A DNA stretch of 64,000 nucleotides from Planobispora longispora. GTDB lineage: Bacteria > Actinomycetota > Actinomycetes > Streptosporangiales > Streptosporangiaceae. Of the stretch, positions 1 through 64,000 are shown piece after piece. Both the position numbers and the translations under genes were made by a program. The notes under the pieces were generated by a model that saw only the letters and a list, made by a program, of their open reading frames with translations, was not told the origin of the DNA and made no database searches. The stretch lies in the NCBI RefSeq assembly GCF_016863135.1, contig NZ_BOOH01000051.1:1-64000 (forward strand), given 5' to 3'. Positions within the stretch are counted from its first letter, which is position 1; each line of letters starts with the position of its first letter.

Positions 1-1018
1 CCGTGGTGCGGGTCACGCCGGTGATGGTGCCCTCGGGGTAGGTGACGCTGGTGTTGTGCTGGCTGATCGTGCCGCAGTGGTAGCCCGTCGTCGAGCCGGA
101 ACGGCAGATGGACGAGCCGACGGCGCGCTGGGTGGAGCCGCGGACCGGCAGGATGCCGGAGTTGTAGGCGTTGACGACGCCGGTGGGCGTCCACTGGCTG
201 TTGACCTCGACCCAGGCGTAGTCGTTGCCGGGGAAGGACGATCCGCGGAAGGTGCCCTGGGCCACCCGGTTGTAGCCCTGCGTGGCGGTGCCGACCCGGC
301 CGCAGTGCCCGGCGGTGACGAAGCCGCCCTGGCTGCCGGCCTTGGTCACCGAGAAGCCGACCGAGCAGCGCCCGCCCATGTAGTAGGCGTCGCCGCCGCG
401 CACGTCGTAGAACGGCTTGGGGTCCTCGGTGGAGGCCTCGACCCGCAGGAGCGAGGCGTCGAGGCCGCTGCCGTTCACGAACTCCTGGGCCTCGGCGGTG
501 TCGCGGGCCAGCACGACGACGCTGTTGTTCTGCACGTCCACGTACCAGGACGGGATGGATTTCGGCGCGCTGCCGGCGAGTTCGTCGAGCCTGGCCTTGG
601 CGGCGTCGAGCGCGGCCAGCGAGTGCTTGACGAGCTTGGCCTGCGCGCCGGCCTTGAGGATGTCGGCGACCCGGGTGGAGTCGCTGGTGGCGACGATCAG
701 GTCGGCGGTGGGACCGGCCAGCCAGAGCCCGGCGAAGTCGTCGGCGAGCTGCCGGGTGAACACCGACTCGACCTTGGCCGCGGCGGCCTCGTTGACCAGG
801 CGGGCCTTGGCCTGCTCGCCGGTGATGCCGAGGTCGCGGCTGAGGGCGTCGATCATTCCGGGGTCGGTCTGGGTGGTGGCCGCGGCCTGAGCCTTGGCCT
901 GGGCGTACAGGGACTCGGGGGCGGATGAGCCTCCGGGGCCCGTGTGGGCGATGGCGGGGGTGGCCACCAGCGTGAGGGTGAGCGCGAAGCCCGCCGTCAC
1001 GGCACTTCTGCGGAGCAT
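1..1018 (-). CDS. S1 family (streptogrisin/alpha-lytic type) serine protease, 3' end outside window
   Basis: Secreted chymotrypsin-fold protease precursor, read leftward and cut by the window edge. The start at 1018 is preceded by an AGGAGAG ribosome site and opens a signal peptide, then an alpha-lytic-protease-type propeptide. The mature domain contains the His loop (TAGHC) and the Asp strand (NDYAWVE). The visible part stops a few codons before the catalytic GDSGG serine, so activity cannot be judged. It is nearly identical over long stretches to the complete gene immediately upstream (1232-2599), which shows a tandem duplication. The propeptide is more diverged than the mature domain. Confidence 0.9.
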   Translation of the reverse strand, partial: MLRRSAVTAGFALTLTLVATPAIAHTGPGGSSAPESLYAQAKAQAAATTQTDPGMIDALSRDLGITGEQAKARLVNEAAAAKVESVFTRQLADDFAGLWLAGPTADLIVATSDSTRVADILKAGAQAKLVKHSLAALDAAKARLDELAGSAPKSIPSWYVDVQNNSVVVLARDTAEAQEFVNGSGLDASLLRVEASTEDPKPFYDVRGGDAYYMGGRCSVGFSVTKAGSQGGFVTAGHCGRVGTATQGYNRVAQGTFRGSSFPGNDYAWVEVNSQWTPTGVVNAYNSGILPVRGSTQRAVGSSICRSGSTTGYHCGTISQHNTSVTYPEGTITGVTRTT

Positions 1019-1151
1019 GTGATCTCTCCTCTGTTGGGGGGTGCGCCGTCAACGTAGCCGCGCCAACGAGGAAAGCGGGTCTACCACTTCGCTCCTATCG
1101 CCGCGTTATGGTCCCTTCTGTCGTGGTCACTTCCGCAGTCTCTACGCGGAC

Positions 1152-1185
1152 CCGGGCTGGGAGAGCCGCGGCCCTCCCAGCCCGG
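1152..1185 (-). terminator. Intrinsic-type hairpin between the two protease genes
   Basis: A perfect 12-bp inverted repeat (CCGGGCTGGGAG at 1152-1163 and its complement at 1174-1185) with a 10-nt loop lies 47 bp after the stop of the 1232-2599 protease. There is no T run, as is usual for high-GC actinomycetes. It probably insulates the second protease gene. Confidence 0.65.
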
Positions 1186-1231
1186 AGCGCGGAGCCGGGT
1201 CAGCGGATGCCGTGCCGGAGTCCCCGGGGGA

Positions 1232-2599
1232 TCAGACGCGCTGCCACAGGGCGGGCACGTTCGGCGGCTCCCAGCCCGGCAGGGAGGTGTGCGCCTGCAG
1301 GCACCGGTAGGTCGCGCCGCCGTAGGTGACCTGGGCGCCCGCCGCGTAGGCGGTGTTCGGGGCCCAGGTGCCGCCCGGCTGCGTCACGGTCGGCGTCGGG
1401 CTGGGCTGGCCGCCGGCCACCGCCAGCGTCAGGCCGTACGCCGAGAGGATCTCGTTGACCGGCTGGTGGTAGGTGGTCCCGCCGGAGGAGCAGGTGCCCG
1501 AGCCGCCGGAGGTGACGCCCTGGGCCTGGTCGCCGGAGATGTAGGAGCCGCCGGAGTCGCCGGGCTCGGCGCAGACCGTGGTCCTGGTGACCCCGGTGAT
1601 GGTGCCCTCGGGGTAGGTGACGCTGGTGTTGTGCTGGCTGATCGTGCCGCAGTGGTACTGGGTGGTGGAGCCGGAGCGGCAGATGGAGGCGCCGACGGCG
1701 CGCTGGGTGGAGCCGCGGACCGGCAGGATGCCGGCGTTGTATCCGTTCACCACGCCCGTCGGCGTCCACTGGCTGTTGACCTCGACCCAGGCGTAGTCGT
1801 TGCCGGGGAAGGACGAGCCGCGGAACGTTCCCTGGGCCACCCGGTTGTAGCCGCTGGTCGCGGTGCCGGCCCGGCCGCAGTGCCCGGCGGTGACGAAGCC
1901 GCCCTGGCTGCCCGCCTTGGTCACCGAGAAGCCGACCGAGCAGCGCCCGCCGGAGCCCATGTAGTAGGCGTCGCCGCCGCGCACGTCGTAGAGCGCCCGG
2001 GGCTGCTCGTCCGACTGCTGCACGCGCACGAGCGAGGCGGCCAGGCCGCTGCCGCCCACGGCGTCCCGGGCCTCGGCGGTGTCGCGGGCCAGCACGACGA
2101 CGCTGTTGCTCTGCACGTCGACGTACCAGAGCGAGGCCGCCCGGGAGATCTCCTCCGCGCGCCGGTCGAGCTCGGCCTTGGCCGTCTCCAGCGCGGTCAG
2201 CGAGTGCTTGACGACCTTGGCCTGCGCGCCGGTCTTGAGGATGGCGGCGACCTGGCTGGAGTCGCTGGTGGCGACCACCAGGTCGGCGGTGGGACCGGCC
2301 AGCCAGAGCCCGGCGAAGCCGCCGCCGAGCTGCCGGCGCAGGACGGGCTCGACCTTGGCCGCGGCGGCCTCGTTGACCAGGCGGGCCTTGGCCTGCTCGC
2401 CGGTGATGCCGAGGTCGCGGCTGAGGGCGTCGATCATTCCGGGCTCGGGCCGGACGGCCGCCGCGGCCTCCGACCGGGCCTGGACGTATATCGGCTCGGG
2501 GGCGGACGAGCCGCCGGAGACGGCGTGGGCGATGGCGGGGACGCCCACCAGCGTGAGGGCGAGCGCGAGGCCCGCCGTCACGGTGTTGCTGCGGAGCAT
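1232..2599 (-). CDS. Streptogrisin C-like S1 protease with C-terminal chitin-binding module
   Basis: A 455-residue secreted serine endopeptidase. The start at 2599 is chosen because AGGAGAG lies just upstream and a signal peptide (MLRSNTVTAG..., cleavage near an AHA site) follows directly. Order: signal peptide; alpha-lytic-type propeptide (about 35-190); S1 domain with His in TAGHC (about 240), Asp in NDYAWVE and Ser in GDSGGS (about 350); a Pro/Thr linker (PSPTPTV); then a CBM5/12-type module of about 45 residues with the WAPNTAY and YRCLQAHT signatures. The layout matches the chitin-binding streptogrisin C type and suggests attack on chitin-associated protein. It is a tandem paralogue of the gene at 1-1018. 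Confidence 0.93.
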   Translation of the reverse strand: MLRSNTVTAGLALALTLVGVPAIAHAVSGGSSAPEPIYVQARSEAAAAVRPEPGMIDALSRDLGITGEQAKARLVNEAAAAKVEPVLRRQLGGGFAGLWLAGPTADLVVATSDSSQVAAILKTGAQAKVVKHSLTALETAKAELDRRAEEISRAASLWYVDVQSNSVVVLARDTAEARDAVGGSGLAASLVRVQQSDEQPRALYDVRGGDAYYMGSGGRCSVGFSVTKAGSQGGFVTAGHCGRAGTATSGYNRVAQGTFRGSSFPGNDYAWVEVNSQWTPTGVVNGYNAGILPVRGSTQRAVGASICRSGSTTQYHCGTISQHNTSVTYPEGTITGVTRTTVCAEPGDSGGSYISGDQAQGVTSGGSGTCSSGGTTYHQPVNEILSAYGLTLAVAGGQPSPTPTVTQPGGTWAPNTAYAAGAQVTYGGATYRCLQAHTSLPGWEPPNVPALWQRV

Positions 2600-2751
2600 G
2601 TGATCTCTCCTCGTGTTCAGGGGGTGCGCCGTCACGGTAATGGCGCCGACACGAGGAGCGGCTCTCCCAATTTATCCCTATCTTTGAGTTATAGCCCTCT
2701 TATAGAGCAATGGGACTCCTTGTTGGCCTTTCGGGGATAATGCGAAGTTAT

Positions 2752-2783
2752 ACCGTTTCCATCGGGCGGCGTTATGGAACGGT
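2752..2783 (-). terminator. Hairpin at the 3' end of the LysR gene
   Basis: ACCGTTTCCAT (2752-2762) and ATGGAACGGT (2774-2783) pair with one bulged base. The stem overlaps the TAA stop of the leftward LysR gene, so it is likely its terminator. Confidence 0.45.
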
Positions 2784-3731
2784 GCCGAATTGCGGGTTGT
2801 CCGAGAGCCAGGCGGCATAGCGGACGCTCCGCCGTACGGCATCGGCGTGCGCGGCCTTGGCGTGCTCGGCGATCGCCGGGACCAGCCGCGCGGTGGGCGC
2901 CTCCGGATGCCAGCCGAGCAGCTGCCGCCAGCGCAGCGGGGCCCCCGCGATCGGGACGAGCCGCAGGCCCGCGGAGGGCTGGAAGGTGGCCTGGCACAGC
3001 ACCGCGGCCCGGCCGACTTTGGCCAGGTGCATGCACGTGGCCACGTCGGTCTCGTAGATGGTCCGGGGGGTGAAGCCCTCCCGGGCGCAGGCCGCGGCGA
3101 AGCAGTCCCCGAAGCAGCCGTCGCCCGGGGTCACCGCCCACTGCTCCCCGGCCAGCTCGCCCAGGGCCACCTCCTGTCTGCCGACCAGCGGATGGTCATC
3201 GTTGAGCAGGACGAAGACGGGGTCCGTGCCCACGGTCAGCCACGCCACCGGTCCTTCCACCGGCGGCGGACTCTCCCCGCAGGCGCCGATGAGCGCGAAG
3301 TCGAGCCGGCCCATCATGACCATCGTGGTGAGTTCCTTGGCCGACCAGGAGGTGCAGGTGGTCACCGGCGTCGACGGCCAGGCCGTCGCGAGCCGGTCCA
3401 CCAGCCCTCCCAGGATCGGGCCGTTGGTGGCGCCCAGCCGGTAGCGGGGGATCTCCCCGCCGGCGTTGGCGAGCCGTACCGCCTCCTCCTGGAGCTCCTG
3501 GGCGGCGGGCAGCAGCACCCGTGCCCTGGACAGCACCAGTTCCCCGAGGGGGGTGGGCCTCGCGCCGTTGTGGTCGCGGTCGAAAAGAGTTCCCCCGAGC
3601 ACCCGCTCGATCCGCTTGAGCTGCGCGGTCAGCGCAGGCTGGGCCAGCCCGAGATGGGTGGCCGCCTTGGTGACGCTCCCGGCCTCGGCGACCGCGCGCA
3701 CGATCCTGAGGTGTCGGAGCTCGAGATCCAT
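2772..3731 (-). CDS. LysR-family transcriptional regulator
   Basis: A 319-residue regulator of normal LysR length. Residues 1-60 form the winged helix (LRHLRIVRAVAEAGSVTKAA, then QPALTAQLKRIE), followed by a linker helix and a periplasmic-binding-type effector domain (about 90-290). The HTH departs slightly from consensus in having LRIVRAV in place of LRxFxAV. It is divergent from the DUF6158 gene at 3868. No adjacent enzyme operon names its target, and the effector is unknown. Confidence 0.9.
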   Translation of the reverse strand: MDLELRHLRIVRAVAEAGSVTKAATHLGLAQPALTAQLKRIERVLGGTLFDRDHNGARPTPLGELVLSRARVLLPAAQELQEEAVRLANAGGEIPRYRLGATNGPILGGLVDRLATAWPSTPVTTCTSWSAKELTTMVMMGRLDFALIGACGESPPPVEGPVAWLTVGTDPVFVLLNDDHPLVGRQEVALGELAGEQWAVTPGDGCFGDCFAAACAREGFTPRTIYETDVATCMHLAKVGRAAVLCQATFQPSAGLRLVPIAGAPLRWRQLLGWHPEAPTARLVPAIAEHAKAAHADAVRRSVRYAAWLSDNPQFGTVP

Positions 3732-3867
3732 ACCGGGAAGGTAAGGCCCTGACGGTATGCCCGCAATCTAAATCAGTCATGAAATCTGACTCAATTTCGT
3801 GGAACGATGCCAAATGCCGGATGCAATGGAGAGGTGAGCACGTCGCGGGACGGGGTAGGCGGATCCC

Positions 3868-4092
3868 ATGACGACGATGGGAATCGATCCGAAGGACCTG
3901 ACGGAGGACGACCTCCTCCGTGAACTGCGGCACCTGCACGCCACCCGGACCGACGCCTTCCTGCACGGTTCCAGCGACGCCCTCGCCCGCCACACGTCGC
4001 GGACCGAGGAGCTGGAAGAGGAGTACCTGCGCCGCCATCCCGAGCGCCAGGTCGATCCCGAGCGGCTGCGCGAGGGAGCCAGGCAGCGCTGA
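3868..4092 (+). CDS. DUF6158 family small protein
   Basis: A 74-residue acidic helical protein with the family pattern GIDPxDLTxxDLLREL, a central histidine-rich stretch (FLHGSSDALARHTSRTEELE) and a YLRRHPER terminus. The family is common in Streptosporangiales and Streptomyces and has no established function. ATG at 3868 is used; the ATG three codons later is equally possible, since no strong ribosome site is visible. It is followed within 50 bp by the small wHTH gene at 4141, and the two are probably cotranscribed. Confidence 0.75.
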   Translation: MTTMGIDPKDLTEDDLLRELRHLHATRTDAFLHGSSDALARHTSRTEELEEEYLRRHPERQVDPERLREGARQR

Positions 4093-4140
4093 CCGGTGGC
4101 GGACGCAAGACCACCGGGCCCGATCCGAGGAGGTACGGCC

Positions 4141-4380
4141 ATGCACACCCAGCACGACGTTCAGGCCATGTCCACTGACGACACCACCGTCTACGAGGCG
4201 GTGGCCGCGCTCGCCACGGACGGCCACGCCGCCCACACGGCGGACGTGGTCCACATGACGGGCCTGCCGGAGGAGACGGTACGGCGCAGCCTCGCCTTCC
4301 TGACCGAGAACGGCTGGCTCAAGTCCCGCGGCGGCATCTACGTGCTCGGCCCCCACGACTGGGAGGTCGACTACCGCTGA
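4141..4380 (+). CDS. Small winged-helix-like protein
   Basis: 79 residues. The start is ATG 4141 because GAGGAGG sits 8-12 bases upstream; a longer GTG frame from 4096 lacks a site. Residues about 15-70 have the spacing of an IclR/MarR-type winged helix (VYEAVAALATDG, DVVHMTGLPEETVRRSLAFL, ENGWLKSRGGIYVL). There is no effector domain, so it may act as a minimal DNA-binding or adaptor protein. It is convergent with the patatin gene. Confidence 0.7.
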   Translation: MHTQHDVQAMSTDDTTVYEAVAALATDGHAAHTADVVHMTGLPEETVRRSLAFLTENGWLKSRGGIYVLGPHDWEVDYR

Positions 4381-4418
4381 CCGCCCGGCGGCCCGCTGAC
4401 GACCCGCAGCGGGGCGGT
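4380..4418. terminator. Bidirectional hairpin between convergent genes
   Basis: Nested inverted repeats, ACCGCC/GGCGGT outside and CCCGCTG/CAGCGGG inside, fill the short gap between the wHTH gene and the end of the patatin gene. Confidence 0.5.
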
Positions 4419-5248
4419 CACGACCAGGTTTTGGCCACGGTCTCGGCGACCGCCGGGGCCTGGGCGAGACCGGCGTCGAAGGCCGGGCGCCAGAGCGCGG
4501 GGTCGAGGACGTTCGCGCCGAAGACGGCGATGGACGCCTCGTCGGGGACGATGTGGGCGACCACGGCGTCGCCGAGCTCGGCGATCTCGGCCTGGAAGCG
4601 CGTCCGCGGCGAGAGGTGGGCCATCGGCTCCAGCAGCACCACGGCGGACGAGCCCGCCGCCAGGTCGGCGTTCGTCGCCGAGCGCACGCCCCCGTCCATG
4701 TAGCGGCGGCCGCCGATCTCCACCGGGGGGAAGACGCACGGCACGGCGCAGCTGGAGGCGACCGCCGAGACCAGGGACGCTCCGGCCTCGCGGTCCCAGA
4801 CGACGAACTCGCCGGTCGCCGTGTCGACCGCGGTGATCAGCAGCCGGCGCTCCGGCCACTCCTTTATCGGCAGTCGTTCCCCGATCGTCTCGATCCTGGC
4901 CCCGGTGTCCGGTACGGCCAGCGCCATCTCGCCCACCCGCCGGCGGGCCTCCCGCGGCTCCAGGGAGGGGTCGAACAGGATCCCGAAGGTCGCCATGACC
5001 GCCTCCATGTCGACGGCGGGGACGGTGGCCTCGGTCTCCGACTCGGCCTGCGCCGCGACCGCGCTCTCCAGGTCCGCCCCGGTGGCGACGAGGGTCCCCA
5101 CCACCGATCCCGCCGAGGTGCCGACGATCAGATCGGCCACCCCCAGATCCAGGCCCGCGCGGCGCAGGCCGGTGAGGACCCCCGCCTCCCACGCGATTCC
5201 CGCCACGCCTCCGCCGCCCAGCACCAGTGCTCTCGTCATGCGCCCCAT
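4418..5248 (-). CDS. Patatin-like phospholipase
   Basis: An approximately 276-residue patatin-fold acyl hydrolase. The oxyanion loop GGGG lies near residue 10, the nucleophile elbow GTSAG near residue 45, and the catalytic Asp is in the YMDGG motif about two-thirds along, so the Ser-Asp dyad is complete. There is no signal peptide, so it is a cytoplasmic or membrane-peripheral lipase of the bacterial PNPLA type. The start is ambiguous: in-frame GTG 5254, ATG 5248 (weak AGG upstream) and ATG 5239 all precede the conserved RALVLGGGG. Confidence 0.88.
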   Translation of the reverse strand: MGRMTRALVLGGGGVAGIAWEAGVLTGLRRAGLDLGVADLIVGTSAGSVVGTLVATGADLESAVAAQAESETEATVPAVDMEAVMATFGILFDPSLEPREARRRVGEMALAVPDTGARIETIGERLPIKEWPERRLLITAVDTATGEFVVWDREAGASLVSAVASSCAVPCVFPPVEIGGRRYMDGGVRSATNADLAAGSSAVVLLEPMAHLSPRTRFQAEIAELGDAVVAHIVPDEASIAVFGANVLDPALWRPAFDAGLAQAPAVAETVAKTWS

Positions 5249-5291
5249 TCTCACCTGATCCGCCCGGAAGACGCACGGGCGGATCCCGGGA

Positions 5292-5714
5292 TCAGACGTC
5301 GCGCCCCCGCATGCCGTCCTGCGCCGGATCGACGCCCCACGAGATGATCCGCTCCGGGCGGATGCGGATCACCTCCCTGCTGAGGTACGGCGAGGGCGGC
5401 TCGTGATCCTCGACGGCCTCGGCCCTGCCCCGGATCTCCACGCCCCGCACCCGCCAGGGGTCGGTCGAGGCCAGGTCGTCCACGACGAACGCCGCCCGCC
5501 CGGTCGCCCGGACGTTGCGGAACTTCTTCGTCGCGCCCATGGCGCGGCCGTAGATGTCGATCGTGCCGGTCTCGGGGTTGTAGGAGAAGCCGGTGGGGCT
5601 GTTCTGGACGGCGCCGTCGGCGCTCACCGTGGCCAGGCGGCCGAGCCGCTGGGAGGCGAGATAGTCGAGCTCCGCCTGCGTGAAGACCTGGACGGGCCGT
5701 TGTGTCGTCGTCAT
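5292..5714 (-). CDS. PPOX-class (split-barrel) F420/FMN-dependent oxidoreductase
   Basis: A 140-residue single split-barrel flavin/F420 protein of the pyridoxamine-5'-phosphate-oxidase-like class. Typical strands are visible: LGRLATVSADGAVQNSPTGF, TIDIYGRAMGATKKFRNV and RAAFVVDD. ATG 5714 is preferred over the in-frame codons upstream because those run into the SoxR box. It is transcribed divergently from soxR, with the SoxR box 16-33 bp upstream of its start, so it is almost certainly the SoxR target and likely acts in quinone or redox-dye detoxification. Confidence 0.87.
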   Translation of the reverse strand: MTTTQRPVQVFTQAELDYLASQRLGRLATVSADGAVQNSPTGFSYNPETGTIDIYGRAMGATKKFRNVRATGRAAFVVDDLASTDPWRVRGVEIRGRAEAVEDHEPPSPYLSREVIRIRPERIISWGVDPAQDGMRGRDV

Positions 5715-5729
5715 GGCTCCACGGTGCAA

Positions 5730-5747
5730 CCTCAATCCTGGTTGAGG
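5730..5747. promoter_or_regulatory. SoxR box
   Basis: The site is CCTCAA, six bases, TTGAGG. This reproduces the arm sequence and spacing of the enterobacterial soxS/soxR operator. It lies in the 49-bp gap between the divergent PPOX and soxR genes. Confidence 0.9.
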
Positions 5748-5763
5748 TCAACTAGGGTGGAAC

Positions 5764-6255
5764 GTGTCCCAGAACTCTGAGCTCACGGTCGGGCAGGTCG
5801 CCGCCCGCAGCGGGGTCGCCGTCTCGGCCCTGCACTTCTACGAGGCCAAGGGCCTGATCCGCAGCCGCCGCACGGCGGGCAACCAGCGCCGCTACACCCG
5901 TGACACGCTGCGCAGGATCGCCTTCATCCGGGTCTCCCAGCGGGTCGGCATCCCGCTGAAGACGATCCAGCGCGCGCTGTCCGCACTGCCGGACGAGCGC
6001 ACCCCGAACCGGGAGGACTGGACCCGGCTCTCGGAGATGTGGCGCTCGGAGCTGGACGACCGGATCCGGCAGCTCCAGCGGCTGCGGGACGGCCTCACCG
6101 ACTGCATCGGCTGCGGCTGCCTGTCGCTGGACCGGTGCGCCCTGGCCAACCCCGAGGACGTGCTGGCCGCCCGGGGGCCGGGGTCGCGGCTGATGGTCGT
6201 CCCGCGCGCGGCCGAGGACTGCTCACCGTGCCCGGACCCCGAGCTGCTGCACTAG
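5764..6255 (+). CDS. soxR: Redox-sensitive transcriptional activator SoxR
   Basis: A 163-residue MerR-family activator starting at GTG 5764. Residues 7-45 form the MerR winged helix (LTVGQVAARSGVAVSALHFYE). A dimer helix follows, then the [2Fe-2S] cluster loop with Cys114, Cys117, Cys119 and Cys125 in the exact C-x2-C-x-C-x5-C spacing of SoxR. The C-terminus is longer than in E. coli and carries one more Cys pair (DCSPCPD). Actinobacterial SoxR proteins are known to respond to redox-cycling compounds and to act on a few oxidoreductase genes. The divergent PPOX gene fits that role. Confidence 0.95.
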   Translation: MSQNSELTVGQVAARSGVAVSALHFYEAKGLIRSRRTAGNQRRYTRDTLRRIAFIRVSQRVGIPLKTIQRALSALPDERTPNREDWTRLSEMWRSELDDRIRQLQRLRDGLTDCIGCGCLSLDRCALANPEDVLAARGPGSRLMVVPRAAEDCSPCPDPELLH

Positions 6256-6318
6256 TGCACAGCGCGGTGTTTCCCTTGCGGAGCAAGAGTTAGGCGCTCT
6301 TCTGCGTACGGTCCTCAC

Positions 6319-6540
6319 GTGGAGTATCCGGAAGGGCTCTTCGCGTCCGGCGCCGAGCTGGACACGGGGATGACCGGCAAGCAGAGGGTCAGGACCCGGC
6401 TCGCCGTCGACGGGCCGCTGATCGCCCAGATCACCGAGCCGGACGCGGAGGTCGATCTGGAGTCGCTGTTCGCCTTCGGCCTGGCACGCCTGCTGGACGG
6501 CCTGACCACCGTGATCACACCCCGGGAGGCCCGCCGGTGA
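6319..6540 (+). CDS. Small protein resembling the C-terminal end of a TetR regulator (probable remnant)
   Basis: 73 residues from GTG 6319, with no clear ribosome site. The last 30 residues (LESLFAFGLARLLDGLTTVI) resemble the final helix of TetR-family effector domains, while the DNA-binding half is absent. It is best read as the surviving tail of a deleted regulator, although an independent small protein cannot be excluded. Confidence 0.4.
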   Translation: MEYPEGLFASGAELDTGMTGKQRVRTRLAVDGPLIAQITEPDAEVDLESLFAFGLARLLDGLTTVITPREARR

Positions 6541-6543
6541 CGT

Positions 6544-6685
6544 GCGCGCCAACCGCGCCCGGCTCCGCGCCGGGCGGATCCCGTGCGCGGAGAGCCAGGC
6601 GCGGCCGGCTCAGACCCCGTGCGCGGAGAGCCAGGCGCGGCCGGCTCAGACCCCGTGCGCGCGGAGCCAGGCGCGGTTGGCGCGC
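6544..6685. repeat. 27-bp inverted repeat enclosing tandem 36-bp copies of a gene end
   Basis: Arms at 6544-6570 and 6659-6685 are complementary at 26 of 27 positions. Between them a 36-bp unit starts at 6581 and 6617, with a diverged third copy from 6653 that is the actual 3' end of the isomerase gene. Each of the two extra units carries a copy of that gene's stop codon. The arm at 6544 is an inverted copy of coding sequence. Confidence 0.8.
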
Positions 6686-7524
6686 TGGTCGTCGAGGACG
6701 CGTTCGAGGTCCTGCCCGTAGGCCGGGGCGTCCTGCTCCACCACCAGCCAGCCCTCGTAGCCGTCGAGCTCCCGCAGGACGGCGCGCAGGTTGACCTCCC
6801 CGGCGCCGAGGGGGGTGAACGCGCCGCCCGCGACGACCGCCTCCAGATCGCCGCCCTCGCCCCGGATCCGGTCGTGGATCTCCCGGCTGGCGTCCTTGAG
6901 GTGGACCTGCCGGATCCGGTCGCGCCACCGCCGCGCCGCGGTCACCGGGTCGCCCCCGGCCAGCCAGAGGTGGCCGGTGTCCAGGCAGAGCGAGACGTCG
7001 GTGAGGTCGAGCAGCCGCTCGACCTCCTCGGGGGTCTCCACGAGCGTGCCGAGGTGGGGGTGGAAGACGGGTTCGAGGCCGCGGTCCCGGCAGCGGTCGG
7101 CGGCCTCCTGGACCCGGCCGGCGAAGCCGGCCCACTCCTCGCCCGGCAGGCCGGGGGCGACCCCGTCGGCGAAGCGGGCGGGATGGTCGGGGCAGGCCAG
7201 GGTGGGCCGGGGCGCGAACCGCGGGTCGTCCACCGGGACGCTCGCGAACACCGTCAGCGCCGCGTCGAGCCCGCCCAGTCCGGCGGCGAACTCGTCGGCG
7301 TCCTCGTAGCGCAGGTCGATCCAGCCGCCGGCCAGGACCATCCCCGTTCTGGCCAGCCGCTCCACGAGCGTCCCGCCGGTGCCGAGATAGCCGATCGGGC
7401 CGGAGTCGACGCCGTCGTACCCGGCGTCGGCCAGGGCGTACAGCAGCGCGTCGGGCCCCAGGGGGGCGCCGTTCACCCGGTAGATCCCGAAGTTGACGGG
7501 GGCGTTCGCGACCTTGATCGCCAT
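6646..7524 (-). CDS. Sugar phosphate isomerase/epimerase-like TIM-barrel protein
   Basis: A 292-residue AP-endonuclease-2/IolE-type TIM barrel. Features include an N-terminal strand VANAPVNFGIYRV, a FHPHLGT strand, SLCLDTGHLWLAGGDP (metal-binding Asp and His), VHLKD (metal His) and a C-terminal LVVEQD (metal Glu). The set of divalent-metal ligands looks complete. The start ATG 7524 has GGAGTGAG upstream. It begins 3 bp after the stop of the PTE-like gene, so the two are one operon. Substrate unknown; inosose, hydroxypyruvate or xylose-like compounds are typical of the family. Confidence 0.82.
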   Translation of the reverse strand: MAIKVANAPVNFGIYRVNGAPLGPDALLYALADAGYDGVDSGPIGYLGTGGTLVERLARTGMVLAGGWIDLRYEDADEFAAGLGGLDAALTVFASVPVDDPRFAPRPTLACPDHPARFADGVAPGLPGEEWAGFAGRVQEAADRCRDRGLEPVFHPHLGTLVETPEEVERLLDLTDVSLCLDTGHLWLAGGDPVTAARRWRDRIRQVHLKDASREIHDRIRGEGGDLEAVVAGGAFTPLGAGEVNLRAVLRELDGYEGWLVVEQDAPAYGQDLERVLDDQRANRAWLRAHGV

Positions 7525-7527
7525 GGC

Positions 7528-8433
7528 TCACTCCATGCAGGCCAGCCAGCGGAGGGGGTTGTCGTGGGTGATGAGGCGGACGGTCTCCTCGGCGACCCCG
7601 GCCTCGCGCAGCCGGGGCAGGAGGGTGCGGAACAGGTGGTTGTAGCCGGGCCCGCCGTACCGCTCGATCTCGGCGACCCGGGAGACGCCGCTGCTGAGCA
7701 GGAGCCGGTGGGCGTGGCCGGCCTCGATGAGGTCCAGGGTATCCCTGAGGCGGTCGCCGCTCAGAGAGGTGAGGCAGATGTAACCGCCCGCCTCGGCGAC
7801 CTTGCGGGGGAGGGCGGGGTCGCTCCCGGCGTCGGAGACGCTGATCCGGTGGGCGGGCAGCCCTTCGGACAGCAGGATCTCCAGCAGGGCCAGGCCGCCC
7901 CGGTGGTGGACGGCGACGGGCAGGCCGGAGGAGAGGGAGGCGCGGGCGGCGGCGGCCGCGCAGCGCTCCTCGAGCTTCGTCGGCTCCCCGCTCCAGGCGC
8001 CGATCTCACCGATCACGCCGGGCCGGGCGCTGGTGCCGTCCATGCCCTCGCCGATCTCGGCGAGGAGGTGCTGGGTGAGGACGTCCACGCCGGCGTCGAG
8101 CGCCCAGGAGGGGATGAACGGGGCGGCGAAGAAACCGGTCCCGGCGACCACGGAGACCCGGCTCCCCGCGGTGATCCTGGCCAGCGCCGAGGCGTCGCGG
8201 CCGGTGCCGATGGAGCTGAGCTCGACGATCAGGCTGAGGGCGTCGGACTGGCGCAGCCCGCGCAGCTCCGTGCTGACGGCCTGCTCCTCGTCGAGCCAGC
8301 GGTGCGGGTCGGACTCGATGCCGACCGCCCAGCGCAGGTCGTTGCGGAGATGCTCGCCGGGGAGGACGGCTCCCTCGATCGCGTCGAGCGCGACGGGGCC
8401 GGTAAGGGTTCGGACATGTGGAGCGTCGGGCAT
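7528..8433 (-). CDS. Phosphotriesterase-like protein lacking canonical metal ligands
   Basis: A 301-residue protein with the overall PTE (php) TIM-barrel layout. In the family the first strand carries HxH, strand 4 a bridging Lys, strands 5 and 6 a His each and strand 8 an Asp. Here the first motif reads LPGEHL (first His is Gly26), the bridging position reads VIGEIG (Glu), strand 6 reads RISVSDAG (no GH) and strand 8 reads LLSSGVS (no Asp). Only the strand-5 region (VAVHHRG) keeps histidines. This implies an altered or lost hydrolase activity. It is the first gene of a two-gene operon with the TIM-barrel isomerase. Confidence 0.72.
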   Translation of the reverse strand: MPDAPHVRTLTGPVALDAIEGAVLPGEHLRNDLRWAVGIESDPHRWLDEEQAVSTELRGLRQSDALSLIVELSSIGTGRDASALARITAGSRVSVVAGTGFFAAPFIPSWALDAGVDVLTQHLLAEIGEGMDGTSARPGVIGEIGAWSGEPTKLEERCAAAAARASLSSGLPVAVHHRGGLALLEILLSEGLPAHRISVSDAGSDPALPRKVAEAGGYICLTSLSGDRLRDTLDLIEAGHAHRLLLSSGVSRVAEIERYGGPGYNHLFRTLLPRLREAGVAEETVRLITHDNPLRWLACME

Positions 8434-8758
8434 GAACGGACATTAACCCATATTTAGGGTAAATATCTCCGAACTCCTCAGGGTTTTACCTTCGGGTTGT
8501 TACTTGAGGTTTCAACTTATTACCTTCCGTGAACCCCGTCCCCCGCTCGGGGTGCGGGCGGAGTGATGAAACTTACATCCGCCCGCCTTCTCATGCTCGG
8601 CTTTTGTTCGTTGACTGTTCAAACTATTGACGGCATTTGAGGGCGCGTGTGACCCTCTGGGCGCTCATGCACGCGCGTCACGGGCGGTCCAGGGTCAGGC
8701 TCCCGCTTCCTGGCCGTGCATGGCGGTTGTCCATTGCCTTGCGGAGGGAAAGCCGTAC
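8434..8758. promoter_or_regulatory. Divergent intergenic region, GH74 and PTE-like genes
   Basis: 325 bp of relatively AT-rich DNA. It holds a 9-bp inverted repeat (GCGGGCGGA 8554-8562 and TCCGCCCGC 8578-8586, 15-bp spacer) and a run containing two TTGAC elements near 8610-8635, which are candidate -35 boxes for the GH74 gene. No copy of the GAGAGCGCTCTC palindrome used at 55-62 kb was seen here. Confidence 0.4.
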
Positions 8759-11716
8759 ATGCGAAGAAGACTGGTCAGCGCGCTCGCCGCCGCGGCGGTG
8801 ACGTGCGCGGCGGTCGGCGCGGCCGTCACGGGACAGGCCGCGGCGGCCACCACCACGGCCGCCACGACCGCGGCCGCCGCCGAGACGAACGAGTGGAAGA
8901 ACGTCAGGATCGACGGCGGCGGGTTCGTGCCGGGGATCGTTTTCAACCAGACCGAGAAGAACCTCGTCTACGCCCGCACCGACATCGGCGGCGCCTACAG
9001 GTGGGACCAGGCGACCAAGACCTGGATCCCGCTGCTCGACTGGGTGGGCTGGGACAAGTGGGGCTACAACGGCGTGGTCAGCCTGGCCACCGACCCGGTG
9101 GAGACCGGCCGGGTCTACGTCGCCGCCGGGATGTACACCAACGACTGGGACCCCAACAAGGGCGCGATCCTGCGCTCGGCCGACAAGGGCAAGACCTGGC
9201 AGGCCACCGAGCTGCCGTTCAAGCTCGGCGGCAACATGCCGGGCCGGGGCATGGGTGAGCGGCTGGTCGTCGACCCCAACGACAACAGGGTCCTCTACCT
9301 GGGCGCGCCCGACGGCAACGGCCTGTGGCGCAGCACCGACAAGGGCGTCACCTGGGCCAAGGTGGCGAGCTTCCCCAACCCGGGGAACTACGCCCAGGAC
9401 CCGAACGACCCCAACGGCTACCTGAACCACCGGCCGGGCGTGGTCTGGGTGACCTTCGACCCGGCCTCGGCGACGGCGGGGCAGACGACGAAGAAGATCT
9501 ACGTCGGCGTGGCCGACAAGGAGAACACGGTCTACAGCTCCTCCGACGGCGGCGCCACCTGGTCCCGGGTCCCCGGGCAGCCGACCGGGTACATCGCGCA
9601 CAAGGGCGTGCTGGACCACAAGAGCGGCACCCTCTACATCGCCACCAGCGACACCGGCGGGCCGTACGACGGCGGCAAGGGCGACGTGTGGAAGCTGAAC
9701 ACCGCCACCGGGGCGTGGACGCAGATCAGCCCGGTCCCGTCCAGCTCGGCCGACGACTACTTCGGCTACAGCGGCCTGACGATCGACCGGCAGAACCCGA
9801 ACACGATCATGGTCGCCACCCAGATCTCCTGGTGGCCGGACGCCGTCTTCTTCCGCTCCACCGACGCCGGCGCGACCTGGACGCGGATCTGGGACTGGAG
9901 CTCCTACCCCAACCGGACCAAGCGCTACACGATGGACATCTCCTCCGCGCCGTGGCTCACCTTCGGGACGAACCCGCAGCCGCCGGAGGAGACGCCCAAG
10001 CTCGGCTGGATGAACGAGTCGCTGGAGATCGACCCGTTCGACTCCAACCGGATGATGTACGGCACCGGCGCGACGATCTACGGCACCGAGGACCTGAAGA
10101 AGTGGGACACCGGCGGGACGTTCACCATCAAGCCGATGGTGCAGGGCCTGGAGGAGACCGCGGTCCTCGACCTGATCAGCCCGCCCGTCGGCGCGCCGCT
10201 GGTCAGCGCCCTCGGCGACCTCGGCGGCTTCCGCCACGACGACCTCACCAAGGTCCCGCCGAAGATCTTCACCACCCCGGCCTTCACCTCGGCCACCAGC
10301 CTCGACTACGCCGAGGCCAACCCCTCGGTGATCGTCCGCGCGGGCAACTTCACCGACGCCGACCGGCCGAACGACAGCCACGTCGCCTTCTCCACCGACG
10401 GCGGCGCGAACTGGTTCCAGGGCACCGAGCCCGCCGGGATCAACGAGGGCGGCACCGTCGCGGCGGCGGCCGACGCCTCCCGCTTCGTCTGGGCGCCCAA
10501 GGGCGTGGCCGTGCACCACTCGGTGGGCTACGGCAACAGCTGGACCGCCTCCACCGGCATCCCGGCCGGCGCCGTGGTGGAGTCCGACCGGGTGAACGCC
10601 AGGAAGTTCTACGGCTTCAGCGCCGGGAAGTTCTACGCCAGCACCGACGGCGGCGCCACCTTCACCGCCACCGCCGCCACCGGCCTGCCCGCCGAGGGCA
10701 ACGTGAAGTTCAAGGCCGTGCCCGGCCACGAGGGCCACATCTGGCTCGCGGGCGGCGATCCCGCCCAGGGCGCGTCCGGCCTCTGGCGCTCCACCGACGG
10801 CGGCGCGTCCTTCACCAAGCTCTCCGGGATCACCCGCGGGGTGAACATCGGCTTCGGCAAGGCCGCCCCGGGCAAGAGCTACCACGCGCTGTACGCGGTC
10901 GCCACGATCGGCGGCGTGACCGGCGTCTTCCGCTCCGACGACACCGGCGCGACCTGGGTCCGGGTCAACGACGACCAGCACCAGTACGGCAACATGGGCG
11001 AGGCCCTGACCGGCGACCCCCGCGTCTACGGCCGCGTCTACCTCGGCACCAACGGCCGGGGCATCGTCTACGCCGACACCGGCGGCGACACCCCGCCGCC
11101 CCCGGACGACACCGTCCCGCCGTCCAAGCCCGGCAAGCCCGCCGCCTCGGCGATCACCTCGACCGGCGCCGCGCTGACCTGGACGGCCTCGACGGACAAC
11201 GAGGGCGTGGAGGGCTACGACGTCTACCGCGAGGCCGGGGCGACGGACGTGAAGGCGGGATCCTCCGCCGCCGCGTCGTTCACCCTCACCGGCCTGTCGG
11301 CCGACACCTCCTACACCTACTACGTCGTGGCCCGCGACGCCGCCGGCAACACCTCGGCCGCCTCCGACCCGGTCACCTTCACCACCGCCTCCGGCCCCGG
11401 CGGGGGAGAAGGGGGCTGCACCGCGACCTACAAGGTCACCGGCTCCTGGCCCGGCGGCTTCCAGAGTGAGGTGACGGTGAAGAACACCGGCGCCGCGGCC
11501 GTCTCCGGATGGACCGTCGCCTGGTCGTTCCCCGACGGCCAGAAGATCACCCAGCTCTGGAGCGGCACGCACACCCAGACCGGCGCGGACGTCACGGTCA
11601 AGAACGCCGCCTGGAACGGCGCGCTGAAGGCGGGCGCCTCCACGGCGTTCGGCTTCACCGGGACCCTGACGGGCGCCAACGGCGTCCCGGCCGCCGTCAC
11701 CTGCACCGCGAGCTGA
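8759..11716 (+). CDS. Secreted GH74 xyloglucanase with FN3 and CBM2 domains
   Basis: A 985-residue secreted endo-xyloglucanase. ATG 8759 is chosen over the longer frame from 8627 because GGAGGG lies about 10 bases upstream and a signal peptide (Arg-rich start, Ala-rich core to about residue 30) follows. A two-propeller GH74 domain spans about 42-775, with repeated sialidase-type DGGxTW turns. The family catalytic pair is present: base Asp75 in TDIGGAY and acid Asp487 in ALGDLGGF. An FN3 domain (about 782-880) and a CBM2 cellulose-binding domain (about 885-985) follow. It is a monocistronic plant-cell-wall enzyme with a strong downstream terminator. Confidence 0.95.
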   Translation: MRRRLVSALAAAAVTCAAVGAAVTGQAAAATTTAATTAAAAETNEWKNVRIDGGGFVPGIVFNQTEKNLVYARTDIGGAYRWDQATKTWIPLLDWVGWDKWGYNGVVSLATDPVETGRVYVAAGMYTNDWDPNKGAILRSADKGKTWQATELPFKLGGNMPGRGMGERLVVDPNDNRVLYLGAPDGNGLWRSTDKGVTWAKVASFPNPGNYAQDPNDPNGYLNHRPGVVWVTFDPASATAGQTTKKIYVGVADKENTVYSSSDGGATWSRVPGQPTGYIAHKGVLDHKSGTLYIATSDTGGPYDGGKGDVWKLNTATGAWTQISPVPSSSADDYFGYSGLTIDRQNPNTIMVATQISWWPDAVFFRSTDAGATWTRIWDWSSYPNRTKRYTMDISSAPWLTFGTNPQPPEETPKLGWMNESLEIDPFDSNRMMYGTGATIYGTEDLKKWDTGGTFTIKPMVQGLEETAVLDLISPPVGAPLVSALGDLGGFRHDDLTKVPPKIFTTPAFTSATSLDYAEANPSVIVRAGNFTDADRPNDSHVAFSTDGGANWFQGTEPAGINEGGTVAAAADASRFVWAPKGVAVHHSVGYGNSWTASTGIPAGAVVESDRVNARKFYGFSAGKFYASTDGGATFTATAATGLPAEGNVKFKAVPGHEGHIWLAGGDPAQGASGLWRSTDGGASFTKLSGITRGVNIGFGKAAPGKSYHALYAVATIGGVTGVFRSDDTGATWVRVNDDQHQYGNMGEALTGDPRVYGRVYLGTNGRGIVYADTGGDTPPPPDDTVPPSKPGKPAASAITSTGAALTWTASTDNEGVEGYDVYREAGATDVKAGSSAAASFTLTGLSADTSYTYYVVARDAAGNTSAASDPVTFTTASGPGGGEGGCTATYKVTGSWPGGFQSEVTVKNTGAAAVSGWTVAWSFPDGQKITQLWSGTHTQTGADVTVKNAAWNGALKAGASTAFGFTGTLTGANGVPAAVTCTAS

Positions 11717-11735
11717 CGGCCCGCCCGTCATCCGC

Positions 11736-11776
11736 GGTCCGTCCGTACGGCGCGACGCCCGCCGTACGGACGGACC
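11736..11776 (+). terminator. Terminator of the GH74 gene
   Basis: A perfect 16-bp stem (GGTCCGTCCGTACGGC and complement) with a 9-nt loop lies 20 bp after the stop codon. Confidence 0.8.
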
Positions 11777-11919
11777 CCGCCCCTCCCCGGAAGGCCCCGG
11801 CTCCCCGGAAGGCCCCGGCCTCGCCCCTCCCGAGGTGCGAGGCCGGATCCGTCCAGGGGAGGAGCAGCATCCGCCCGCGCCGACCTATCCTGGAACGAAA
11901 CCGACCAGCGGGGGAGCGC

Positions 11920-12411
11920 GTGGCGATCTCAGACAAGACCCAGCAGACCGGGGACGGCGCCGAGCCGGTCGCCCCGCCCGGCGACGCCGAGGCGATGAAG
12001 GAGCAGGCGGCCGAGCGCTCTCCCATCCGCTCCGGCCTGCACGGACGGCTGGACGCCATCAGGGCCACCCGCACCGGCCGGCTCACCCTGAAGATCGTCA
12101 TCGGCGCCATCGGCGGCGTGCTGGTCGTCGCGGGACTCATCATGGTCCCCTTCCCCGGCCCCGGCTGGGCGGTGGTCTTCGCCGGGCTGGCGGTGCTGGC
12201 CCTGGAGTTCCACTGGGCCCACCGGCTGCTGGAGTTCGGCAAGCGGACCCTCTCCGCCTGGATGGTCTGGCTCGGCCGGCAGAACTGGTTCGTCAAGGCC
12301 TCGGTCATCCTCGTCGCCGCCGCGACCGCCACCGCCATCGTCTACTTCGGCATCAAGCTCAGCTTCGACATCGACCTCCTCGTCGAGGCCCAGAAGCTCC
12401 TGCGCCTGTAA
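11920..12411 (+). CDS. TIGR02611/PGPGW-type membrane protein
   Basis: A 163-residue inner-membrane protein starting at GTG 11920 (purine-rich GGGGAG upstream). A charged cytoplasmic N-terminus of about 60 residues is followed by membrane segments at about 63-83, 85-105 and 125-147. The family motif PFPGPGWAVVFAGL lies between the first two. The family is widespread in actinobacteria and uncharacterised. No operon partner is seen. Confidence 0.85.
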   Translation: MAISDKTQQTGDGAEPVAPPGDAEAMKEQAAERSPIRSGLHGRLDAIRATRTGRLTLKIVIGAIGGVLVVAGLIMVPFPGPGWAVVFAGLAVLALEFHWAHRLLEFGKRTLSAWMVWLGRQNWFVKASVILVAAATATAIVYFGIKLSFDIDLLVEAQKLLRL

Positions 12412-12455
12412 CGCACCCGTCCTCCCTCCCAGACCGGATGGCCGAGAGGCGTGAC

Positions 12456-12664
12456 ACGCCCCGGCCGCCGGCGAACGCGTACGGCTCGGCCTCGACGCCG
12501 TCGCACCCCTGACCGCATGGAGACCGTCTGTGCACGATGCCCCCCTGTTCGAAGCGCTGCTCATCGGAGGCCGTTCCGGGGTCGACATCGCACGCGACGT
12601 CATCGCCGCCACCGGCTGGTCAACCGAGAAGCCCCGGCCTTCGGACGACGACCTGGACGAGTAA
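12456..12664 (+). pseudogene. Unrecognised open stretch, possible gene remnant
   Basis: The 510-bp gap 12412-12926 holds no convincing complete gene. One frame stays open from 12456 to a TAA at 12664 with balanced amino-acid composition (for example LFEALLIGGRSGVDIARDV and an acidic DDDLDE end) and could begin at GTG 12530, giving 44 residues. It was not recognised. The rest of the gap (12665-12926) shows nothing I can name. Confidence 0.25.
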
Positions 12665-12926
12665 GTCCTGAAGTGGAGATAGGTCAGGGTCGATGACTGG
12701 CTGAAGGCCGCCGGCCGCCCGGCCCGGTGGGCAAGCCATTCCAGGACCTCCGCTTCGGGCGGCATCAGCTGTAGGGCCCACCGGCTGCGGGGCCGGTCGT
12801 GATGGCTGCCCGAAGCACCGCGGCCGGGCCGACCGCAGGCCACGGTGCTCATCCTCTGCCCAGCCGTACCGTCCCGGGACCGGGGCGGGAACGACGGGGG
12901 AGGACCCCTCATCGCGCCGCTTCACG

Positions 12927-14342
12927 TCATCGGCCGGTGAGAGCGGTGAGACCGGTGGCCAGAGCATCGATCGCGGCGGCGACCTGCTCGGTCGGCAGGG
13001 CGCCGAAGCCGACGAGGAATCCCGCGACCGATCCGGGCACTTGGTAGGTGCGGCGCAGGGAACCGATCAGAACGCCATGCGGCAACAGGTTCTGGCACAC
13101 GTCGGCCTGCGCCGCGCTGCGCGGACCGGTCACCGCCAGGTGCAGGCCGGCCTGGGCCGGCAACGGCCGATACCCGGCCGGGAGCCGGTCGAGCAGTTCG
13201 CGGTGGACGCAATGGAAGCGCGGGGTGTAGGCCGCGCGCATGCGCCGCAGGTGGCGGCCGAGATGGCCTTCGTTGATGAAGATGGTCAGGGCCTCCTGGG
13301 TGCCGAGCGGAGGGCACCAGTCGATGGCCTGGCGCACCGTGGCGAGGGCCGGTACCAGCGCCATCGGGGCGACCAGGAAGCCCATCCGTAACGCGGGACT
13401 CAGGATCTTGCTGAAGCTGCCGACGTAGATCACGCGCCCGTCGCGGTCGAGGCGGTGCAAAGGCTCCAGCGGGCGCGCGGTGTGCCGGAACTCGCTGTCG
13501 TAGTCGTCTTCCACGATGGCCGCGCCGTGCCGGCCGGCCCAGCGCAGCAGCTGCAGCCGGCGCTGTCCGGACAGCACCCCGCCCAGCGGGTACTGGTGGG
13601 AGGGGGTGACATACACCAGTCGCGCATCTGCTGGGATGGCGTCGACGACGATGCCGTGACCGTCGACCGGCACGCCTACCGCCTTGATGCCCTGGGAGCG
13701 CAGCAGTTCCCGCACCGGCGGGTATCCGGGCTCTTCCACACCGGCCACATCGCCGGGAGACAGCAGCACCCGGGCCACCAGGTCGATCGCATGCCCGGTG
13801 CCGGCGGTCACCACTATCTGCTCCGGTACCAGGGTGATGCCCCGCGAGCCGGTCAGCCAGCGCGCCAGCGCGGCGCGCAGGTCGGCGCTGCCGGCGGGCT
13901 CGCCGTATTGGGCCCAGGCCCGGCCCAGGCCGGCCAGTACGCACCGGCGCCAGATGGCGGCGGGGAACAGCTGCGCATCGATGCGGCCGGGCCGTAGGTC
14001 GAAGCGGGCCTGCCCCTGCGGGTCGTCGTCGTAGCGCCGCAGGGCCGCGCTGCACGGCGTCGGGGCGAGCGCACCGGGCGGCGGCGTCTGCGGGCAGGGC
14101 CCGTGTTCGTCGGAGACGACGGTACCGCCGCCGGCCCGGCCTTCGATGTAGCCCTCCGCGGCCAAAGATCCGTAGACGTCGGTGACCGTGGAGCGGGCGA
14201 TGCCGAGCTCGGCCGCCACAGCCCGCGACGGCATCAGGCGATCGCCCGGGCCCAACTGCCCGCTCAGGATCGCCGCCCGGATCTGTTCGTACAGCTGCCG
14301 GGTCAGGCTGCGCTCATCGTCGGGATCGATGAACAGCTCCAT
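12927..14342 (-). CDS. MocR/PdxR-type GntR regulator with aminotransferase domain
   Basis: A 471-residue PLP-dependent regulator. The frame is open further upstream, but ATG 14342 has GGAG six bases before it and starts directly on the fold (MELFIDPDD, LTRQLYEQIRAAILSGQL). Residues about 12-80 are a GntR winged helix (SRAVAAELGIARSTVTDVYG). Residues about 115-470 are a fold-type-I aminotransferase domain with AIVEDDYDSEFR and the PLP lysine in GSFSKILSPALR. Known relatives control pyridoxine, GABA or taurine genes. Divergent from the AraC gene. Confidence 0.92.
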   Translation of the reverse strand: MELFIDPDDERSLTRQLYEQIRAAILSGQLGPGDRLMPSRAVAAELGIARSTVTDVYGSLAAEGYIEGRAGGGTVVSDEHGPCPQTPPPGALAPTPCSAALRRYDDDPQGQARFDLRPGRIDAQLFPAAIWRRCVLAGLGRAWAQYGEPAGSADLRAALARWLTGSRGITLVPEQIVVTAGTGHAIDLVARVLLSPGDVAGVEEPGYPPVRELLRSQGIKAVGVPVDGHGIVVDAIPADARLVYVTPSHQYPLGGVLSGQRRLQLLRWAGRHGAAIVEDDYDSEFRHTARPLEPLHRLDRDGRVIYVGSFSKILSPALRMGFLVAPMALVPALATVRQAIDWCPPLGTQEALTIFINEGHLGRHLRRMRAAYTPRFHCVHRELLDRLPAGYRPLPAQAGLHLAVTGPRSAAQADVCQNLLPHGVLIGSLRRTYQVPGSVAGFLVGFGALPTEQVAAAIDALATGLTALTGR

Positions 14343-14380
14343 CGCCCACTCCAACTTGGTCGGGTCGGAAGTGCCGTGTT

Positions 14381-14406
14381 TGGACCTGTTGAGAAGGCCG
14401 TGTCCA
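14381..14406. promoter_or_regulatory. Possible MocR operator
   Basis: TGGAC and GTCCA arms separated by 16 bp lie 39-64 bp upstream of the MocR start, in the 361-bp gap shared with the AraC gene. The spacing resembles the two-half-site arrangement used by MocR proteins. Apart from this, the gap 14343-14703 shows nothing distinctive. Confidence 0.35.
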
Positions 14407-14703
14407 CCGTAGCGTCGCACTCGAAGACGGCGCAGCCCCCGCTGAACGGCGGGCCGCGTATGCCGGAACGAGCTGACGGGCTGTTCGCTCGCACGATCAG
14501 TGATCGGACGCTGCGCGTCCCACCTGCCGGACAGCAACGTAGTTGCTTCCGCACAGGTGCAGGCGACCGCCAGAGCCCGTACCTGGCCTGCCGCCCGTGC
14601 CGGCACGCCTGATCTCCGGCTGCAGCCGAGGGATCGCCAACTACAGGACGAGTCCACAACGTTCACCGAGGACGGCCGTTATGGCTGTCGACTGGAGTGG
14701 GTC

Positions 14704-15684
14704 ATGGACGTGGTCAGCACCGCCGAAGTCCCGGCACAGGAACGCTTCGCCTTCTGGCGCGAGGTGAGCTCCACGACCTGGGTACCCTACGACACGCGCT
14801 GCCCACCGCACCTGCGAGACCGCTTCCAGGCGCAGATCGGGTGCCGCCGGCTGGGTCCGGTACAGGCCACGCTGATGACCACCACGCCGTATGCGATCCA
14901 CCGCACCCCCAAGCTCATCCGCCAGACCGACCCGGAGGTCTACAAGCTCTGCTGTACCGTGCACGGTCACGGTGTGGTGACCCGAGATGACCGGCAGGCC
15001 GTCTTCGGAGCCGGTGACCTGGTGTTGTATGACACCTCGCGCCCCTACCGGGCCGAGCTGGCAGTCGACATCCCGGCGATTCAGATGCTGGTCCTGCAGT
15101 TTCCGCGCTCGTTGCTGCCGTTGCCCTCGCGGGACCTGCGGCGCCTGGGCATGGCCCCCATTGCGGGCATCCAGGGGATCAGCGCGCTGACCTCGCAGTT
15201 CATGCTGCACCTCGCTAAGCACATGGATGAACTCACCCCCTCCGACACCGCCCGGCTGTCCACGCTGACGCTGGATGTGCTGACTGCGGCGCTGGCCGGT
15301 GCGCTGGACGCTCACGGCTCGGTATCGCCCGAGAGCAGGCGGCGCGCCCTGCTGGCCGAAATCCACGCCTTCATCCTGACCAACCTCGGCGATGCTCACC
15401 TGAACCCGGAGCTGATAGCCGCGGCCCACCACATCTCGCTGCGCTACCTGCACAAGCTGTTCCACGATGACGGGCACACCGTCGCCGGTTGGATCCGTCG
15501 GCGCCGCCTGCAGCGCTGCCGACGCGATCTGGCCGACCCCCGGCTGGCCGCCCATTCGATCACCGCGATCGCGGCTCGGTGGGGTTTCACCAGCCCGGCG
15601 CACTTCAGCCAGGCATTCCGCAGCGCCTACGGCCTCTCCCCGCGCCAATTCCGCCAGCAGTGCGCGACGGTGCACGCTGACTAA
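14704..15684 (+). CDS. AraC-family transcriptional regulator
   Basis: A 326-residue regulator. ATG 14704 is used because homology-like sequence (AQERFAFWREVSS) begins just after it; the open frame upstream looks non-coding. An N-terminal AraC-binding-like/cupin sensor (about 20-190, with GAGDLVLYDTSRPY) is followed by a C-terminal pair of HTH motifs (about 225-320), including ISLRYLHKLFHDDG and SITAIAARWGFTSPAHFSQAF. It is of the FeaR/NphR-like type. Divergent from the MocR gene; target unknown. Confidence 0.9.
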   Translation: MDVVSTAEVPAQERFAFWREVSSTTWVPYDTRCPPHLRDRFQAQIGCRRLGPVQATLMTTTPYAIHRTPKLIRQTDPEVYKLCCTVHGHGVVTRDDRQAVFGAGDLVLYDTSRPYRAELAVDIPAIQMLVLQFPRSLLPLPSRDLRRLGMAPIAGIQGISALTSQFMLHLAKHMDELTPSDTARLSTLTLDVLTAALAGALDAHGSVSPESRRRALLAEIHAFILTNLGDAHLNPELIAAAHHISLRYLHKLFHDDGHTVAGWIRRRRLQRCRRDLADPRLAAHSITAIAARWGFTSPAHFSQAFRSAYGLSPRQFRQQCATVHAD

Positions 15685-15961
15685 AACCCTGTGCGCGCAG
15701 GTGAAAGACGCATCCCGGCCATGGCATGCACCATTTAAAGGAAATCACAGCGAGGGTCACACGCGGGAAAGTCGCTGCAATGAAATGCGAGCTGAGAAAT
15801 CGTTGCAGGCAAGATGCGCAGGCTCGGAACCGTGCTTGGGAGCGACAACCCGGATGCGATGACCCGTCTCTCGTTAGTCATCGGCGAACTCGGCAATAGG
15901 GACGGAGGAAGGAAGGTAAGCCCTGTCCGCTCATTATTCAATGCTACGGAGGTGGAATACC

Positions 15962-16381
15962 ATGATTAAACGAATACTCGGCGCTGCGATCACGCTCACA
16001 GCGACCGCTGGCCTGCTTGCGGCGCCGACTGCGGCATCCGCGTCTAGCGAGGCGACGCGTCTGGGCACCTGCACATACTCGGCGCGCAAGCCGGTCCTCG
16101 CCGGAGGAACGATCTTCGCGTATGCGCCATGGAGATGCGGGATGGCGCCCGACGAAGTGACAGTCATGTACGTTGAGATTTTCCGGGACGGCCGCTCGGT
16201 AAAATTCGCCACATTCTCGCGCTATGGCGTTTTTAGCCAGACAAATGCCACAGGTGTACCGTGCATAGCGGGGGTGCACACCTATAAGGTGCGGACGTTC
16301 GGCTGGTCTGGAGACCAACCCACCAGCTGGCTGCCGAAAGATAGCCCAACCTACACGAACACATCCGGGAGATGTTCCTGA
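15962..16381 (+). CDS. Small secreted protein, unknown function
   Basis: 139 residues, starting at ATG 15962 with GGAGGTGG eight bases upstream. A clear signal peptide (MIKRILGAAITLTATAGLLA, cleavage near ASA about residue 29) precedes a mature domain of about 110 residues with four Cys that could form two disulfides. The sequence is aromatic and Thr/Ser-rich, resembling small beta-sandwich exported proteins. Codon use is markedly less GC3-biased than in the neighbours (ATA, AAA, ACA, GCG mixed), which suggests recent acquisition. The gap before it (15685-15961) is also lower in GC and shows no feature. Confidence 0.72.
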   Translation: MIKRILGAAITLTATAGLLAAPTAASASSEATRLGTCTYSARKPVLAGGTIFAYAPWRCGMAPDEVTVMYVEIFRDGRSVKFATFSRYGVFSQTNATGVPCIAGVHTYKVRTFGWSGDQPTSWLPKDSPTYTNTSGRCS

Positions 16382-16404
16382 GAAACCTCCTGTGAATCTT
16401 CCTC

Positions 16405-16678
16405 TCAGAAGCTCGGCCTGCTCACCGATGGGGTAGGCCTGGCGCACCGAGGCCGGGCACTTGGAGGCCGGTGCCGCCCGCCCGCCGCGGGCCCAGGTGC
16501 GGCGCCGGCGGTTGGCCGACATCCGGCTGACCCGCATTGCTTTGGCCACCTGGGCATCGGTGTCGCCGCGGGCGAACAGCTCGGCCGCGCGCAGCCGGAC
16601 GTGTTCACGTTTGGTTCGTTGTTGGGCGGTCAGCCCGCCGCCTTGCGTGTACCGCATGCTCTGGGCATGCCATCGCAA
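16405..16678 (-). pseudogene. IS630-family transposase, N-terminal remnant
   Basis: About 90 residues remain: the N-terminal helix-turn-helix (RLRAAELFARGDTDAQVAKA, SRMSANRRRRTW) typical of IS630-type transposases and a short following stretch. The DDE catalytic domain is missing. Most of it lies within the 485-bp repeat also found at 22395-22879. Confidence 0.75.
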
Positions 16679-16966
16679 CCCGAGACGGTCACATGATCGC
16701 TTAACGCCACGAATTGAAGGTCAGTTAGAGGGCGTTTTGTGAGGGGGCTCGCTTGGCGGCCGCACGGGAAGTGCGGGCCGGTGATGCTCCTGCTGCTGGG
16801 CGGGACTCTCGTCGCGGCGGCGCTGGGCCACCGGTTCTCGAGGAGCGCAGGCACCGCTCCGAGGTTGTGGCCATGTGCCTGCGGTGCGGGGAACCGCCGG
16901 ATGCGGGTTTCTGACCGGGGAGGGGCGGCAGGCCGTACGGGATCATCAGGGATCACTGTCGCGCCG
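16482..16966. repeat. 485-bp direct repeat, copy 1
   Basis: Identical in order and orientation to 22395-22879, with one mismatch noticed (16893 A, 22806 G). It contains the 5' part of the IS630 transposase plus about 290 bp upstream of it, including the motif GAGGGCGTTTTGTGAGG near 16731 that looks like an insertion-sequence end. The two copies bracket 5.4 kb of accessory DNA. Confidence 0.9.
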
Positions 16967-17091
16967 ACGATGCGGTACCTGACCGGCCTCGATGTCGAGG
17001 TGCAGCAGGCGGTGCTGGGGACACCGGGGATCCGCCAGCGGTCGTCGAGCGATGACCGGAACGAGCCCTCATCACCAGCCGCCCGAGCCTC

Positions 17092-17188
17092 GGCGGCAGG
17101 TGGCGCAGCACCTCTACATCGAGGCGCCGACCTACTACCGGCCCCAGCAGGCCGATCCCCCGGCGGTGTTCCTGGTGGGGGGATCACC
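17092..17188 (+). pseudogene. Possible zeta-toxin-like N-terminal fragment
   Basis: One frame reads [20 protein letters not shown] followed by a Pro-rich step and [11 protein letters not shown]. This resembles the approach to the P-loop in zeta toxins (hydrophobic strand, then GGxPGxGKS). It breaks exactly at the P-loop, where ISAs1 sequence takes over. Short and degraded, so the call is tentative. Confidence 0.3.
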
Positions 17189-17419
17189 GGGGTCGAGCGG
17201 TGGCAGATCGAGGCCCTGCACCACATCCGCGACGTCAGCTACGGCGAAGACGCCTCCCAGATCCGCACCGACAGCGGACCCCGGGCCATGGCCACCCTGC
17301 GCAACCTGGCCATCGGCATCTTGAAAACGGCCGGGCACACCAGCATCGCCGCCGCCTGCCGCCACCACACCCGGGACGCCACCCGGATCCTCGAAATCCT
17401 GGGACTGCGCCCAGCATGA
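17189..17419 (+). mobile_element. ISAs1-family transposase, C-terminal remnant
   Basis: The last 76 residues of an ISAs1-type transposase are intact in frame: [36 protein letters not shown] and [18 protein letters not shown] up to a TGA. The catalytic DDE region is missing. A second, more decayed copy of the same 3' end lies at 18484-18625. Confidence 0.8.
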
Positions 17420-17535
17420 ATAAAACGGACCTGACGCGACCACGCCGAGGCTCTGGAGGTTGCTGTACTCCTCGGCCGTACCTTCAGCGCCTGGCCCTCG
17501 GAGAGGGTGAAGTCGCCGGATGTGGCTGCGTTCGC

Positions 17536-18381
17536 TCAGGTGACCCGCGCGGTCACCAGGGTCTCGAAGGTATAGGGCCGCAGCCCATCGGTACGGCCGG
17601 CGAAGTACCGCTGCTGGAGGTCTGCACGTGCGGGATGGTCCACGACCTTTAGCCCGCACCGGCTGATCAGCCTCTCGATCTCGATTACCGGCCAGCCGGG
17701 CTGAAGAGGTTCGCCGACAGAAGCCGCGATCGGCGTGTAGATCCGGGCGAATTCCGTTCCCACGTCGTCCAGCACACAGTCCTCGGCCCGGTAGGAGAAC
17801 ACCACCTCAGACCCGGGAGCAGCCGCCGCGATCATACGCAACGTCGACTCGATCGCCTGTGCCGTCAGATAGGGAGCGACACCCGTCCAGCAGAACATCG
17901 CCGGCTGCGCCCAGTCGAACCCGGCCGCGCCCAGGACATCCCGAACCGGTTCGGCCTCGAAATCAACCGGCACGAACACCTGCGAGTCGCTGAGCGGCAG
18001 GCCGAGCTCCCTGACCCGCTCGAGCTTCCATGCCTGGGAAGCAGGATGATCAACCTCGAACACCGTCAGCGAGCCGAGCAGATCCGGCTGCCGCCACGCG
18101 AACGAGTCAAGCCCCGCGCCAAGAATCACGTACTGCGTGAAGGCGCCAGCAGCCAGCCGGTCCTCGGCGTACCGGCTGCGGGTGCAGACAGCCGTGCGGG
18201 ACTCGCGACGGACCGGGCCGGGGAACAGCGGATCGAACCGGTCTCGCAGCTCCCGCCATACCGGGCCGACAAGCACCAGGGCCAGCACATCGTCCAGTAC
18301 CCACGGCGACGCCGTCTCCAGGCGAAACAATCCACGTGACACGGCCGCAAACATCGCCGTCCTGCTCGGCGCGCTCTCCAT
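17536..18381 (-). CDS. Class I SAM-dependent methyltransferase (TIGR00027/LCMT-like)
   Basis: 281 residues. It has the TIGR00027 pattern SRTA...SRYAEDRL, motif I as VILGAGLDSFAWR, an acidic SAM-ribose binder (VFEVDHP), and MFCWTGVAPYLT as the post-motif region. Family members are O- or carboxyl-methyltransferases, often linked to natural-product clusters. It lies between two decayed ISAs1 3' ends that read in the opposite direction, which suggests capture or rearrangement. No cognate biosynthetic genes adjoin it. Confidence 0.88.
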   Translation of the reverse strand: MESAPSRTAMFAAVSRGLFRLETASPWVLDDVLALVLVGPVWRELRDRFDPLFPGPVRRESRTAVCTRSRYAEDRLAAGAFTQYVILGAGLDSFAWRQPDLLGSLTVFEVDHPASQAWKLERVRELGLPLSDSQVFVPVDFEAEPVRDVLGAAGFDWAQPAMFCWTGVAPYLTAQAIESTLRMIAAAAPGSEVVFSYRAEDCVLDDVGTEFARIYTPIAASVGEPLQPGWPVIEIERLISRCGLKVVDHPARADLQQRYFAGRTDGLRPYTFETLVTARVT

Positions 18382-18483
18382 GCATTCCTCCTCGCCGGCC
18401 AGAACCCACGCGCGCCCACTCTGCGCACTTCACAGGATGCGCCTGAATCACCCTGACGGCCACAGCCAGATCACCTGCCGCCA

Positions 18484-18625
18484 TGATCTGCTCACCATCG
18501 GGATCCTCCGAAACGGCCGGGCGCACCACCATCACAGCCCCCTTGCAGGCACCACGCCCGGGACGCCACCAGACCCCTCGAGACCCTCCAACTCGACCCA
18601 GCATGAATAACACGGACATAAAGCG
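18484..18625 (+). mobile_element. Decayed ISAs1 3'-end relic
   Basis: The sequence parallels 17319-17434 base by base with frameshifts: ACCATCGG, ACGGCCGGGC, CACGCCCGGGACGCCACC and the CAGCATGAATAA stop region are shared. It is frameshifted and non-coding. Together with 17189-17419 it brackets the methyltransferase gene. Confidence 0.65.
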
Positions 18626-18737
18626 ACTATGCCGGGGCCTTGGCTGGGCGAAGGCCGACCGGTCGTGGTGGGCGCGGATCCGGGGTTCCCCCGCGAGCCC
18701 GACGTGCGGAGGCTCTGCCAGCTGAACCGGCCGGGCG

Positions 18738-19040
18738 GTGCTGGGCTGCCCACCCCACTGCCCAGACCCCGAACGCAACCGCTACCTGATCCACCTGGCC
18801 CGCTACCACGGTGTGCCGGTCTACCGGACGCCGGCCGAGACCGTTGAGGCGGCACTCGCCATCGTCACCTTTTCGGATCCCGCCACTCATCTCCCGCCCG
18901 CCTATCAGAAGGCGGTCAAGCCGTTCCAGGACCTCCGCAAGCTGCTTCTGGTGGCCGTGGAGAACCCCGAGTGCGCGACAGAGCTGATCAAGGTGGTGGA
19001 GATCGCCTTGAATGAGCTCCGCGCAGAGAACCCCACATAG
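18738..19040 (+). CDS. Hypothetical protein
   Basis: 100 residues, not recognised. The N-terminus (CPPHCPDPERNRYLIHLARY) and a helical C-terminal half (FQDLRKLLLVAVENPECATE, IKVVEIALNELRAE) have a plausible coding composition. No convincing ribosome site is visible, and the start may be an artefact of a truncated older gene. It is followed immediately by a 34-bp palindrome. Acidic, cytoplasmic, without membrane segments. Confidence 0.45.
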   Translation: MLGCPPHCPDPERNRYLIHLARYHGVPVYRTPAETVEAALAIVTFSDPATHLPPAYQKAVKPFQDLRKLLLVAVENPECATELIKVVEIALNELRAENPT

Positions 19041-19073
19041 TTGATCTTGTCTTACGTGTAAGGAAAGATCAAC
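19040..19073. repeat. 34-bp AT-rich palindrome
   Basis: GTTGATCTT (19040-19048) pairs with AAGATCAAC (19065-19073), and the inner bases TCTTAC/GTAAGG also pair, so almost the whole 34 bp is self-complementary. It begins on the last base of a stop codon. It could be a terminator or a protein-binding or insertion site, and it is unusually AT-rich for this genome. Confidence 0.6.
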
Positions 19074-19141
19074 AAGCGGACGGGTGGGGGCCGCACGGCT
19101 TCCGCCCGTCGCAGTCTCACCTGCCGTCGGCATCGCCCGGC

Positions 19142-19426
19142 TCACAGGTGAACGAGCTCCAGATGGTCGTATCCGGCCCAGCCTGCGGGGTCAGCCGTCA
19201 GCACCGGCCAGCCCCGGCTGACGGCCAGATGCGCGGTGTGGGCCAGATGCAGGGGCACATCGTGCGGCCGGGCGGCGAAGCGGGACTGCGCCGCGACCCG
19301 GAATGCCTCCCGGCCGGTGTGATCGGCGACCTCGCAGGCGCGAAAGCCATACAGCCACATCACCCGCTCGTCGGCGTCGAGCAGGTGCGGGACCGCGGTC
19401 AGGTCCGCCGCATACCCGCCGATCAC
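19142..19426 (-). CDS. PIN/VapC-like toxin, probably shortened
   Basis: 94 residues. The C-terminal half matches the end of PIN-domain toxins: HLAHTAHLAVSRGWPVLTADPAGW corresponds to the helix and strand leading to the last acidic active-site residue (LTADP). The usual N-terminal DxSxL strand and its Asp are not visible, and the protein is about 35 residues short of a typical VapC, so it may be a minimal or decayed toxin. It overlaps the upstream gene by four bases (ATGA), the usual coupling of toxin-antitoxin pairs. Confidence 0.55.
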   Translation of the reverse strand: MIGGYAADLTAVPHLLDADERVMWLYGFRACEVADHTGREAFRVAAQSRFAARPHDVPLHLAHTAHLAVSRGWPVLTADPAGWAGYDHLELVHL

Positions 19427-19725
19427 GCGACGTGATTGCGCGCGGCCGCCTCCCAGGCGGCATGCATGCGCGCTACGAGATCGGCGCGGCGCTGGTCATA
19501 GCCTTCGGGGTCGGCAGAGCGCACGGCGGCGAGCTCGGCCTTGAGCTGTTCGCGTGACCAGCGGTCGGCATCCAGGGCCGCGCGGGCCGGCTCGGCGAAG
19601 AAGCCGGAGACGTTACCGCTCTCGCCGAGCAGGGCCCGGATCTCCTCGTGGAGATCGTTGGATTCAAGCGCCAGCGCCTGACCGCCCTGGACTGCTGCCC
19701 GCCGCCCCGTCCTTCCTCTCCCCAT
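19423..19725 (-). CDS. Putative antitoxin partner of the PIN-like gene
   Basis: 100 residues from ATG 19725, chosen because AGGAGG lies four bases upstream; a longer frame to 19830 has no such site. An N-terminal basic segment (GRGRTGRRAA) is followed by acidic helices (SNDLHEEIRALLGESGNV, REQLKAELAAVRS). The composition fits an antitoxin or small regulator, but no ribbon-helix-helix or AbrB signature is clear. The role is inferred mainly from the ATGA-coupled downstream PIN-like gene. Confidence 0.5.
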   Translation of the reverse strand: MGRGRTGRRAAVQGGQALALESNDLHEEIRALLGESGNVSGFFAEPARAALDADRWSREQLKAELAAVRSADPEGYDQRRADLVARMHAAWEAAARNHVA

Positions 19726-19966
19726 CGTCCTCCTGCGCGGCCTCCGGCACGCTCGGCCGACGCCGGCGCCGGCTGTCCCGGGTGCTGTCGTAGCGCACCG
19801 GGCGGGTGGTGTCAGCGGCCGTGTCAGCACGACAACGGTCCGGTGTCAGCGCGGTCGGCGATGGTGGATGCCAGGAGCGGTTCCGCGGCCGCGGCCTCGG
19901 CTGCGGAAGGCGCACACAGGCAAGATCGTGTGCCTGACGCCGTGAGGTGAACCCGGCGACGAGAGG

Positions 19967-21172
19967 ATGACCATGGAACACACCGTCACGACACTGCCGA
20001 CGGCGCGTCAGTCCGGCTGCCCCTTCGACCCGCCCAAGGAGCTGGTCCAGGCCCGCGAGCACAGCCCGATCAGCCGCTTTCCCTTCCCCGACGGGCACCA
20101 GGGCTGGCTGATCACCGGATACGACCTGGCCAGGTCCGTTCTGGCCGACTCGCGGTTCAGCTCGCGCAAGGAGTTCATGCGCCACCACCCGCTGATCGAC
20201 TACGGCGACATCGAGATCCCCCCGGCGCCGCCCGGCGAGTTCCTCCTCATGGACGATCCGCAGCACAGCCGCTACCGCAAGCCGCTGGTGGGCAAGTTCA
20301 CCGCGCGGCGGATGCGGCTGCTCACCGAGCGCATCGAGCAGATCACCACCGAACACCTGGACGCCATGGAGAAGGCCGGACCGCCGGCGGACCTGGTGAC
20401 CGCCTTCGCCAGGCCCGTCCCCGCCATCGTGATCTGCGAGCTGCTCGGGGTGCCGTACGAGGACCGGAACTCCTTCCAGGAGCACATCGACAAGTTCCTC
20501 GGCGGAGAGGCCGGTGACGAGGAACTGTTCGCGGCCTACACCGCGACCCAGAGCTATCTCGCCGGGCTGGTCGCCGCCAAGCGCGCCAACCCCACCGACG
20601 ACGTGCTCAGCGACCTGCTCGACAGCGATCTGACCGACGAGGAGCTGCAGGGGATCGCCCTGATCCTGCTGTCGGCGGGCTTCGACACCACCGCGAACAC
20701 GCTGGCGCTGGGCACCTTCGCACTGCTGCAGAACCCGGGCCAGCTGGCTGCGCTACGCGCCGACCCCACGCTCACCGACCGGGCCGTGGAGGAATTGCTG
20801 CGATACCTGAGCGTCGCCAAGATGTTCATGAGAACGGCACTGGAGGACATCGAGCTGGGCGGCCGGACCATCGAGGCCGGTACGACGGTCATCCTGTCGC
20901 TCAACACCGCCAACCGTGACCCCGAGCGCTTCACCGATCCCCACGTGCTCGACCTCGGCAGGCAAGACGGCGGGCACCTGGCCTTCGGCCACGGCGTCCA
21001 CCAGTGCCTGGGCCAGCAGCTGGCCCGCGTCGAGCTGCGGGTGGCCCTCCCCGCGCTCCTCAACCGCTTCCCCACCCTGCGCCTGGCCGTACCGGCCGAA
21101 GAGGTCGCCCTGCGCCCGGAGATCGCCGACATCTACGGGGTGAAGAGCCTCCCGGTCACCTGGGACGTGTGA
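19967..21172 (+). CDS. Cytochrome P450 (CYP105-like)
   Basis: A 401-residue soluble bacterial P450. Visible motifs are the I-helix oxygen-activation site (SAGFDTTAN), the K-helix ExxR in EELLRYL, and the heme loop FGHGVHQCLG with ligand Cys347. GAGAGG lies before the two candidate ATGs (19967 and 19973). A GCACAC/GTGTGC inverted repeat at 19912-19933 sits in the promoter region. No ferredoxin or reductase gene adjoins it, so electrons must come from elsewhere. It lies in the repeat-bracketed accessory block with a methyltransferase, as natural-product tailoring genes often do. A strong terminator follows. Confidence 0.93.
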   Translation: MTMEHTVTTLPTARQSGCPFDPPKELVQAREHSPISRFPFPDGHQGWLITGYDLARSVLADSRFSSRKEFMRHHPLIDYGDIEIPPAPPGEFLLMDDPQHSRYRKPLVGKFTARRMRLLTERIEQITTEHLDAMEKAGPPADLVTAFARPVPAIVICELLGVPYEDRNSFQEHIDKFLGGEAGDEELFAAYTATQSYLAGLVAAKRANPTDDVLSDLLDSDLTDEELQGIALILLSAGFDTTANTLALGTFALLQNPGQLAALRADPTLTDRAVEELLRYLSVAKMFMRTALEDIELGGRTIEAGTTVILSLNTANRDPERFTDPHVLDLGRQDGGHLAFGHGVHQCLGQQLARVELRVALPALLNRFPTLRLAVPAEEVALRPEIADIYGVKSLPVTWDV

Positions 21173-21192
21173 CCGCAGGCCGGAGAAGGCAC

Positions 21193-21223
21193 CGCCGCCC
21201 GACCCGCACCGGGTCGGGCGGCG
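21193..21223 (+). terminator. Terminator of the P450 gene
   Basis: A perfect 13-bp stem (CGCCGCCCGACCC and complement) with a 5-nt loop lies 20 bp after the stop. Confidence 0.8.
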
Positions 21224-21437
21224 TCCCGACCTGCGGTCAGCCGACGTGGACCGGCGGGCGGCGGGCGACATCCGGTTCGGGCCTGGCCCAGCGCCTCGCG
21301 GGTCAGCGGCGGGATGTCGCCGCCGCGCTGCCCAGCACGAGAGTCTGGAACCGATGATCGCATTGTTCGGCCATCAGCCAGGTATCCCGGGATGGACAGC
21401 GGCACCCGCTGCGGCTTGGATACAGAGCGTGGTCAAC

Positions 21438-22152
21438 ATGCGTAGATCCCTCACGGCCCTGGCTGCTGTCGGCGTCACCGTTGGCCTGGCCAGTGCCACC
21501 TACCAGGGGTGGGGCTCGGCTCGGGACCGTCGCCCTGGCCGGGCACTCCATCGGCGGCTACCTGGTGCGCCTGTATGCCGCCGCCCACCCCGAGCAGGTG
21601 GCGGGCGTGGTGCTCATCGACTCCAGCCACCACGAGCAGTTCCAGCGCTTCGCCCACTACCGGGCCGAAATCCTGTGGCGGGTGGTTATCGAGCGCCTGC
21701 GGCCCTACGGCCTGCGGCGCCTGGCCATCGACCTGGGGCTGGTCGATGAGATCGGCCAGCAGGCCGGCCGCCGTTATCCGGCGGAGTTCGCCGGGACCGG
21801 GGTGGCACTGTCCCTCAGCGACCGGCGACACCGCGCCGACCTGTGGGAGATGCTGGCGTGGTCACGCCTGGCCGCCCAGACCGGCCGGAGCGCCGCCTCA
21901 CTGGGGCAGATTCCGCTGACGGTGGTGACCTCCAGCGAGCTGACTCCCGATTGCACCACCGCCCGGCAGGACGCCGATCGCCGCTCCTGGTACCCGCTCT
22001 GGTCCGAACTCCAGCGGGACCTGGTCCGCTTGTCCACCGACAACTTTCACCTGGTAGCCGAGAACGCCGGGCACTTCGTCCACCGCCACGACCCCGACCT
22101 GGTGGTGAAGGCCCTGGTAGAGCATGTCCACCGCGGACGCCACGCTCGTTAG
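21438..22152 (+). pseudogene. Alpha/beta hydrolase with internal deletion
   Basis: A membrane-anchored alpha/beta hydrolase gene broken near 21510. ATG 21438 encodes an N-terminal hydrophobic anchor (MRRSLTALAAVGVTVGLASA). The reading then jumps, in a different frame, to the nucleophile elbow (LAGHSIGGYLVRLYAAAHPE) and continues to the catalytic His near the end (ENAGHFVHRHDP). The first half of the hydrolase core, including the HG oxyanion region, is missing. A 223-residue frame from about 21481 could still be translated but lacks a complete fold. Confidence 0.7.
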
Positions 22153-22154
22153 CT

Positions 22155-22591
22155 CAGGGCATTGTCGAGATATCCCTGGACGGGTGTGTGCGGAGACCGG
22201 CACCTGCTCATCACGCTCGGTATCGCCGAAGACCTGGAAGCCCGTGTAGTGCAGCGCGGCCACCGAGATCCGGCCCGCGCGCAGGCTTGGCACCTTGACC
22301 ACCGGCGTGGCCCCGCGCGGGGCCCGGGTCCGAGCCACTGGCGCTCTCAACGTCCGGCCGCACTCGTCTTCGAAGCAGACCCAGGCATCCAGGTCCGCCG
22401 CGGGCCCAGGTGCGGCGCCGGCGGTTGGCCGACATCCGGCTGACCCGCATTGCTTTGGCCACCTGGGCATCGGTGTCGCCGCGGGCGAACAGCTCGGCCG
22501 CGCGCAGCCGGACGTGTTCACGTTTGGTTCGTTGTTGGGCGGTCAGCCCGCCGCCTTGCGTGTACCGCATGCTCTGGGCATGCCATCGCAA
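22155..22591 (-). pseudogene. IS630-family transposase, internally deleted copy
   Basis: The N-terminal HTH (shared with 16405-16678) is joined, in another frame, to part of the DDE domain (DAWVCFEDECGRTLRAPVAR, then AALHYTGFQVFGDT). The middle of the transposase and the end of the catalytic domain are gone. Its 5' part belongs to the 485-bp repeat. Confidence 0.75.
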
Positions 22592-22879
22592 CCCGAGACG
22601 GTCACATGATCGCTTAACGCCACGAATTGAAGGTCAGTTAGAGGGCGTTTTGTGAGGGGGCTCGCTTGGCGGCCGCACGGGAAGTGCGGGCCGGTGATGC
22701 TCCTGCTGCTGGGCGGGACTCTCGTCGCGGCGGCGCTGGGCCACCGGTTCTCGAGGAGCGCAGGCACCGCTCCGAGGTTGTGGCCATGTGCCTGCGGTGC
22801 GGGGAGCCGCCGGATGCGGGTTTCTGACCGGGGAGGGGCGGCAGGCCGTACGGGATCATCAGGGATCACTGTCGCGCCG
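22395..22879. repeat. 485-bp direct repeat, copy 2
   Basis: Same orientation and nearly the same sequence as 16482-16966 (constant offset of 5913 bp). Sequence diverges abruptly on both sides, which marks the duplication edges. Confidence 0.9.
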
Positions 22880-22956
22880 GGGGTGGATGGGGCCGGAGGG
22901 GAGCCCGGTAAGCGGGATGTAAGGGAGCCGCAGGCGGGTGGATCTACGGTCGTCGC

Positions 22957-23454
22957 ATGCTCGACATGGAGTACTCCAAAGCCTTCCGCATGTTCCTGTT
23001 CATCCCCGGCGCGCAGACCGTATGGCTGGTGGTCGGCATTGTCTTCGTGGCCTCAGAGGTCGCCGGCGACCCGATTCCGATGAAGAACGGGTCCGCGCTG
23101 GCGATGGGCCTCGTCGGCTGCGGGATCGGCGGGATCGCCGTCGTCGCCACGGTCGTGCTGGCCCTGTCCTTCCGGAGGAAGGACCGCCGCCGCCGGTTCC
23201 TGCTCGCGCACGGGCTGCGGGCCCGGGGGGTGGTCACCGCGGTCTCCGCCACGTCGAGCAGGATCAACGGGCGGCGGCTGATGCGGATGCACGTCTCGGT
23301 GCCCGAGGTGCCTGGCCTGACGTTCCGGCAGGTCACCTTCAACCCGGTGCCCGAGGGAACCGCGGTGACCGTGGCCTATGACCCGGGGAGCCCGGACGAG
23401 GGCGTCGTCACCGACGACCTGCGCGCGCTCCTGCGGGCGGGGGCGAAGCGGTGA
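22957..23454 (+). CDS. DUF3592-like membrane protein
   Basis: 165 residues. Two membrane segments (about 15-35 and 48-70) are followed by a basic RRKDRRRR stop-transfer and a soluble beta-rich domain (GLRARGVVTAVSATSSRING, TVAYDPGSPDEG) typical of DUF3592 proteins. ATG 22957 or the ATG three codons on could be used. It stands just outside the second repeat copy, which marks the return to core-type sequence. Function unknown. Confidence 0.72.
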   Translation: MLDMEYSKAFRMFLFIPGAQTVWLVVGIVFVASEVAGDPIPMKNGSALAMGLVGCGIGGIAVVATVVLALSFRRKDRRRRFLLAHGLRARGVVTAVSATSSRINGRRLMRMHVSVPEVPGLTFRQVTFNPVPEGTAVTVAYDPGSPDEGVVTDDLRALLRAGAKR

Positions 23455-23506
23455 GACTGCCGGTGCGGGAGCCTGGGAGCCCGGGAGCGCGTCAGGGGTA
23501 GAGGCG

Positions 23507-23827
23507 TCAGAGGTAGAGGCCGGTGCCGTTGTCGGTCTGCGGGGTGGCGATGGCGTGCAGGTCGCGCTCGCGCATGACGAGGTAGGCCTGGCCGTGGACC
23601 TCGACCTCGTACTGGTCCTCGGGGTTGAACAGGACCTTGTCCCCGACCTTCACGGCGCGGGCGTTCGCGCCGACGCCGCAGACCTCGCCCCAGACGAGCC
23701 GGTTGGCCATCTTCACGGTCGCCGGGATCACGATGCCCGCCGTGCTGCGCCGTTCCTCGCTGTCCTGCTCGACCTTGACCATGACGCGGTCGTGGAGCAT
23801 CTGGATCTCGAACTTCGGATCAGCCAC
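23507..23827 (-). CDS. GroES-like co-chaperonin (cpn10 fold)
   Basis: 106 residues with the cpn10 pattern: MLHDRVMVKVEQDSEERRST (mobile-loop region beginning at STAGIVIPATV), GEVCGVGANARAVKVGDKVLF and a C-terminal MRERDLHAI. It is monocistronic and not followed by a groEL gene, so it is a second, orphan cpn10 of the type actinobacteria carry beside the main groES. Divergent from the DUF1349 gene. Confidence 0.85.
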   Translation of the reverse strand: MADPKFEIQMLHDRVMVKVEQDSEERRSTAGIVIPATVKMANRLVWGEVCGVGANARAVKVGDKVLFNPEDQYEVEVHGQAYLVMRERDLHAIATPQTDNGTGLYL

Positions 23828-23884
23828 GACACGAGTTTATGGGACGGGCGGGGTCCGCCGGCCGACTCGGCCCCCGCCCTTTAC

Positions 23885-23936
23885 GGGAGCGCTCCCGAAA
23901 GGGGAATCGGAAACCCTGGCCAAGAGAGCGCTCTCC
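23885..23936 (+). promoter_or_regulatory. Two LacI/CebR-type palindromes before the DUF1349 gene
   Basis: CGGGAGCGCTCCCG (23885-23898) and GAGAGCGCTCTC (23925-23936) lie 16-67 bp upstream of ATG 23952. The first equals the core of the CebR/CelR operator known in actinomycetes; the second matches the palindromes at 55-62 kb in this window. Their centres are about 39 bp apart. Confidence 0.8.
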
Positions 23937-23951
23937 TGTAATGATCACGCC

Positions 23952-24533
23952 ATGGGATTCGAGGAGAACCGCTGGATCGACGAGCCTGCCACGTGGTCGG
24001 CGACGGACGGGGAACTGCGGTTCGTCTGCGGGGCGGGCACCGACCTGTGGCGGACCACCCACTACGGCTACGTCCGCGACCGCGCCCCCATGTTCGGCCG
24101 GGAGGCGGCGGGTGACGTCCGCCTGACGGTGACCTTCGGCGGTGACTACGGCGCGCAGTACGACCAGGCGGGCGTGATCCTCCGCGCCGACGAGGAGAAC
24201 TGGGTCAAGGCCGGGACCGAGTTCGTCGACGGCGGGCTCCAGCTCAGCGTGGTGGTCACCCGGGGAGCCTCCGACTGGTCGGTGACCGCCCTGCCGGGCC
24301 GCGCCGACCTGGTCACGGTCGAGCTGACCCGCTCCGGCGACGCCGTGGTCGTCCGGTACGGCCTCGACGGCGCGGAGCCCGTGACGATGCTCCGCCTGGC
24401 CTACTTCCCGCCGGGGGTCCCCGCGTTCGCCGGTGCGATGGCCGCCGCCCCCGACGGCAAGGGCTTCGAGGCGTGGTTCACCCGCATCGACATCGCGGAG
24501 GACGACGTCGCCTTGGACGGCCTGGGACTCTGA
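23952..24533 (+). CDS. DUF1349 (concanavalin-like beta-sandwich) protein
   Basis: 193 residues from ATG 23952. The family signature is visible: a jelly-roll with RLTVTFGGDYGAQYDQAGVI, RADEENWVKAGTEFVDGGLQ and a closing AWFTRIDIAED. Cytoplasmic relatives (YesU-like) have been associated with sugar catabolism, but no enzymatic activity is established. The two upstream palindromes place it in the same LacI-type regulon as the GH3 and sugar-importer genes 31 kb away, which suggests a role in glucoside metabolism. Confidence 0.83.
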   Translation: MGFEENRWIDEPATWSATDGELRFVCGAGTDLWRTTHYGYVRDRAPMFGREAAGDVRLTVTFGGDYGAQYDQAGVILRADEENWVKAGTEFVDGGLQLSVVVTRGASDWSVTALPGRADLVTVELTRSGDAVVVRYGLDGAEPVTMLRLAYFPPGVPAFAGAMAAAPDGKGFEAWFTRIDIAEDDVALDGLGL

Positions 24534-24590
24534 CCGTCTGTGGACTTCGACCGTCCGTGGACTCCGACCGTCCGTGGACTCCGACCGTCC
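24532..24590. repeat. 17-bp tandem repeat
   Basis: Three units of GACCGTCCGTGGACTCC (the first with two changes) start at 24532, 24549 and 24566, followed by a partial fourth. They directly follow the DUF1349 stop codon. Confidence 0.85.
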
Positions 24591-24669
24591 GCCGGGACCG
24601 GAAGGGAGGCCCGTTCCGGCGCTTTCCCGTAGTTCCGGATGCCGGGGCGGGGAAGTAGGGTGATCCGGC

Positions 24670-26280
24670 ATGACGGACCTCTCTCCTGACCCGGTCGCCG
24701 GCTTCGTCGACTGGTACCTGAGCGCCAATCCCATCTTCGCCTCCCTCTCGGGCGCGCCGGGCTACGACCGGACCCTCGGCGACTTCACCGAGGCGGGCAT
24801 CCTCGCCCGCGAGAGCGAGTCGCGGCGCTGGCTGGAGCGGCTCGAGACGGCCAGGGGCGAGGGGTTCGAGAGCGAGGTCGACCGCGAGCTGGTCGTGTCC
24901 ACCCTGCGGGGCGCGCTCGTCTACGAGTCCTGGCCCGCCTGGCGGCGTGACCCGTCCGTCTACGTGGGGCCGGTCTTCTCCTCCTTCTTCGGTCCCTTCC
25001 TGAACCGGCTGTCGGACGAGCCCGACCTGGTCGACGCCGCCGTCGCCCGGCTGGCGGAGGTGCCGGGCGTGCTGGCCGCCTGCAAGGCCAACCTGGACCC
25101 GGAGCTGGCCGCTCCGCTGCTGGTCGAGCGGGGGCTCGGACAGGCGAGGACCGGCCGTCGCTTCCTCACCGGGACCGTCCCCGGCCTGGTCGCCGACGAA
25201 CGGCTCCGCGCCCGGCTGGCCGAGGCGGCCGAGCCCGCGGCGGCGGCCTTCGACGAGCTGGCGGAGTTCCTCGCCGGCTTCGAGGCCGCCGGCACCTGGC
25301 GGATGGGGGAGGAGCTCTACTCCAGGCTGCTGCGCGAGCGGGAGGTGCTCGGCTACGGGGCGGGCGAGCTGCGCGAGCGCGGCCAGGCGGCCTACGACGA
25401 GCTCGACGCCGAGATGCGGGAGGTCGCCCGGCGGCTGCCCGGCGGCTCGGACGACTGGCACGCGGCCATCGCGGCGCTCCAGGACGACCACGCGCCGACG
25501 CTGGAGGACATGCGCGCCGAGTACGAGGCCGAGACCGAGCGGGCCAGGGCGTTCGTCCGCGAGCGCGGCCTGGTGACCTTCGCCGAGGGCGAGGAGTGCC
25601 GGGTGGTGCCGTCCCCCGAGTTCCAGCGGCCGATCCTGTCCGTCGCCTCCTACCTGTCGCCGCCGCCGCTGTCGACCTCCCGCGTCGGGCACTTCTTCGT
25701 GCCGTTCACCCCGGACTCCTTCACCGAGGATCAGGTCCGCCAGCGGCTGCGCACCAACGCCCGCGCCCAGATGCCCTCGATCGCGGTGCACGAGGCCTAC
25801 CCGGGCCACCACTGGCACCTGTCGTGGGTGGCCGACAGCCCGCGCCGGGCGCGCAAGCTCTTCCGCACGCCGTACTTCACCGAGGGCTGGGCCCTGTACG
25901 TGGAGAAGGTCATGCGGGAGGAGGGTTACTTCGCCACCCCCGCGCAGGAGCTCGCGCACCTGGAGTTCCGCATCTTCCGGGCCGCCCGCATCATCGTGGA
26001 CACCTCGCTGCACTGCGGCGACATGAGCATCGAGGAGGCGGAGCACTTCATGACCACCAAGTCCTCGCTCACGCCGGAGACCGCCAAGGGCGAGGTCAGC
26101 CGCTACTGCGCCTGGCCCACGCAGGCGCCGTCCTACCTGACCGGGGCCCTGGAGATCGACCGGATCCGCGCCGACTACATGGCGGCCGGCCGCGGTGATC
26201 TGCGCGCCTTCCACGACACCCTGGCGGGCTCGGGCGGCCTGCCGCTGGGCCTGGCCCGGCGGGTGGCGCTGGAGGGATAG
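24670..26280 (+). CDS. DUF885 family metal-dependent carboxypeptidase-like protein
   Basis: 536 residues. It carries the DUF885 zinc-peptidase motif HExxPGHH (His374, Glu375 in VHEAYPGHH) and the downstream EGWALYVE glutamate motif, so the catalytic site is complete. It has no signal peptide, unlike the secreted members, so it is probably a cytoplasmic peptidase. It is mostly helical throughout and of normal length. Convergent with the CGNR gene. Confidence 0.9.
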   Translation: MTDLSPDPVAGFVDWYLSANPIFASLSGAPGYDRTLGDFTEAGILARESESRRWLERLETARGEGFESEVDRELVVSTLRGALVYESWPAWRRDPSVYVGPVFSSFFGPFLNRLSDEPDLVDAAVARLAEVPGVLAACKANLDPELAAPLLVERGLGQARTGRRFLTGTVPGLVADERLRARLAEAAEPAAAAFDELAEFLAGFEAAGTWRMGEELYSRLLREREVLGYGAGELRERGQAAYDELDAEMREVARRLPGGSDDWHAAIAALQDDHAPTLEDMRAEYEAETERARAFVRERGLVTFAEGEECRVVPSPEFQRPILSVASYLSPPPLSTSRVGHFFVPFTPDSFTEDQVRQRLRTNARAQMPSIAVHEAYPGHHWHLSWVADSPRRARKLFRTPYFTEGWALYVEKVMREEGYFATPAQELAHLEFRIFRAARIIVDTSLHCGDMSIEEAEHFMTTKSSLTPETAKGEVSRYCAWPTQAPSYLTGALEIDRIRADYMAAGRGDLRAFHDTLAGSGGLPLGLARRVALEG

Positions 26281-26320
26281 CGGAAAACCGGCATCCGCGT
26301 GGACCCGCCGATCGGCCCGC

Positions 26321-26932
26321 CTACCCGATCGGCGCGTCCTCCGCGCCTGCGGTACGGCGGCTGCGGTAGGAGCGCATCGCGACCTGCGCCCCGCAGCGCC
26401 TCGGACTGCAATACGCCGCCGAGCAGTTCCGGGTGCGGTCGTAGAAGCCCAGGTGGCAGGGGGGGTTCCGGCAGGCCTTCACCCGTGTCCAGGTGCCCTT
26501 CCGGGCGAGGTCGGCCACGGCCGCCAGGAGGGCGCCGAACGCGCCGGCCACACCCACCTGGGCCGGGAGGAGCCGCACGTCATCCGCGGTGATGACAGGC
26601 GACAGCGGGTACATCGCACCGCTTCGCCGCAGATAGGCCTCGGCCGCCTCCAGCGTCGCGCCGTCGCCGTCCGGCTCGCCGGCATGCGCGAGCAGCACGG
26701 TGACCAGGGCCTGCCTGAGTTCCCGGGCGGCCGCGGCGTCCGCCTCGGTGATCAGGGTTTCCGTGTGGACCAGTCCGGTCGCGCGCAGCCACCGGCCGGT
26801 CGCCGAAGCGTCGGCCAGCCGTTCCGCGCGTCCGTCGATCGGACGCGTGTTGACGAAGTCGAGCACGAGATCCGCCGCATCCGGCGGGCTGAGCGGACTG
26901 TGCCGCCCCTGATCGCTGACCACGTCGGTCAT
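26321..26932 (-). CDS. CGNR zinc-finger (ABATE domain) regulator
   Basis: 203 residues. An N-terminal ABATE-type helical domain (DLVLDFVNTRPIDG, then ELRQALVTVLLAH) is followed by a C-terminal CGNR-type zinc finger with Cys pairs in KACRNPPCHLGFYD and NCSAAYCSPRRCGAQVAMRS. Such proteins are putative stress- or drug-responsive regulators. It is divergent from the SDR gene at 27025 and may regulate it. Confidence 0.87.
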   Translation of the reverse strand: MTDVVSDQGRHSPLSPPDAADLVLDFVNTRPIDGRAERLADASATGRWLRATGLVHTETLITEADAAAARELRQALVTVLLAHAGEPDGDGATLEAAEAYLRRSGAMYPLSPVITADDVRLLPAQVGVAGAFGALLAAVADLARKGTWTRVKACRNPPCHLGFYDRTRNCSAAYCSPRRCGAQVAMRSYRSRRTAGAEDAPIG

Positions 26933-26993
26933 GATAGCCGGAGACAGAGTAAACGGACCTAGCTAATAACTCAAGACGAACTTATCGCTTGCT

Positions 26994-27024
26994 GGTTATG
27001 TTCTAAAGCTGTACGTTCATAACC
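26994..27024 (+). promoter_or_regulatory. Inverted repeat abutting the SDR start codon
   Basis: GGTTATG (26994-27000) and CATAACC (27018-27024) flank 17 bp, and the right arm touches ATG 27025. No ribosome site is visible before the SDR, so the repeat may be an operator over a leaderless promoter. Confidence 0.45.
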
Positions 27025-27882
27025 ATGTCGATCAAAGCTGCAACGACCACAACAGAGACCGCGCCGACCGGGGCCGCAACCTCCGGCCGCTCCTGGTTCG
27101 TCACCGGGGCCTCCTCGGGAATCGGCCGCGAGCTGACGCTCGCCGCCCTCGGGCGGGGTGACCGCGTGGCCGCCGCGGCACGGCGCGTCGGCGGCATCGC
27201 GGACCTCGCCGAGCGCTTCCCCGGCAGGTTCCTCGCCCTGGAGCTCGACGTCCGGGACGAGGGGGCGGTGCGCGACGGCGTCGACCGGGCCGTCGCCGAA
27301 TTCGGCCGGCTCGACGTGGTGGCGAACAACGCGGGATACGGGCTCTTCGGAGCCGTCGAGGAGGTGAGCGACGCGCAGGCCAGGGCCGTCTTCGACACCA
27401 ACGTCTTCGGCGTCCTGAACGTGCTGCGTGCCGCCTTGCCGGTGCTCCGGGCCCAGCGCTCGGGCCATGTCCTCCAGGGGTCCTCGGTCTACGGGCAGAC
27501 GGCTCATCCGGGGGTGGGGCTGCTGTCCGCGACCAAATACGCGGTGGAGGGACTGTCGGACGCCCTGGTCGCCGAGCTGGCGCCGCTCGGCGTCAAGGTG
27601 ACGCTGATCGAACCCGGCTACGCGGCCACCTCGTTCCTGTCGAACCTCGCCTTCGCCGAACCGGTGGCCGACTACGACGTGACGGTGCGGGCCGTGCAGG
27701 GCTCCCTGGGCGAGCTGCCGCCGGAGGCGTTCATCGACCCGGCCGCGGTGGCCCGGGCCGTGCTGGACGTCGTGGACGCCGACCGTCCTCCCCTCCGCCT
27801 GACGCTCGGCGGTCAGGCGGAGGGCGACGTGCGGGCCTCCCTCGCCGCACGGCTGCGCGACCTGGACGAGTGGGGGCGGTGA
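27025..27882 (+). CDS. Short-chain dehydrogenase/reductase with substituted catalytic Tyr
   Basis: 285 residues. Cofactor motif TGASSGIG and the VANNAGYG strand are intact, so NAD(P) binding is expected. The catalytic Ser (QGSSVYG) and Lys are present, but the YxxxK tyrosine reads Leu (GLLSATKYAVEG; codon CTG). Relatives of this subfamily have GxYSATKxAVEG. Either chemistry differs or activity is lost. It is divergent from the CGNR regulator. Confidence 0.88.
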   Translation: MSIKAATTTTETAPTGAATSGRSWFVTGASSGIGRELTLAALGRGDRVAAAARRVGGIADLAERFPGRFLALELDVRDEGAVRDGVDRAVAEFGRLDVVANNAGYGLFGAVEEVSDAQARAVFDTNVFGVLNVLRAALPVLRAQRSGHVLQGSSVYGQTAHPGVGLLSATKYAVEGLSDALVAELAPLGVKVTLIEPGYAATSFLSNLAFAEPVADYDVTVRAVQGSLGELPPEAFIDPAAVARAVLDVVDADRPPLRLTLGGQAEGDVRASLAARLRDLDEWGR

Positions 27883-27933
27883 CCCGCGAGGTCGACCGCA
27901 CGCCGGTCCCTTCCTGATCTCCGGTCTCGCGAG

Positions 27934-28287
27934 TCAGCGGCCGGAGGCGATGGCCTGCCCGGCGCCGGTCTCGACGGGCAGGCCCGCCTCCACCCAGTCC
28001 TGGATGCCCTCGCGATACTTGCGCACGTCGGTGTAGCCCAGGGCCGTCAGGCGCCGGGCGACCGCCTCGCTGTTGCCGCAGGCGGGGTTGGAGCAGTAGG
28101 TGACGACGGTGGCGTCCTTGGCCGGGAGCAGTTCGGCCGCGCGGTCGGCGACCTCGCTCTCCACGAGGGCGATCGCCCCCGGCAGGTGCTGCTGGGCGTA
28201 GTAGTCGCCGCCGAGGGTGTCCACGACGACGACGGTCCCGGTCTCGATCGCGGACCTGAGTTCGTCGCGGCTGATCAGCGTGGTCAT
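27934..28287 (-). CDS. Rhodanese-like sulfurtransferase
   Basis: A 117-residue single rhodanese domain with the DTLGGDYYAQQHLPGAI strand-loop and an active-site loop TYCSNPACGNS carrying the expected Cys. It is divergent from the TetR gene, with a palindrome between them, so it is the likely target of that regulator. Confidence 0.9.
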   Translation of the reverse strand: MTTLISRDELRSAIETGTVVVVDTLGGDYYAQQHLPGAIALVESEVADRAAELLPAKDATVVTYCSNPACGNSEAVARRLTALGYTDVRKYREGIQDWVEAGLPVETGAGQAIASGR

Positions 28288-28308
28288 GCTGGCCTCCGAG
28301 GATTAAGT

Positions 28309-28360
28309 GGACTATAGTCCGTTTGTGTGAGTGACTCGGAAATTACCGGACTGCAGTCCG
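28309..28360. promoter_or_regulatory. Paired TetR operators
   Basis: GGACTATAGTCC (28309-28320) and GGACTGCAGTCC (28348-28359) are two 12-bp palindromes differing in two central bases, both followed by GTTT. The first lies between the rhodanese and TetR genes; the second falls inside the TetR frame if GTG 28327 is the start. Confidence 0.8.
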
Positions 28361-28950
28361 TTTCGTCAAGCGAGCCGTTGCGGGTGCTGATGGGGGAGCC
28401 GCCCGCGGAACGGGCCGACGCCGCGCGCAACCGGGTGAAGGTGCTGGCCGCGGCGGCCAGGCTCTTCCGTGAGAAGGGCGTGGACAACGTCTCGATGGAC
28501 GCCGTCGCCGCCGAGGCGGGGGTGGGCAAGGGCACGCTGTTCCGCCGGTTCGGCGACAAGTCGGGGCTGGCGGTCGCCCTCCTCGACGAACGAGAGCGGG
28601 AGCTGCAGGGGGCGATCCTGTCCGGGCCTCCCCCGCTCGGCCCCGGCGCGCCGGCCGGTGAGCGGCTGACGGCGTTCGTGGACGCCTACCTCGACTATGT
28701 CCTCGGCCACCTCGACCTGGTCCGGATGTCGGAGACCTCCAGCCCCGGCGCCCGGTACCGGATCGGCGCCTACCGGTTCTGGCGTCTGCACGTGGCGATC
28801 CTGCTGGCCGAGGCCCGTCCGGGGTGCGACGCCGACCCGCTCGCGCACGCCCTGCTCGCCCCGCTGGCCGCCGACCATCTGACGGCCCTGGCCGGGGAGT
28901 ACGGCGAGGCGCGGGCCAGGGCGGCGGTCCGGGCCCTCCTGTCCTGCTGA
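28327..28950 (+). CDS. TetR/AcrR-family regulator
   Basis: 207 residues from GTG 28327; an ATG at 28390 would shorten it by 21 residues and leave both palindromes outside the gene. The HTH is VSMDAVAAEAGVGKGTLFRR, followed by a TetR effector domain ending in a helix-rich C-terminus. It probably represses itself and the divergent rhodanese gene through the two palindromes. Ligand unknown. Confidence 0.9.
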   Translation: MSDSEITGLQSVSSSEPLRVLMGEPPAERADAARNRVKVLAAAARLFREKGVDNVSMDAVAAEAGVGKGTLFRRFGDKSGLAVALLDERERELQGAILSGPPPLGPGAPAGERLTAFVDAYLDYVLGHLDLVRMSETSSPGARYRIGAYRFWRLHVAILLAEARPGCDADPLAHALLAPLAADHLTALAGEYGEARARAAVRALLSC

Positions 28951-29066
28951 GCCGGCCGGACGCGGGGTGCGTGTCGAGTCCGAAAAGCTACCGCCAGGTA
29001 ACCCAAGTCACATGAGTGTGTCTCATACTTACTGTTGCGTAACTTATGCGATGAAAGGTCATCTCT

Positions 29067-31589
29067 GTGCGGATTGCTCCATTTGCCGGTCTATCGCGGC
29101 CGATCCGGTGGCTTGCCCGGATCCTCACCGTCCTCCTCGTCCTGACCGTAGCCCTGGCCGGGACCGTGACCTGGACGGTCCGCCAGTCCTTCCCGCAGGT
29201 GTCCGGCGAGGTGAAACTCCCCGGGCTGGCCGCCGCCGTCACCGTCCACCGCGACGCCCGGGGCATCCCGCACATCTACGCCGACAGCGCCGCCGACCTG
29301 CTCAAGGCCCAGGGATACGTGCACGCCCAGGACCGCTTCTGGGAGATGGACTTCCGCCGCAAGACCACCGCGGGCCGCCTGTCGGAGGTCTTCGGCGCCT
29401 CGACCCTCGACGTCGACAAGGTCGTGCGCACCCTCGGCTGGCGGCGCACCGCCGAGGCCGAGATCCCGCTGCTCAAGCCGGAGACCCGGCAGGCCCTCGA
29501 TGACTACGCGGCCGGAGTCAACGCCTGGATGGCCCAGCACGACGGGTTCGCCGAGAAGAGCCTCGAGTACGGCGTGCTCAAGCTGACCAACTCCGGCTAC
29601 GAGCCCGAGCCCTGGACCCCGGCCGACTCCCTGGCCTGGCTCAAGGCCATGGCCTGGGACCTGCGCTCCAACATGGAGTCGGAGATCGACCGGGCGCTGG
29701 TGGCGGCCCGTCTCCCCGCCGAGCGGGCCGCGCAGCTCTACCCGGGCTACCCCTTCGACCGGCACCAGCCGATCGTGACCGGGACCGGGAACGGCGCGGA
29801 GCCGGAGCCCGAGGGCGGGCGGCCGGTCGGCGCGGCGGACGCGCTGAGCGAGGCCGCCGCGCTGGTGGACGCCGCGCCCGCCCTCCTCGGGACCGCCGGG
29901 GGCGACTTCGGCGGGATCGGCTCCAACTCCTGGGTGGTGAGCGGCGCGCACACCTCCACCGGCAAGCCGCTGCTGGCCAACGACCCGCACCTGGGGCCCC
30001 GGATCCCGTCCATCTGGTACCAGGCCGGACTGCACTGCCGTACCAAGAACGCCGCCTGCCCCTACGACGTGACCGGCTACACCTTCGCGGGCCTGCCCGG
30101 CGTGGTGATCGGCCACAACGACAAGATCGCCTGGGGCTTCACCAATCTCGGCCCCGACGTCAGCGACCTGTACCTGGAGCGCGTCAAGGGCGACACCGTC
30201 GAGGTCGCGGGCGAGTGGCAGCCGATGCGGGTGCGCACCGAGCAGATCAAGGTGGCCGGGGCCGAGCCGGTCGAGCTGAAGGTCCGCAGCACCGGGCACG
30301 GCCCGATCATCTCCGGCGTGTTCGGCGACGCCCGCGAGGCCGTGCCCGGGGCCGCCGCGCGCCTGGGCGAGAAGAGCGAGGGGCTGGAGGTGGCCCTGCG
30401 CTGGACCGCGCTCGACCCCGGCCGCACCGCCGACGCCATCCTGCTGATGAACCGCGCCGAGGACTTCGAGCAGTTCCGCGAGGGCGCGGCCGCCTTCGAG
30501 GCCCCGGCGCAGAACCTGATCTACGCCGACGTCGAGGGCAACATCGGCTACCAGGCCCCCGGCAAGATCCCGGTCCGGTCCGAGGGCGACGGCACCATGC
30601 CCGTGGCCGGCTGGGACGGCAAGCACGAGTGGACCGGCTTCGTCCCGTTCGAGAAGCTGCCGCACGTCTACAACCCGCCCGAGGGCTACATCGTCACCGC
30701 CAACAACGCGGTCATGCGCCCCAGCAAGGAACTGTTCCTGACCTCCGACTGGTCGCACGGCTACCGCTCCCAGCGGATCGTGGAGCGGGTGAAGGAGACG
30801 ATCGCCGAGGGCGGGATGACCGTCGAGGCCATGGGTGAGATCCAGATGGACGACCACCACGGCCTGGCCCCGCTCCTCGTCCCGCACCTGCTCCGGGCCG
30901 GCGTCCCGAACGACACGCTCAAGGACTGGGACTTCGGCCAGGGCCGCGAGTCGGCCGGGGCCGCCTACTTCAACGCCGTCTGGCTGAACCTGCTGGAGCG
31001 GGTCTTCACCGACGAGCTGTCCGGCGCCGTCGCCCCCGGCGGAAACGACCGCTGGTACGAGGTGATCCGCCTGCTGCTGGACAAGCCGGAGGACCCGTTC
31101 TGGGACGACGTCCGCACCACGGGCACGACCGAGCGCCGCGACGACATGCTCAAGGCGGCGATGGCCGACGCCGACGCCGAACTGCGCGAGCGGCTGGGCG
31201 ACGACCCGGCGGAGTGGGCCTGGGGCGACCTGCACACCCTGGACCTCACCCACGAGACCTTCGGCACCAGCGGCATCGCCCCGATCGAGTGGCTGTTCAA
31301 CCGGGGTCCGCTGCGCACCGGCGGCGGCAAGGACACCGTGAACGCCACCGGCTGGGACGCCACCGAGGGGTACCAGGTCGACTGGGTGCCGTCGATGCGC
31401 ATGGTCGTGGACCTGGCCGACCCGGACCGCTCGGAGTGGATCAACCTGACCGGCGCGTCCGGCCACGCCTTCCACGGCAACTACGACGACCAGGCCGAGC
31501 TGTGGGCCGACGGCGGCTTCACCCCGATGCACTCCACCGAGGAGGCCGTACGGAAGGCCGCCGAGAACACCCTCACCCTCACCCCGTGA
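29067..31589 (+). CDS. Penicillin acylase family protein (Ntn hydrolase)
   Basis: 840 residues from GTG 29067 (AAAGG upstream). An N-terminal membrane anchor or uncleaved signal (about 17-40) precedes the A-chain region (VHRDARGIPHIYADSAADLL, VHAQDRFWEMD). A spacer follows, then the autocatalytic nucleophile Ser286 in GIGSNSWVVSG, which begins the B chain. NDPHLGPRIPSIWY and HGPIISG are also typical. Family members deacylate beta-lactams, homoserine lactones or lipopeptides; the substrate cannot be read from sequence. Monocistronic. Confidence 0.92.
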   Translation: MRIAPFAGLSRPIRWLARILTVLLVLTVALAGTVTWTVRQSFPQVSGEVKLPGLAAAVTVHRDARGIPHIYADSAADLLKAQGYVHAQDRFWEMDFRRKTTAGRLSEVFGASTLDVDKVVRTLGWRRTAEAEIPLLKPETRQALDDYAAGVNAWMAQHDGFAEKSLEYGVLKLTNSGYEPEPWTPADSLAWLKAMAWDLRSNMESEIDRALVAARLPAERAAQLYPGYPFDRHQPIVTGTGNGAEPEPEGGRPVGAADALSEAAALVDAAPALLGTAGGDFGGIGSNSWVVSGAHTSTGKPLLANDPHLGPRIPSIWYQAGLHCRTKNAACPYDVTGYTFAGLPGVVIGHNDKIAWGFTNLGPDVSDLYLERVKGDTVEVAGEWQPMRVRTEQIKVAGAEPVELKVRSTGHGPIISGVFGDAREAVPGAAARLGEKSEGLEVALRWTALDPGRTADAILLMNRAEDFEQFREGAAAFEAPAQNLIYADVEGNIGYQAPGKIPVRSEGDGTMPVAGWDGKHEWTGFVPFEKLPHVYNPPEGYIVTANNAVMRPSKELFLTSDWSHGYRSQRIVERVKETIAEGGMTVEAMGEIQMDDHHGLAPLLVPHLLRAGVPNDTLKDWDFGQGRESAGAAYFNAVWLNLLERVFTDELSGAVAPGGNDRWYEVIRLLLDKPEDPFWDDVRTTGTTERRDDMLKAAMADADAELRERLGDDPAEWAWGDLHTLDLTHETFGTSGIAPIEWLFNRGPLRTGGGKDTVNATGWDATEGYQVDWVPSMRMVVDLADPDRSEWINLTGASGHAFHGNYDDQAELWADGGFTPMHSTEEAVRKAAENTLTLTP

Positions 31590-31655
31590 CGCCGGAGCCG
31601 GAGGGAGCGCCGGCGGCGGGTGGAAGTGTCGGGGCGGGGTGGAAGGATGCCGGGC

Positions 31656-32243
31656 ATGACTGAACCGGGGCCGAAGGCCGATCTCCACCGTTACCTGAAG
31701 TCCGTCCGCGAGGCCGTGGTGTGGAAGCTCGACGGGCTCTCGGAGTACGACGTCCGCCGCCCCCTGACCCCCACCGGGACCAACCTGCTGGGGCTGGTCA
31801 AGCACCTGGCCAGCGTCGAGGCGGGATACTTCGGCGAGACCTTCGGGCGGCCGTTCCCCGAGCCGATGCCCTGGTACGCCGAGGACGCCGAGCCCAACGC
31901 GGACATGTGGGCGACGGCCGACGAGTCGCGCGAGGACATCGTCGGCCTGTACCGCCGGGTGTGGGCGCACGCGGACGCGACGATCGACGAGCTGTCCCCG
32001 GAGGCGACCGGCCGGGTGCCGTGGTGGCCGGATGAGCACGCCACGACGACGCTGCACCGGATCCTGGTGCACGTCATCGCCGAGACCAACCGGCACGCCG
32101 GGCACGCCGACATCGTCCGCGAGCTCGTCGACGGGGCCGCCGGGCTGCGGGAGGGCAACGACAACCTGGCCCCGGCCGACGGGGGATGGGAGGAGCACCG
32201 GGCCCGGCTGGAGCGCGTGGCGCGGGAGGCGGGCCGGAGCTGA
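31656..32243 (+). CDS. DinB family protein
   Basis: 195 residues from ATG 31656 (GGAAGG nine bases upstream). A four-helix DinB/DUF664 fold with metal-binding histidines in LVKHLASVEAGY and the later HVIAETNRHAGHADIVRE. Proteins of this type include mycothiol- or bacillithiol-dependent transferases, and others have no known function. Ends at a strong terminator shared with the iron operon. Confidence 0.88.
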   Translation: MTEPGPKADLHRYLKSVREAVVWKLDGLSEYDVRRPLTPTGTNLLGLVKHLASVEAGYFGETFGRPFPEPMPWYAEDAEPNADMWATADESREDIVGLYRRVWAHADATIDELSPEATGRVPWWPDEHATTTLHRILVHVIAETNRHAGHADIVRELVDGAAGLREGNDNLAPADGGWEEHRARLERVAREAGRS

Positions 32244-32252
32244 CGCCCCGGA

Positions 32253-32283
32253 GGGCGCCGGCGCGCGGCGTGCGCCGGCGCCC
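32253..32283. terminator. Bidirectional terminator, DinB / iron ABC operon
   Basis: A perfect 12-bp stem (GGGCGCCGGCGC and complement) with a 7-nt loop lies between the convergent genes. Confidence 0.75.
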
Positions 32284-32301
32284 GGCGAGGGCCCGCGGGC
32301 G

Positions 32302-33096
32302 TCAGGCCGTGGCGCGGGTGCGGCGGCGGGCCTCGGGAACGATCATCGGGGTGCCGCTCTGCGGGTCCTCGATGATCTCGCAGCGCAGGTCGAAGACCTC
32401 CTGGACGAGCTCGGCGGTGACGATCTCCGTCGGGTCGCCCTCGGCCACGATCCGGCCCTCGCGCATCACGATCAGGTGGGTGGCGTAGCGGCAGGCCTGG
32501 TTGAGGTCGTGCAGCACCGCCACCAGCGTCCGCCCCCGCTCGTGCAGGTCGGCGCAGAGGTCGAGGACCTCGATCTGGTGGGCGATGTCGAGGAAGGTCG
32601 TCGGCTCGTCCAGCAGCAGGATCGGCGTCTCCTGGGCCAGCGCCATGGCCAGCCATACGCGCTGGCGCTGGCCGCCGGAGAGCTCGTCCACGCAGCGTTC
32701 GGCCAGCTCGGTGACGCCGGTGGCCTCCATGGCGGAGGCCACCGCGACCTCGTCCTGCTTCGACCACTGGCGCATCAGCCGCTGGTGCGGGTAGCGGCCC
32801 CGGCCGACCAGGTCGGCCACGGTGATGCCGTCGGGCACGATCGAGCTCTGCGGGAGCAGGCCGAGGCGGCGCGCCACCTCCTTGGACGGCAGCGAGGTGA
32901 TCACGGAGCCGTCGAGGTGGACCGCTCCGGCGCGGGGCTTGAGCATGCGGGCCAGCGCCCGCAGCGTCGTGGACTTGCCGCACGCGTTCGGCCCGATGAT
33001 CACTGTGAAGGAGCCGTCCGGGATCGTCACGTCCAGCCCGGTGGCGACCACGCGCTGGTCGTAGGAGAGCGTCAGGCCGCTGCCGTACAGTCTCAA
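32302..33096 (-). CDS. Iron-siderophore ABC transporter ATP-binding protein
   Basis: 264 residues, started at TTG 33096, which overlaps the permease stop (TTGA) and has GGAAGGAA upstream. The frame remains open far beyond it, but that part overlaps the permease gene. Walker A GPNACGKST (35-43), signature LSGGQRQRV, Walker B ILLLDEPTTFLD and the H-loop VLHDLNQA are all present. It belongs to the FecE/FepC class and energises the two FecCD permeases upstream. Confidence 0.93.
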   Translation of the reverse strand: MRLYGSGLTLSYDQRVVATGLDVTIPDGSFTVIIGPNACGKSTTLRALARMLKPRAGAVHLDGSVITSLPSKEVARRLGLLPQSSIVPDGITVADLVGRGRYPHQRLMRQWSKQDEVAVASAMEATGVTELAERCVDELSGGQRQRVWLAMALAQETPILLLDEPTTFLDIAHQIEVLDLCADLHERGRTLVAVLHDLNQACRYATHLIVMREGRIVAEGDPTEIVTAELVQEVFDLRCEIIEDPQSGTPMIVPEARRRTRATA

Positions 33097-34103
33097 CGTC
33101 GTTCCTTCCGGAGCGTGAACACCAGATACGTGCCGCCGATCCCGGCGGTCATGATTCCCACGGGGAGCTGGACCGGCGCGAACAGGCGCTGCGCGGCCAG
33201 GTCGGCCGCCACCAGCAGGACCGCGCCCATCAGGGCGGAGGCGGCCATGGTGACGCCGGGGGAGCGGGAGAGCCTCCGGGCGAGCTGGGGGGCCGCCATC
33301 GCGACGAAGATCACCGGCCCGGCGGCCGCGGTGGCGACGCCGCACAGCAGCACGCCCGCGGCGATGGCCGCCGCGCGCACCGGCTCGACCCTGATGCCCG
33401 CGGCCCTGGCGGAGTCGTCGCCCATCTCCATCATCCGCAGCGGCCGGGAGACCAGCGCGCAGACCGGCAGGAGCAGCAGCAGCGCGCAGGCCACCGGGAT
33501 CGCGTGCTCCCAGCCGCGCCCGCTCAGGCTGCCGGTGATCCAGGCCCCCGCGGAGGCGGCGTCGTGGATGTTGGCCCGGGTCAGCAGGTACCAGTCGACG
33601 GAGACCAGCACCGCGCCGACGCCGATCCCGACGAGGACCAGCCGGTAGCTCTGCACGCCGCCCCGGAACGACAGCCCGTAGACCAGCGCCGCGCTCGCCA
33701 CGCAGCCCAGCAGCGAGCCGGCCGCGATCTGCCAGGCGGAGCCGCCCATGACGACCGCGACGATGCCGCCGGTCGAGGCGCCCGCGGTGAAGCCGAGGAA
33801 GTCGGGGCTGCCGAGCGGGTTGCGGGTCAGGCTCTGCAGGATCGCCCCGCTCAGCCCGAACGCCGCCCCGACCAGCAGGCCCGTCACGACCCGGGGCGCG
33901 CGCAGCTTGCCGACGATGAGCTCGGCGGCCGGGGTGCCCCGGCCGAACACCGAGGTCACGATGTCGGGGATGGGGACGGTGTACTCCCCGGTGGACAGGG
34001 CGACCAGGCTGACCGCGACGCCCACGACGGTCATCGCGGCCGCGGCGGCGACCCCGCGCGGGGACAGCCGCACCGACCACGGGCCCAGGCGGAGGACGGT
34101 CAT
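33093..34103 (-). CDS. FecCD-family iron ABC permease (second subunit)
   Basis: 336 residues with about nine to ten membrane helices. The family motifs LRAPRVVTGLLVGAAFGLSG, LQSLTRNPLGSPDFLG and GVATAAAGPVIFVAMAAPQL are visible. It forms the heterodimeric channel with the permease at 34195-35283 and is translationally coupled to the ATPase gene. Confidence 0.93.
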   Translation of the reverse strand: MTVLRLGPWSVRLSPRGVAAAAAMTVVGVAVSLVALSTGEYTVPIPDIVTSVFGRGTPAAELIVGKLRAPRVVTGLLVGAAFGLSGAILQSLTRNPLGSPDFLGFTAGASTGGIVAVVMGGSAWQIAAGSLLGCVASAALVYGLSFRGGVQSYRLVLVGIGVGAVLVSVDWYLLTRANIHDAASAGAWITGSLSGRGWEHAIPVACALLLLLPVCALVSRPLRMMEMGDDSARAAGIRVEPVRAAAIAAGVLLCGVATAAAGPVIFVAMAAPQLARRLSRSPGVTMAASALMGAVLLVAADLAAQRLFAPVQLPVGIMTAGIGGTYLVFTLRKERR

Positions 34104-34194
34104 GGGGTCAGGCTCCTTGTCACTGGCGGGCGGGCCCCGTCGGGGCGAGGACGCCGGGCGGGGAACGGGCCCCGGCGCGGGAGGAGGCGGTCGG

Positions 34195-35283
34195 TCACAG
34201 CGCGGCGAGCCTTCTGCGGCGGGCCAGCAGGATGAACACCGGGGCGCCGACGACGGCGCACATGATGCCGACCTGCACCTCCCCGGGGGCCGCGATCACC
34301 CGGCCGAGGATGTCGGAGCCGAGCAGCAGCACGGGGGAGAGCATGACGGTGTACGGCAGCAGCCAGCGCTGGTCCGGGCCGGTGAAGGTGCGCACCGCGT
34401 GCGGCACGGCCAGGCCGACGAACCAGAGCGGCCCGGCGGCGGCGGTGGCGGACCCGCACAACAGGGTGACGGCGACCGCGGTCAGCGCCCGGGTCCGGCC
34501 CACGCCCACGCCCAGGGAGCGTCCCGCGTCGTCGCCCAGGGCGAGCGCGTTGAGCGGCCCGGCCAGCATCAGCCCGAGCACCACCCCCGCGACCAGGAAC
34601 GGCGCGAGCCGTACGGCGATCTCGGGGGTCGGCCCGGCCAGCGAGCCGGTCAGCCAGAACCGCATGCGGTCGAAGGTGGCGGTGTCCATGCGCAGGATCG
34701 CCGAGGAGGCGGCGTGGAAGACCATGCCGAGGGCGACGCCCGCCAGTGCCAGCCGTACCGGGCTCGCGCCGGACCGTCCCGCCGAGCCCAGTGCGTAGAC
34801 CAGGACGGCCGACAGGGCCGCGCCGGCGAAGGCGAACCAGACGTAGACCGCCGGGTCGGACAGGTCCAGCAGGCCGAGGGCGACGGTCACGCCGAGCGCG
34901 GCGCCGTAGTTGACGCCGAGCAGGCCCGGGTCGGCGAGCGGGTTGCGGGTCAGGCTCTGCATGAGCGCCCCGGCCAGACCGAGCGCCGCGCCCACCCCGA
35001 GGCCGAGCAGGGTGCGCGGCACGCGCAGTTCCCTGATCACGGTGTGGTCGGTGGATCCGTCGGGTGCGGTCAGCGCGTCCAGCACGGTGGAGAGCGGGAC
35101 CGAGCGGGAGCCCACCGCGATGCTGAGCAGCACCAGCAGCACCAGCGCGCCCACACCGGCCAGCAGTCCCGCAGCCAGCGCGGCCGAGCGTCCCGCCCGC
35201 CGTGCCGGCGTCTTCCCGGGCGCCTGTTCAGGCACTGCCTCGACCACACCGCCCGGACTCACCCGACCCCCTTTCGTCTTCAT
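34195..35283 (-). CDS. FecCD-family iron ABC permease (first subunit)
   Basis: A 362-residue membrane protein with an N-terminal cytoplasmic extension of about 30 residues. LRVPRTLLGLGVGAALGLAG, MQSLTRNPLADPGLLGVNYG and ATAAAGPLWFVGLAVPH mark the FecCD family. It is the first gene of the leftward operon, and its start lies two bases from the first iron box. A 91-bp gap separates it from the next permease. Confidence 0.93.
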   Translation of the reverse strand: MKTKGGRVSPGGVVEAVPEQAPGKTPARRAGRSAALAAGLLAGVGALVLLVLLSIAVGSRSVPLSTVLDALTAPDGSTDHTVIRELRVPRTLLGLGVGAALGLAGALMQSLTRNPLADPGLLGVNYGAALGVTVALGLLDLSDPAVYVWFAFAGAALSAVLVYALGSAGRSGASPVRLALAGVALGMVFHAASSAILRMDTATFDRMRFWLTGSLAGPTPEIAVRLAPFLVAGVVLGLMLAGPLNALALGDDAGRSLGVGVGRTRALTAVAVTLLCGSATAAAGPLWFVGLAVPHAVRTFTGPDQRWLLPYTVMLSPVLLLGSDILGRVIAAPGEVQVGIMCAVVGAPVFILLARRRRLAAL

Positions 35284-35285
35284 AG

Positions 35286-35334
35286 TTAGGTAAGGCTAAT
35301 CTAAAGATTTAGTAATTAGGTAAGCCTATCCTTT
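35286..35334. promoter_or_regulatory. Two DtxR/IdeR iron boxes
   Basis: TTAGGTAAGGCTAATCTAA (35286-35304) matches the 19-bp IdeR/DmdR consensus at 17 positions; TTAGGTAAGCCTATCCTTT (35316-35334) matches at 14. They fill the 61-bp divergent promoter between the permease operon and the binding-protein gene, predicting iron repression in both directions. Confidence 0.9.
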
Positions 35335-35344
35335 GGAGAGGGAA

Positions 35345-36364
35345 ATGTCGCTACCCGACCTGTCTCGGCGGGGGTTCCTGGCCGCCGGCCTCGGCGCCAC
35401 CCTGCTCACCCTCGCCGCATGCGGGGAGGGGGAGCAGAAGGCCGCCACCGGGAGCGCCGCGTCCCCCTCCGCGCCGGCCGCGGGCCCGTGGAGCTTCACC
35501 GACGACCGGGGCAAGAAGCTCGACCTGCCCAAGCGCCCCGAGCGGATCGTGGCGCAGATCGGCGCGGCCGCCGTGCTGTGGGACTTCGGCGTCCGGCCGA
35601 TCGCGGTCTTCGGCCCGCACAAGCTGCAGGACGGAGCCAAGGATCCCCAGATCGGCGCCGTCGACCTCACCAAGGTCGAGACGCTCGGCAATGTCTGGGA
35701 CGAGTTCAACGTCGAGAAGTACATCTCGCTCCAGCCCGAGCTGCTCGTCAGCGGCATGTACAACGGCGACACCCTCTGGTACGTCCCGGAGAAGTCCACC
35801 GAGACCATCGAGCAGGCCGCGCCCACCCTCGGCGTCAAGCTGTACGGCAGGTCGATCCCCGAGCTGATCGCCAGGTACGGCGAGGTGGCCGCGTCCCTCG
35901 GCGCCGACCTGAACGCCCCCGCGGTGACCGAGGCGAAGGCCGAGTTCGAGGCGGCCTCCAAGGCGCTGCCCACCCCCGAGGCCAAGCAGCTGAAGATCCT
36001 GGTCATGGCGGGCGGCCCGGAGGCGCTGTGGATCGCCCACTTCAAGGACCACATCGACGTGGGGTACATGAAGGAGCTGGGCCTGGACGTCGTCGTCCCC
36101 GGCAATGTCGAGAAGACCGGCTACTGGGAGACCCTGAGCTGGGAGAACGCCGACAAGTACGACGCGGACGTGATCCTCGTCGACGCCCGCGCCCAGTCGA
36201 TGAAGGTCGAGGAGATGATGAAGAAGCCGACCTTCGCCAAGCTCCCCGCGGTCAAGGCCGGGCAGGTCTACCCCTGGCGGGCCGAGCAGCGCTACAGCTA
36301 CCAGGGCTACGTCGAGATGCTGGAGGAGCTCTCCACCAATCTCGCCAAGGCGAAGAAGCTGTAG
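35345..36364 (+). CDS. Iron-siderophore ABC transporter substrate-binding lipoprotein
   Basis: 339 residues from ATG 35345 (GGAGAGGG upstream). It has a twin-arginine-like signal (LSRRGFLAAG) ending in the lipobox LAAC. The FepB/FhuD-type two-lobe fold starts at TDDRGKKLDLPKRPERIVAQ. It feeds the divergent FecCD/FecE importer through the shared iron-box promoter. The substrate is likely a hydroxamate or catecholate ferri-siderophore; no siderophore biosynthesis gene is nearby. Confidence 0.93.
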   Translation: MSLPDLSRRGFLAAGLGATLLTLAACGEGEQKAATGSAASPSAPAAGPWSFTDDRGKKLDLPKRPERIVAQIGAAAVLWDFGVRPIAVFGPHKLQDGAKDPQIGAVDLTKVETLGNVWDEFNVEKYISLQPELLVSGMYNGDTLWYVPEKSTETIEQAAPTLGVKLYGRSIPELIARYGEVAASLGADLNAPAVTEAKAEFEAASKALPTPEAKQLKILVMAGGPEALWIAHFKDHIDVGYMKELGLDVVVPGNVEKTGYWETLSWENADKYDADVILVDARAQSMKVEEMMKKPTFAKLPAVKAGQVYPWRAEQRYSYQGYVEMLEELSTNLAKAKKL

Positions 36365-36398
36365 GGGCGGCCGGGCCGTCGCGGCCGGATCGTCGAGG

Positions 36399-38795
36399 TC
36401 AGGCGAAGGCGCCGCGGACCTCGACGATGTCGGCCAGCGGGAACTCCAGATAGTCGCCCGCCTCCTCGCACCACGCGTCGAGCACGCCGCTGCGCAGCTC
36501 GCCGTGGCTGACGGTGGCGGTCACGCCGTCGGCCAGCGTGATCGCCGCCCGGACGCCGCGGTCGACCACGAAGCCGAGCAGGGACTGCTGGGCGGTGGGC
36601 AGGCGGGAGGCCATCCGGCCGATGACCGCCCAGGTGCGCGCGACGGGCTGGGCGGTCCCGCCCTCGGCGACGAGCAGCCGCCGGGCGTGCTCGTGCGGGT
36701 CCGGCGGGGGTTCCACCAGCACGTGCGCCGGCGGGTCCAGTTCGGCCACCTGGCCGCCGGGCAGCAGGATCAGCCGTCCGCCCTGCGGCTCCTCGATGCG
36801 GGTGCGGCGGACGGTGATCTCCCCGGTGTCCTCTATCGGGACCGGGGCGTAGCCGCTCTCCCGCAGCGCGGCGAGGGTCTTGTCCGCGGGCATCGCGCTG
36901 GCCAGCACGGTCGGCGCGAGCAGCCGCAGGCCCAGCCGGCCCAGCCTGCGATGGCCGGCGATCTCGGCCAGCAGCACCGGGTCGGAGGCCTGCACGATGC
37001 AGGCGACTGTGGTCACCGTGACCTCGCCGTGCCGCCTGGCCACGTCGCGCACGAGGTATTCCAGGGGCTGGGGGACCGTGCCCACCTCGGCGAGGTCGGC
37101 GAGCAGGCCGTCGGCGGTATAGCCGGAGTCCAGGGCGGCGCGCACGCTGGCCGGGCCGAAGCGCCACACCGAGGCCGCGCCGCGCGACTCCCGTTCGGCG
37201 GCGCGGTCCAGCAGTTCGGCGAGCTCCGCCGAGGGCGGTCCGGTCACCACGGCGGTCAGGTCGGCGCCGAACAGGGCGCTGCGCCGCACGCTGGCCATGG
37301 CCCGGGTCGAGCACTCCACCAGGGCGGGGTCGTGCTCCACGACCGGCGAGGAGTCGTCGCTCTCCTCCCCGGCGTCGGCGTGCAGGGCGGCCAGCGTGCG
37401 GCCCAGATCGGTGATCGCGTCATGGGCGACCAGACCGAGCAGGCGGGCCTCCTCCAGGACCGCCGGGACGCACTCGGCCAGCAGCGCCCGGTCCAGGAGC
37501 GGGGCGTGCCAGTGGGTGAGGCGGACCAGCCCGGCCCGGTCGGCGCAGGCCGTGCTGGCCGGGAGCCGGGCCAGCACGCCGAGCACCGCCCGGCGGGCCT
37601 GGGCCACCGAGGCCCCGGCGGGGTCGTCGCCGAGCACCGTGCCGTACTTCCCGCCGGTACGGCGCAGCGACGAGCGCTCCATCCGCCACCACGCCGCCAG
37701 CAGCACCCGGAGCCTGGCCGGCGCGTCGTCCAGCCGCCAGCGGTCGAACCGGTCGGTGGGCACCAGCCCGCCGGCGGACTCGTCCCAGGCCAGCAGCCGG
37801 GCCACCGCGCAGACCTCCAGCAGCAGCCGGGTCTCGTCCTCGTCGCAGCCGGTCTCCTTGGCCACCCGCCGGACCTCGCGGACCCCGATCCCGCCCGCCT
37901 TGAGCAGGGGCAGGGGGGTCTTGGCCGTGTTCTCCAGCATCGCGGCGCAGCGCTCGACCACGTGCGGGGCGGCCAGGGTCATCAGGTGGTCCACGCCCTC
38001 GGGGTCCACCGGGAGCGTCGCGAGGTCGGGGGCGACGGGGGTGAACGGGGGGTGGTAGCCGGGACCGCGGAGCGCGAGCGTCACCTCCCGCGGCATCTCG
38101 CCCACGTTCCAGCTGGGCCGGAAGATCAGCCCGTGGTCGGCGGCCCACTTCTCCGGCGTGCCCGGGACGACGAAACGGCCGCCGTCCACGTCGCGGACGG
38201 GGCCGTCCCAGGCGAAGTCCTCCAGCAGCCGCTCGGCGCCGGCCGGAGCCCGTTCGGCCAGCGCCGCCACCCGGGCCGGGTCGGCCAGGACCTCCGAGAT
38301 CGCATTGATCATGCGCCGTTTGTGCCCCTGCGGCAGGCCGAGCGACCTCGCCAGGGCGCGCAGGGAGTCGACGCTGGTCGTCCAGGAGTTCAGGTAGTGG
38401 GTGAGCGGCTCGCCGAGCCCGCAGGGGGCCGTCCACCAGCGGCCGAGCGCGCCGGTGAAGCGGATCCGCCCATCGCCGTCCGGCCAGGCCAGGGCGTGCT
38501 CGGACAGCAGGTCGAGCCAGGGCGTCACCTCGTCCTCGGACACGTCGAGAAAGCCGGCCAGGTCCTCCACGCCGACGCGGTCGCCCAGGGCCAGCGCGGC
38601 CTCGGCGACCTCCAGGGCGGGCAGCGGCAGGGCGCGCAGCACCTCCAGCACGGCGAAGCCGCTCCCCAGCCGCTGCGCCAGCGTGTCGAGGCGGCGCGGC
38701 CACGGCGGGGTGATGGCGTCCAACCGGTTGGCCAGGACGCGGGCGAGCCGTTCCTCGTCGAGGGTTTTCAACCAGCCGAGCAGGTGATCGTCCAT
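36399..38795 (-). CDS. Helicase-associated (XPB/Ssl2-like) domain protein
   Basis: 798 residues. Starts at ATG 38795 (MDDHLLGWLKTLDEERLARV), a signature of actinobacterial helicase-associated proteins. An N-terminal winged-helix-rich region (about 60-130, LAGFLDVSEDEVTPWLDLL) is followed by long helical repeats and a C-terminal XPB-like domain (Helicase_C_3, about 490-790). No Walker A or DEAD motifs are present, so it is not itself a helicase. Probably monocistronic, with unknown cellular role; the family is conserved in one copy per genome. Confidence 0.83.
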   Translation of the reverse strand: MDDHLLGWLKTLDEERLARVLANRLDAITPPWPRRLDTLAQRLGSGFAVLEVLRALPLPALEVAEAALALGDRVGVEDLAGFLDVSEDEVTPWLDLLSEHALAWPDGDGRIRFTGALGRWWTAPCGLGEPLTHYLNSWTTSVDSLRALARSLGLPQGHKRRMINAISEVLADPARVAALAERAPAGAERLLEDFAWDGPVRDVDGGRFVVPGTPEKWAADHGLIFRPSWNVGEMPREVTLALRGPGYHPPFTPVAPDLATLPVDPEGVDHLMTLAAPHVVERCAAMLENTAKTPLPLLKAGGIGVREVRRVAKETGCDEDETRLLLEVCAVARLLAWDESAGGLVPTDRFDRWRLDDAPARLRVLLAAWWRMERSSLRRTGGKYGTVLGDDPAGASVAQARRAVLGVLARLPASTACADRAGLVRLTHWHAPLLDRALLAECVPAVLEEARLLGLVAHDAITDLGRTLAALHADAGEESDDSSPVVEHDPALVECSTRAMASVRRSALFGADLTAVVTGPPSAELAELLDRAAERESRGAASVWRFGPASVRAALDSGYTADGLLADLAEVGTVPQPLEYLVRDVARRHGEVTVTTVACIVQASDPVLLAEIAGHRRLGRLGLRLLAPTVLASAMPADKTLAALRESGYAPVPIEDTGEITVRRTRIEEPQGGRLILLPGGQVAELDPPAHVLVEPPPDPHEHARRLLVAEGGTAQPVARTWAVIGRMASRLPTAQQSLLGFVVDRGVRAAITLADGVTATVSHGELRSGVLDAWCEEAGDYLEFPLADIVEVRGAFA

Positions 38796-39163
38796 CTCGC
38801 AGCTCTCTTAGGAATCTCGCGCGGGGGACTTTCCGTGAGCCATGGACCTCAACGGTAATGCAGAGGGGATGCCCCAGGGCATGCACCGCGCGGAATGCAA
38901 CGTGTTCCATGGGGGGCTGTGGCAGGGTTCGTCGGTTTTGGTGCGGTCCCGGGGCCGGGCCGGGGGGGCGGCGCGGCCCCGGGACCGGCCGGCGCCAGAA
39001 GAGGGGAAGAGGCGGCGCCTTCTCGGGGAGGGCTCGGGTTCTCGGGCGGGGAAGGGCCCGGGCCCGCGGGGGTGCGGCGCCGGGGCTCCGGTGTGACGGG
39101 GATGTCGGCGGGGGGGTGAGGGGGTGTCCGGCCGGTGTGCCGGCCGGGCGTTCGGAGAGCGGT
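38796..39163. other. 368-bp intergenic region without recognised gene
   Basis: It holds the promoter of the helicase-associated gene on the right-to-left strand. Otherwise it is very G-rich on the plus strand from 38930 to 39120, a bias that keeps several frames open without protein-like composition. No RNA gene or operator could be identified. Confidence 0.5.
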
Positions 39164-39706
39164 TCAGGGCCGCAGGACGGCCCAGACGATTTTGCCGTAC
39201 GGGGCGAGCGGTGCCCAGCCCCAGCGGACGCTGAGCGACTCGACGATGTGCAGTCCCAGGCCGCCGACGTCCAGGGGGGAGGGGTCGCGGAGCGCGGGTG
39301 ACCCGGCGCCCGGGTCGTTGAGCGCGCACACGACCATGTCGCCCCTGCGGATCAGCGAGAGCCGGACCGGCTCCCTGCTGTGCGTCGCGGCCAGCCGGAG
39401 GCCGTGCCTGATCGCGTTGGTGGCCAGCTCCGAGACGACCAGCTCCATGTTCTCGCGCAGGTCGTCGAGCTTCCAGCCGGTGAGGGTCCCCAGGGTGAAG
39501 CTGCGCGCCGAGTGGACGGACTCGGTGCTCGGCGGCAGGACGAAGGTGGCGCTGGCGGCCGCGCATCCGGGAGGGGGGCTCGCGGGCGACCCGGAAAGGA
39601 GATCACGGGCCGGGTCGGGCCACCAGCCGACGGGTGGCCACCAGTCGAGCGCCGTCCAGGCGGGGCGGGGCGGCGCGGTTCGGGTGGACTGCACGCAGAT
39701 CATCAT
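39164..39706 (-). CDS. ATP-binding protein, anti-sigma-factor kinase type (HATPase_c_2)
   Basis: 180 residues. A Trp/Pro-rich N-terminus of about 55 residues is followed by an RsbW/SpoIIAB-like ATPase: N box VVSELATNAIRHG, G1 LNDPGAG, G2 GGLGLHIVESL. Such kinases commonly neighbour XRE(DUF5753)-DUF397 pairs in actinomycetes, as here (divergent gene at 39891), and probably act on a regulator or sigma factor. No His phosphoacceptor is present. Confidence 0.88.
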   Translation of the reverse strand: MMICVQSTRTAPPRPAWTALDWWPPVGWWPDPARDLLSGSPASPPPGCAAASATFVLPPSTESVHSARSFTLGTLTGWKLDDLRENMELVVSELATNAIRHGLRLAATHSREPVRLSLIRRGDMVVCALNDPGAGSPALRDPSPLDVGGLGLHIVESLSVRWGWAPLAPYGKIVWAVLRP

Positions 39707-39890
39707 GAGGCATACTCATGTGCAGGTGCAAGAGCAACTGCAAGAGCGGATGCACGTGCAGACGGCTTGTGCAGGCGCTACGGTACCCCTGGTTCGGTAA
39801 AGCCGACGGAAAGGGGATCTTGTTCGTAGCCGGGAAATTCCCGGTTCCGAGATGACACACTGTGATCAGGAAGCGAGCAAGGAGAACCAC

Positions 39891-40757
39891 GTGTCCATCG
39901 ACCCTCCGGGTACCGGTTCCACTGTCCGGCGGATCATGCTCGGCGCGAGTCTGCGCCGCCTGCGTGAAGACAAGGGGCTCACCCGCGAGGCGGCCGGATT
40001 CCACATCCGCGCCTCCGAGTCCAAAATCAGCCGGATGGAACTGGGCCGGGTCGGGTTCAAGACACGGGACGTGGAAGACCTGCTCACCTTGTACGGCGTG
40101 CTCGACGACGCGGAACGGCGCGGCCTGCTGGAGATGGTCCGCGAGGCGAACACCCCCGGATGGTGGCACAAGTACGGCGACCTCCTGCCGTCCTGGTTCA
40201 CCACCTACGTGGGGCTGGAGGAGGCGGCGAACGTGATCCGCACCTATGAGGTGCAGTTCGTTCCCGGCCTGCTGCAGACGGCCTCCTATGCGCGGACTGT
40301 GATCCGGTTGGGCTACCCGGACGTGCCCGAGGCGGAGATCGAGCGCCGGGTGCATATGCGCATGCAGCGGCAGGAACGTCTGGCCAAGCCCGACGGTCCC
40401 CGCCTGTGGGCCGTCATCGACGAGGCGGCCCTGAAACGTCCGATCGGGGGCGGGGAGATCATGCGTGAGCAGCTCCAGCACCTGCTGGAGGCGGCGACGC
40501 TGCCCAACATCACCCTCCAGGTGATGCCCTTCAAGTTCGGCATGCATGCGGCCGAGGGTGGTGCGTTCAGCATCCTCAGATTTCCCGAGTCCGATCTGTC
40601 GGACGTCGTTTACGTCGAGCAGCTCTGGGGGGCCCTCTACCTGGACAAGCGTGAGGAAGTCGATCCTTACCTCACGGCCATGGAGCAGCTGTGCGTGGAG
40701 AGCACGACGCCCGGGGGCACCACCGAGATTCTCGGCGCCCTTCTCAGAGAGATGTAA
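39891..40757 (+). CDS. XRE-family regulator with DUF5753 (Scr1-like) domain
   Basis: 288 residues from GTG 39891 (AAGGAGA upstream). The Cro/C1-type HTH (about 15-70) reads GASLRRLREDKGLTREAAGF and ASESKISRMELGR. The DUF5753 domain (about 100-275) shows FVPGLLQTASYAR and LQHLLEAATLPNITLQVMPF. The frame abuts the DUF397 gene with no gap, the standard pairing in which the DUF397 product modulates the regulator. Often tied to development or antibiotic control. Confidence 0.93.
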   Translation: MSIDPPGTGSTVRRIMLGASLRRLREDKGLTREAAGFHIRASESKISRMELGRVGFKTRDVEDLLTLYGVLDDAERRGLLEMVREANTPGWWHKYGDLLPSWFTTYVGLEEAANVIRTYEVQFVPGLLQTASYARTVIRLGYPDVPEAEIERRVHMRMQRQERLAKPDGPRLWAVIDEAALKRPIGGGEIMREQLQHLLEAATLPNITLQVMPFKFGMHAAEGGAFSILRFPESDLSDVVYVEQLWGALYLDKREEVDPYLTAMEQLCVESTTPGGTTEILGALLREM

Positions 40758-40994
40758 ATGGAGCAGACCTATAACGGCATGCCCGCCACGGAGCTGGCCG
40801 GGGCCGAGTGGCGCAAGAGCCGCTACAGCAACTCGCAGGGCAATTGCGTCGAACTCGCCGAGCTGCCGGACGGCAGCGTGGCGGTCCGCAACTCCCGCTT
40901 CCCGGAGGGGCCGGCCCTCATCTACACCCGAGACGAGATCCGCGCGCTGGTGCTCGGAGTGAAGGATGGAGAGTTCGACAGCCTGACGGCGTAA
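40758..40994 (+). CDS. DUF397 domain protein
   Basis: 78 residues. The family motif LAGAEWRKSRYSNSQGNCVE is followed by ELPDGSVAVRNSR and the terminal FTRDE-like step LIYTRDEIRALVLGVKDGEF. It starts on the base after the XRE stop codon, so it is translationally coupled and the likely partner protein of that regulator. Confidence 0.93.
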   Translation: MEQTYNGMPATELAGAEWRKSRYSNSQGNCVELAELPDGSVAVRNSRFPEGPALIYTRDEIRALVLGVKDGEFDSLTA

Positions 40995-41007
40995 CACTGT
41001 TTTTACG

Positions 41008-41040
41008 TCCGGCGCGCGCGGTTAACCCGGGCGCGCCGGA
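41008..41040 (+). terminator. Terminator after the XRE-DUF397 unit
   Basis: A perfect 10-bp stem (TCCGGCGCGC and complement) with a 13-nt loop lies 14 bp past the DUF397 stop. Confidence 0.65.
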
Positions 41041-41108
41041 GGCGTAACGGGGCGGGAGCGCCGGCCGGGCAGAGTTCGGAGCCACCGGAGAAAGAGGGGG
41101 AACCGAAC

Positions 41109-41372
41109 GTGCAGGACCAGATGACCTTGTATCCCGTGGCCGACGACGTGCTGTTCGCACCGGGCGGCCGCGTCGTGATCCGCACCTACGGCGTCGGCGG
41201 GGCGGCGGGGGGCGGCGGGGCGGCGGTCTCCTATCGCACGTGGGTCACGGGGGTGCGCGACCAGCCGCGCTACTGGCGCTGGGGGCACTTCGAGGACGCC
41301 CGCCACGGGCACCGCATGGTCATCGAGTGGCTGACCGGCCGCGGCCCGCGGCCCGCCGCGGCGGCCGCCTGA
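41109..41372 (+). CDS. Small hypothetical protein
   Basis: 87 residues from GTG 41109 (AGAGGGGGAACC upstream). Not recognised as a named family. It has a Gly/Ala-rich low-complexity insert (GVGGAAGGGGAAV) between two beta-like segments and an aromatic stretch (YRTWVTGVRDQPRYWRWGHF), ending in an Ala tail. It stands between the XRE-DUF397 terminator and the next operator, so it is probably monocistronic. Confidence 0.6.
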   Translation: MQDQMTLYPVADDVLFAPGGRVVIRTYGVGGAAGGGGAAVSYRTWVTGVRDQPRYWRWGHFEDARHGHRMVIEWLTGRGPRPAAAAA

Positions 41373-41444
41373 CGATCTCCTCCCCGGCGGGGCGCGCCGG
41401 CCTCCCGGCCTGTACGGCGGGCGGCTCCTCGGCTAGATTGCCAA

Positions 41445-41460
41445 CCAAGCATCTGCTTGG
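41445..41460 (+). promoter_or_regulatory. Palindrome before the NIPSNAP-like gene
   Basis: CCAAGCA, two bases, TGCTTGG: a perfect 16-bp palindrome 15 bp before the GTG start. It shares CAAGC/GCTTG arms with the sites at 45736 and 46704, but with a wider spacer. Confidence 0.65.
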
Positions 41461-41475
41461 GACAGGAGGCTCGCC

Positions 41476-42252
41476 GTGCGGCGTGGGATCTACCTGGTCG
41501 AAGAGGTCGACTTCCGGCCGATGAGTTCGCGCAGGCCGCTGGAGTACCTGACCTGGCTCACCCGCTACAAGAAAGAGGACGAGGGACTCGACGCCCCCGA
41601 GCTGACGAAGGGGCTGTCGATCCGGTCACGGGAGATCGACCTGGTCGGGGCCTTCTACGCCGTCGGCATCACCGGCCACCCCCAGTTCAGAGCCGTCACC
41701 CTCTGGGACTGCCACGGCGGCTGGGACGGCGGCTGGCGGCAGATGATGGACATCTACGACGGCGTCGACGACCGGCTCTTCCTGTCCGACATCGACGACC
41801 TGCGCTTCTCCGCCTTCTCGCGCCCGCTCGGCGCGGTGCGGGGCAGCCCCGCGCTGGCCGACATCACCGCCGAGGGCTACGCCGCGCCGTTCTACCTCTA
41901 CGAGAGCGCCAGGGTCCGTCCCGGGGCGGCCCTGGACTACCTCGACGCCGTCCGGGAGGAGCGGGCGCCCGTCCTCGCCGACCACGGTCACCGGCCGGTC
42001 GGCCTGTACGAGGTCCTGTTCTGCGACACCGAGGTGGTCACGATCTGGGGGGTGTCCCTCGACGCGCACCTGGCCACGCAGCGCGCCAGGGACGCGGCCC
42101 TCGGGCTGGACGACGAGGCCGAGCCCGACGAGCGGCTGCTGGCCTGGGGCAAGCGCGCCAGGGACTTCCTCGACGGCCCGTGGCGCGAGACCCTTCTCGC
42201 GCCCTTCCCCGGCTCCCGCCTCTCCCCGGTCCGGGACCCGTCCCCGGCCTGA
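41476..42252 (+). CDS. NIPSNAP-like (dimeric alpha/beta barrel) protein
   Basis: 258 residues from GTG 41476 (AGGAGG seven bases upstream). Two halves, each with a ferredoxin-like pattern. The C-terminal half reads HRPVGLYEVLFCDTEVVTIW then LLAWGKRARDFLDGPWRETL and LAPFPGSRLSP, which fits the NIPSNAP consensus (vG.y.v..d.evvt.W ... WR..LL.P). Function is inferred only: NIPSNAP-like genes in actinobacteria often accompany lipid or steroid catabolic enzymes. The palindrome at its promoter links it to the operon at 46.7-51.4 kb. Confidence 0.6.
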   Translation: MRRGIYLVEEVDFRPMSSRRPLEYLTWLTRYKKEDEGLDAPELTKGLSIRSREIDLVGAFYAVGITGHPQFRAVTLWDCHGGWDGGWRQMMDIYDGVDDRLFLSDIDDLRFSAFSRPLGAVRGSPALADITAEGYAAPFYLYESARVRPGAALDYLDAVREERAPVLADHGHRPVGLYEVLFCDTEVVTIWGVSLDAHLATQRARDAALGLDDEAEPDERLLAWGKRARDFLDGPWRETLLAPFPGSRLSPVRDPSPA

Positions 42253-42352
42253 CGACATCCGCCCCCGGCTCTCCCCGGTCCGGGACCCGTCCCCGGCCTG
42301 ACGACATCCGCCCCCGGCTCTCCCCGATCCGGGGCCCCGGCTTGACGACATC
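42220..42352. repeat. 49-bp tandem duplication of a gene end
   Basis: A 49-bp unit starts at 42220, 42269 and 42318 (the last partial and diverged). The first copy is the last codons and stop of the NIPSNAP-like gene; the extra copies lie in the intergenic region. Confidence 0.85.
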
Positions 42353-42365
42353 CGGCGTCCGATGG

Positions 42366-42403
42366 CCGATGGCCGCGCCCGCCGTGCGGGACGCGGCCAT
42401 CGG
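42366..42403. terminator. Bidirectional terminator, NIPSNAP-like gene / chemoreceptor
   Basis: A perfect 12-bp stem (CCGATGGCCGCG and complement), extended inside by CCCGC/GCGGG, lies between the two convergent genes. Confidence 0.75.
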
Positions 42404-42435
42404 TTCCCGGGATCCCGGCTCTCCCGGTTCCCCGC

Positions 42436-44046
42436 TCAGACGGTGAACTGGGCGACGACGCCGTTCAGCTCGGTGGCGAGCCGGCCGAGCTCGTCGGCGG
42501 TACGGCGGGACTCGGCCGCCCCGGACGTGGTGGTCTGGGAGTCGGCGGCGACCTCGCCGATTCCGGTCGCGATGTCACCCGCGCCGATGGCGGCCTCGGA
42601 GATGTTGCGGCTCATCTCCCCGGAGGTGGCGCTCTGCTCCTCGACCGCGGCGGCGATGGTGGTGGAGTGCTCGCTGACGGTCGTGATGACCTCGCTGATG
42701 CCGGCGATGGCGGCGATGGCCGCGTCGGTGTCGGCCTGGATGGCCTCCACCCGGCGCGCGATGTCCTCGGTGGCCCGGGCGGTCTCCTGGGCCAGGTCCT
42801 TGACCTCGCCGGCGACGACCGCGAAGCCCTTGCCCTGCTCGCCGGCGCGGGCGGCCTCGATGGTGGCGTTGAGCGCCAGCAGGTTGGTCTGCTCGGCGAT
42901 GCTCGTGATGGTCTTGATGACCGAGCCGATCTCCGCGCTGGAGGCGCCCAGCTTGGCCACGGTCTCACCGGCGCCGCGCACGGCCTCGACGCCGGCGTCG
43001 GCCACCCGGGCGGCCTGGCTGACGCTGCTGGAGATCTCCGAGATGGAGGCGCTCATCTCCTCGCTCGCCGCGGCGATCGTCTGCACGTTGGACGAGACCT
43101 GCCCGGCGGTGGCGGCGACCTGGCCGGAGCGCGCGGAGGTGCGGGTGGCGGCGGTGTCCATCTGCCCGGAGACGGCGGTCAGTTCGTGGGACGCCTCGGC
43201 CAGGGTGGTGCTCTGCCGGCCGATCGCGGAGAAGGAGTCGCGCAGCACCCGCAGGGTCTCGTCCAGGGCGCGGGCCATGTCGCCCAGCTCGTCGCGGCGG
43301 GAGGCGTCGACGCGCACGGTCAGGTCCTTGCCGGCGATCTTGCGCAGGACCTGCACGGTCGCGTTCAGCGGCCGGGTGATGGTCCGGGTGACGAGCACGG
43401 CCAGGATCGCGGCCAGCAGCAGGCACAGCACGCCGGCGCCGAGCATCACGCGCATGGAGGCGTCGCTGGAGGAACGGGCCTCGGCGGCCGCCGCGGTGAG
43501 GTTGGCGACGGCCTCGGCGGCCAGCTCGTCGACGGCGCCGGCCGCCTTGGCGAAGTGCTCCAGCGCCACGCCCGAGACGAGATCGCCCGCCTTCTCGACC
43601 TGGGCGGGGCCGCCGTCGCGATAGGCCGCGATGATCTCCTCGTCGACGCGCATGAACGCCTCGAACTCCTCCTCGGCCGTCCGCAGGTCCTCCCGCTGCG
43701 AGGAGGTCAGCTCCATGCCCTCCAGATTCTTCAGGTCCTCCCGGAAGGCCGCGGTGGAGGCCAGGAAGTTCTTGCGCTGGCCCACGTTGTCGTCGGTGGC
43801 GCCCGGCACGCCGCGCTCGGCGTCGAAGGCGTAGCCGGTCTGCCAGCCGTTGAAGTCCGCGGTGCGGAACTTGGCGGTCAGCGCCGCGCCGCGCACCGCG
43901 GCGTCGGCGTCGACCTCCGCGACCGCGTCGCGCGCCGAGGAGATGCCCGCCACGCCCACGCCGACCGCCCCGCACAGCAGGACGCCCACCACGGCGAACG
44001 CGCCGCCCAGGCGCACGCCGACCTTCAGATCGCTCATCTTCTTCAT
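42436..44046 (-). CDS. Methyl-accepting chemotaxis-type receptor
   Basis: 536 residues. TM1 (about 13-35), an extracellular four-helix/CHASE3-like sensor (about 36-200), TM2 (about 203-222), a HAMP linker ([20 protein letters not shown]) and a long cytoplasmic signalling coil. The highly conserved hairpin tip is [19 protein letters not shown]. The C-terminus has no CheR-docking pentapeptide. No che or flagellar genes are in view, so it may signal to a non-motility output or to a remote che cluster. Confidence 0.93.
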
Positions 44047-44147
44047 GTCCGGTCAGGCTCTCTCTCGGATTCCGCCGCGGGGCCGTCCCGCATCGCCGAC
44101 CGACCTATCGACAGGGCCGGACCCGAGCTGAGGACCTGGGCCCGAGG

Positions 44148-44729
44148 TCAGACCGGGACGTTCCAGGAGAGGATGACCGGCTCGCCGTGCTCGAAGCCGA
44201 GACGGGAGTAGGTGCCGGTGTTCAGCCGGTAGAAACGGCCGGCCTCGGGCTCCTGGCCGAGCCAGCGGGCCGCCAGGACCCGCAGGAAGTGACCGTGGGC
44301 GACCAGGGCGACGTCGCCCGCGGCGGCCCTGGCCCGGTCGAGGACCCGGTCGGCGCGGGCCCCGACCTGCGCGGCGCTCTCCCCGGGGTGCTCGGCGTCG
44401 CCCGGGATCACCCCGTCGCGCCACAGGTACCAGCCGGCGCGGGTCTCGCGGATCGTCGCGGTGGTGATCCCCTCGTAGCCGCCGTAGTCCCACTCCCACA
44501 TGTCCGGATCGGTCGTGCGGCCGTCCAGCCCGGCGAGCTCGGCCGTCCTGCGGGCCCGCAGCGCGGGGCTGACCAGGACGAGGTCGAAGGCCCTGTCCTT
44601 GACGAGCGGGGCGAGCGCCCGCGCCTCGTCCTCGCCCTTGGCGGTGAGGGGCAGATCGGTGCGCCCCGTGTGCCGCCTGTCCCGGCTCCACTCGGTCTCG
44701 CCGTGCCGCAGCAGAATCATCTCGTTCAT
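44148..44729 (-). CDS. Histidine phosphatase (phosphoglycerate-mutase-like) family protein
   Basis: 193 residues. The RHG motif LLRHGETEWS near the N-terminus supplies the phosphorylated His. A central Glu (WEWDYGGYEG) and the second catalytic His (ALVAHGHFLRVLAARW) complete the site. Substrate unknown. It lies between the chemoreceptor and LLM genes, all leftward, with gaps of about 65-100 bp. Confidence 0.92.
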   Translation of the reverse strand: MNEMILLRHGETEWSRDRRHTGRTDLPLTAKGEDEARALAPLVKDRAFDLVLVSPALRARRTAELAGLDGRTTDPDMWEWDYGGYEGITTATIRETRAGWYLWRDGVIPGDAEHPGESAAQVGARADRVLDRARAAAGDVALVAHGHFLRVLAARWLGQEPEAGRFYRLNTGTYSRLGFEHGEPVILSWNVPV

Positions 44730-44796
44730 AGTGACCCCATCATGCCGGTACGGCCCCCGCCGCCCCGGCGCTGCCCCCTGGGCGCCCCGCCGGGGA

Positions 44797-45711
44797 TCAG
44801 CGCCCCGCGAGCTCCTCCACGACCGGGATGAAGGCGTCGAGGTCCCGCTCGTGGTGGAGCACGAAGTACGACAGGTCGTGGGTGTCGCGCCAGTGCCGGA
44901 GCTTGTCCGCCACGTCCCGGCGGGTGCCGAGCAGGACCTGGGGGGTCTCGTCCTGCCGGGAGGAGTCTGCGGCGCTCCACGCCTCGCCCCGTCTGCGGAC
45001 GCCGAGCTGCTGGACGCTGGTGCCGAGCTCGATCGCGCCGTAGCGGTCCGCCGCGGCCCGCCGTACCAGATCGATCTTGGCGAGGAACGCGGGCAGGCCG
45101 CCGTCGGCCCCGTCGGGGCCGGTGCCGTCCGCCCTGACCCGCATGCCGAGATTGATCACGTCGGCCTCGCGGGCGGCGAGCCGGAGCACGCGCGGCCCGC
45201 CCCCGCCGAGCAGCAGCCGGGGGTGGGGGCGCTGGACCGGCTTGGGCTGCTGATCCAGCCCGTCGATCCGGTAGTGCTCGCCGTGGAAGGTGAACGGGCC
45301 CTCGCCCCAGAGCCCCTTCAGGACGGCGATCGCCTCGGCGAGCCGGTCCACCCGGGTCCCCGGAGGGTCGAGAGCCAGGCCCGCCGATGCGTAGTCGGCC
45401 GCCATCCAGCCGGTGCCCAGGCCGAGCTCCAGGCGGCCCGCCGAGAGCAGGTCGACGGTGGCCGCCTCCTTGGCGAGCACGGCCGGGTGCCGGAAGTCGT
45501 TGGCGAACACCAGGGTGCCGACCTTCAGCCGGCTGGTCGCGCAGGCCGCCGCGGTCATCGCCGCGACCGGCGCGAAGCGGGGGCCCACCAGGTGGTCGGG
45601 GACGAGCAGCACGTCGAACCCGGAGTCCTCCAGGCGGCGGGCCTTGTCCGCCCACTCTCCGGCGGAGGCGGCCTCCCTGACCACGGCGGCGAACCTGAAC
45701 GGCCGGTCCAT
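44797..45711 (-). CDS. LLM-class F420-dependent oxidoreductase
   Basis: A 304-residue luciferase-like TIM barrel (TIGR03621-type). N-terminal FRFAAVVREAASAGEWADKA, then DVLLVPDHLVG, LGTGWMAADYASAG and a C-terminal FVLHHERDLDAFIPVVEEL. Members use F420H2 or FMN for hydride transfer or monooxygenation. ATG 45711 lies 25 bp from a palindrome also found before the dioxygenase operon, which suggests a shared pathway and regulator. Confidence 0.9.
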   Translation of the reverse strand: MDRPFRFAAVVREAASAGEWADKARRLEDSGFDVLLVPDHLVGPRFAPVAAMTAAACATSRLKVGTLVFANDFRHPAVLAKEAATVDLLSAGRLELGLGTGWMAADYASAGLALDPPGTRVDRLAEAIAVLKGLWGEGPFTFHGEHYRIDGLDQQPKPVQRPHPRLLLGGGGPRVLRLAAREADVINLGMRVRADGTGPDGADGGLPAFLAKIDLVRRAAADRYGAIELGTSVQQLGVRRRGEAWSAADSSRQDETPQVLLGTRRDVADKLRHWRDTHDLSYFVLHHERDLDAFIPVVEELAGR

Positions 45712-45735
45712 CCCGTCCTCCCGACCACGTTGCCA

Positions 45736-45749
45736 ATCAAGCGCTTGGT
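45736..45749 (-). promoter_or_regulatory. TetR-type palindrome before the LLM gene
   Basis: ATCAAGCGCTTGGT fits AnCAAGnnCTTGnT, the consensus published for the KstR2 class of TetR regulators. It lies 25-38 bp upstream of the LLM start. Confidence 0.75.
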
Positions 45750-45807
45750 AAGCATAGACGGGATGACCCCGGCCGCCCAGGGGGCCGCCGCTCCGCGCGG
45801 GCCGCGC

Positions 45808-46491
45808 TCACGGAGCGGGCGCCGTCACGGCCGAGGGCGCGGGCCGGCGGAGCAGGGAGAGGGCGACGCCGCCCATGCCCGCGGTCAGGATCAGCCACGG
45901 CACCGCCACGACGACGTTGCCCATGCCGGCGAGCCAGGGGATCGGCAGGAGGATCGGGGCGGCGATCAGCGCTGCCGCGGCCCAGGTCGCGGCCGACCTG
46001 CCGAGCAGGGCGGCCACTCCGAGGAGCAGGAGGCCGAGCAGGCCGAGGAAGAAGGCGGAGCCGAGGAGGGCGATGGGCAGGTCGTTGACGTAGGCGTCCA
46101 TCAGCCTCGTGGTGACGGCGGTGTCGAGGCCGGCCCTGTTCGCGGCATAGAGGACGTCGTCGGAGTTGCCGCCGAAGGGGACCGCCAGGATGAAGGCGAG
46201 GATCATGCCCGCCAGCCCGAGTGTCGGGCGGCCCCGGCGGGCGACCTTGCTCACCGCGAAGAGCCCGGGGAGGAACAGGGCGGCGCTGAGGACGGCCAGC
46301 CAGGAGAACAGGGCGTAGCCGCCGATGTTCTCGGTGAAGTCCCGGACGTAGGCCTCGCCCTCGGCGGTGGCGTCGAAGGGGCTCAGCAGGATGGAGACGG
46401 TGACCAGCAGCGGCGCGAGGAACGCCGATGCGACCATGGCGTGGCGGGCGAAGGCGTCGGCGCCCGACCCGGGGGTGTCGAGGTTCGTCAT
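45808..46491 (-). CDS. Multi-pass membrane protein, unknown function
   Basis: 227 residues from ATG 46491 (MTNLDTPGSG); a slightly longer frame is possible. Five or six hydrophobic helices are visible, with an extracytoplasmic loop after the first (SPFDATAEGEAYVRDFTENIG). It resembles the general plan of DUF4386-like actinobacterial membrane proteins, but no named motif is certain. It stands between the LLM gene and the dioxygenase operon, on the LLM strand. Confidence 0.65.
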   Translation of the reverse strand: MTNLDTPGSGADAFARHAMVASAFLAPLLVTVSILLSPFDATAEGEAYVRDFTENIGGYALFSWLAVLSAALFLPGLFAVSKVARRGRPTLGLAGMILAFILAVPFGGNSDDVLYAANRAGLDTAVTTRLMDAYVNDLPIALLGSAFFLGLLGLLLLGVAALLGRSAATWAAAALIAAPILLPIPWLAGMGNVVVAVPWLILTAGMGGVALSLLRRPAPSAVTAPAP

Positions 46492-46703
46492 GGCGTCAGG
46501 GTGCGCCGCGCCGGATCGGCCGGGCAACGGGGCTTTCCCTAGGAAGGGCGGGGGGTTTCCCCGGGGTCCGGAGCGCCTCTCCCCGGGGCGCGGCGCAGCC
46601 CTCCCAGGGCGCGGCGGAACCCCCGCTGGGCCGTGACGGGACCCGCTCTCCGGGGCGCGGCGGAACCCCCGCAGGGTGCGGCCGGTTCCCCGGGAAGACT
46701 TAT

Positions 46704-46717
46704 ACCAAGCGCTTGCT
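46704..46717 (+). promoter_or_regulatory. TetR-type palindrome before the dioxygenase operon
   Basis: ACCAAGCGCTTGCT fits AnCAAGnnCTTGnT, as at 45736. It sits 32-45 bp upstream of ATG 46749. The DNA before it (46528-46700) is G/C-rich with a repeated 20-bp GGGCGCGGCGGAACCCCCGC element and no other feature. Confidence 0.75.
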
Positions 46718-46748
46718 TTACGGGTGTGCGCGGTCCGACACTGAGCCC

Positions 46749-47525
46749 ATGGCTGACGACACCCCCGTCCGCGACGTGACCGACGACGAGGTCGCCTTCT
46801 TCCGGGACAACGGCTGGGTACGGCTGCCGCGCCTGGTCGACTCCGGCCACGTGACCGTGCTCCGGGACCGCGCGCTGGACTATCTCGCCGCGCGCCCCCG
46901 CACCGTCACCTCCCAGGTGGACCAGGCGTTCGGGCAGTCCAGGGACATCGCCGAGACCGACGGGCGCTTCCGGGACCTGGCCCTGGCCCCTCCGCTCGGC
47001 CGGGCGGCCGTCCGGCTGCTGCACGGGGTCGCCGGGGTGCGGGTGCAGGTGACGAACCTGCTGATCAAGGAACCGGGCGGGCACGGGGCCACCGAGTTCC
47101 ACCAGGACTTCCCGTGGATGCCCATGGACCGCTCGGCGATGCTCACACTCTGGCTCGCCCTGGTGGACGTGCCCGCGGACATGGGCTCCCTGCGGTTCTA
47201 CACCGGCTCTCACCGGCACGGCGTGCTCGGCCGCTCCTTCGCCCGCGACGGCGACGACCAGCTCAGCCAGCATCCCTGGCTCAAGGAGCTGGAGCTGTCC
47301 CCGCCGCTGGACCTGGCCGCCGGGGACGCGACCGTGCACCACGCGCTCACCGTGCACGGCGCCCCCGCCAACCACCGCGACACCCCCCGCGTGTCGTTCA
47401 CCGTCACCTACTTCGACGCCGACGCCCTCTACACCGGCACGCCGTACCGGCAGACCGACGACCTTGGCCTGACCGTCAACCGGCCGTTCGGGCACCCGAA
47501 GTTCCCGGTCGTCCCCCATGCCTGA
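46749..47525 (+). CDS. Phytanoyl-CoA dioxygenase (PhyH) family protein
   Basis: 258 residues from ATG 46749. Fe(II)/2-oxoglutarate oxygenase with the iron triad visible: His118 and Asp120 in EFHQDFPW and distal His203 in LTVHGAPAN, then the 2-oxoglutarate Arg in TPRVSFTVTY. The N-terminal VTDDEVAFFRDNGWVRLP is typical of PhyH proteins. Substrates of the family range from acyl-CoAs to small natural products. It is the first gene of a five-gene run, and its end overlaps the next gene by eight bases. Confidence 0.92.
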   Translation: MADDTPVRDVTDDEVAFFRDNGWVRLPRLVDSGHVTVLRDRALDYLAARPRTVTSQVDQAFGQSRDIAETDGRFRDLALAPPLGRAAVRLLHGVAGVRVQVTNLLIKEPGGHGATEFHQDFPWMPMDRSAMLTLWLALVDVPADMGSLRFYTGSHRHGVLGRSFARDGDDQLSQHPWLKELELSPPLDLAAGDATVHHALTVHGAPANHRDTPRVSFTVTYFDADALYTGTPYRQTDDLGLTVNRPFGHPKFPVVPHA

Positions 47526-48525
47526 GCGCGCCGCGGGCACCGGGAGCACCGGGAGCGTCGAGACCGTCGCGGGACCCGTGCGGGACCCGGGCGCGACGCT
47601 CATGCACGAGCACATCTTCGGGCTCAGCCCGGAGATCCTGTGGAACTGGCCGGACATCCCCGAGGGCTGGGACCTCGAACTGCGGGCTCGCGAGGCCGCC
47701 GACAAGCTGACCGAGCTGAAGGGCCACGGGATCGACACCATCGTGGACCTGACCGTCATCGGGCTCGGCCGCTACGTGCCCGCGGTGCAGCGGGTCGCCG
47801 AGCTGACCGAGGTCAACATCGTCGTCGCGACCGGGATCTACACCTACGACGCGCTCCCGCCCTACTTCGGCAACCGCGGCCCCGGCTCGCTGTTCGGCGG
47901 CCCCGACCGGCTGGCCGAGTTCTTCGTCCGGGACATCGCCGAGGGCATCGGCGACACCGGGGTGAAGGCGGGGATCCTCAAATGCGCCTCCGACCACCTG
48001 GGCATGACCGCCGGCTGCGAACGGGTCTTCCGCGCCGCCGCCCAGGCGCACCGGGCCACCGGCGTCCCGATCACGACCCACTCCCACAGCGCCTCGCGCG
48101 GCGGCCTGGAACAGCAGAAGCTGCTGGCCTCCGAGGGGGTGGACCTGAGCCGGGTGGTGATCGGCCACGCCGGCGACTCCACCGACCTGACCTACCTGGA
48201 AGAACTGATCGCGAACGGCTCCTATCTCGGCATGGACCGCTTCGGCATCAACACGATCAGCCCCTTCGAGGACCGGGTGGCGACGGTGGCGGCCCTGTGC
48301 GAGCGGGGCCACGCCGGGCGGATGGTCCTGTCCCACGACTCCTACTGCTTCAACGACCGCTTCGACCACGAGGTGGTACGGCGCCGCCACCCCGACTACC
48401 ACCTGCTGCACATCTCCCGGGACGTGCTCCCCGAGCTGCGCAGGAGGGGCGTGACCGAGGAGCAGATCCACCGGATGCTCGTCGCCAACCCCCGCGACAT
48501 CCTCACGCGGCGCGAGCCGTACTGA
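47518..48525 (+). CDS. Phosphotriesterase family metallohydrolase, intact metal site
   Basis: 335 residues. All binuclear-metal ligands of the PTE family can be located: His30 and His32 (LMHEH), bridging Lys155 (GILKC), His188 (TTHSHS), His217 (VIGHAGDS) and Asp274 (LSHDSY). Members hydrolyse lactones, phosphotriesters or amides; with the neighbouring oxygenases, a lactonase or ester role is plausible. It starts inside the end of the PhyH gene, so translation is coupled. Compare the ligand-poor paralogue at 7528-8433. Confidence 0.93.
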   Translation: MPERAAGTGSTGSVETVAGPVRDPGATLMHEHIFGLSPEILWNWPDIPEGWDLELRAREAADKLTELKGHGIDTIVDLTVIGLGRYVPAVQRVAELTEVNIVVATGIYTYDALPPYFGNRGPGSLFGGPDRLAEFFVRDIAEGIGDTGVKAGILKCASDHLGMTAGCERVFRAAAQAHRATGVPITTHSHSASRGGLEQQKLLASEGVDLSRVVIGHAGDSTDLTYLEELIANGSYLGMDRFGINTISPFEDRVATVAALCERGHAGRMVLSHDSYCFNDRFDHEVVRRRHPDYHLLHISRDVLPELRRRGVTEEQIHRMLVANPRDILTRREPY

Positions 48526-48553
48526 AGCCGTACCGAGCCCGAGAGGTCCATCC

Positions 48554-49753
48554 ATGATCGACGCCGATGACTTCGACGTCAGCGCGGCCTGGCACGTCGC
48601 CGCGCCGTACGACTTCCTGCGCCGGCTCCGACACGAGCGGCCGGTCTTCCGCAGCGAGCACCTGGGCGCCCACGTCCTGACCCGGTACGCCGACGTGCGC
48701 GCCGCCTACGGCGACCCGAAGCGCTTCTCCTCGGCGGGGTCGCTGACGATCTCCCGGAGCCTGTCCGAGGAGACCCGCCTCAAGCTGGGCGAGCACGGCT
48801 CGTTCCTGTCGAGCTTCGTGGCCAACGTGGACCCGCCGGTGCACACCCGGCTGCGCCGCTCGGTCTCGCGGGCCTTCACCCCGCGCGCGGTCGCGGCGAT
48901 GGAGCAGCGGTTCCGGGAGCTGAACGAGGACCTGCTCGACCGGGTGGCCCCGCGCGGCGGGGCGGACTTCGTCACCGAGATCGCACACGAGCCCTCGGCC
49001 AAGCTCACCGCCCGCTTCATCGGGGTTCCCGAGGAGGACGAGGAGTTCGTCAAGGAGCACGTGAAGGGCTGGTTCCAGCTGTTCCTGTCGCCGCAGCCGC
49101 CCGACCGGCAGCTCGCGCTGGCCGAGAGCTTCCTGGCCTACCTCGACTACGTCGACAGGCTCGTCGCCGCCCGCGCCCGCGACCCCCGCGACGACTTCAC
49201 CTCGCTGATGACCTCCCTGATCGGCACGGAGCTCTCGCACCGCGAGGTCGTCGAGCTGATCTCCACGATCCTGCTCGGCGGCAACGACACCGTGCCCAAC
49301 CAGCTCGGCAACAGCGTGCTGCGGCTGCTGCGCGAGGGCGCCTGGCCGGTGCCGCCGGAGCTGACCCGCAACGCGGTCGAGGAGTGCATGCGCATCGACG
49401 GCGCCAGCCTCGGCTCCTTCCGCTACGCCACCGCCGACATCGGGCTGCACGGGACGACGATCCCGGCCGGCGCCCTCTGCCTGCTGTCCACCGACTCCGC
49501 GGCCCACGACGAGACCGTCTTCGACGACCCCGAACGCTTCCGGATCGACCGCCCCAACGCCGACGCCCACATGACCCTCGGCTACGGCATCCACTTCTGC
49601 GTGGGCGCGGCGCTGGGCCGCCTCCAGCTCCGCACCGCCCTCGACGTCCTGGGCGAGCGCCTGCCCGGGCTGCGCCTGGTCTCCGGCGCGCCCGTCTCCT
49701 ACCGCACCTCGATCGTCGGCCGCGGCCTGACCGCCCTGCCCGTGGAGTGGTGA
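48554..49753 (+). CDS. Cytochrome P450
   Basis: 399 residues. I-helix LLGGNDTVPNQL (the usual acid-Thr pair is DT), K-helix ExxR replaced by the relaxed EECMRIDG, and heme loop GYGIHFCVGAALGRLQL with Cys349. The N-terminus is hydrophilic (soluble enzyme). Its TGA overlaps the ATG of the next SDR gene. There is no ferredoxin in the operon, so a partner is needed from elsewhere. Confidence 0.92.
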   Translation: MIDADDFDVSAAWHVAAPYDFLRRLRHERPVFRSEHLGAHVLTRYADVRAAYGDPKRFSSAGSLTISRSLSEETRLKLGEHGSFLSSFVANVDPPVHTRLRRSVSRAFTPRAVAAMEQRFRELNEDLLDRVAPRGGADFVTEIAHEPSAKLTARFIGVPEEDEEFVKEHVKGWFQLFLSPQPPDRQLALAESFLAYLDYVDRLVAARARDPRDDFTSLMTSLIGTELSHREVVELISTILLGGNDTVPNQLGNSVLRLLREGAWPVPPELTRNAVEECMRIDGASLGSFRYATADIGLHGTTIPAGALCLLSTDSAAHDETVFDDPERFRIDRPNADAHMTLGYGIHFCVGAALGRLQLRTALDVLGERLPGLRLVSGAPVSYRTSIVGRGLTALPVEW

Positions 49754-50559
49754 TGCGCTTCGACGGCAAGGTCGCGCTCGTCACCGGCGGGGGCTCGGGG
49801 ATCGGCGCGGCCACCGCGCACCGGCTGGCCGCCGAGGGCGCCCGCGTCGGGGTCGCCGACCTGCGGGTCGCGGGCGCGAGGTCGGTCGCCTCGGCGATCA
49901 GATCCGCGGGCGGTACGGCGACCGCGCTCCACTGCGACGTGTCCGAGGAGGAGGCGGTGGCGGCGGCCGTCACCGAGCTGACGGCCTCCTTCGGGCGGCT
50001 GGACGTGCTGCACTCCAACGCCGCCTGCCTGGACCGCGAGGTCTACGGCAGGGACCAGGACCTGCTCGACATGGACGTGGAGGTCTGGGACCGGACGATG
50101 GCGGTCAACCTGCGCGGCGCGATGCTCACGGTCAAGCACGCGGTCCCGGCGATGGCCGACGGCGGCGCGATCGTGCTGACCTCCTCGGTCTCGGCCCTGG
50201 TCGGGGACAGCGACCACGCGGCCTACGGGGCCTCCAAGGCGGCGCTGGTGGGATTCGTCCGGTACGTGGCGACGATGTACGGCTCCCGCGGCGTCCGGTG
50301 CAACGCGGTGGCCCCCGGCCTGGTCCTGACCGACCTGGCCCGGGCCGTGATGACGCCGGAGCGGCTCGCCGAGAAGGCGGCCGAGCGCGTCCTTCCGTGG
50401 GCGGCCGAGCCGGGCGACGTGGCCGCCCTCGTCGCCTTCCTCGCCTCCGACGAGGCGCGCTGCGTCACCGGGCAGACGATCGTCGTCGACGGCGGCACCA
50501 CCGCGCACCGCCCCGAACACGCGATCAGGGCGTGGTCCCGTGAGAAGCTGGACATGTGA
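49753..50559 (+). CDS. SDR family oxidoreductase
   Basis: 268 residues from ATG 49753, which overlaps the P450 stop (TGATG). Classical SDR: TGGGSGIG cofactor loop, the acidic ADLR end of strand 2 pointing to NAD, SNAA in place of NNAG, catalytic Ser in TSSVSALVG, YGASKAALVG (intact Tyr and Lys) and a closing TGQTIVVDGG. Probably oxidises an alcohol produced by the P450 or dioxygenase. Confidence 0.93.
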   Translation: MRFDGKVALVTGGGSGIGAATAHRLAAEGARVGVADLRVAGARSVASAIRSAGGTATALHCDVSEEEAVAAAVTELTASFGRLDVLHSNAACLDREVYGRDQDLLDMDVEVWDRTMAVNLRGAMLTVKHAVPAMADGGAIVLTSSVSALVGDSDHAAYGASKAALVGFVRYVATMYGSRGVRCNAVAPGLVLTDLARAVMTPERLAEKAAERVLPWAAEPGDVAALVAFLASDEARCVTGQTIVVDGGTTAHRPEHAIRAWSREKLDM

Positions 50560-51410
50560 CGATATCTGTTGGCCTGGTGGGCGCCGGGCCCTGGGCGGAG
50601 AAGGTGCACGCGCCGGCGCTGACCGCCGGGCCCCACACGCGGCTGGCCGGAGTGTGGGCTCGCAGACCCGAGGCGGCGGCCCGGCTGGGCGCCCCGGTCT
50701 TCGAACGGATAGAGCAGCTCTTCGACGCCTGCGAGGCGGTGGTCTTCTCGGTGCCGCCCGCGGTCCAGGCGGAGCTGGGGGTCATGGCGGCCAAGGCGGG
50801 CAAGGCGCTGCTGCTGGAGAAGCCGCTCGCGGCCGACCTGGACGGCGCCCGGCGGCTCGCCGACGCGGCGGGGGAGGCCGGGGTGGTCTCGCAGATGTGC
50901 CTGACCTGGCGCTACTCGGCGGCCGTCCGGGCGTTCCTGGCGCGGGTCTCGGCCATCGAGCCGTTCGGCGGGCACGCCTCCAGCATCTCCGGCGCCATGC
51001 TCGGCGGTGACTTCGCCAGCCCGTGGCGGCTGGAGCGCGGCGCGATCCTCGACGTCGGCCCGCACATGATCGACATGCTGGACGCCGCGCTCGGCGCGGT
51101 CGTCGGGGTGCGCGCCCACGGCAACCCGACGGGCTGGGTCGGCCTCCTGCTGGAGCACGAGACCGGCGCGGTCAGCGAGGCCTCGCTGTGCCTGAGCGCG
51201 CCGGGGCGGACGCCTCCGTCCCGGGTGGACGTCTACGGCAGGCTCGGCGGAGAGTCCGTCGACAGGGACTCCCTGGGCCCCGACGTCTTCGCCACGATGC
51301 TCGCCGAGTTCGCCGAGGCCGTCCGCACCGGCGGCGGCCACCCCCTGGACGCCGCCCACGGCCTGCGCCTGCAGGGCATCATCGCCGCCGCCGAGGACCA
51401 GCTCGGTTAG
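50556..51410 (+). CDS. Gfo/Idh/MocA family oxidoreductase
   Basis: 284 residues from GTG 50556, overlapping the SDR end by four bases (GTGA). The Rossmann start VGLVGAGPWAEKVHAPALT, the EKPLA motif (LLLEKPLAADLDGARRLADA) and a C-terminal beta-sheet domain (GAILDVGPHMIDMLDAALG) are typical, but the protein is about 50 residues shorter than average. Last gene of the run; the redox substrate may be a sugar or another cyclic alcohol. Confidence 0.9.
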   Translation: MTISVGLVGAGPWAEKVHAPALTAGPHTRLAGVWARRPEAAARLGAPVFERIEQLFDACEAVVFSVPPAVQAELGVMAAKAGKALLLEKPLAADLDGARRLADAAGEAGVVSQMCLTWRYSAAVRAFLARVSAIEPFGGHASSISGAMLGGDFASPWRLERGAILDVGPHMIDMLDAALGAVVGVRAHGNPTGWVGLLLEHETGAVSEASLCLSAPGRTPPSRVDVYGRLGGESVDRDSLGPDVFATMLAEFAEAVRTGGGHPLDAAHGLRLQGIIAAAEDQLG

Positions 51411-51481
51411 TTCCTCCGGCTCCTCCGGCCTGTCGCGGGCTCCCCGCGCCAGCCTCTCGCGGGCTCCCCACGCTAGCCTCG

Positions 51482-52774
51482 CTAGCTTCTCGCGGGGCTC
51501 CCCGCGGGCTCGGCACGCCTGTCACGAGGCGATGACGCGTCCGGCGGCGCCGGGTCGGCGGCGGGCAGCAGGACCGTGAAGCGGGCACCGGGATCGGCGG
51601 GGGCGTAGGTGACGTCGCCGCCGTGGGCGCGGGCCAGCTCCCGGGTGATCCACAGCCCCAGACCGACCGACTGGGGGGCGGGGTCGGCGCTGCCGAACCG
51701 GGAGAACAGGATCCCGCGTCTGTCCTCGGGCACGCCGTGGCCGTGGTCGCGCACGTGGACGGCGACCATGCCGCCGGGGACGGCGGCGGTGCTGACGACG
51801 ATCGGCGGCTCACCGTGCCGGACGGCGTTGGTGACCAGGTTGATCAGGATCTGCTGCAGCCGCGCGGGGTCGGCCCGCACCTTCACGTCGGTGTCCATCT
51901 CGACGGACACCGGGTCGTTCAGGTAGGTCAGGGCCTCGTCGATCGCGCCGCGCAGGGGGACGCGCCGGACGTCCAGGCGCAGCCGGCCCTCGGTGTCGAT
52001 GCGCTCGGTGTCCAGCAGGTCCGCCGCCAGGTGCCGGATCCGCCCGGTCTGGCGCAGTGCCGCCTCGATGATGCCCCGCCGTTGCGCCGGGGGCAGGTCC
52101 TCGATGTCGTCGTGCAGGGTCTCCAGGGCGAACTGCACCGCGGTCAGCGGGGAGCGCACGTCGTGGGCCAGGGTCGAGGTCAGCGCCGCCCGCCACCGCT
52201 CCGTGCGGGAGATCTCGTCGCGGGCGCGCCGCAGGCTGGTCAGGGCGCGGCGGTGGTGTCCGAGCTGACGGGCGATCATGGTGGACACGCCGACCAGCAT
52301 GGGGATGAACAGGACCGCGCCGATGAGCACGGCGGGGCCGCGCCCGGCGGCGATCAGCGGGATCACGTAGGCCAGCGCCGCCGCGGGGGCGACCGCCAGC
52401 GCGGCCGCGACGGAGAAGTGGATGCCGAGCCAGACGAACACCGGCACGAAGAACGGCGCGGCGCCCGCGGCGATCCCGCCGGCGGCCCAGATGAAGGCGG
52501 ACAGGACCGCCAGGACGGGCAGGCACAGCGCCAACGGCGCCCAGAGGTGCAACCGCTGCCAGCCCGGCCACCAGCCCGCCACCGCCGCGACCAGCGCGAG
52601 CGTGAGGAGGCCGGCGAACAGAGGCCGCTGACCGGGCGGGACCGACAGCAGCTTCACCGCGGTCAGCGCCGTGCACAGGATCAGCAGCAGGGCCATCTGC
52701 CGCGCGGCGCAGCCGGGGCCCTCCCCGAACACGGACCGAGCCGGCCCTGGCCGTTTATCGCCATATATCGCCAT
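51482..52774 (-). CDS. Membrane sensor histidine kinase (orphan)
   Basis: 430 residues. Six hydrophobic helices (about 26-170, MASE-like) with no periplasmic sensor, then a HisKA dimerisation helix with the phosphorylated His in LAHDVRSPLTAV. The HATPase_c domain has an N box (INLVTNAVRHG), G1 (HVRDHGHGVP) and G2 (VGLGLWITREL). No response regulator gene adjoins it, so its partner lies elsewhere. The start lies in a short direct repeat (ATCGCCATA twice on the plus strand). Confidence 0.92.
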   Translation of the reverse strand: MAIYGDKRPGPARSVFGEGPGCAARQMALLLILCTALTAVKLLSVPPGQRPLFAGLLTLALVAAVAGWWPGWQRLHLWAPLALCLPVLAVLSAFIWAAGGIAAGAAPFFVPVFVWLGIHFSVAAALAVAPAAALAYVIPLIAAGRGPAVLIGAVLFIPMLVGVSTMIARQLGHHRRALTSLRRARDEISRTERWRAALTSTLAHDVRSPLTAVQFALETLHDDIEDLPPAQRRGIIEAALRQTGRIRHLAADLLDTERIDTEGRLRLDVRRVPLRGAIDEALTYLNDPVSVEMDTDVKVRADPARLQQILINLVTNAVRHGEPPIVVSTAAVPGGMVAVHVRDHGHGVPEDRRGILFSRFGSADPAPQSVGLGLWITRELARAHGGDVTYAPADPGARFTVLLPAADPAPPDASSPRDRRAEPAGSPARS

Positions 52775-52949
52775 AAACCACCCATACCACTATTTATTTG
52801 GATGAAACAGGCAAGGTGATGCGGTGGCGGCGCCGCCCGACGCCCCCGAGACCGGGGGCGATCAGGCGCTCCCCCTGTGCGGCCGAGGCGTCCGGCCGGA
52901 GAGCGGCGCTCCGCGGGCGCCGCGCCGCAGGGTCCGGATGTGACCCATT

Positions 52950-53300
52950 TCATAGCGTGGTGATCTGCAGGGCCAGCGAGCCGGCGGCCAGCAGGAGGAA
53001 CAGGGCCGGGTAGGGCAGATGGGAGTACCAGTGGGCGCGCGCGACGGTGAAGACGGCGCCGGCGAAGTACAGGAGGAGGCCGGCCGCGGCCGCGATCCCG
53101 ATCGCCGGGACGGCGAGGCCCGCCAGGAGACCGAGGGCGCCCGCCGCCTTCGCCGCACCCAGGGGGTAGATCCACGAGTGCGGTACCCCGTACTTGGACA
53201 TGTTCCCGAGAACCCACCCGGCGCGGGCGAAGTCGACGATGGCCGCTGCGACATTGCCCGCGGCGGTCGTGACCGTCACTACGACGTAGGCGGTGAACAC
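52950..53300 (-). CDS. DoxX-family membrane protein
   Basis: 116 residues from GTG 53300, chosen because AAAGGAGGG lies six bases upstream; a longer frame to 53423 has no signal. Four membrane helices, with the DoxX-like ISYGVPxSWIYPLGAAKAAG-type stretch seen here as YGVPHSWIYPLGAAKAAGAL. Divergent from the LysR gene, its probable regulator. The 175-bp gap to the kinase gene (52775-52949) shows no further feature. Confidence 0.85.
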   Translation of the reverse strand: MFTAYVVVTVTTAAGNVAAAIVDFARAGWVLGNMSKYGVPHSWIYPLGAAKAAGALGLLAGLAVPAIGIAAAAGLLLYFAGAVFTVARAHWYSHLPYPALFLLLAAGSLALQITTL

Positions 53301-53407
53301 CGGACACCCTCCTTTCGGTTGAGGGATCAGCTGCCGGAACGATCCGTGACTCGAATCTGGCCGCCTGGCGGGCCGACGTCCAATACATGCGTCTATAACC
53401 TGATGGA

Positions 53408-54316
53408 ATGGATGTGGACACACGGCTGGTGCGCTCCTTCCTCGCGGTCGCGGACGAGGGCAGTCTCACCCGGGCCGCCCAGCGCCTCTTCGTGTCCCAG
53501 CCGGCGCTGACCAAGCAGATCAAACGGCTTGAGGACCAACTCGGGATGCGCCTGTTCACGCGATCACGCGCGGGGATGTCGCTCACCGAAGCGGGGCGGA
53601 CCCTGGCGGAACAGGCGCCCGCGCTGCTGGACGTCTGCGACCGGGTGCTGCGGGAGACGAAGAGCACGGCGAGCCGGGCGGCGCGGGTGCTGCGGATCGG
53701 GTTCCTCGCCAGCGCCGCCAACGAGGCGACCCAGGACATCATCGCCAGGTTCGGCCGCGTCCACCCGGGGTGGCGGGTGAACATGCGGCAGGCGACATGG
53801 TCGGAACCGTCCGCCGGACTGGCCGACGGGAAGGTCGACGCCGCGCTGCTGCGGTTGCCGTTCCCCGGTCAGGAGACCTTCCGGGTGGAGGTCCTGATCA
53901 CTGAGCCCCGTTGGGTGGCGCTGCCCGCCGCCCACCCCCTCGCGGCGCGTGACCGCATCCCCTTCCGGGATCTGTGGGACGAGCCGTTCGTCGCCGCCCC
54001 GTCCGAGACGGGCTGGTGGCGTGACTACTGGCTGGCCCGCGATGAGCGCGACGGCCGTCCTCCGCGCGTCGGCGTGACCGTGGAACATCCCGACGACTGG
54101 CTCCAGGCCATCGCCAACGGCTACGGCGTCGCCCTCGCCCCCGAGTCCGCGGCGCGGTTCTATTCGCGTCCCGGTATCACCTACCGGCCGGTCGTCGGCG
54201 TCAGTCCCAGCCGGGTCGGTATCGCCTGGCCCCCGGCGGCCGACGCCGACCCGATCGTGCAGGACTTCGTCCGCTGCTGCCTGGAGGCGACGAGGACGAC
54301 CGCCCCCGAACGCTGA
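53408..54316 (+). CDS. LysR-family transcriptional regulator
   Basis: 302 residues. N-terminal winged helix (VDTRLVRSFLAVADEGSLTR, SQPALTKQIKRLEDQLGMRL) and a substrate-binding effector domain (about 90-295). An ATA-N8-TAT dyad in the gap near 53382-53395 could be its operator. Divergent from the DoxX gene. It belongs to the CbbR/BenM-like majority, and no inducer can be read. Confidence 0.92.
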   Translation: MDVDTRLVRSFLAVADEGSLTRAAQRLFVSQPALTKQIKRLEDQLGMRLFTRSRAGMSLTEAGRTLAEQAPALLDVCDRVLRETKSTASRAARVLRIGFLASAANEATQDIIARFGRVHPGWRVNMRQATWSEPSAGLADGKVDAALLRLPFPGQETFRVEVLITEPRWVALPAAHPLAARDRIPFRDLWDEPFVAAPSETGWWRDYWLARDERDGRPPRVGVTVEHPDDWLQAIANGYGVALAPESAARFYSRPGITYRPVVGVSPSRVGIAWPPAADADPIVQDFVRCCLEATRTTAPER

Positions 54317-54367
54317 GACTGGCGTCTCCGGGGCGGAGCAGTCGTCACGGTCCGGGCCGGCGCGCCC

Positions 54368-55423
54368 TCAGGCGGATTCGCGGACGACGAGGGAGGGTTC
54401 GAAGATGACGGAGGTCGGCTGGCGGTCCGGCTCTTCGATGTGGGCCAGCAGGAGGCGGGCCATCTCGGCGGCCATGTCCTCCACGGGGTGGCGGATGGTG
54501 GTGAGCGGCGGACGGCAGGCGAGGGCGGCGCTGCTGTCGTCGAAGCCGACCACGGCGATGTCCTCGGGCACCCGGCGGTCGTGGTGCCGCAGGACCATGA
54601 GGGCGGCCTGGGCCATCACGTCGTTGGCGACGAAGACGCCGTCGAGGTCGGGCTGTTCGGCCAGGAGGCGCTCCATGGCCGCCTCGCCGCTGGGATAGGT
54701 GAACCGTCCCTCGACGCACGGGATGTAGGGGTGGCCGTGCACCGCCATCGCGTCCCGGAAGCCGGCCAGGCGGTCCTGGCTGGCGGGGACGGCGAGGGGG
54801 CCGGAGATGGTGGCGATCCGCCTGCAGCCCCGGGCGACGAGGTGGTCGGCGGCGAGCTTGGCGCCGGCCCGGTGCTGGACGTCGACGTAGCTGATCGGGA
54901 GCGGCTCGGGGGGCCTGGCGAAGAGCACGGCCGGCAGCCCCGCGTCGACGAGCATGCGGGGGAGCGGGTCGTCGGCGTTGGTGGAGACGAGCACGGCCCC
55001 GTCGGCGTTGCCCTGCCGCAGGTAGGTGAGCACCTGGGCGCGGGTCTCGTCGGTCTCGGCGAACATCAGGATCGGGTGCACGCCGCGGGGGCGGAGGAAG
55101 CCGACGATGCCGCCCGCCACCCGGCCGAAGAACGGGTCGGCGAAGACCTGACCGGGGAAGGGGTCCTCCCCGGTCTCGCCGCCCGCACCGGAGACGACCA
55201 GGGCGATCGAGCCGGTGCGGCGGGTGACGAGGGATCGGGCCGCCTGGTTGGGGACGTAGCCGGTGGCCGCGATGGCCTGCCGGACCGCCTCCTGGATGGC
55301 GGGGTCGACGTTGCGGATGCCGTTGATCACACGGGAGACGGTGGCGCGGGAGACGCCCGCCGCCCGGGCCACGTCCTCCAGGGTGGGGGATGATCCCGAT
55401 GACGGCGGGAGACCTTCGCTCAT
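54368..55423 (-). CDS. LacI-family repressor of the glucoside regulon
   Basis: 351 residues. The HTH and hinge (TLEDVARAAGVSRATVSRVI, then ATGYVPNQAARSLVTRRTGS) precede a periplasmic-binding-type sugar domain (about 70-345) ending AVVGFDDSSAALACRPPLTT. A 14-bp GGAGAGCGCTCTCC palindrome lies 21-34 bp before its start, so it probably represses itself. The same palindrome stands before the adjacent GH3 gene and two sugar importers. It is CebR/BglR-like in context; the inducer is likely a beta-glucoside. Confidence 0.92.
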   Translation of the reverse strand: MSEGLPPSSGSSPTLEDVARAAGVSRATVSRVINGIRNVDPAIQEAVRQAIAATGYVPNQAARSLVTRRTGSIALVVSGAGGETGEDPFPGQVFADPFFGRVAGGIVGFLRPRGVHPILMFAETDETRAQVLTYLRQGNADGAVLVSTNADDPLPRMLVDAGLPAVLFARPPEPLPISYVDVQHRAGAKLAADHLVARGCRRIATISGPLAVPASQDRLAGFRDAMAVHGHPYIPCVEGRFTYPSGEAAMERLLAEQPDLDGVFVANDVMAQAALMVLRHHDRRVPEDIAVVGFDDSSAALACRPPLTTIRHPVEDMAAEMARLLLAHIEEPDRQPTSVIFEPSLVVRESA

Positions 55424-55444
55424 GGGGTTCTTTATAGCATAGTG

Positions 55445-55458
55445 GGAGAGCGCTCTCC
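55445..55458 (-). promoter_or_regulatory. LacI operator before the repressor gene
   Basis: GGAGAGCGCTCTCC, a perfect 14-bp palindrome between the GH3 stop and the LacI start. Confidence 0.85.
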
Positions 55459-55466
55459 AAGGAAGC

Positions 55467-58085
55467 TCACGGCTCGACCAGCACGTCCGCGCCGACGTCC
55501 GCGCCGGCGAAGACCGTGGCGCTCAGCGGCAGGTCGACGGAGGAACGGCCGGCCAGGAGCGTGAAGGCGCCCTCCTCGGTGCACCAGGCGTGCCGCTCGG
55601 CGGACCAGTGCTGGAAGGCGCGCGCCGGGACGCCGACCTCGACCTCCACGGTCCCGCCCGGCTCCGCGACGGCCGGGGCGAAGCCGGCCAGCCACCGGAC
55701 GGGCCTGGTCACCTCCGTCTCCGGACGGGACAGGTAGACCTGGACGACCTCGCGCCCGGCGCGCCGGCCGGTGTTGCGCAGCCGTACCCGGACCGTGAGC
55801 GGGGCGCCGGGCGCGACCCGCCGCGGCACGGAGAGGCCCTCATAGGACCAGGAGGCGTATCCGAGCCCGTGCCCGAACCAGTACGCAGGCGCGGCCGGTT
55901 CCCGAAGCCAGGCGCGGTAGCCGATGTCCAGGCCCTCCCCGTAGGTGAGGACCCCGTCCTCGGGGACGGTGGAGAAGAGCGCGCTCTCGCTCCAGGTGGT
56001 GGGCAGCCGGCCGCCGGGCTCGGCGGCGCCGAGCAGGACGTCGGCCAGGCCGTGCCCCGCCTCCTGCCCGGGGAACCAGCTCAGCAGCACGGCCGGCACC
56101 TCCTCGTGCCACGGCATGACGACCGGGCCGCCGGAGTTGACGACCACGACCGTGTCCGGGCAGGCGGCGGCCACCGCGCGGACGAGCTCGTTCTGGCGGC
56201 CCGGCAGGTCGAGGTGCTCGCGGTCGAAGCCCTCGCTCTCGATCTCCTCGGTGGTGCCGACCACGACGACGGCCAGGTCGCAGGTGCGCGCGAGCTCGAC
56301 CGCGGCGGCGAGCGCGTCCGGCCCGTCCTGCCGGACCGGGTCCGCGGCCAGGATCGAGGCGACCCCGGTTCCGGGGGCGAAGTGCCGCCGGGCGACGAGC
56401 TCGACCTCCCGGCCCGCGGTCAGCGAGAGCCGGACCCGCCGGCAGGGAGGGGTCAGGTGCACGGTGGCGGGGTCGTCGGTGTCGAGCAGGACCTTCTCGT
56501 CGATGCGGAGCAGGCCGTTCACCTCCAGCTGGACACGACCCCATCCGGCGAAGGAGATGTCCCAGGGGCCGTCGGCGCCGGGGCGCAGCAGGGCGCGGAT
56601 CTCGACGGCGACGGCGGAGGCGGCCCGCCCGGGTTCCGGCAGGCGGCCGGTGAGCCGGTGCTCGGCGTGGACCTCCGCGCCGGAGGCGTCCAGCAGGCGG
56701 ACCAGCAGGCCGGGCTCGCCGGTCCGCGGGTTGCGGGCGTTGCCGGTGTCCAGCGGGGTGGGCCGGCTGTCGAGGTGGACGCCGGGGGAGTAGATCACCT
56801 CCGCCGCGCCGGCCAGGGCCTCGCGGAGGCCGTCGAGCGGGGACACGGTGGAGACGGGGTAGACGCCGGCGCTGCCGCCGCCCTGGATCCGGGCGGCGGC
56901 GGCGTTCGGGCCGATCACGGCGATCCGGCGCAGCCGGGCGGGGTCCATCGGGAGCAGGCCGCCCTCGTTGCGCAGGAGCACGGTGCCGGCGGCGACGGAC
57001 CTGCGCAGCAGCGCGCGGGCGGCGTCGAGCTCCTCCGGGGCGAGGGGCGCGGAGGACGAGGAGGCGGACGAGCCGGGGGAGGAGGCAGCGGAGGACGAAG
57101 AGGCGGACGTGCCGGGGGAGGGGGCAGCGGAGGACGAGGAGGCGGACGTGCCGGGGGAGGGGGCGGCGGTCACCGCTTCAGCGGAGGACCCGCCGGAGAG
57201 CGGGGCGGCGGGCCCGTCCGGGGAGCCGGGATCCAGCGCGCCGACCCGGTCGGCCAGCCGGAGCAGGCGCCGTACCTTGTCGTCGATCGCGGCCTCGGGC
57301 ACCTCGCCCGCGCGCACCGCCGCGACCAGGTTCTCCTCCCACAGGGGGTTCGGCCCCGGCATCGCCAGGTCCTGGGCGGCGCGGGCCGACGGGACGGTGG
57401 AGCGCACGCCTCCCCAGTCCGACACGACCACCCCGTCGAAACCCCATTCGCCCTTGAGCGGCTCGGCGAGCAGCGGGCTCTCCGACATCGTGGCGCCGTT
57501 CACCCCGTTGTAGGCCGACATGACGGCCCAGACGCCCGCCTCCACCGCCGCCTCGAACGGCGCCATGTACAGCTCGCGGAGGGTCTGCTCGTCGACCCGG
57601 GCGTCGAGGGTGAGCCGCTCGGTCTCGGAGTCGTTGGCGACGTAGTGCTTGGCGGTGGCGGCCACCCCGCCCGCCTGGACGCCGCGGATGTAGGCCGCGC
57701 CGACCCTGCCGGTCAGCAGCGGGTCCTCGGAGTAGCACTCGAAATGCCGCCCGCCGAGCGGGGAGCGGTGCAGGTTGAGCGTCGGGGCGAGCACGAGGTG
57801 GACGCCCTTGCGCCGCGCCTCGGCGGCGATCAGCCCGCCCAGCAGCTCGACGAGGTCCTCGTCCCAGGTCGCCGCCATCGCGGTCGCGGAGGGCAGGGTC
57901 AGGGAGGTGTTCCGCTCGTCCCAGCCCTCCCCGCGCACGCCGACCGGGCCGTCGGAGGCGACCATGGCGCGCAGCCCGATGGCCGGCTCGTCCCGGAGCC
58001 GCCACACGGTCGCCCCGGTGAGCAGGCGGACCTTCTGCTCCAGACTGAGCTCGTCCACCAGACGGTCGAACTTGTCGGCGCTCAC
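55467..58085 (-). CDS. GH3 beta-glucosidase with PA14 insertion
   Basis: 872 residues from GTG 58085 (AAGGGGAAG upstream); the frame stays open to 58592 but that part crosses the operator. There is no signal peptide, so the enzyme is intracellular. GH3 N-domain with substrate motif KHYVANDSE and nucleophile Asp223 in VVSDWGG; an unusual Ser/Pro/Ala linker (about 306-345) encoded by 39-bp repeats; the second GH3 domain (VLLRNEGGLLP) with an inserted PA14 domain (about 470-600); then a C-terminal FN3-like domain. It probably hydrolyses imported gluco-oligosaccharides or aryl glucosides. Confidence 0.94.
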   Translation of the reverse strand: MSADKFDRLVDELSLEQKVRLLTGATVWRLRDEPAIGLRAMVASDGPVGVRGEGWDERNTSLTLPSATAMAATWDEDLVELLGGLIAAEARRKGVHLVLAPTLNLHRSPLGGRHFECYSEDPLLTGRVGAAYIRGVQAGGVAATAKHYVANDSETERLTLDARVDEQTLRELYMAPFEAAVEAGVWAVMSAYNGVNGATMSESPLLAEPLKGEWGFDGVVVSDWGGVRSTVPSARAAQDLAMPGPNPLWEENLVAAVRAGEVPEAAIDDKVRRLLRLADRVGALDPGSPDGPAAPLSGGSSAEAVTAAPSPGTSASSSSAAPSPGTSASSSSAASSPGSSASSSSAPLAPEELDAARALLRRSVAAGTVLLRNEGGLLPMDPARLRRIAVIGPNAAAARIQGGGSAGVYPVSTVSPLDGLREALAGAAEVIYSPGVHLDSRPTPLDTGNARNPRTGEPGLLVRLLDASGAEVHAEHRLTGRLPEPGRAASAVAVEIRALLRPGADGPWDISFAGWGRVQLEVNGLLRIDEKVLLDTDDPATVHLTPPCRRVRLSLTAGREVELVARRHFAPGTGVASILAADPVRQDGPDALAAAVELARTCDLAVVVVGTTEEIESEGFDREHLDLPGRQNELVRAVAAACPDTVVVVNSGGPVVMPWHEEVPAVLLSWFPGQEAGHGLADVLLGAAEPGGRLPTTWSESALFSTVPEDGVLTYGEGLDIGYRAWLREPAAPAYWFGHGLGYASWSYEGLSVPRRVAPGAPLTVRVRLRNTGRRAGREVVQVYLSRPETEVTRPVRWLAGFAPAVAEPGGTVEVEVGVPARAFQHWSAERHAWCTEEGAFTLLAGRSSVDLPLSATVFAGADVGADVLVEP
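57052..57168. repeat. Three 39-bp in-frame tandem repeats inside the GH3 gene
   Basis: Units start at 57052, 57091 and 57130. On the minus strand each encodes a 13-residue Ser-rich piece of the form AAPSPGTSASSSS. They lie between the first GH3 domain and the VLLRN start of the second. Confidence 0.9.
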
Positions 58086-58116
58086 ACTCTTCCCCTTCGG
58101 TCGTGGAGGTTGATAA

Positions 58117-58132
58117 TGGAGAGCGCTCTCCA
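58117..58132 (-). promoter_or_regulatory. LacI operator before the GH3 gene
   Basis: TGGAGAGCGCTCTCCA, a perfect 16-bp palindrome 32 bp upstream of the GTG start. It is the longest of the set. Confidence 0.88.
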
Positions 58133-58294
58133 GTGAGGACATAGCGTCATGGTCGCCGCAGGGTGCTGTCAATGGGCCGCGGGGGAGCCGTGCGCCGGGC
58201 GAGGTCTCTGTAACGGGAATGGGTACGGCCGGTTTCGAACCGATACGGGCCAAGCCTTGACAGGGTTCCCCCGGCAGGGGCACGCTCTCAGCAC

Positions 58295-58308
58295 AGAGAG
58301 CGCTCTCT
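58295..58308 (+). promoter_or_regulatory. LacI operator before the first sugar importer
   Basis: AGAGAGCGCTCTCT, a perfect 14-bp palindrome in the 535-bp divergent region 58086-58620. It lies about 310 bp before the binding-protein gene, so a long 5' leader is implied. The rest of the region (58309-58620) shows no gene; a TTGACA at about 58256 may be the -35 element. Confidence 0.85.
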
Positions 58309-58620
58309 TGTCTTCTCGTCGCCGCATGCGTCGAGCACTCCCCACACCGAGGAGAGCCCTGTGCACTCAACCGCAGTTCAGAGGGCTCGTCGGTATGTGG
58401 CGGACCTGAAACGACCGGGTCGCCGCCGTCGCGACCGGTCGGATCGGACCGTTCCGAGAGAGCGTTTTCGGACATCGCGAGAGACCGCTCCGCCGAGGAG
58501 GCCGGGATCCGCCGCCGGGCCGGTGCGACGACCGCACGGCGTGTCGCGCTCGGGGCGGCATGCCGTACGGCCACGCCGGTCCTCTCCCCCAAAGATCACC
58601 AAGGGCCCAAGGAGGGTTCG

Positions 58621-59919
58621 ATGGGTATGCCCCGTCCCCGGTTTCTCGCTCCGATGATCGCCGCGGTCGCCCTGACCGTGAGCGTGACCGCCTGCGGCGG
58701 CGGCGGAACGGAGGCGAGCGGGCAGGCCGGTCCCGGCGCGCCGGCCGAGAAGATAAAGCTGACCGTCGCGCTGTTCAGCGACTTCCACTACGCGCCGCTG
58801 TACGAGGAGTTCAAGAAGACGCACCCCAACGTGGAGATCGTGGAGCGCCGGGCGCAGTTCAACGACCACCACACCAACCTCATCACGCAGCTGACCACCG
58901 GCGCGGGCGCCGCGGACGTCGTGGCGGTCGAGGGCGGCTACGTCGGCGCCTTCACCCCCTCGCCGGAGAAGTTCTACAACCTCAAGGACTACGGCCTGGA
59001 CAAGCGGCAGAGCGAGTACCTGGACTGGAAGTGGCAGCTGGGCGTCTCCAACGACGGCTCGTCGCTGATGGGCCTGGGCACCGACGTCGGCGGCCTGGCC
59101 ATGTGCTACCGGCCCGACCTGTTCAAGAAGGCCGGGCTGCCCACCGACCGCGAGGAGGTGTCGGCGCTCTGGCCCACCTGGGACCAGTACGTCGAGACGG
59201 GCAAGAAGTTCGTCGCGGCCGGCGTCGAGGGCGCCAAGTTCACCGACGGCCCGGGCGAGCACTTCCGCGCCATGGTCGAGCAGGCGCCGGTCGGTTACTA
59301 CGACGAGCAGTACAACATCATCGCCGGGAGCAACCCGGAGGTGCGCAAGGCCTACGACATGGGCGTCCGTATGGTCAACGAGGGCCTGTCGGCCAAGCTC
59401 GCCGCCTTCACCCCGCCGTGGAACACCGGGATCGCCAAGGGGACCTTCGCCACCATGGTCTGCCCGGCCTGGAAGACCGGCACGATCAAGGACCAGAACC
59501 CCGGTGAGGGCGCCTGGGACATCGCCGCGGTGCCCGGCGGCGGCGGCAACCAGGGCGGCACCCACCTGATGCTGCCCAAGCAGGGCAAGCACCCCAAGGA
59601 GGCCGCGGAGCTGATCGACCTGCTCACCAGCAAGGAGAGCCAGATCAAGCTCTTCAAGGAGGCCAGCGCGCTGCCCTCGCTGCCCGCCCTGTACGACGAT
59701 CCGGCGGTCAAGGACTTCGTCAACCCGTACTTCGGCAACGCGCCGATCGGCAAGATCTTCACCGACGCCGCGAAGGCCCTCAAGCCGCAGAAGGTGGGTC
59801 CCAAGGCCGGTGATCTCCTGAAGGCGTTCGGCGACGCCCTTCAGCGGGTCGAGCAGGGCAAGCAGAACCCGGAGGAGGCCTGGGCCCAGGCGCTGAAGGA
59901 CGTCGGCAGGATCAAGTAG
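58621..59919 (+). CDS. Sugar ABC transporter substrate-binding lipoprotein (importer 1)
   Basis: 432 residues from ATG 58621 (AAGGAGGG upstream). The signal ends in a lipobox (VSVTACGG), so the mature protein is a membrane-tethered lipoprotein. It is a family-1 extracellular solute-binding protein (carbohydrate uptake CUT1 type): LTVALFSDFHYAPLYEEFKK, ITQLTTGAGAADVVAVEGGY and a C-terminal AWAQALKDVGRIK. First gene of an operon with two permeases; no ATPase gene is present, so a shared MsiK-type ATPase is expected. Confidence 0.93.
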   Translation: MGMPRPRFLAPMIAAVALTVSVTACGGGGTEASGQAGPGAPAEKIKLTVALFSDFHYAPLYEEFKKTHPNVEIVERRAQFNDHHTNLITQLTTGAGAADVVAVEGGYVGAFTPSPEKFYNLKDYGLDKRQSEYLDWKWQLGVSNDGSSLMGLGTDVGGLAMCYRPDLFKKAGLPTDREEVSALWPTWDQYVETGKKFVAAGVEGAKFTDGPGEHFRAMVEQAPVGYYDEQYNIIAGSNPEVRKAYDMGVRMVNEGLSAKLAAFTPPWNTGIAKGTFATMVCPAWKTGTIKDQNPGEGAWDIAAVPGGGGNQGGTHLMLPKQGKHPKEAAELIDLLTSKESQIKLFKEASALPSLPALYDDPAVKDFVNPYFGNAPIGKIFTDAAKALKPQKVGPKAGDLLKAFGDALQRVEQGKQNPEEAWAQALKDVGRIK

Positions 59920-59948
59920 CCCGTCCCCGCCCTCGTCCAGCGCCGGTC

Positions 59949-59979
59949 GGCCGGCCGGCCACGCGCCGGCCGGCCGGCC
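59949..59979 (+). terminator. Hairpin between binding-protein and permease genes
   Basis: A perfect 12-bp GC stem (GGCCGGCCGGCC both sides) with a 7-nt loop lies inside the operon. It probably acts as a partial terminator or mRNA stabiliser that keeps binding-protein levels above permease levels. Confidence 0.65.
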
Positions 59980-60018
59980 GGTTCCTTCCCCGCTCATGAG
60001 TCGCCGAAAGGAGCTGCC

Positions 60019-60993
60019 ATGGCCACTCGCGCGCCAGAGCGCCTGGCGGAGGTCCCCCCGGGCAAGCCGGCGGGACATCACCGCCGCGCCGTCCGCCGCC
60101 ACCTGGTCCACCAGCTCGACGTCAAGGGGTCGCCGTACGCGTACGTGGCCCCGTTCTTCCTGCTCTTCGCCGCGTTCGGGCTGTTCCCGCTGGCCTACAC
60201 CGCCTGGGTGAGCCTGCACGAGTGGACGCTGCTCGCGGACGAGCAACCCTTCGTCGGCCTGGAGAACTTCAGGACGCTGCTCGCCGACGACTACTTCTGG
60301 AACGCCACCTTCAACACCCTGTCCATCGGGGTGCTGTCCACCGTCCCGCAGCTGCTGCTGGCCATCTGGCTGGCGCACCTGCTCAACCGGCCGCTGCGGG
60401 CGCAGACCCTCTTCCGCGTCACGCTGCTGCTGCCCAACGTGACGAGCGTGGTCGCGGTGGTGGTGATCTTCAGTCAGCTGTTCGGCCGGGACTTCGGCAT
60501 GATCAACTGGATGCTGTCCTGGTTCGGCGCCGACGCCGTGCCGTGGAACGAGGGGGTGGCGAGCTCCCACGTCGCCATCTCCATCATGATCATGTGGCGG
60601 TGGACCGGCTACAACGCGCTGATCTTCCTGGCGGCCATGCAGGCCGTCCCGCGCGAGCTGTACGAGGCGGCCACCATCGACGGAGCGAGCGAGTTCACCC
60701 AGCTCCGCCGGATCACCATCCCGATGATCAAGCCCACGATCGTCTTCGTCGTCATCACCTCGACGATCGGCGCCATGCAGGTGCTCGCCGAGCCGCTGCT
60801 CTTCGGCGTCTACACCCTCACCGGCGGCGTGGACCGGCAGTACCAGACGCTCGCGCTGTTCATCTACGAGAACTTCGTCAAGCTCGACTTCGGCTACGCC
60901 TCGGCCATCTCCTGGATGATGTTCGTCTTCATCGTCGTGATCGCCGGCGTCAACTACCTGATCACCCGCCGGAGCAGGGGAGGACTGCTATGA
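60019..60993 (+). CDS. Sugar ABC permease (importer 1, first subunit)
   Basis: 324 residues from ATG 60019 (AAAGGAGC upstream). MalF-type CUT1 permease with six membrane helices after a cytoplasmic N-terminus (about 40 residues), and the EAA loop ELYEAATIDGASEFTQLRRI. It overlaps the next permease by four bases (ATGA). Confidence 0.94.
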   Translation: MATRAPERLAEVPPGKPAGHHRRAVRRHLVHQLDVKGSPYAYVAPFFLLFAAFGLFPLAYTAWVSLHEWTLLADEQPFVGLENFRTLLADDYFWNATFNTLSIGVLSTVPQLLLAIWLAHLLNRPLRAQTLFRVTLLLPNVTSVVAVVVIFSQLFGRDFGMINWMLSWFGADAVPWNEGVASSHVAISIMIMWRWTGYNALIFLAAMQAVPRELYEAATIDGASEFTQLRRITIPMIKPTIVFVVITSTIGAMQVLAEPLLFGVYTLTGGVDRQYQTLALFIYENFVKLDFGYASAISWMMFVFIVVIAGVNYLITRRSRGGLL

Positions 60994-61859
60994 CCGGCAT
61001 GACCGCCGGCCGGACGAGGGGCCGGACGGCCCGCCGGGGCGTCCCCGGCGCCCCCCGCAGGCTCATCTATCTCACGCTGACGGCGGTGGCCTTCTTCTCG
61101 GCGATCCCGCTGTACTACAGCGTCGTGGTGGCCTCCCGGGACAACGCGGCGCTGGCGGAGGTCCCGCCCCCGCTGGTGCCCGGCGGGAACTTCTTCGCCA
61201 ACGTGGCCCGGGTGTTCGACACCGTGCCCTTCGGGCTGGCGCTGGCCAACTCCGTCCTGGTCTCCGGCTCCATCGCGCTGTCGGTGATGTTCTTCTCCAC
61301 GCTGGCCGGCTTCGCCTTCGCCAAGCTGCGCTTCCGCGGCCGGAACATCCTGCTGCTGCTCACCGTGGCGACCATGATGGTCCCGGCCCAGCTGGGGATC
61401 ATCCCGCTCTACATGCTCATGGTGAAGCTGGAGTGGACCGGCACGATGTACGCGCTGATCGTCCCCGCCATGGTCAGCGCGTTCGGCGTCTTCTTCATGA
61501 CGCAGTACCTGTCCCGGGCGCTCCCGTCCGAACTGCTGGAGGCGGGCCGGGTGGACGGCTGCACCACGTGGGGACTGTTCTGGCACGTGGTGATCCCGGT
61601 CGCCCGCCCCGCGGCGGCCGTGCTCGGCATGCTCACCTTCATGTCGGCCTGGAACGACTACTTCTGGCCGCTGGTCGTGCTGACCCCGGAGAACCCCACC
61701 GTGCAGGTCGCCCTGTCGACGCTGGCCGCCGGGTACGTCAACGACTACGTGCTCGGCCTGACCGGTACCGCGCTGGGCACGTTGCCGCTGGTCGTCGTGT
61801 TCGCCCTGCTCGGCAAGCAGATCATCGGAGGCATCATGCAGGGGGCCGTCAAGGGCTGA
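60990..61859 (+). CDS. Sugar ABC permease (importer 1, second subunit)
   Basis: 289 residues from ATG 60990, overlapping the preceding stop. MalG-type CUT1 permease: six helices, the EAA loop ELLEAGRVDGCTTWGLFWHV, and a C-terminal GGIMQGAVKG. Last gene of importer 1, followed by a strong terminator. Confidence 0.94.
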   Translation: MTGMTAGRTRGRTARRGVPGAPRRLIYLTLTAVAFFSAIPLYYSVVVASRDNAALAEVPPPLVPGGNFFANVARVFDTVPFGLALANSVLVSGSIALSVMFFSTLAGFAFAKLRFRGRNILLLLTVATMMVPAQLGIIPLYMLMVKLEWTGTMYALIVPAMVSAFGVFFMTQYLSRALPSELLEAGRVDGCTTWGLFWHVVIPVARPAAAVLGMLTFMSAWNDYFWPLVVLTPENPTVQVALSTLAAGYVNDYVLGLTGTALGTLPLVVVFALLGKQIIGGIMQGAVKG

Positions 61860-61905
61860 GCGCAGGGGAGCCCCGGGGCCGGACGCCCGGGGCGGTTCGG
61901 GATCG

Positions 61906-61946
61906 GACGTCGGGTGCCGCCGTGTGGCGGCACCCGACGTCGTTTT
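61906..61946 (+). terminator. Intrinsic terminator of importer 1
   Basis: A perfect 16-bp stem (GACGTCGGGTGCCGCC and complement), 4-nt loop and a following TTTT. It is the clearest intrinsic terminator in the window. Confidence 0.9.
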
Positions 61947-61948
61947 AT

Positions 61949-61964
61949 GGGAAATCGCTCTCCA
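61949..61964 (+). promoter_or_regulatory. Degenerate LacI operator
   Basis: GGGAAATCGCTCTCCA matches the 16-bp GH3 operator at 13 positions, with an intact right half. It lies just after the terminator, about 170 bp before the main importer 2 operator, and may be an auxiliary or decayed site. Confidence 0.5.
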
Positions 61965-62119
61965 AGGCGGAGGCCCACATCGTGAACATCAAGAATTGGT
62001 CACGGCCGGTTGGAAACTCCCTGTTCACGTAGGGGAAGCGAGGAGGAAACCGGATCCGGGCCCCCGGCCGGAGGGGGTGAGGCTTGACAGTGCTCGCCCC
62101 GCAGGGACACTCTCCTCTT

Positions 62120-62133
62120 GGAGAGCGCTCTCC
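62120..62133 (+). promoter_or_regulatory. LacI operator before the second sugar importer
   Basis: GGAGAGCGCTCTCC, a perfect 14-bp palindrome, about 90 bp upstream of the GTG start of the binding-protein gene. TTGACA at about 62084 may be the -35 element. The rest of the 363-bp gap 61860-62222 holds the importer 1 terminator and the degenerate site. Confidence 0.88.
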
Positions 62134-62222
62134 GATCCCGGTCGTATCGGGACTGCGGAACATCCGGACCCACCCCCCGACTCCCCCCGAACTCCGGAGT
62201 CCTCACCATCGAAGGAACAACC

Positions 62223-63545
62223 GTGCGTATTCGAAAGCTCGCCACCACGGCCCTGGCCGGGGCCCTGCTGCTGGCCGCCTCCGCCTGCGGCGGCGACGGC
62301 GGCGACGGCGGAACCTCCGCCGAGAGCGGCGCCCCCAAGACCCTCACCTACTGGGCGTCCAACCAGGGCCCCAGCCTCGAGGCCGACCAGGAGATCCTCA
62401 AGCCCGAGCTCGACCGCTTCAAGAAGGAGACCGGGATCGAGGTGAAGGTCGAGGTCGTGCCGTGGGCCGACCTGCTCAACCGGATCCTCGCGGCCACCAC
62501 CTCGGGCCAGGGCCCGGACGTGCTCAACATCGGCAACACCTGGTCGGCCTCGCTGCAGGCCACCGGCGCCTTCGTGCCCTTCGACGACGCGCTGCTGGCC
62601 AAGCTCGGCGGCAGGGACCGCTTCCTCGGCCCGAGCCTCGCGGCGACCGGGGCCTCGGGGCAGCCGCCCGCCGCGGTCCCGATCTACGGCATGACCTACG
62701 GCCTGATGTACAACAAGAAGATGTTCGCCGAGGCGGGCGTCGAGGCCCCGCCGAAGACCTGGGACGAGCTCATCGAGACGGGCAAGAAGCTCACCAAGGA
62801 CGGCAAGTGGGGCCTGGCCGTGGAGGGCGCCAGCGTCACCGAGAACGCCCACCACGCCTTCATCTTCGGCCAGCAGCACGGCGCCGAGCCGTTCGACGCC
62901 TCCGGCAAGCCGCAGTTCGACTCCGACAAGCAGGTCGCCGCGACCAAGCAGTTCCTGGACCTGATGGCGGTCCACAAGATCGTCAACCCGAGCAACGCCG
63001 AGTACGGCAACGGCACCCAGGCCGTGCAGGACTTCACCTCCGGCAAGGCCGCGATGCTGATGTGGCAGTCCATCGCCTCCTCGGCGAAGGCGGCCGGCAT
63101 GAGCGAGGACGACTACGGCGTCGCCCCCATCCCGCTCCCCGACCCCGCCCAGGGCGGCAAGCAGGTCAACGGCATGGTGGCCGGCATCAACATGGCGATC
63201 TTCAAGAGCAGCAGGAACCGGGACGCGGCCGTGGAGTTCGTCAAGTTCATGACGGGCAAGCAGACGCAGCAGAACCTCAACAAGGCCTACGGCTCGCTGC
63301 CCACCGTCAAGGACGCCTACGACGACCCCGCGTTCCAGAGCGAGCACATCAAGGCCTTCCAGGAGATCCTCGCCACCACCGCGGCGCCGCTGCCCCAGGT
63401 GCCCGAGGAGAGCCAGTACGAGACGCTGGTCGGCACGGCGATGAACGAGCTGTTCGCGGACGTGGCCAGCGGCAAGCAGGTCACCGAGGAGCAGATCAAG
63501 GCGAAGCTGACCGAGGCCAACGAGAAGATGCTGGCCGGCAGCTGA
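62223..63545 (+). CDS. Sugar ABC transporter substrate-binding lipoprotein (importer 2)
   Basis: 440 residues from GTG 62223 (GAAGGAA upstream); the frame is open to 62118, but that part lies in the operator region. Lipobox at LAASACGG. A CUT1-type solute-binding protein: LTYWASNQGPSLEADQEILK, VEVVPWADLLNRILAATTSG, PVYGMTYGLMYNKK-type strand. Its paralogy to importer 1 is only general, so the two systems probably take different sugars under one regulator. Confidence 0.93.
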   Translation: MRIRKLATTALAGALLLAASACGGDGGDGGTSAESGAPKTLTYWASNQGPSLEADQEILKPELDRFKKETGIEVKVEVVPWADLLNRILAATTSGQGPDVLNIGNTWSASLQATGAFVPFDDALLAKLGGRDRFLGPSLAATGASGQPPAAVPIYGMTYGLMYNKKMFAEAGVEAPPKTWDELIETGKKLTKDGKWGLAVEGASVTENAHHAFIFGQQHGAEPFDASGKPQFDSDKQVAATKQFLDLMAVHKIVNPSNAEYGNGTQAVQDFTSGKAAMLMWQSIASSAKAAGMSEDDYGVAPIPLPDPAQGGKQVNGMVAGINMAIFKSSRNRDAAVEFVKFMTGKQTQQNLNKAYGSLPTVKDAYDDPAFQSEHIKAFQEILATTAAPLPQVPEESQYETLVGTAMNELFADVASGKQVTEEQIKAKLTEANEKMLAGS

Positions 63546-63556
63546 CCCGCCCACCC

Positions 63557-63588
63557 GCGGCGCCGGGCGGAGCACCGCCCGGCGCCGC
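63557..63588 (+). terminator. Hairpin between importer 2 binding-protein and permease genes
   Basis: A perfect 14-bp stem (GCGGCGCCGGGCGG and complement) with a 4-nt loop, in the same position as the hairpin in importer 1. Confidence 0.7.
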
Positions 63589-63625
63589 GCTCGCTTCCGA
63601 TCCCCTCGATCCCCCCGATAGGAGA

Positions 63626-64000
63626 ATGATGGTCGCGTCCACCACGCCGCGGCCCGGCGCGCGGCGCGGAACCGGGTCGCGGGAGGGCGGGTCCCCGCGG
63701 TCCAGCGGGAGGGGGCCGGGCCGGATCGCCGCCCTGATCCCGGTGCGGCTGCGCCGCCTCGGCCTGCCGTACCTGCTGATCCTCCCGGCGATCGTGCTGG
63801 AGCTCCTCATCCACCTGGCGCCGATGCTGGTCGGCATCTGGATGAGCTTCCTCAAGCTCACCCAGTTCTTCATCCGCAACTGGTCCGCGGCCCCGGGCGC
63901 GGGCCTGGCCAACTACGAGATCGCGGTGGACTTCGACTCGGCGGTGGGCGCCTCCCTGCTGCGGTCCTTCACCGTCACCGTCGCCTTCACCGTGCTGGCG
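63626..64000 (+). CDS. Sugar ABC permease (importer 2), 3' end outside window
   Basis: 125 codons are visible from ATG 63626 (a second ATG follows at 63629; AGGAG upstream). A basic, Gly/Ser-rich cytoplasmic N-terminus of about 45 residues leads to the first membrane helix (YLLILPAIVLELLIHLAPML) and the MalF-type LKLTQFFIRNWS loop. The rest lies beyond the window. Confidence 0.9.
   Translation, partial: MMVASTTPRPGARRGTGSREGGSPRSSGRGPGRIAALIPVRLRRLGLPYLLILPAIVLELLIHLAPMLVGIWMSFLKLTQFFIRNWSAAPGAGLANYEIAVDFDSAVGASLLRSFTVTVAFTVLA

Follow-up and report, generated by a model that had tools for sequence, protein, structure and literature searches.

A conserved oxygenase, putative lactonase and P450 gene module of Streptosporangiales with KstR2-type operators and a probable role in steroid catabolism

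Which pathway could be served by a tight run of oxidation genes for which the initial annotation recognised none? The run lies on a contig of Planobispora longispora (NZ_BOOH01000051.1), of which we analysed a stretch of 64,000 nucleotides, hereafter the window. Five genes follow one another head to tail on the forward strand, and the positions and spacings claimed for them in that annotation were all confirmed. They encode a SnoK/SnoN-like PhyH-type Fe(II)/2-oxoglutarate oxygenase (46749..47525; Pfam PhyH, 79.7 bits), a PTE-family metal hydrolase of predicted phosphotriesterase-like lactonase (PLL) type (47518..48525; Pfam PTE, 321 bits), a cytochrome P450 (48554..49753; Pfam p450, 75 bits), a short-chain dehydrogenase, or SDR (49753..50559; adh_short_C2, 226 bits), and a Gfo/Idh/MocA oxidoreductase (50556..51410; GFO_IDH_MocA, 64 bits), all above the respective cut-offs. 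PhyH and PTE overlap by 8 bases, P450 and SDR by 1 base, and SDR and Gfo by 4 bases, while a gap of 28 bp separates PTE from P450. Divergently, on the reverse strand, lie a gene for a luciferase-like oxidoreductase of F420 type (44797..45711; 284.9 bits to TIGR03621 against a cut-off of 213.15; F420 use is predicted) and, on the left flank, a histidine phosphatase gene (44148..44729).

How far this arrangement is kept elsewhere was judged on 62 loci with a PTE identity of at least 71%, chosen from 79 loci returned, and on phylogenetic profiles over 150 related genomes, which share ancestry, so that counts are not independent events. The neighbourhood check of PTE with PhyH suggested in the initial annotation turned out in favour of the pairing: PhyH is present in all 62 orthologous PTE loci. 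The P450 gene is found in 60 (in 59 of these within 86 bp 3' of PTE), the luciferase-like gene, a core member, in 56, and the SDR gene, a common but not universal member, in 41. Orthologues of PhyH, PTE, P450 and the luciferase-like gene occupy the identical 23 of the 150 genomes and lie at most 10 kb from each PTE, among P450 and luciferase-like matches listed at E 1e-90 and 1e-80, respectively (cuts fixed before the runs; weaker matches are unlisted). The co-conservation of the run exceeds chance. Because gene order is kept and the profiles of PhyH, PTE, P450 and the luciferase-like gene coincide in 23 of 23 genomes, the data support a single functional unit made of PhyH, PTE, P450 and probably the SDR. 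Correlations of pairwise distances between gene trees range from 0.71 to 0.85 for all 15 pairs; being equally high when the flanking Gfo gene is included, they indicate only general joint inheritance and do not discriminate. Seventeen other PTE loci (about 50 to 58% identity) lack these neighbours.

A clue to the pathway comes from two candidate operators of KstR2 type, ACCAAGCGCTTGCT (46704..46717, 31 bp before the PhyH start) and ATCAAGCGCTTGGT (45736..45749, 24 bp before the luciferase-like gene). According to the accessible part of Kendall 2010 (PMC3068626), the 14-mer of the PhyH-side operator is contained in the EMSA-positive KstR2 site Rv3557c/Rv3558. The plain pattern AnCAAGnnCTTGnT has nine perfect sites in the genome, two of them at the present locus, against five for a reversed control. 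Of the 62 loci, 58 have an operator no more than 220 bp upstream of PhyH, and 43 of the 56 loci with a luciferase-like gene have one at the same maximal distance upstream of that gene; the divergent genes often share one intervening operator. Over 965 kb of loci, a single extra site lay away from both genes and the reversed pattern did not occur, and no operator was found in the 17 loci of other PTEs.

The genome encodes a KstR2 orthologue (L145, 1195-1884), which scores 187 bits to 2ibd and about 170 bits to the KstR2 structures 4w1u and 4w97. Its own gene has only a site with two mismatches; a perfect operator lies upstream of kstR2 itself in genomes of three other genera, at 86 bp (G140), 168 bp (G103) and 97 bp (G027). 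CG-centred operators average 6.2 per genome in the 23 genomes with the module against 0.83 in the 127 others, among which single genomes can carry several, up to 6. Outside the module, we read sites with CG or near-CG centres in G140 (6 of 14), G103 (6 of 7) and G027 (7 of 9, in six stretches); in G103, only one of the six adjoins a homologue of the regulon of the window genome. Two Dactylosporangium loci (L053 and L058) have a PhyH-PTE pair without such an operator, and in L053 a different TetR gene adjoins the pair. Membership of the module in a KstR2 regulon, as predicted from its operators, is well supported, and the absence of a recognised pathway in the initial annotation gives way to a placement in a KstR2-type steroid regulon.

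In the accessible parts of the reports on mycobacteria and rhodococci, the KstR2 regulon serves catabolism of the cholesterol C/D-rings and of HIP, and the genes named are an SDR, ipdABC, fadA6, ipdF, echA20, fadE and fadD3 (PMC3068626, PMC5380842). The present system shares with it the 14 bp operator, an orthologous TetR repressor, sterol side-chain genes and acyl-CoA chemistry. In contrast, no P450, PhyH, PTE or luciferase-like gene is named in those parts (PMC3068626, PMC5380842), whereas here these genes, and CYP125 as well, stand under the operator.

Steroid-type genes do occur elsewhere in the genome. One AnCAAGnnCTTGnT operator precedes a gene that scores 525 bits to CYP125MRCA and 364 bits to M. 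tuberculosis CYP125; CYP124, whose structure title reads methyl-branched lipid omega-hydroxylase, is the next structure family, and the CYP125 structures score higher. On the same contig lie genes for a steroid 3-ketoacyl-CoA thiolase, which scores 641 bits against a cut-off of 515, and for a lipid-transfer protein (708 bits, cut-off 469), besides KstR-like TetR, acyl-CoA dehydrogenase-like and ChsH-like genes. Two markers of sterol side-chain degradation, CYP125 and the steroid thiolase, are therefore both present. Known side-chain genes (CYP125, FadA5-type thiolase, ChsH, Ltp2) thus have counterparts in this genome, with CYP125 under an operator of the module's type; they lie, however, on another contig than the module, whose P450 is 31% identical to the genome's CYP125. 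Two CoA ligase genes also have operators in front of them: one is steroid-22-oyl-CoA-synthetase-like (680 bits, under the cut-off of 900), the other is FadD4-like and has a lipid-transfer gene after it. The earlier remark that no CoA ligase is present thus holds for the operon but not for the genome, nor for Dactylosporangium, where an AMP-binding ligase gene follows PTE at about 15 bp or less. About 0.8 kb past a further gene with an operator in front lies a cholesterol oxidase gene, which scores 754 bits to 1coy and only 91 bits to the sole NCBIfam cholesterol oxidase model matched, whose cut-off is 850. A PRK07801 thiolase adjoins kstR2 in G140, and a PRK07831 SDR follows the ACAD gene; we take these to be the fadA6 and ipdF families.

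None of the genes that we examined next to the sites could be identified as a classical KstR2 target (ipdA, ipdB, ipdC, echA20 or fadD3). Crude motif patterns for Rieske and FAD genes flagged none on contig C62 and in portions of C34; as the contigs are also partial, this result carries no weight. An HsaC/BphC-type dioxygenase was not found in the window genome (G000), where the best score to TIGR03213 was 71 bits, by one model that a divergent enzyme could escape. Scores were higher in G103 (296 bits), G027 (197 bits) and G131 (360 bits), the last without the module, and none of eight genomes reached the cut-off of 366. This negative result counts against textbook ring degradation: the 9,10-seco route could lack a step in this genome, or the compound degraded could be something other than a whole sterol.

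Taken as a whole, the locus is probably a KstR2-controlled steroid-catabolic module of Streptosporangiales; we infer the steroid substrate, the repression itself, the order of steps and the role of the lactonase. The divergent pair, with the F420-type luciferase-like gene facing PhyH-PTE-P450(-SDR), sits between the histidine phosphatase and Gfo genes. During sterol degradation, KstR2 would be released from operators of the ACCAAGCGCTTGCT type by a CoA thioester, which in known species is HIP-CoA. Hydroxylation of a ring fragment derived from the steroid would follow, carried out by the P450 and the 2-oxoglutarate oxygenase; the SDR and the F420 enzyme may then bring the oxygen functions so introduced to another oxidation level. 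The PLL-type hydrolase would open a lactone between a hydroxyl and a carboxyl, and the resulting hydroxy acid could be activated by a CoA ligase.

Conserved residues are consistent with these assignments. The metal-site positions of PTE (HxH, Lys, two His and Asp) are kept in all 62 loci, one His aligning as a gap in 4, and the Tyr and Arg of PLLs are found in all 62 orthologues; the HxD...H motif and an Arg are kept in all 62 PhyH proteins, and Cys, ExxR and the I-helix DT in all 60 P450s. We presume that the PTE, PhyH and P450 residues have their usual catalytic roles (metal site, PLL Tyr and Arg, iron triad, 2-oxoglutarate Arg). The nearest solved relatives of PTE are PLLs: the M. tuberculosis PHP (4if2), VmoLac and SsoPox. 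Hydrolysis of a lactone is the predicted reaction of the window enzyme, which is 58% identical to 4if2 with the metal site, Tyr and Arg conserved. Unlike those PLLs, it stands in a constant genomic association with PhyH and, in most loci, with a P450.

The lactone may tentatively be identified as HIL, the delta-lactone of 5-hydroxy-HIP, which is possible rather than likely; HIL is a natural candidate because it is part of the pathway stage under KstR2 control in known species. A bolder and rather doubtful proposal concerns G000, G095 and G140 (judged by identities, probably Planobispora, Planomonospora and Nonomuraea), where no HsaC-type ring-cleavage dioxygenase turned up and the module might provide an alternative steroid ring opening via a lactone and the PLL hydrolase: hydroxyls and ketones made by the oxygenases would lead to a lactone, the luciferase-like enzyme possibly acting as a Baeyer-Villiger enzyme, and the hydrolase would open it. 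If true, this aerobic way of opening steroid rings would stand apart from both meta-cleavage and the IpdAB-type steps already described.

Several other readings are considered. The one that survives best, although unlikely, is that a regulator of the KstR2 family now serves a different substrate in these genera, methyl-branched or terpenoid (a phytanyl-type lipid, a hopanoid or a diterpenoid), which PhyH, P450 and CYP125-like enzymes attack. The low HsaC/BphC-type dioxygenase scores of G000, G095 and G140 (none over 75 bits), the rank of CYP124 just behind CYP125 and the lack of classical C/D-ring genes at the sites examined all agree with it, but the over-cut-off steroid thiolase and its neighbours on the CYP125 contig, together with the cholesterol oxidase gene near an operator, point back to steroids.

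That all five genes, Gfo included, form a dedicated pathway of their own is much less probable. The close overlaps in the window and the presence of Gfo in 42 of the 62 loci invite this view, but orthologues of Gfo (at least 66% identity) occur in 54 of the 150 genomes, 37 of them without the module, and lie within 10 kb of PTE in only 13 of the 23 genomes with it (15 with the copies of 56 to 61% identity in G075 and G103 included). In seven module-free Gfo loci that we read, a BtuF-like gene stands on one side in all seven and the histidine phosphatase gene known from the left flank of the module directly on the other in four, with no match to module genes in any. Moreover, aligned ends of SDR and Gfo are a median of 87 bp apart in 31 loci, which makes the 4 base overlap a local feature. 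Gfo is probably a resident flanking gene outside the pathway, and co-occurrence together with the loci lacking the module led us to reject it as a core gene; the single pathway of five tightly coupled genes first proposed is thus supported for PhyH, PTE, P450 and probably SDR, but not for Gfo.

That these are tailoring genes of a secondary-metabolite cluster is a weak and highly improbable reading. The closest solved relatives of PhyH, by sequence (SnoK, 94 bits) and by predicted fold, are the nogalamycin 2-oxoglutarate oxygenases SnoK and SnoN, but identity is about 28% and the gene context differs; the neighbours to which Pfam gave an identity include no core synthase, and the module bears KstR2-type operators and lies in chromosomal synteny conserved in many species. 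Just as improbable is an accidental steroid link, the palindrome belonging to another regulator such as the product of the nearby gene at 54368-55423, which from its sequence we take to be of the LacI family; AAGCGCTT presumably also resembles LacI-type operators. This LacI-type gene is, however, grouped in only 4 of 63 clustered sequences (the 62 loci and the window), as against an operator in 58 of 62 loci, and kstR2 bears the identical operator in the three other genomes mentioned. Organophosphate detoxification by PTE was set aside in view of the invariant PLL Tyr and Arg.

On the steroid reading, oxidation genes that had been anonymous can be tested as members of a known regulon, a phosphotriesterase-like lactonase acquires a possible metabolic job, and the uncharacterised Rv3169 family is tied to a KstR2-type operator. 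KstR2-governed sterol catabolism would seem to reach Streptosporangiales, with enzymes beyond those named for the mycobacterial and rhodococcal regulon in the accessible parts of its reports. HIL is also called sitolactone. An HIL-type lactonase could matter for industrial steroid synthons, among which the accessible part of PMC5962712 counts sitolactone as a product. Open-licence PMC text yielded no paper on such a module (queried by TIGR03621, by PLL with F420 and P450, and by KstR2 with phosphotriesterase or lactonase).

Some minor observations concern the locus itself. A scan for sigma-70 promoters and terminators detected none, and is uninformative at such G+C content. A class-wide PhyH search at E 1e-35 added little (5 of 394 genomes, from two genera). 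Between the two operators, on the reverse strand, sits a gene for an unclassified predicted protein (45808..46482) that matches nothing in Pfam or NCBIfam and is present in some loci only, with homologues at 51 to 59% identity in 10 of the 79. The initial annotation had overlooked the divergent luciferase-like gene and both operators; the position from which its stretch is counted, 46704, is where the PhyH-side operator begins.

All five genes that the initial annotation placed in one tightly coupled oxidation operon (46704-51410) are there in the sequence, with the overlaps described, and family assignment bears out the families: PhyH (46749-47525), PTE (47518-48525), P450 (48554-49753), SDR (49753-50559) and Gfo/Idh/MocA (Gfo, 50556-51410), all on the plus strand. 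A conserved module is indeed present, and it is more interesting in another way than first proposed, as it very probably lies in a steroid regulon of the type governed by KstR2, the TetR-family repressor of cholesterol breakdown. The tight five-gene unit survives in altered form: Gfo is a flanking gene wrongly counted in, and a divergent luciferase-like partner (44797-45711, minus) had been missed.

Gene neighbourhoods were compared in 79 loci carrying PTE relatives, drawn from the best 80 of 184 candidates, among which the nearest named relatives of the PTE belong to three Planobispora species (94-97% identity), which marks the host as Planobispora-like within Streptosporangiaceae. Sixty-two loci with a PTE of at least 71% identity were taken as orthologous and the remaining 17 as an outgroup; this line is not arbitrary, because PTE identities in a 150-genome sample drop from 72% to 56% with nothing in between. 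PhyH accompanies the PTE in all 62 orthologous loci and the P450 does so in 60 (several kb distant in the Planotetraspora locus L055); 56 loci have the luciferase-like oxidoreductase, 41 the SDR and 42 Gfo. No match to the window's PhyH, P450, luciferase-like or Gfo genes occurs in the 17 outgroup loci (E 1e-10), three of which have weak SDR matches. At the genome level, orthologues of PTE, PhyH, P450 and the luciferase-like gene occupy an identical set of 23 of the 150 genomes, the last three always within 10 kb of the PTE. The proposed co-occurrence thus holds for PhyH, PTE and P450, but not for Gfo, whose orthologue (at least 66% identity) occurs in 54 genomes, 37 of them without the module, and is a neighbour of the PTE (10 kb or less) in 13 of the 23 module genomes, or in 15 once the copies of 56-61% identity in G075 and G103 are included. 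Since many of these loci and genomes come from related or probably identical species, the counts are not independent events. A further sign that the luciferase-like gene belongs to the module is its position in L055, where it is co-directional with PhyH and PTE and ends less than 20 bp before PhyH.

The limits of the module are given by the Gfo region of seven genomes that lack it (L134 to L140), four of them from one genus (g6) in which another genome, G071, carries the module. In all seven, one neighbour of Gfo is a BtuF-like gene, which in many relatives follows the module. A histidine-phosphatase gene (44148-44729, minus, in the window) lies directly on the other side in four (L135, L136, L137 and L138) and was called in none of L134, L139 and L140; none of the seven matches any module gene. 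These loci thus define the module as the luciferase-like gene and the PhyH-PTE-P450-SDR block, placed between resident genes and acquired or lost as one unit.

The initial annotation saw no recognised pathway, a view that the operators speak against. The sequence before PhyH, ACCAAGCGCTTGCT (46704-46717), matches the KstR2 motif AnCAAGnnCTTGnT of Kendall et al. 2010 (PMC3068626), and the same 14-mer lies within the Rv3557c/Rv3558 site reported there as EMSA-positive. A second site (45736-45749) precedes the luciferase-like gene. Of the 62 orthologous loci, 58 have an operator in the 220 bp ahead of PhyH (the exceptions are L053, L055, L058 and L047, which has a variant); of the 56 with the luciferase-like gene, 43 have one ahead of that gene, often a single site shared by both. 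The 965,033 bases of the 62 loci hold a single further operator and no reversed pattern, and the 17 outgroup loci (253,825 bases) have no operator. That further site is the only one of L055, where it precedes another luciferase-like gene, close to the module (9001-9893, minus). We regard membership of the module in a KstR2-type regulon as very probable.

Across the 8.84-Mb genome of the window, the operator pattern occurs nine times versus five for its reverse, and eight versus zero when a CG centre is demanded. We inspected each of the seven sites that lie elsewhere in the genome. Six precede, respectively, a FadD4-like CoA ligase with ChsH2-like and lipid-transfer genes behind it; a ligase that resembles steroid-22-oyl-CoA synthetase but scores under its cut-off; a gene of the Rv3169 family; a lipid-transfer/DUF35 pair (on the other side, roughly 0.8 kb off, is an acyl-CoA dehydrogenase gene); a DapB-like gene; and a CYP125. 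The seventh adjoins a heparinase-like gene and may be due to chance. The CYP125 contig also encodes a steroid 3-ketoacyl-CoA thiolase and a lipid-transfer protein, both over cut-off, a FadD17-like ligase, and two acyl-CoA-dehydrogenase-like frames, one reaching 200 bits with a pimeloyl-CoA dehydrogenase model and the other without match at 1e-25. Two more frames, which we presume from resemblance to be ChsH2- and ChsH1-like, have no NCBIfam match at 1e-25. On this contig a KstR-like TetR gene (L133, 15023-15210) is preceded by a KstR-like palindrome, AGAACACGTT, so that both operator types, KstR-like and KstR2-type, are found together. Some 0.8 kb past the DapB-like gene comes a gene for cholesterol oxidase (754 bits to 1coy; against the ChoxAB model of NCBIfam it reaches only 91, with the cut-off at 850). 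This arrangement is seen at L132 (9026-12552), and at L160 (3984-7216) a GMC oxidoreductase takes the corresponding place. The Rv3169-family protein (L129, about 9042-10151; 437.8 bits, cut-off 150) belongs to a family without assigned function, which an operator just upstream in three genomes (L129, L161, L173) links to the steroid regulon. The KstR2 orthologue itself is present, preceded only by a two-mismatch operator.

In three other genomes, 18 stretches picked for CG or nearly CG centres were inspected, six each, covering 6 of 14 (G140), 6 of 7 (G103) and 7 of 9 (G027) operator places outside the module. Homologues (at least 60%) of the regulon genes of the window's genome, or of kstR2, were found in all six stretches of G140, five of G027 and one of G103, namely kstR2. 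A perfect operator lies 86, 168 and 97 bp upstream of kstR2 in G140, G103 and G027. The mean number of CG-centred operators is 6.2 for the 23 genomes with the module and 0.83 for the 127 without it (Mann-Whitney p ~1e-14, uncorrected for relatedness). Several copies, up to six, also occur in some module-less genomes, so the regulon extends beyond the module; some module genomes have just two.

A role in steroid catabolism is likely. Catalytic residues are kept across the orthologues. The best relatives of the PTE (model pLDDT 76) are M. tuberculosis PHP (411 bits), VmoLac and SsoPox, and all 62 orthologues have the Tyr and Arg that we take to be typical of phosphotriesterase-like lactonases; these resemblances somewhat favour a lactonase activity. 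HIL, the delta-lactone of 5-hydroxy-HIP, has been prepared as a compound of this pathway stage (PMC3161971), and the KstR2 effector in known species is HIP-CoA (PMC5380842); HIL as the substrate is a tentative, rather doubtful proposal. For PhyH, both sequence and predicted fold (pLDDT 80) point to SnoK and SnoN as the nearest relatives, so its substrate need not be a CoA ester. Among solved structures the P450 has no near neighbour (top score 174 bits), and it shares 31% identity with the CYP125 of the same genome. In the Dactylosporangium loci L053 (2546-6532) and L058, where no P450 orthologue was found, an AMP-binding ligase immediately follows the PhyH-PTE pair, as would fit a lactone being opened to give an acid, which is then activated. 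The pair has a divergent TetR gene beside it in Dactylosporangium (L053), and neither locus has a KstR2-type operator before it.

A search for HsaC/BphC-type dioxygenases gave nothing above 75 bits in the window's genome, G095 or G140; strong matches exist in G103, G027 and G131, the last without the module. Possibly, then, the classical ring route is incomplete here or a different substrate is used. In open-licence PMC text we found no published account of such a module, nor one pairing KstR2 with a phosphotriesterase; a 2016 survey of steroid degraders names Thermomonospora, and its main text has no word starting with Streptosporang or Actinomadura (PMC4810484).

The PTE had been called intact; the word was probably meant to contrast it with a second PTE-family gene of the window (7543-8307, minus; 29% identical), whose alignment lacks several metal-ligand positions and whose product may be catalytically dead. 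In G071 (C144, 10195-11016), the match to PhyH falls into two adjoining parts within a single open frame, so this orthologue may hold an insertion.
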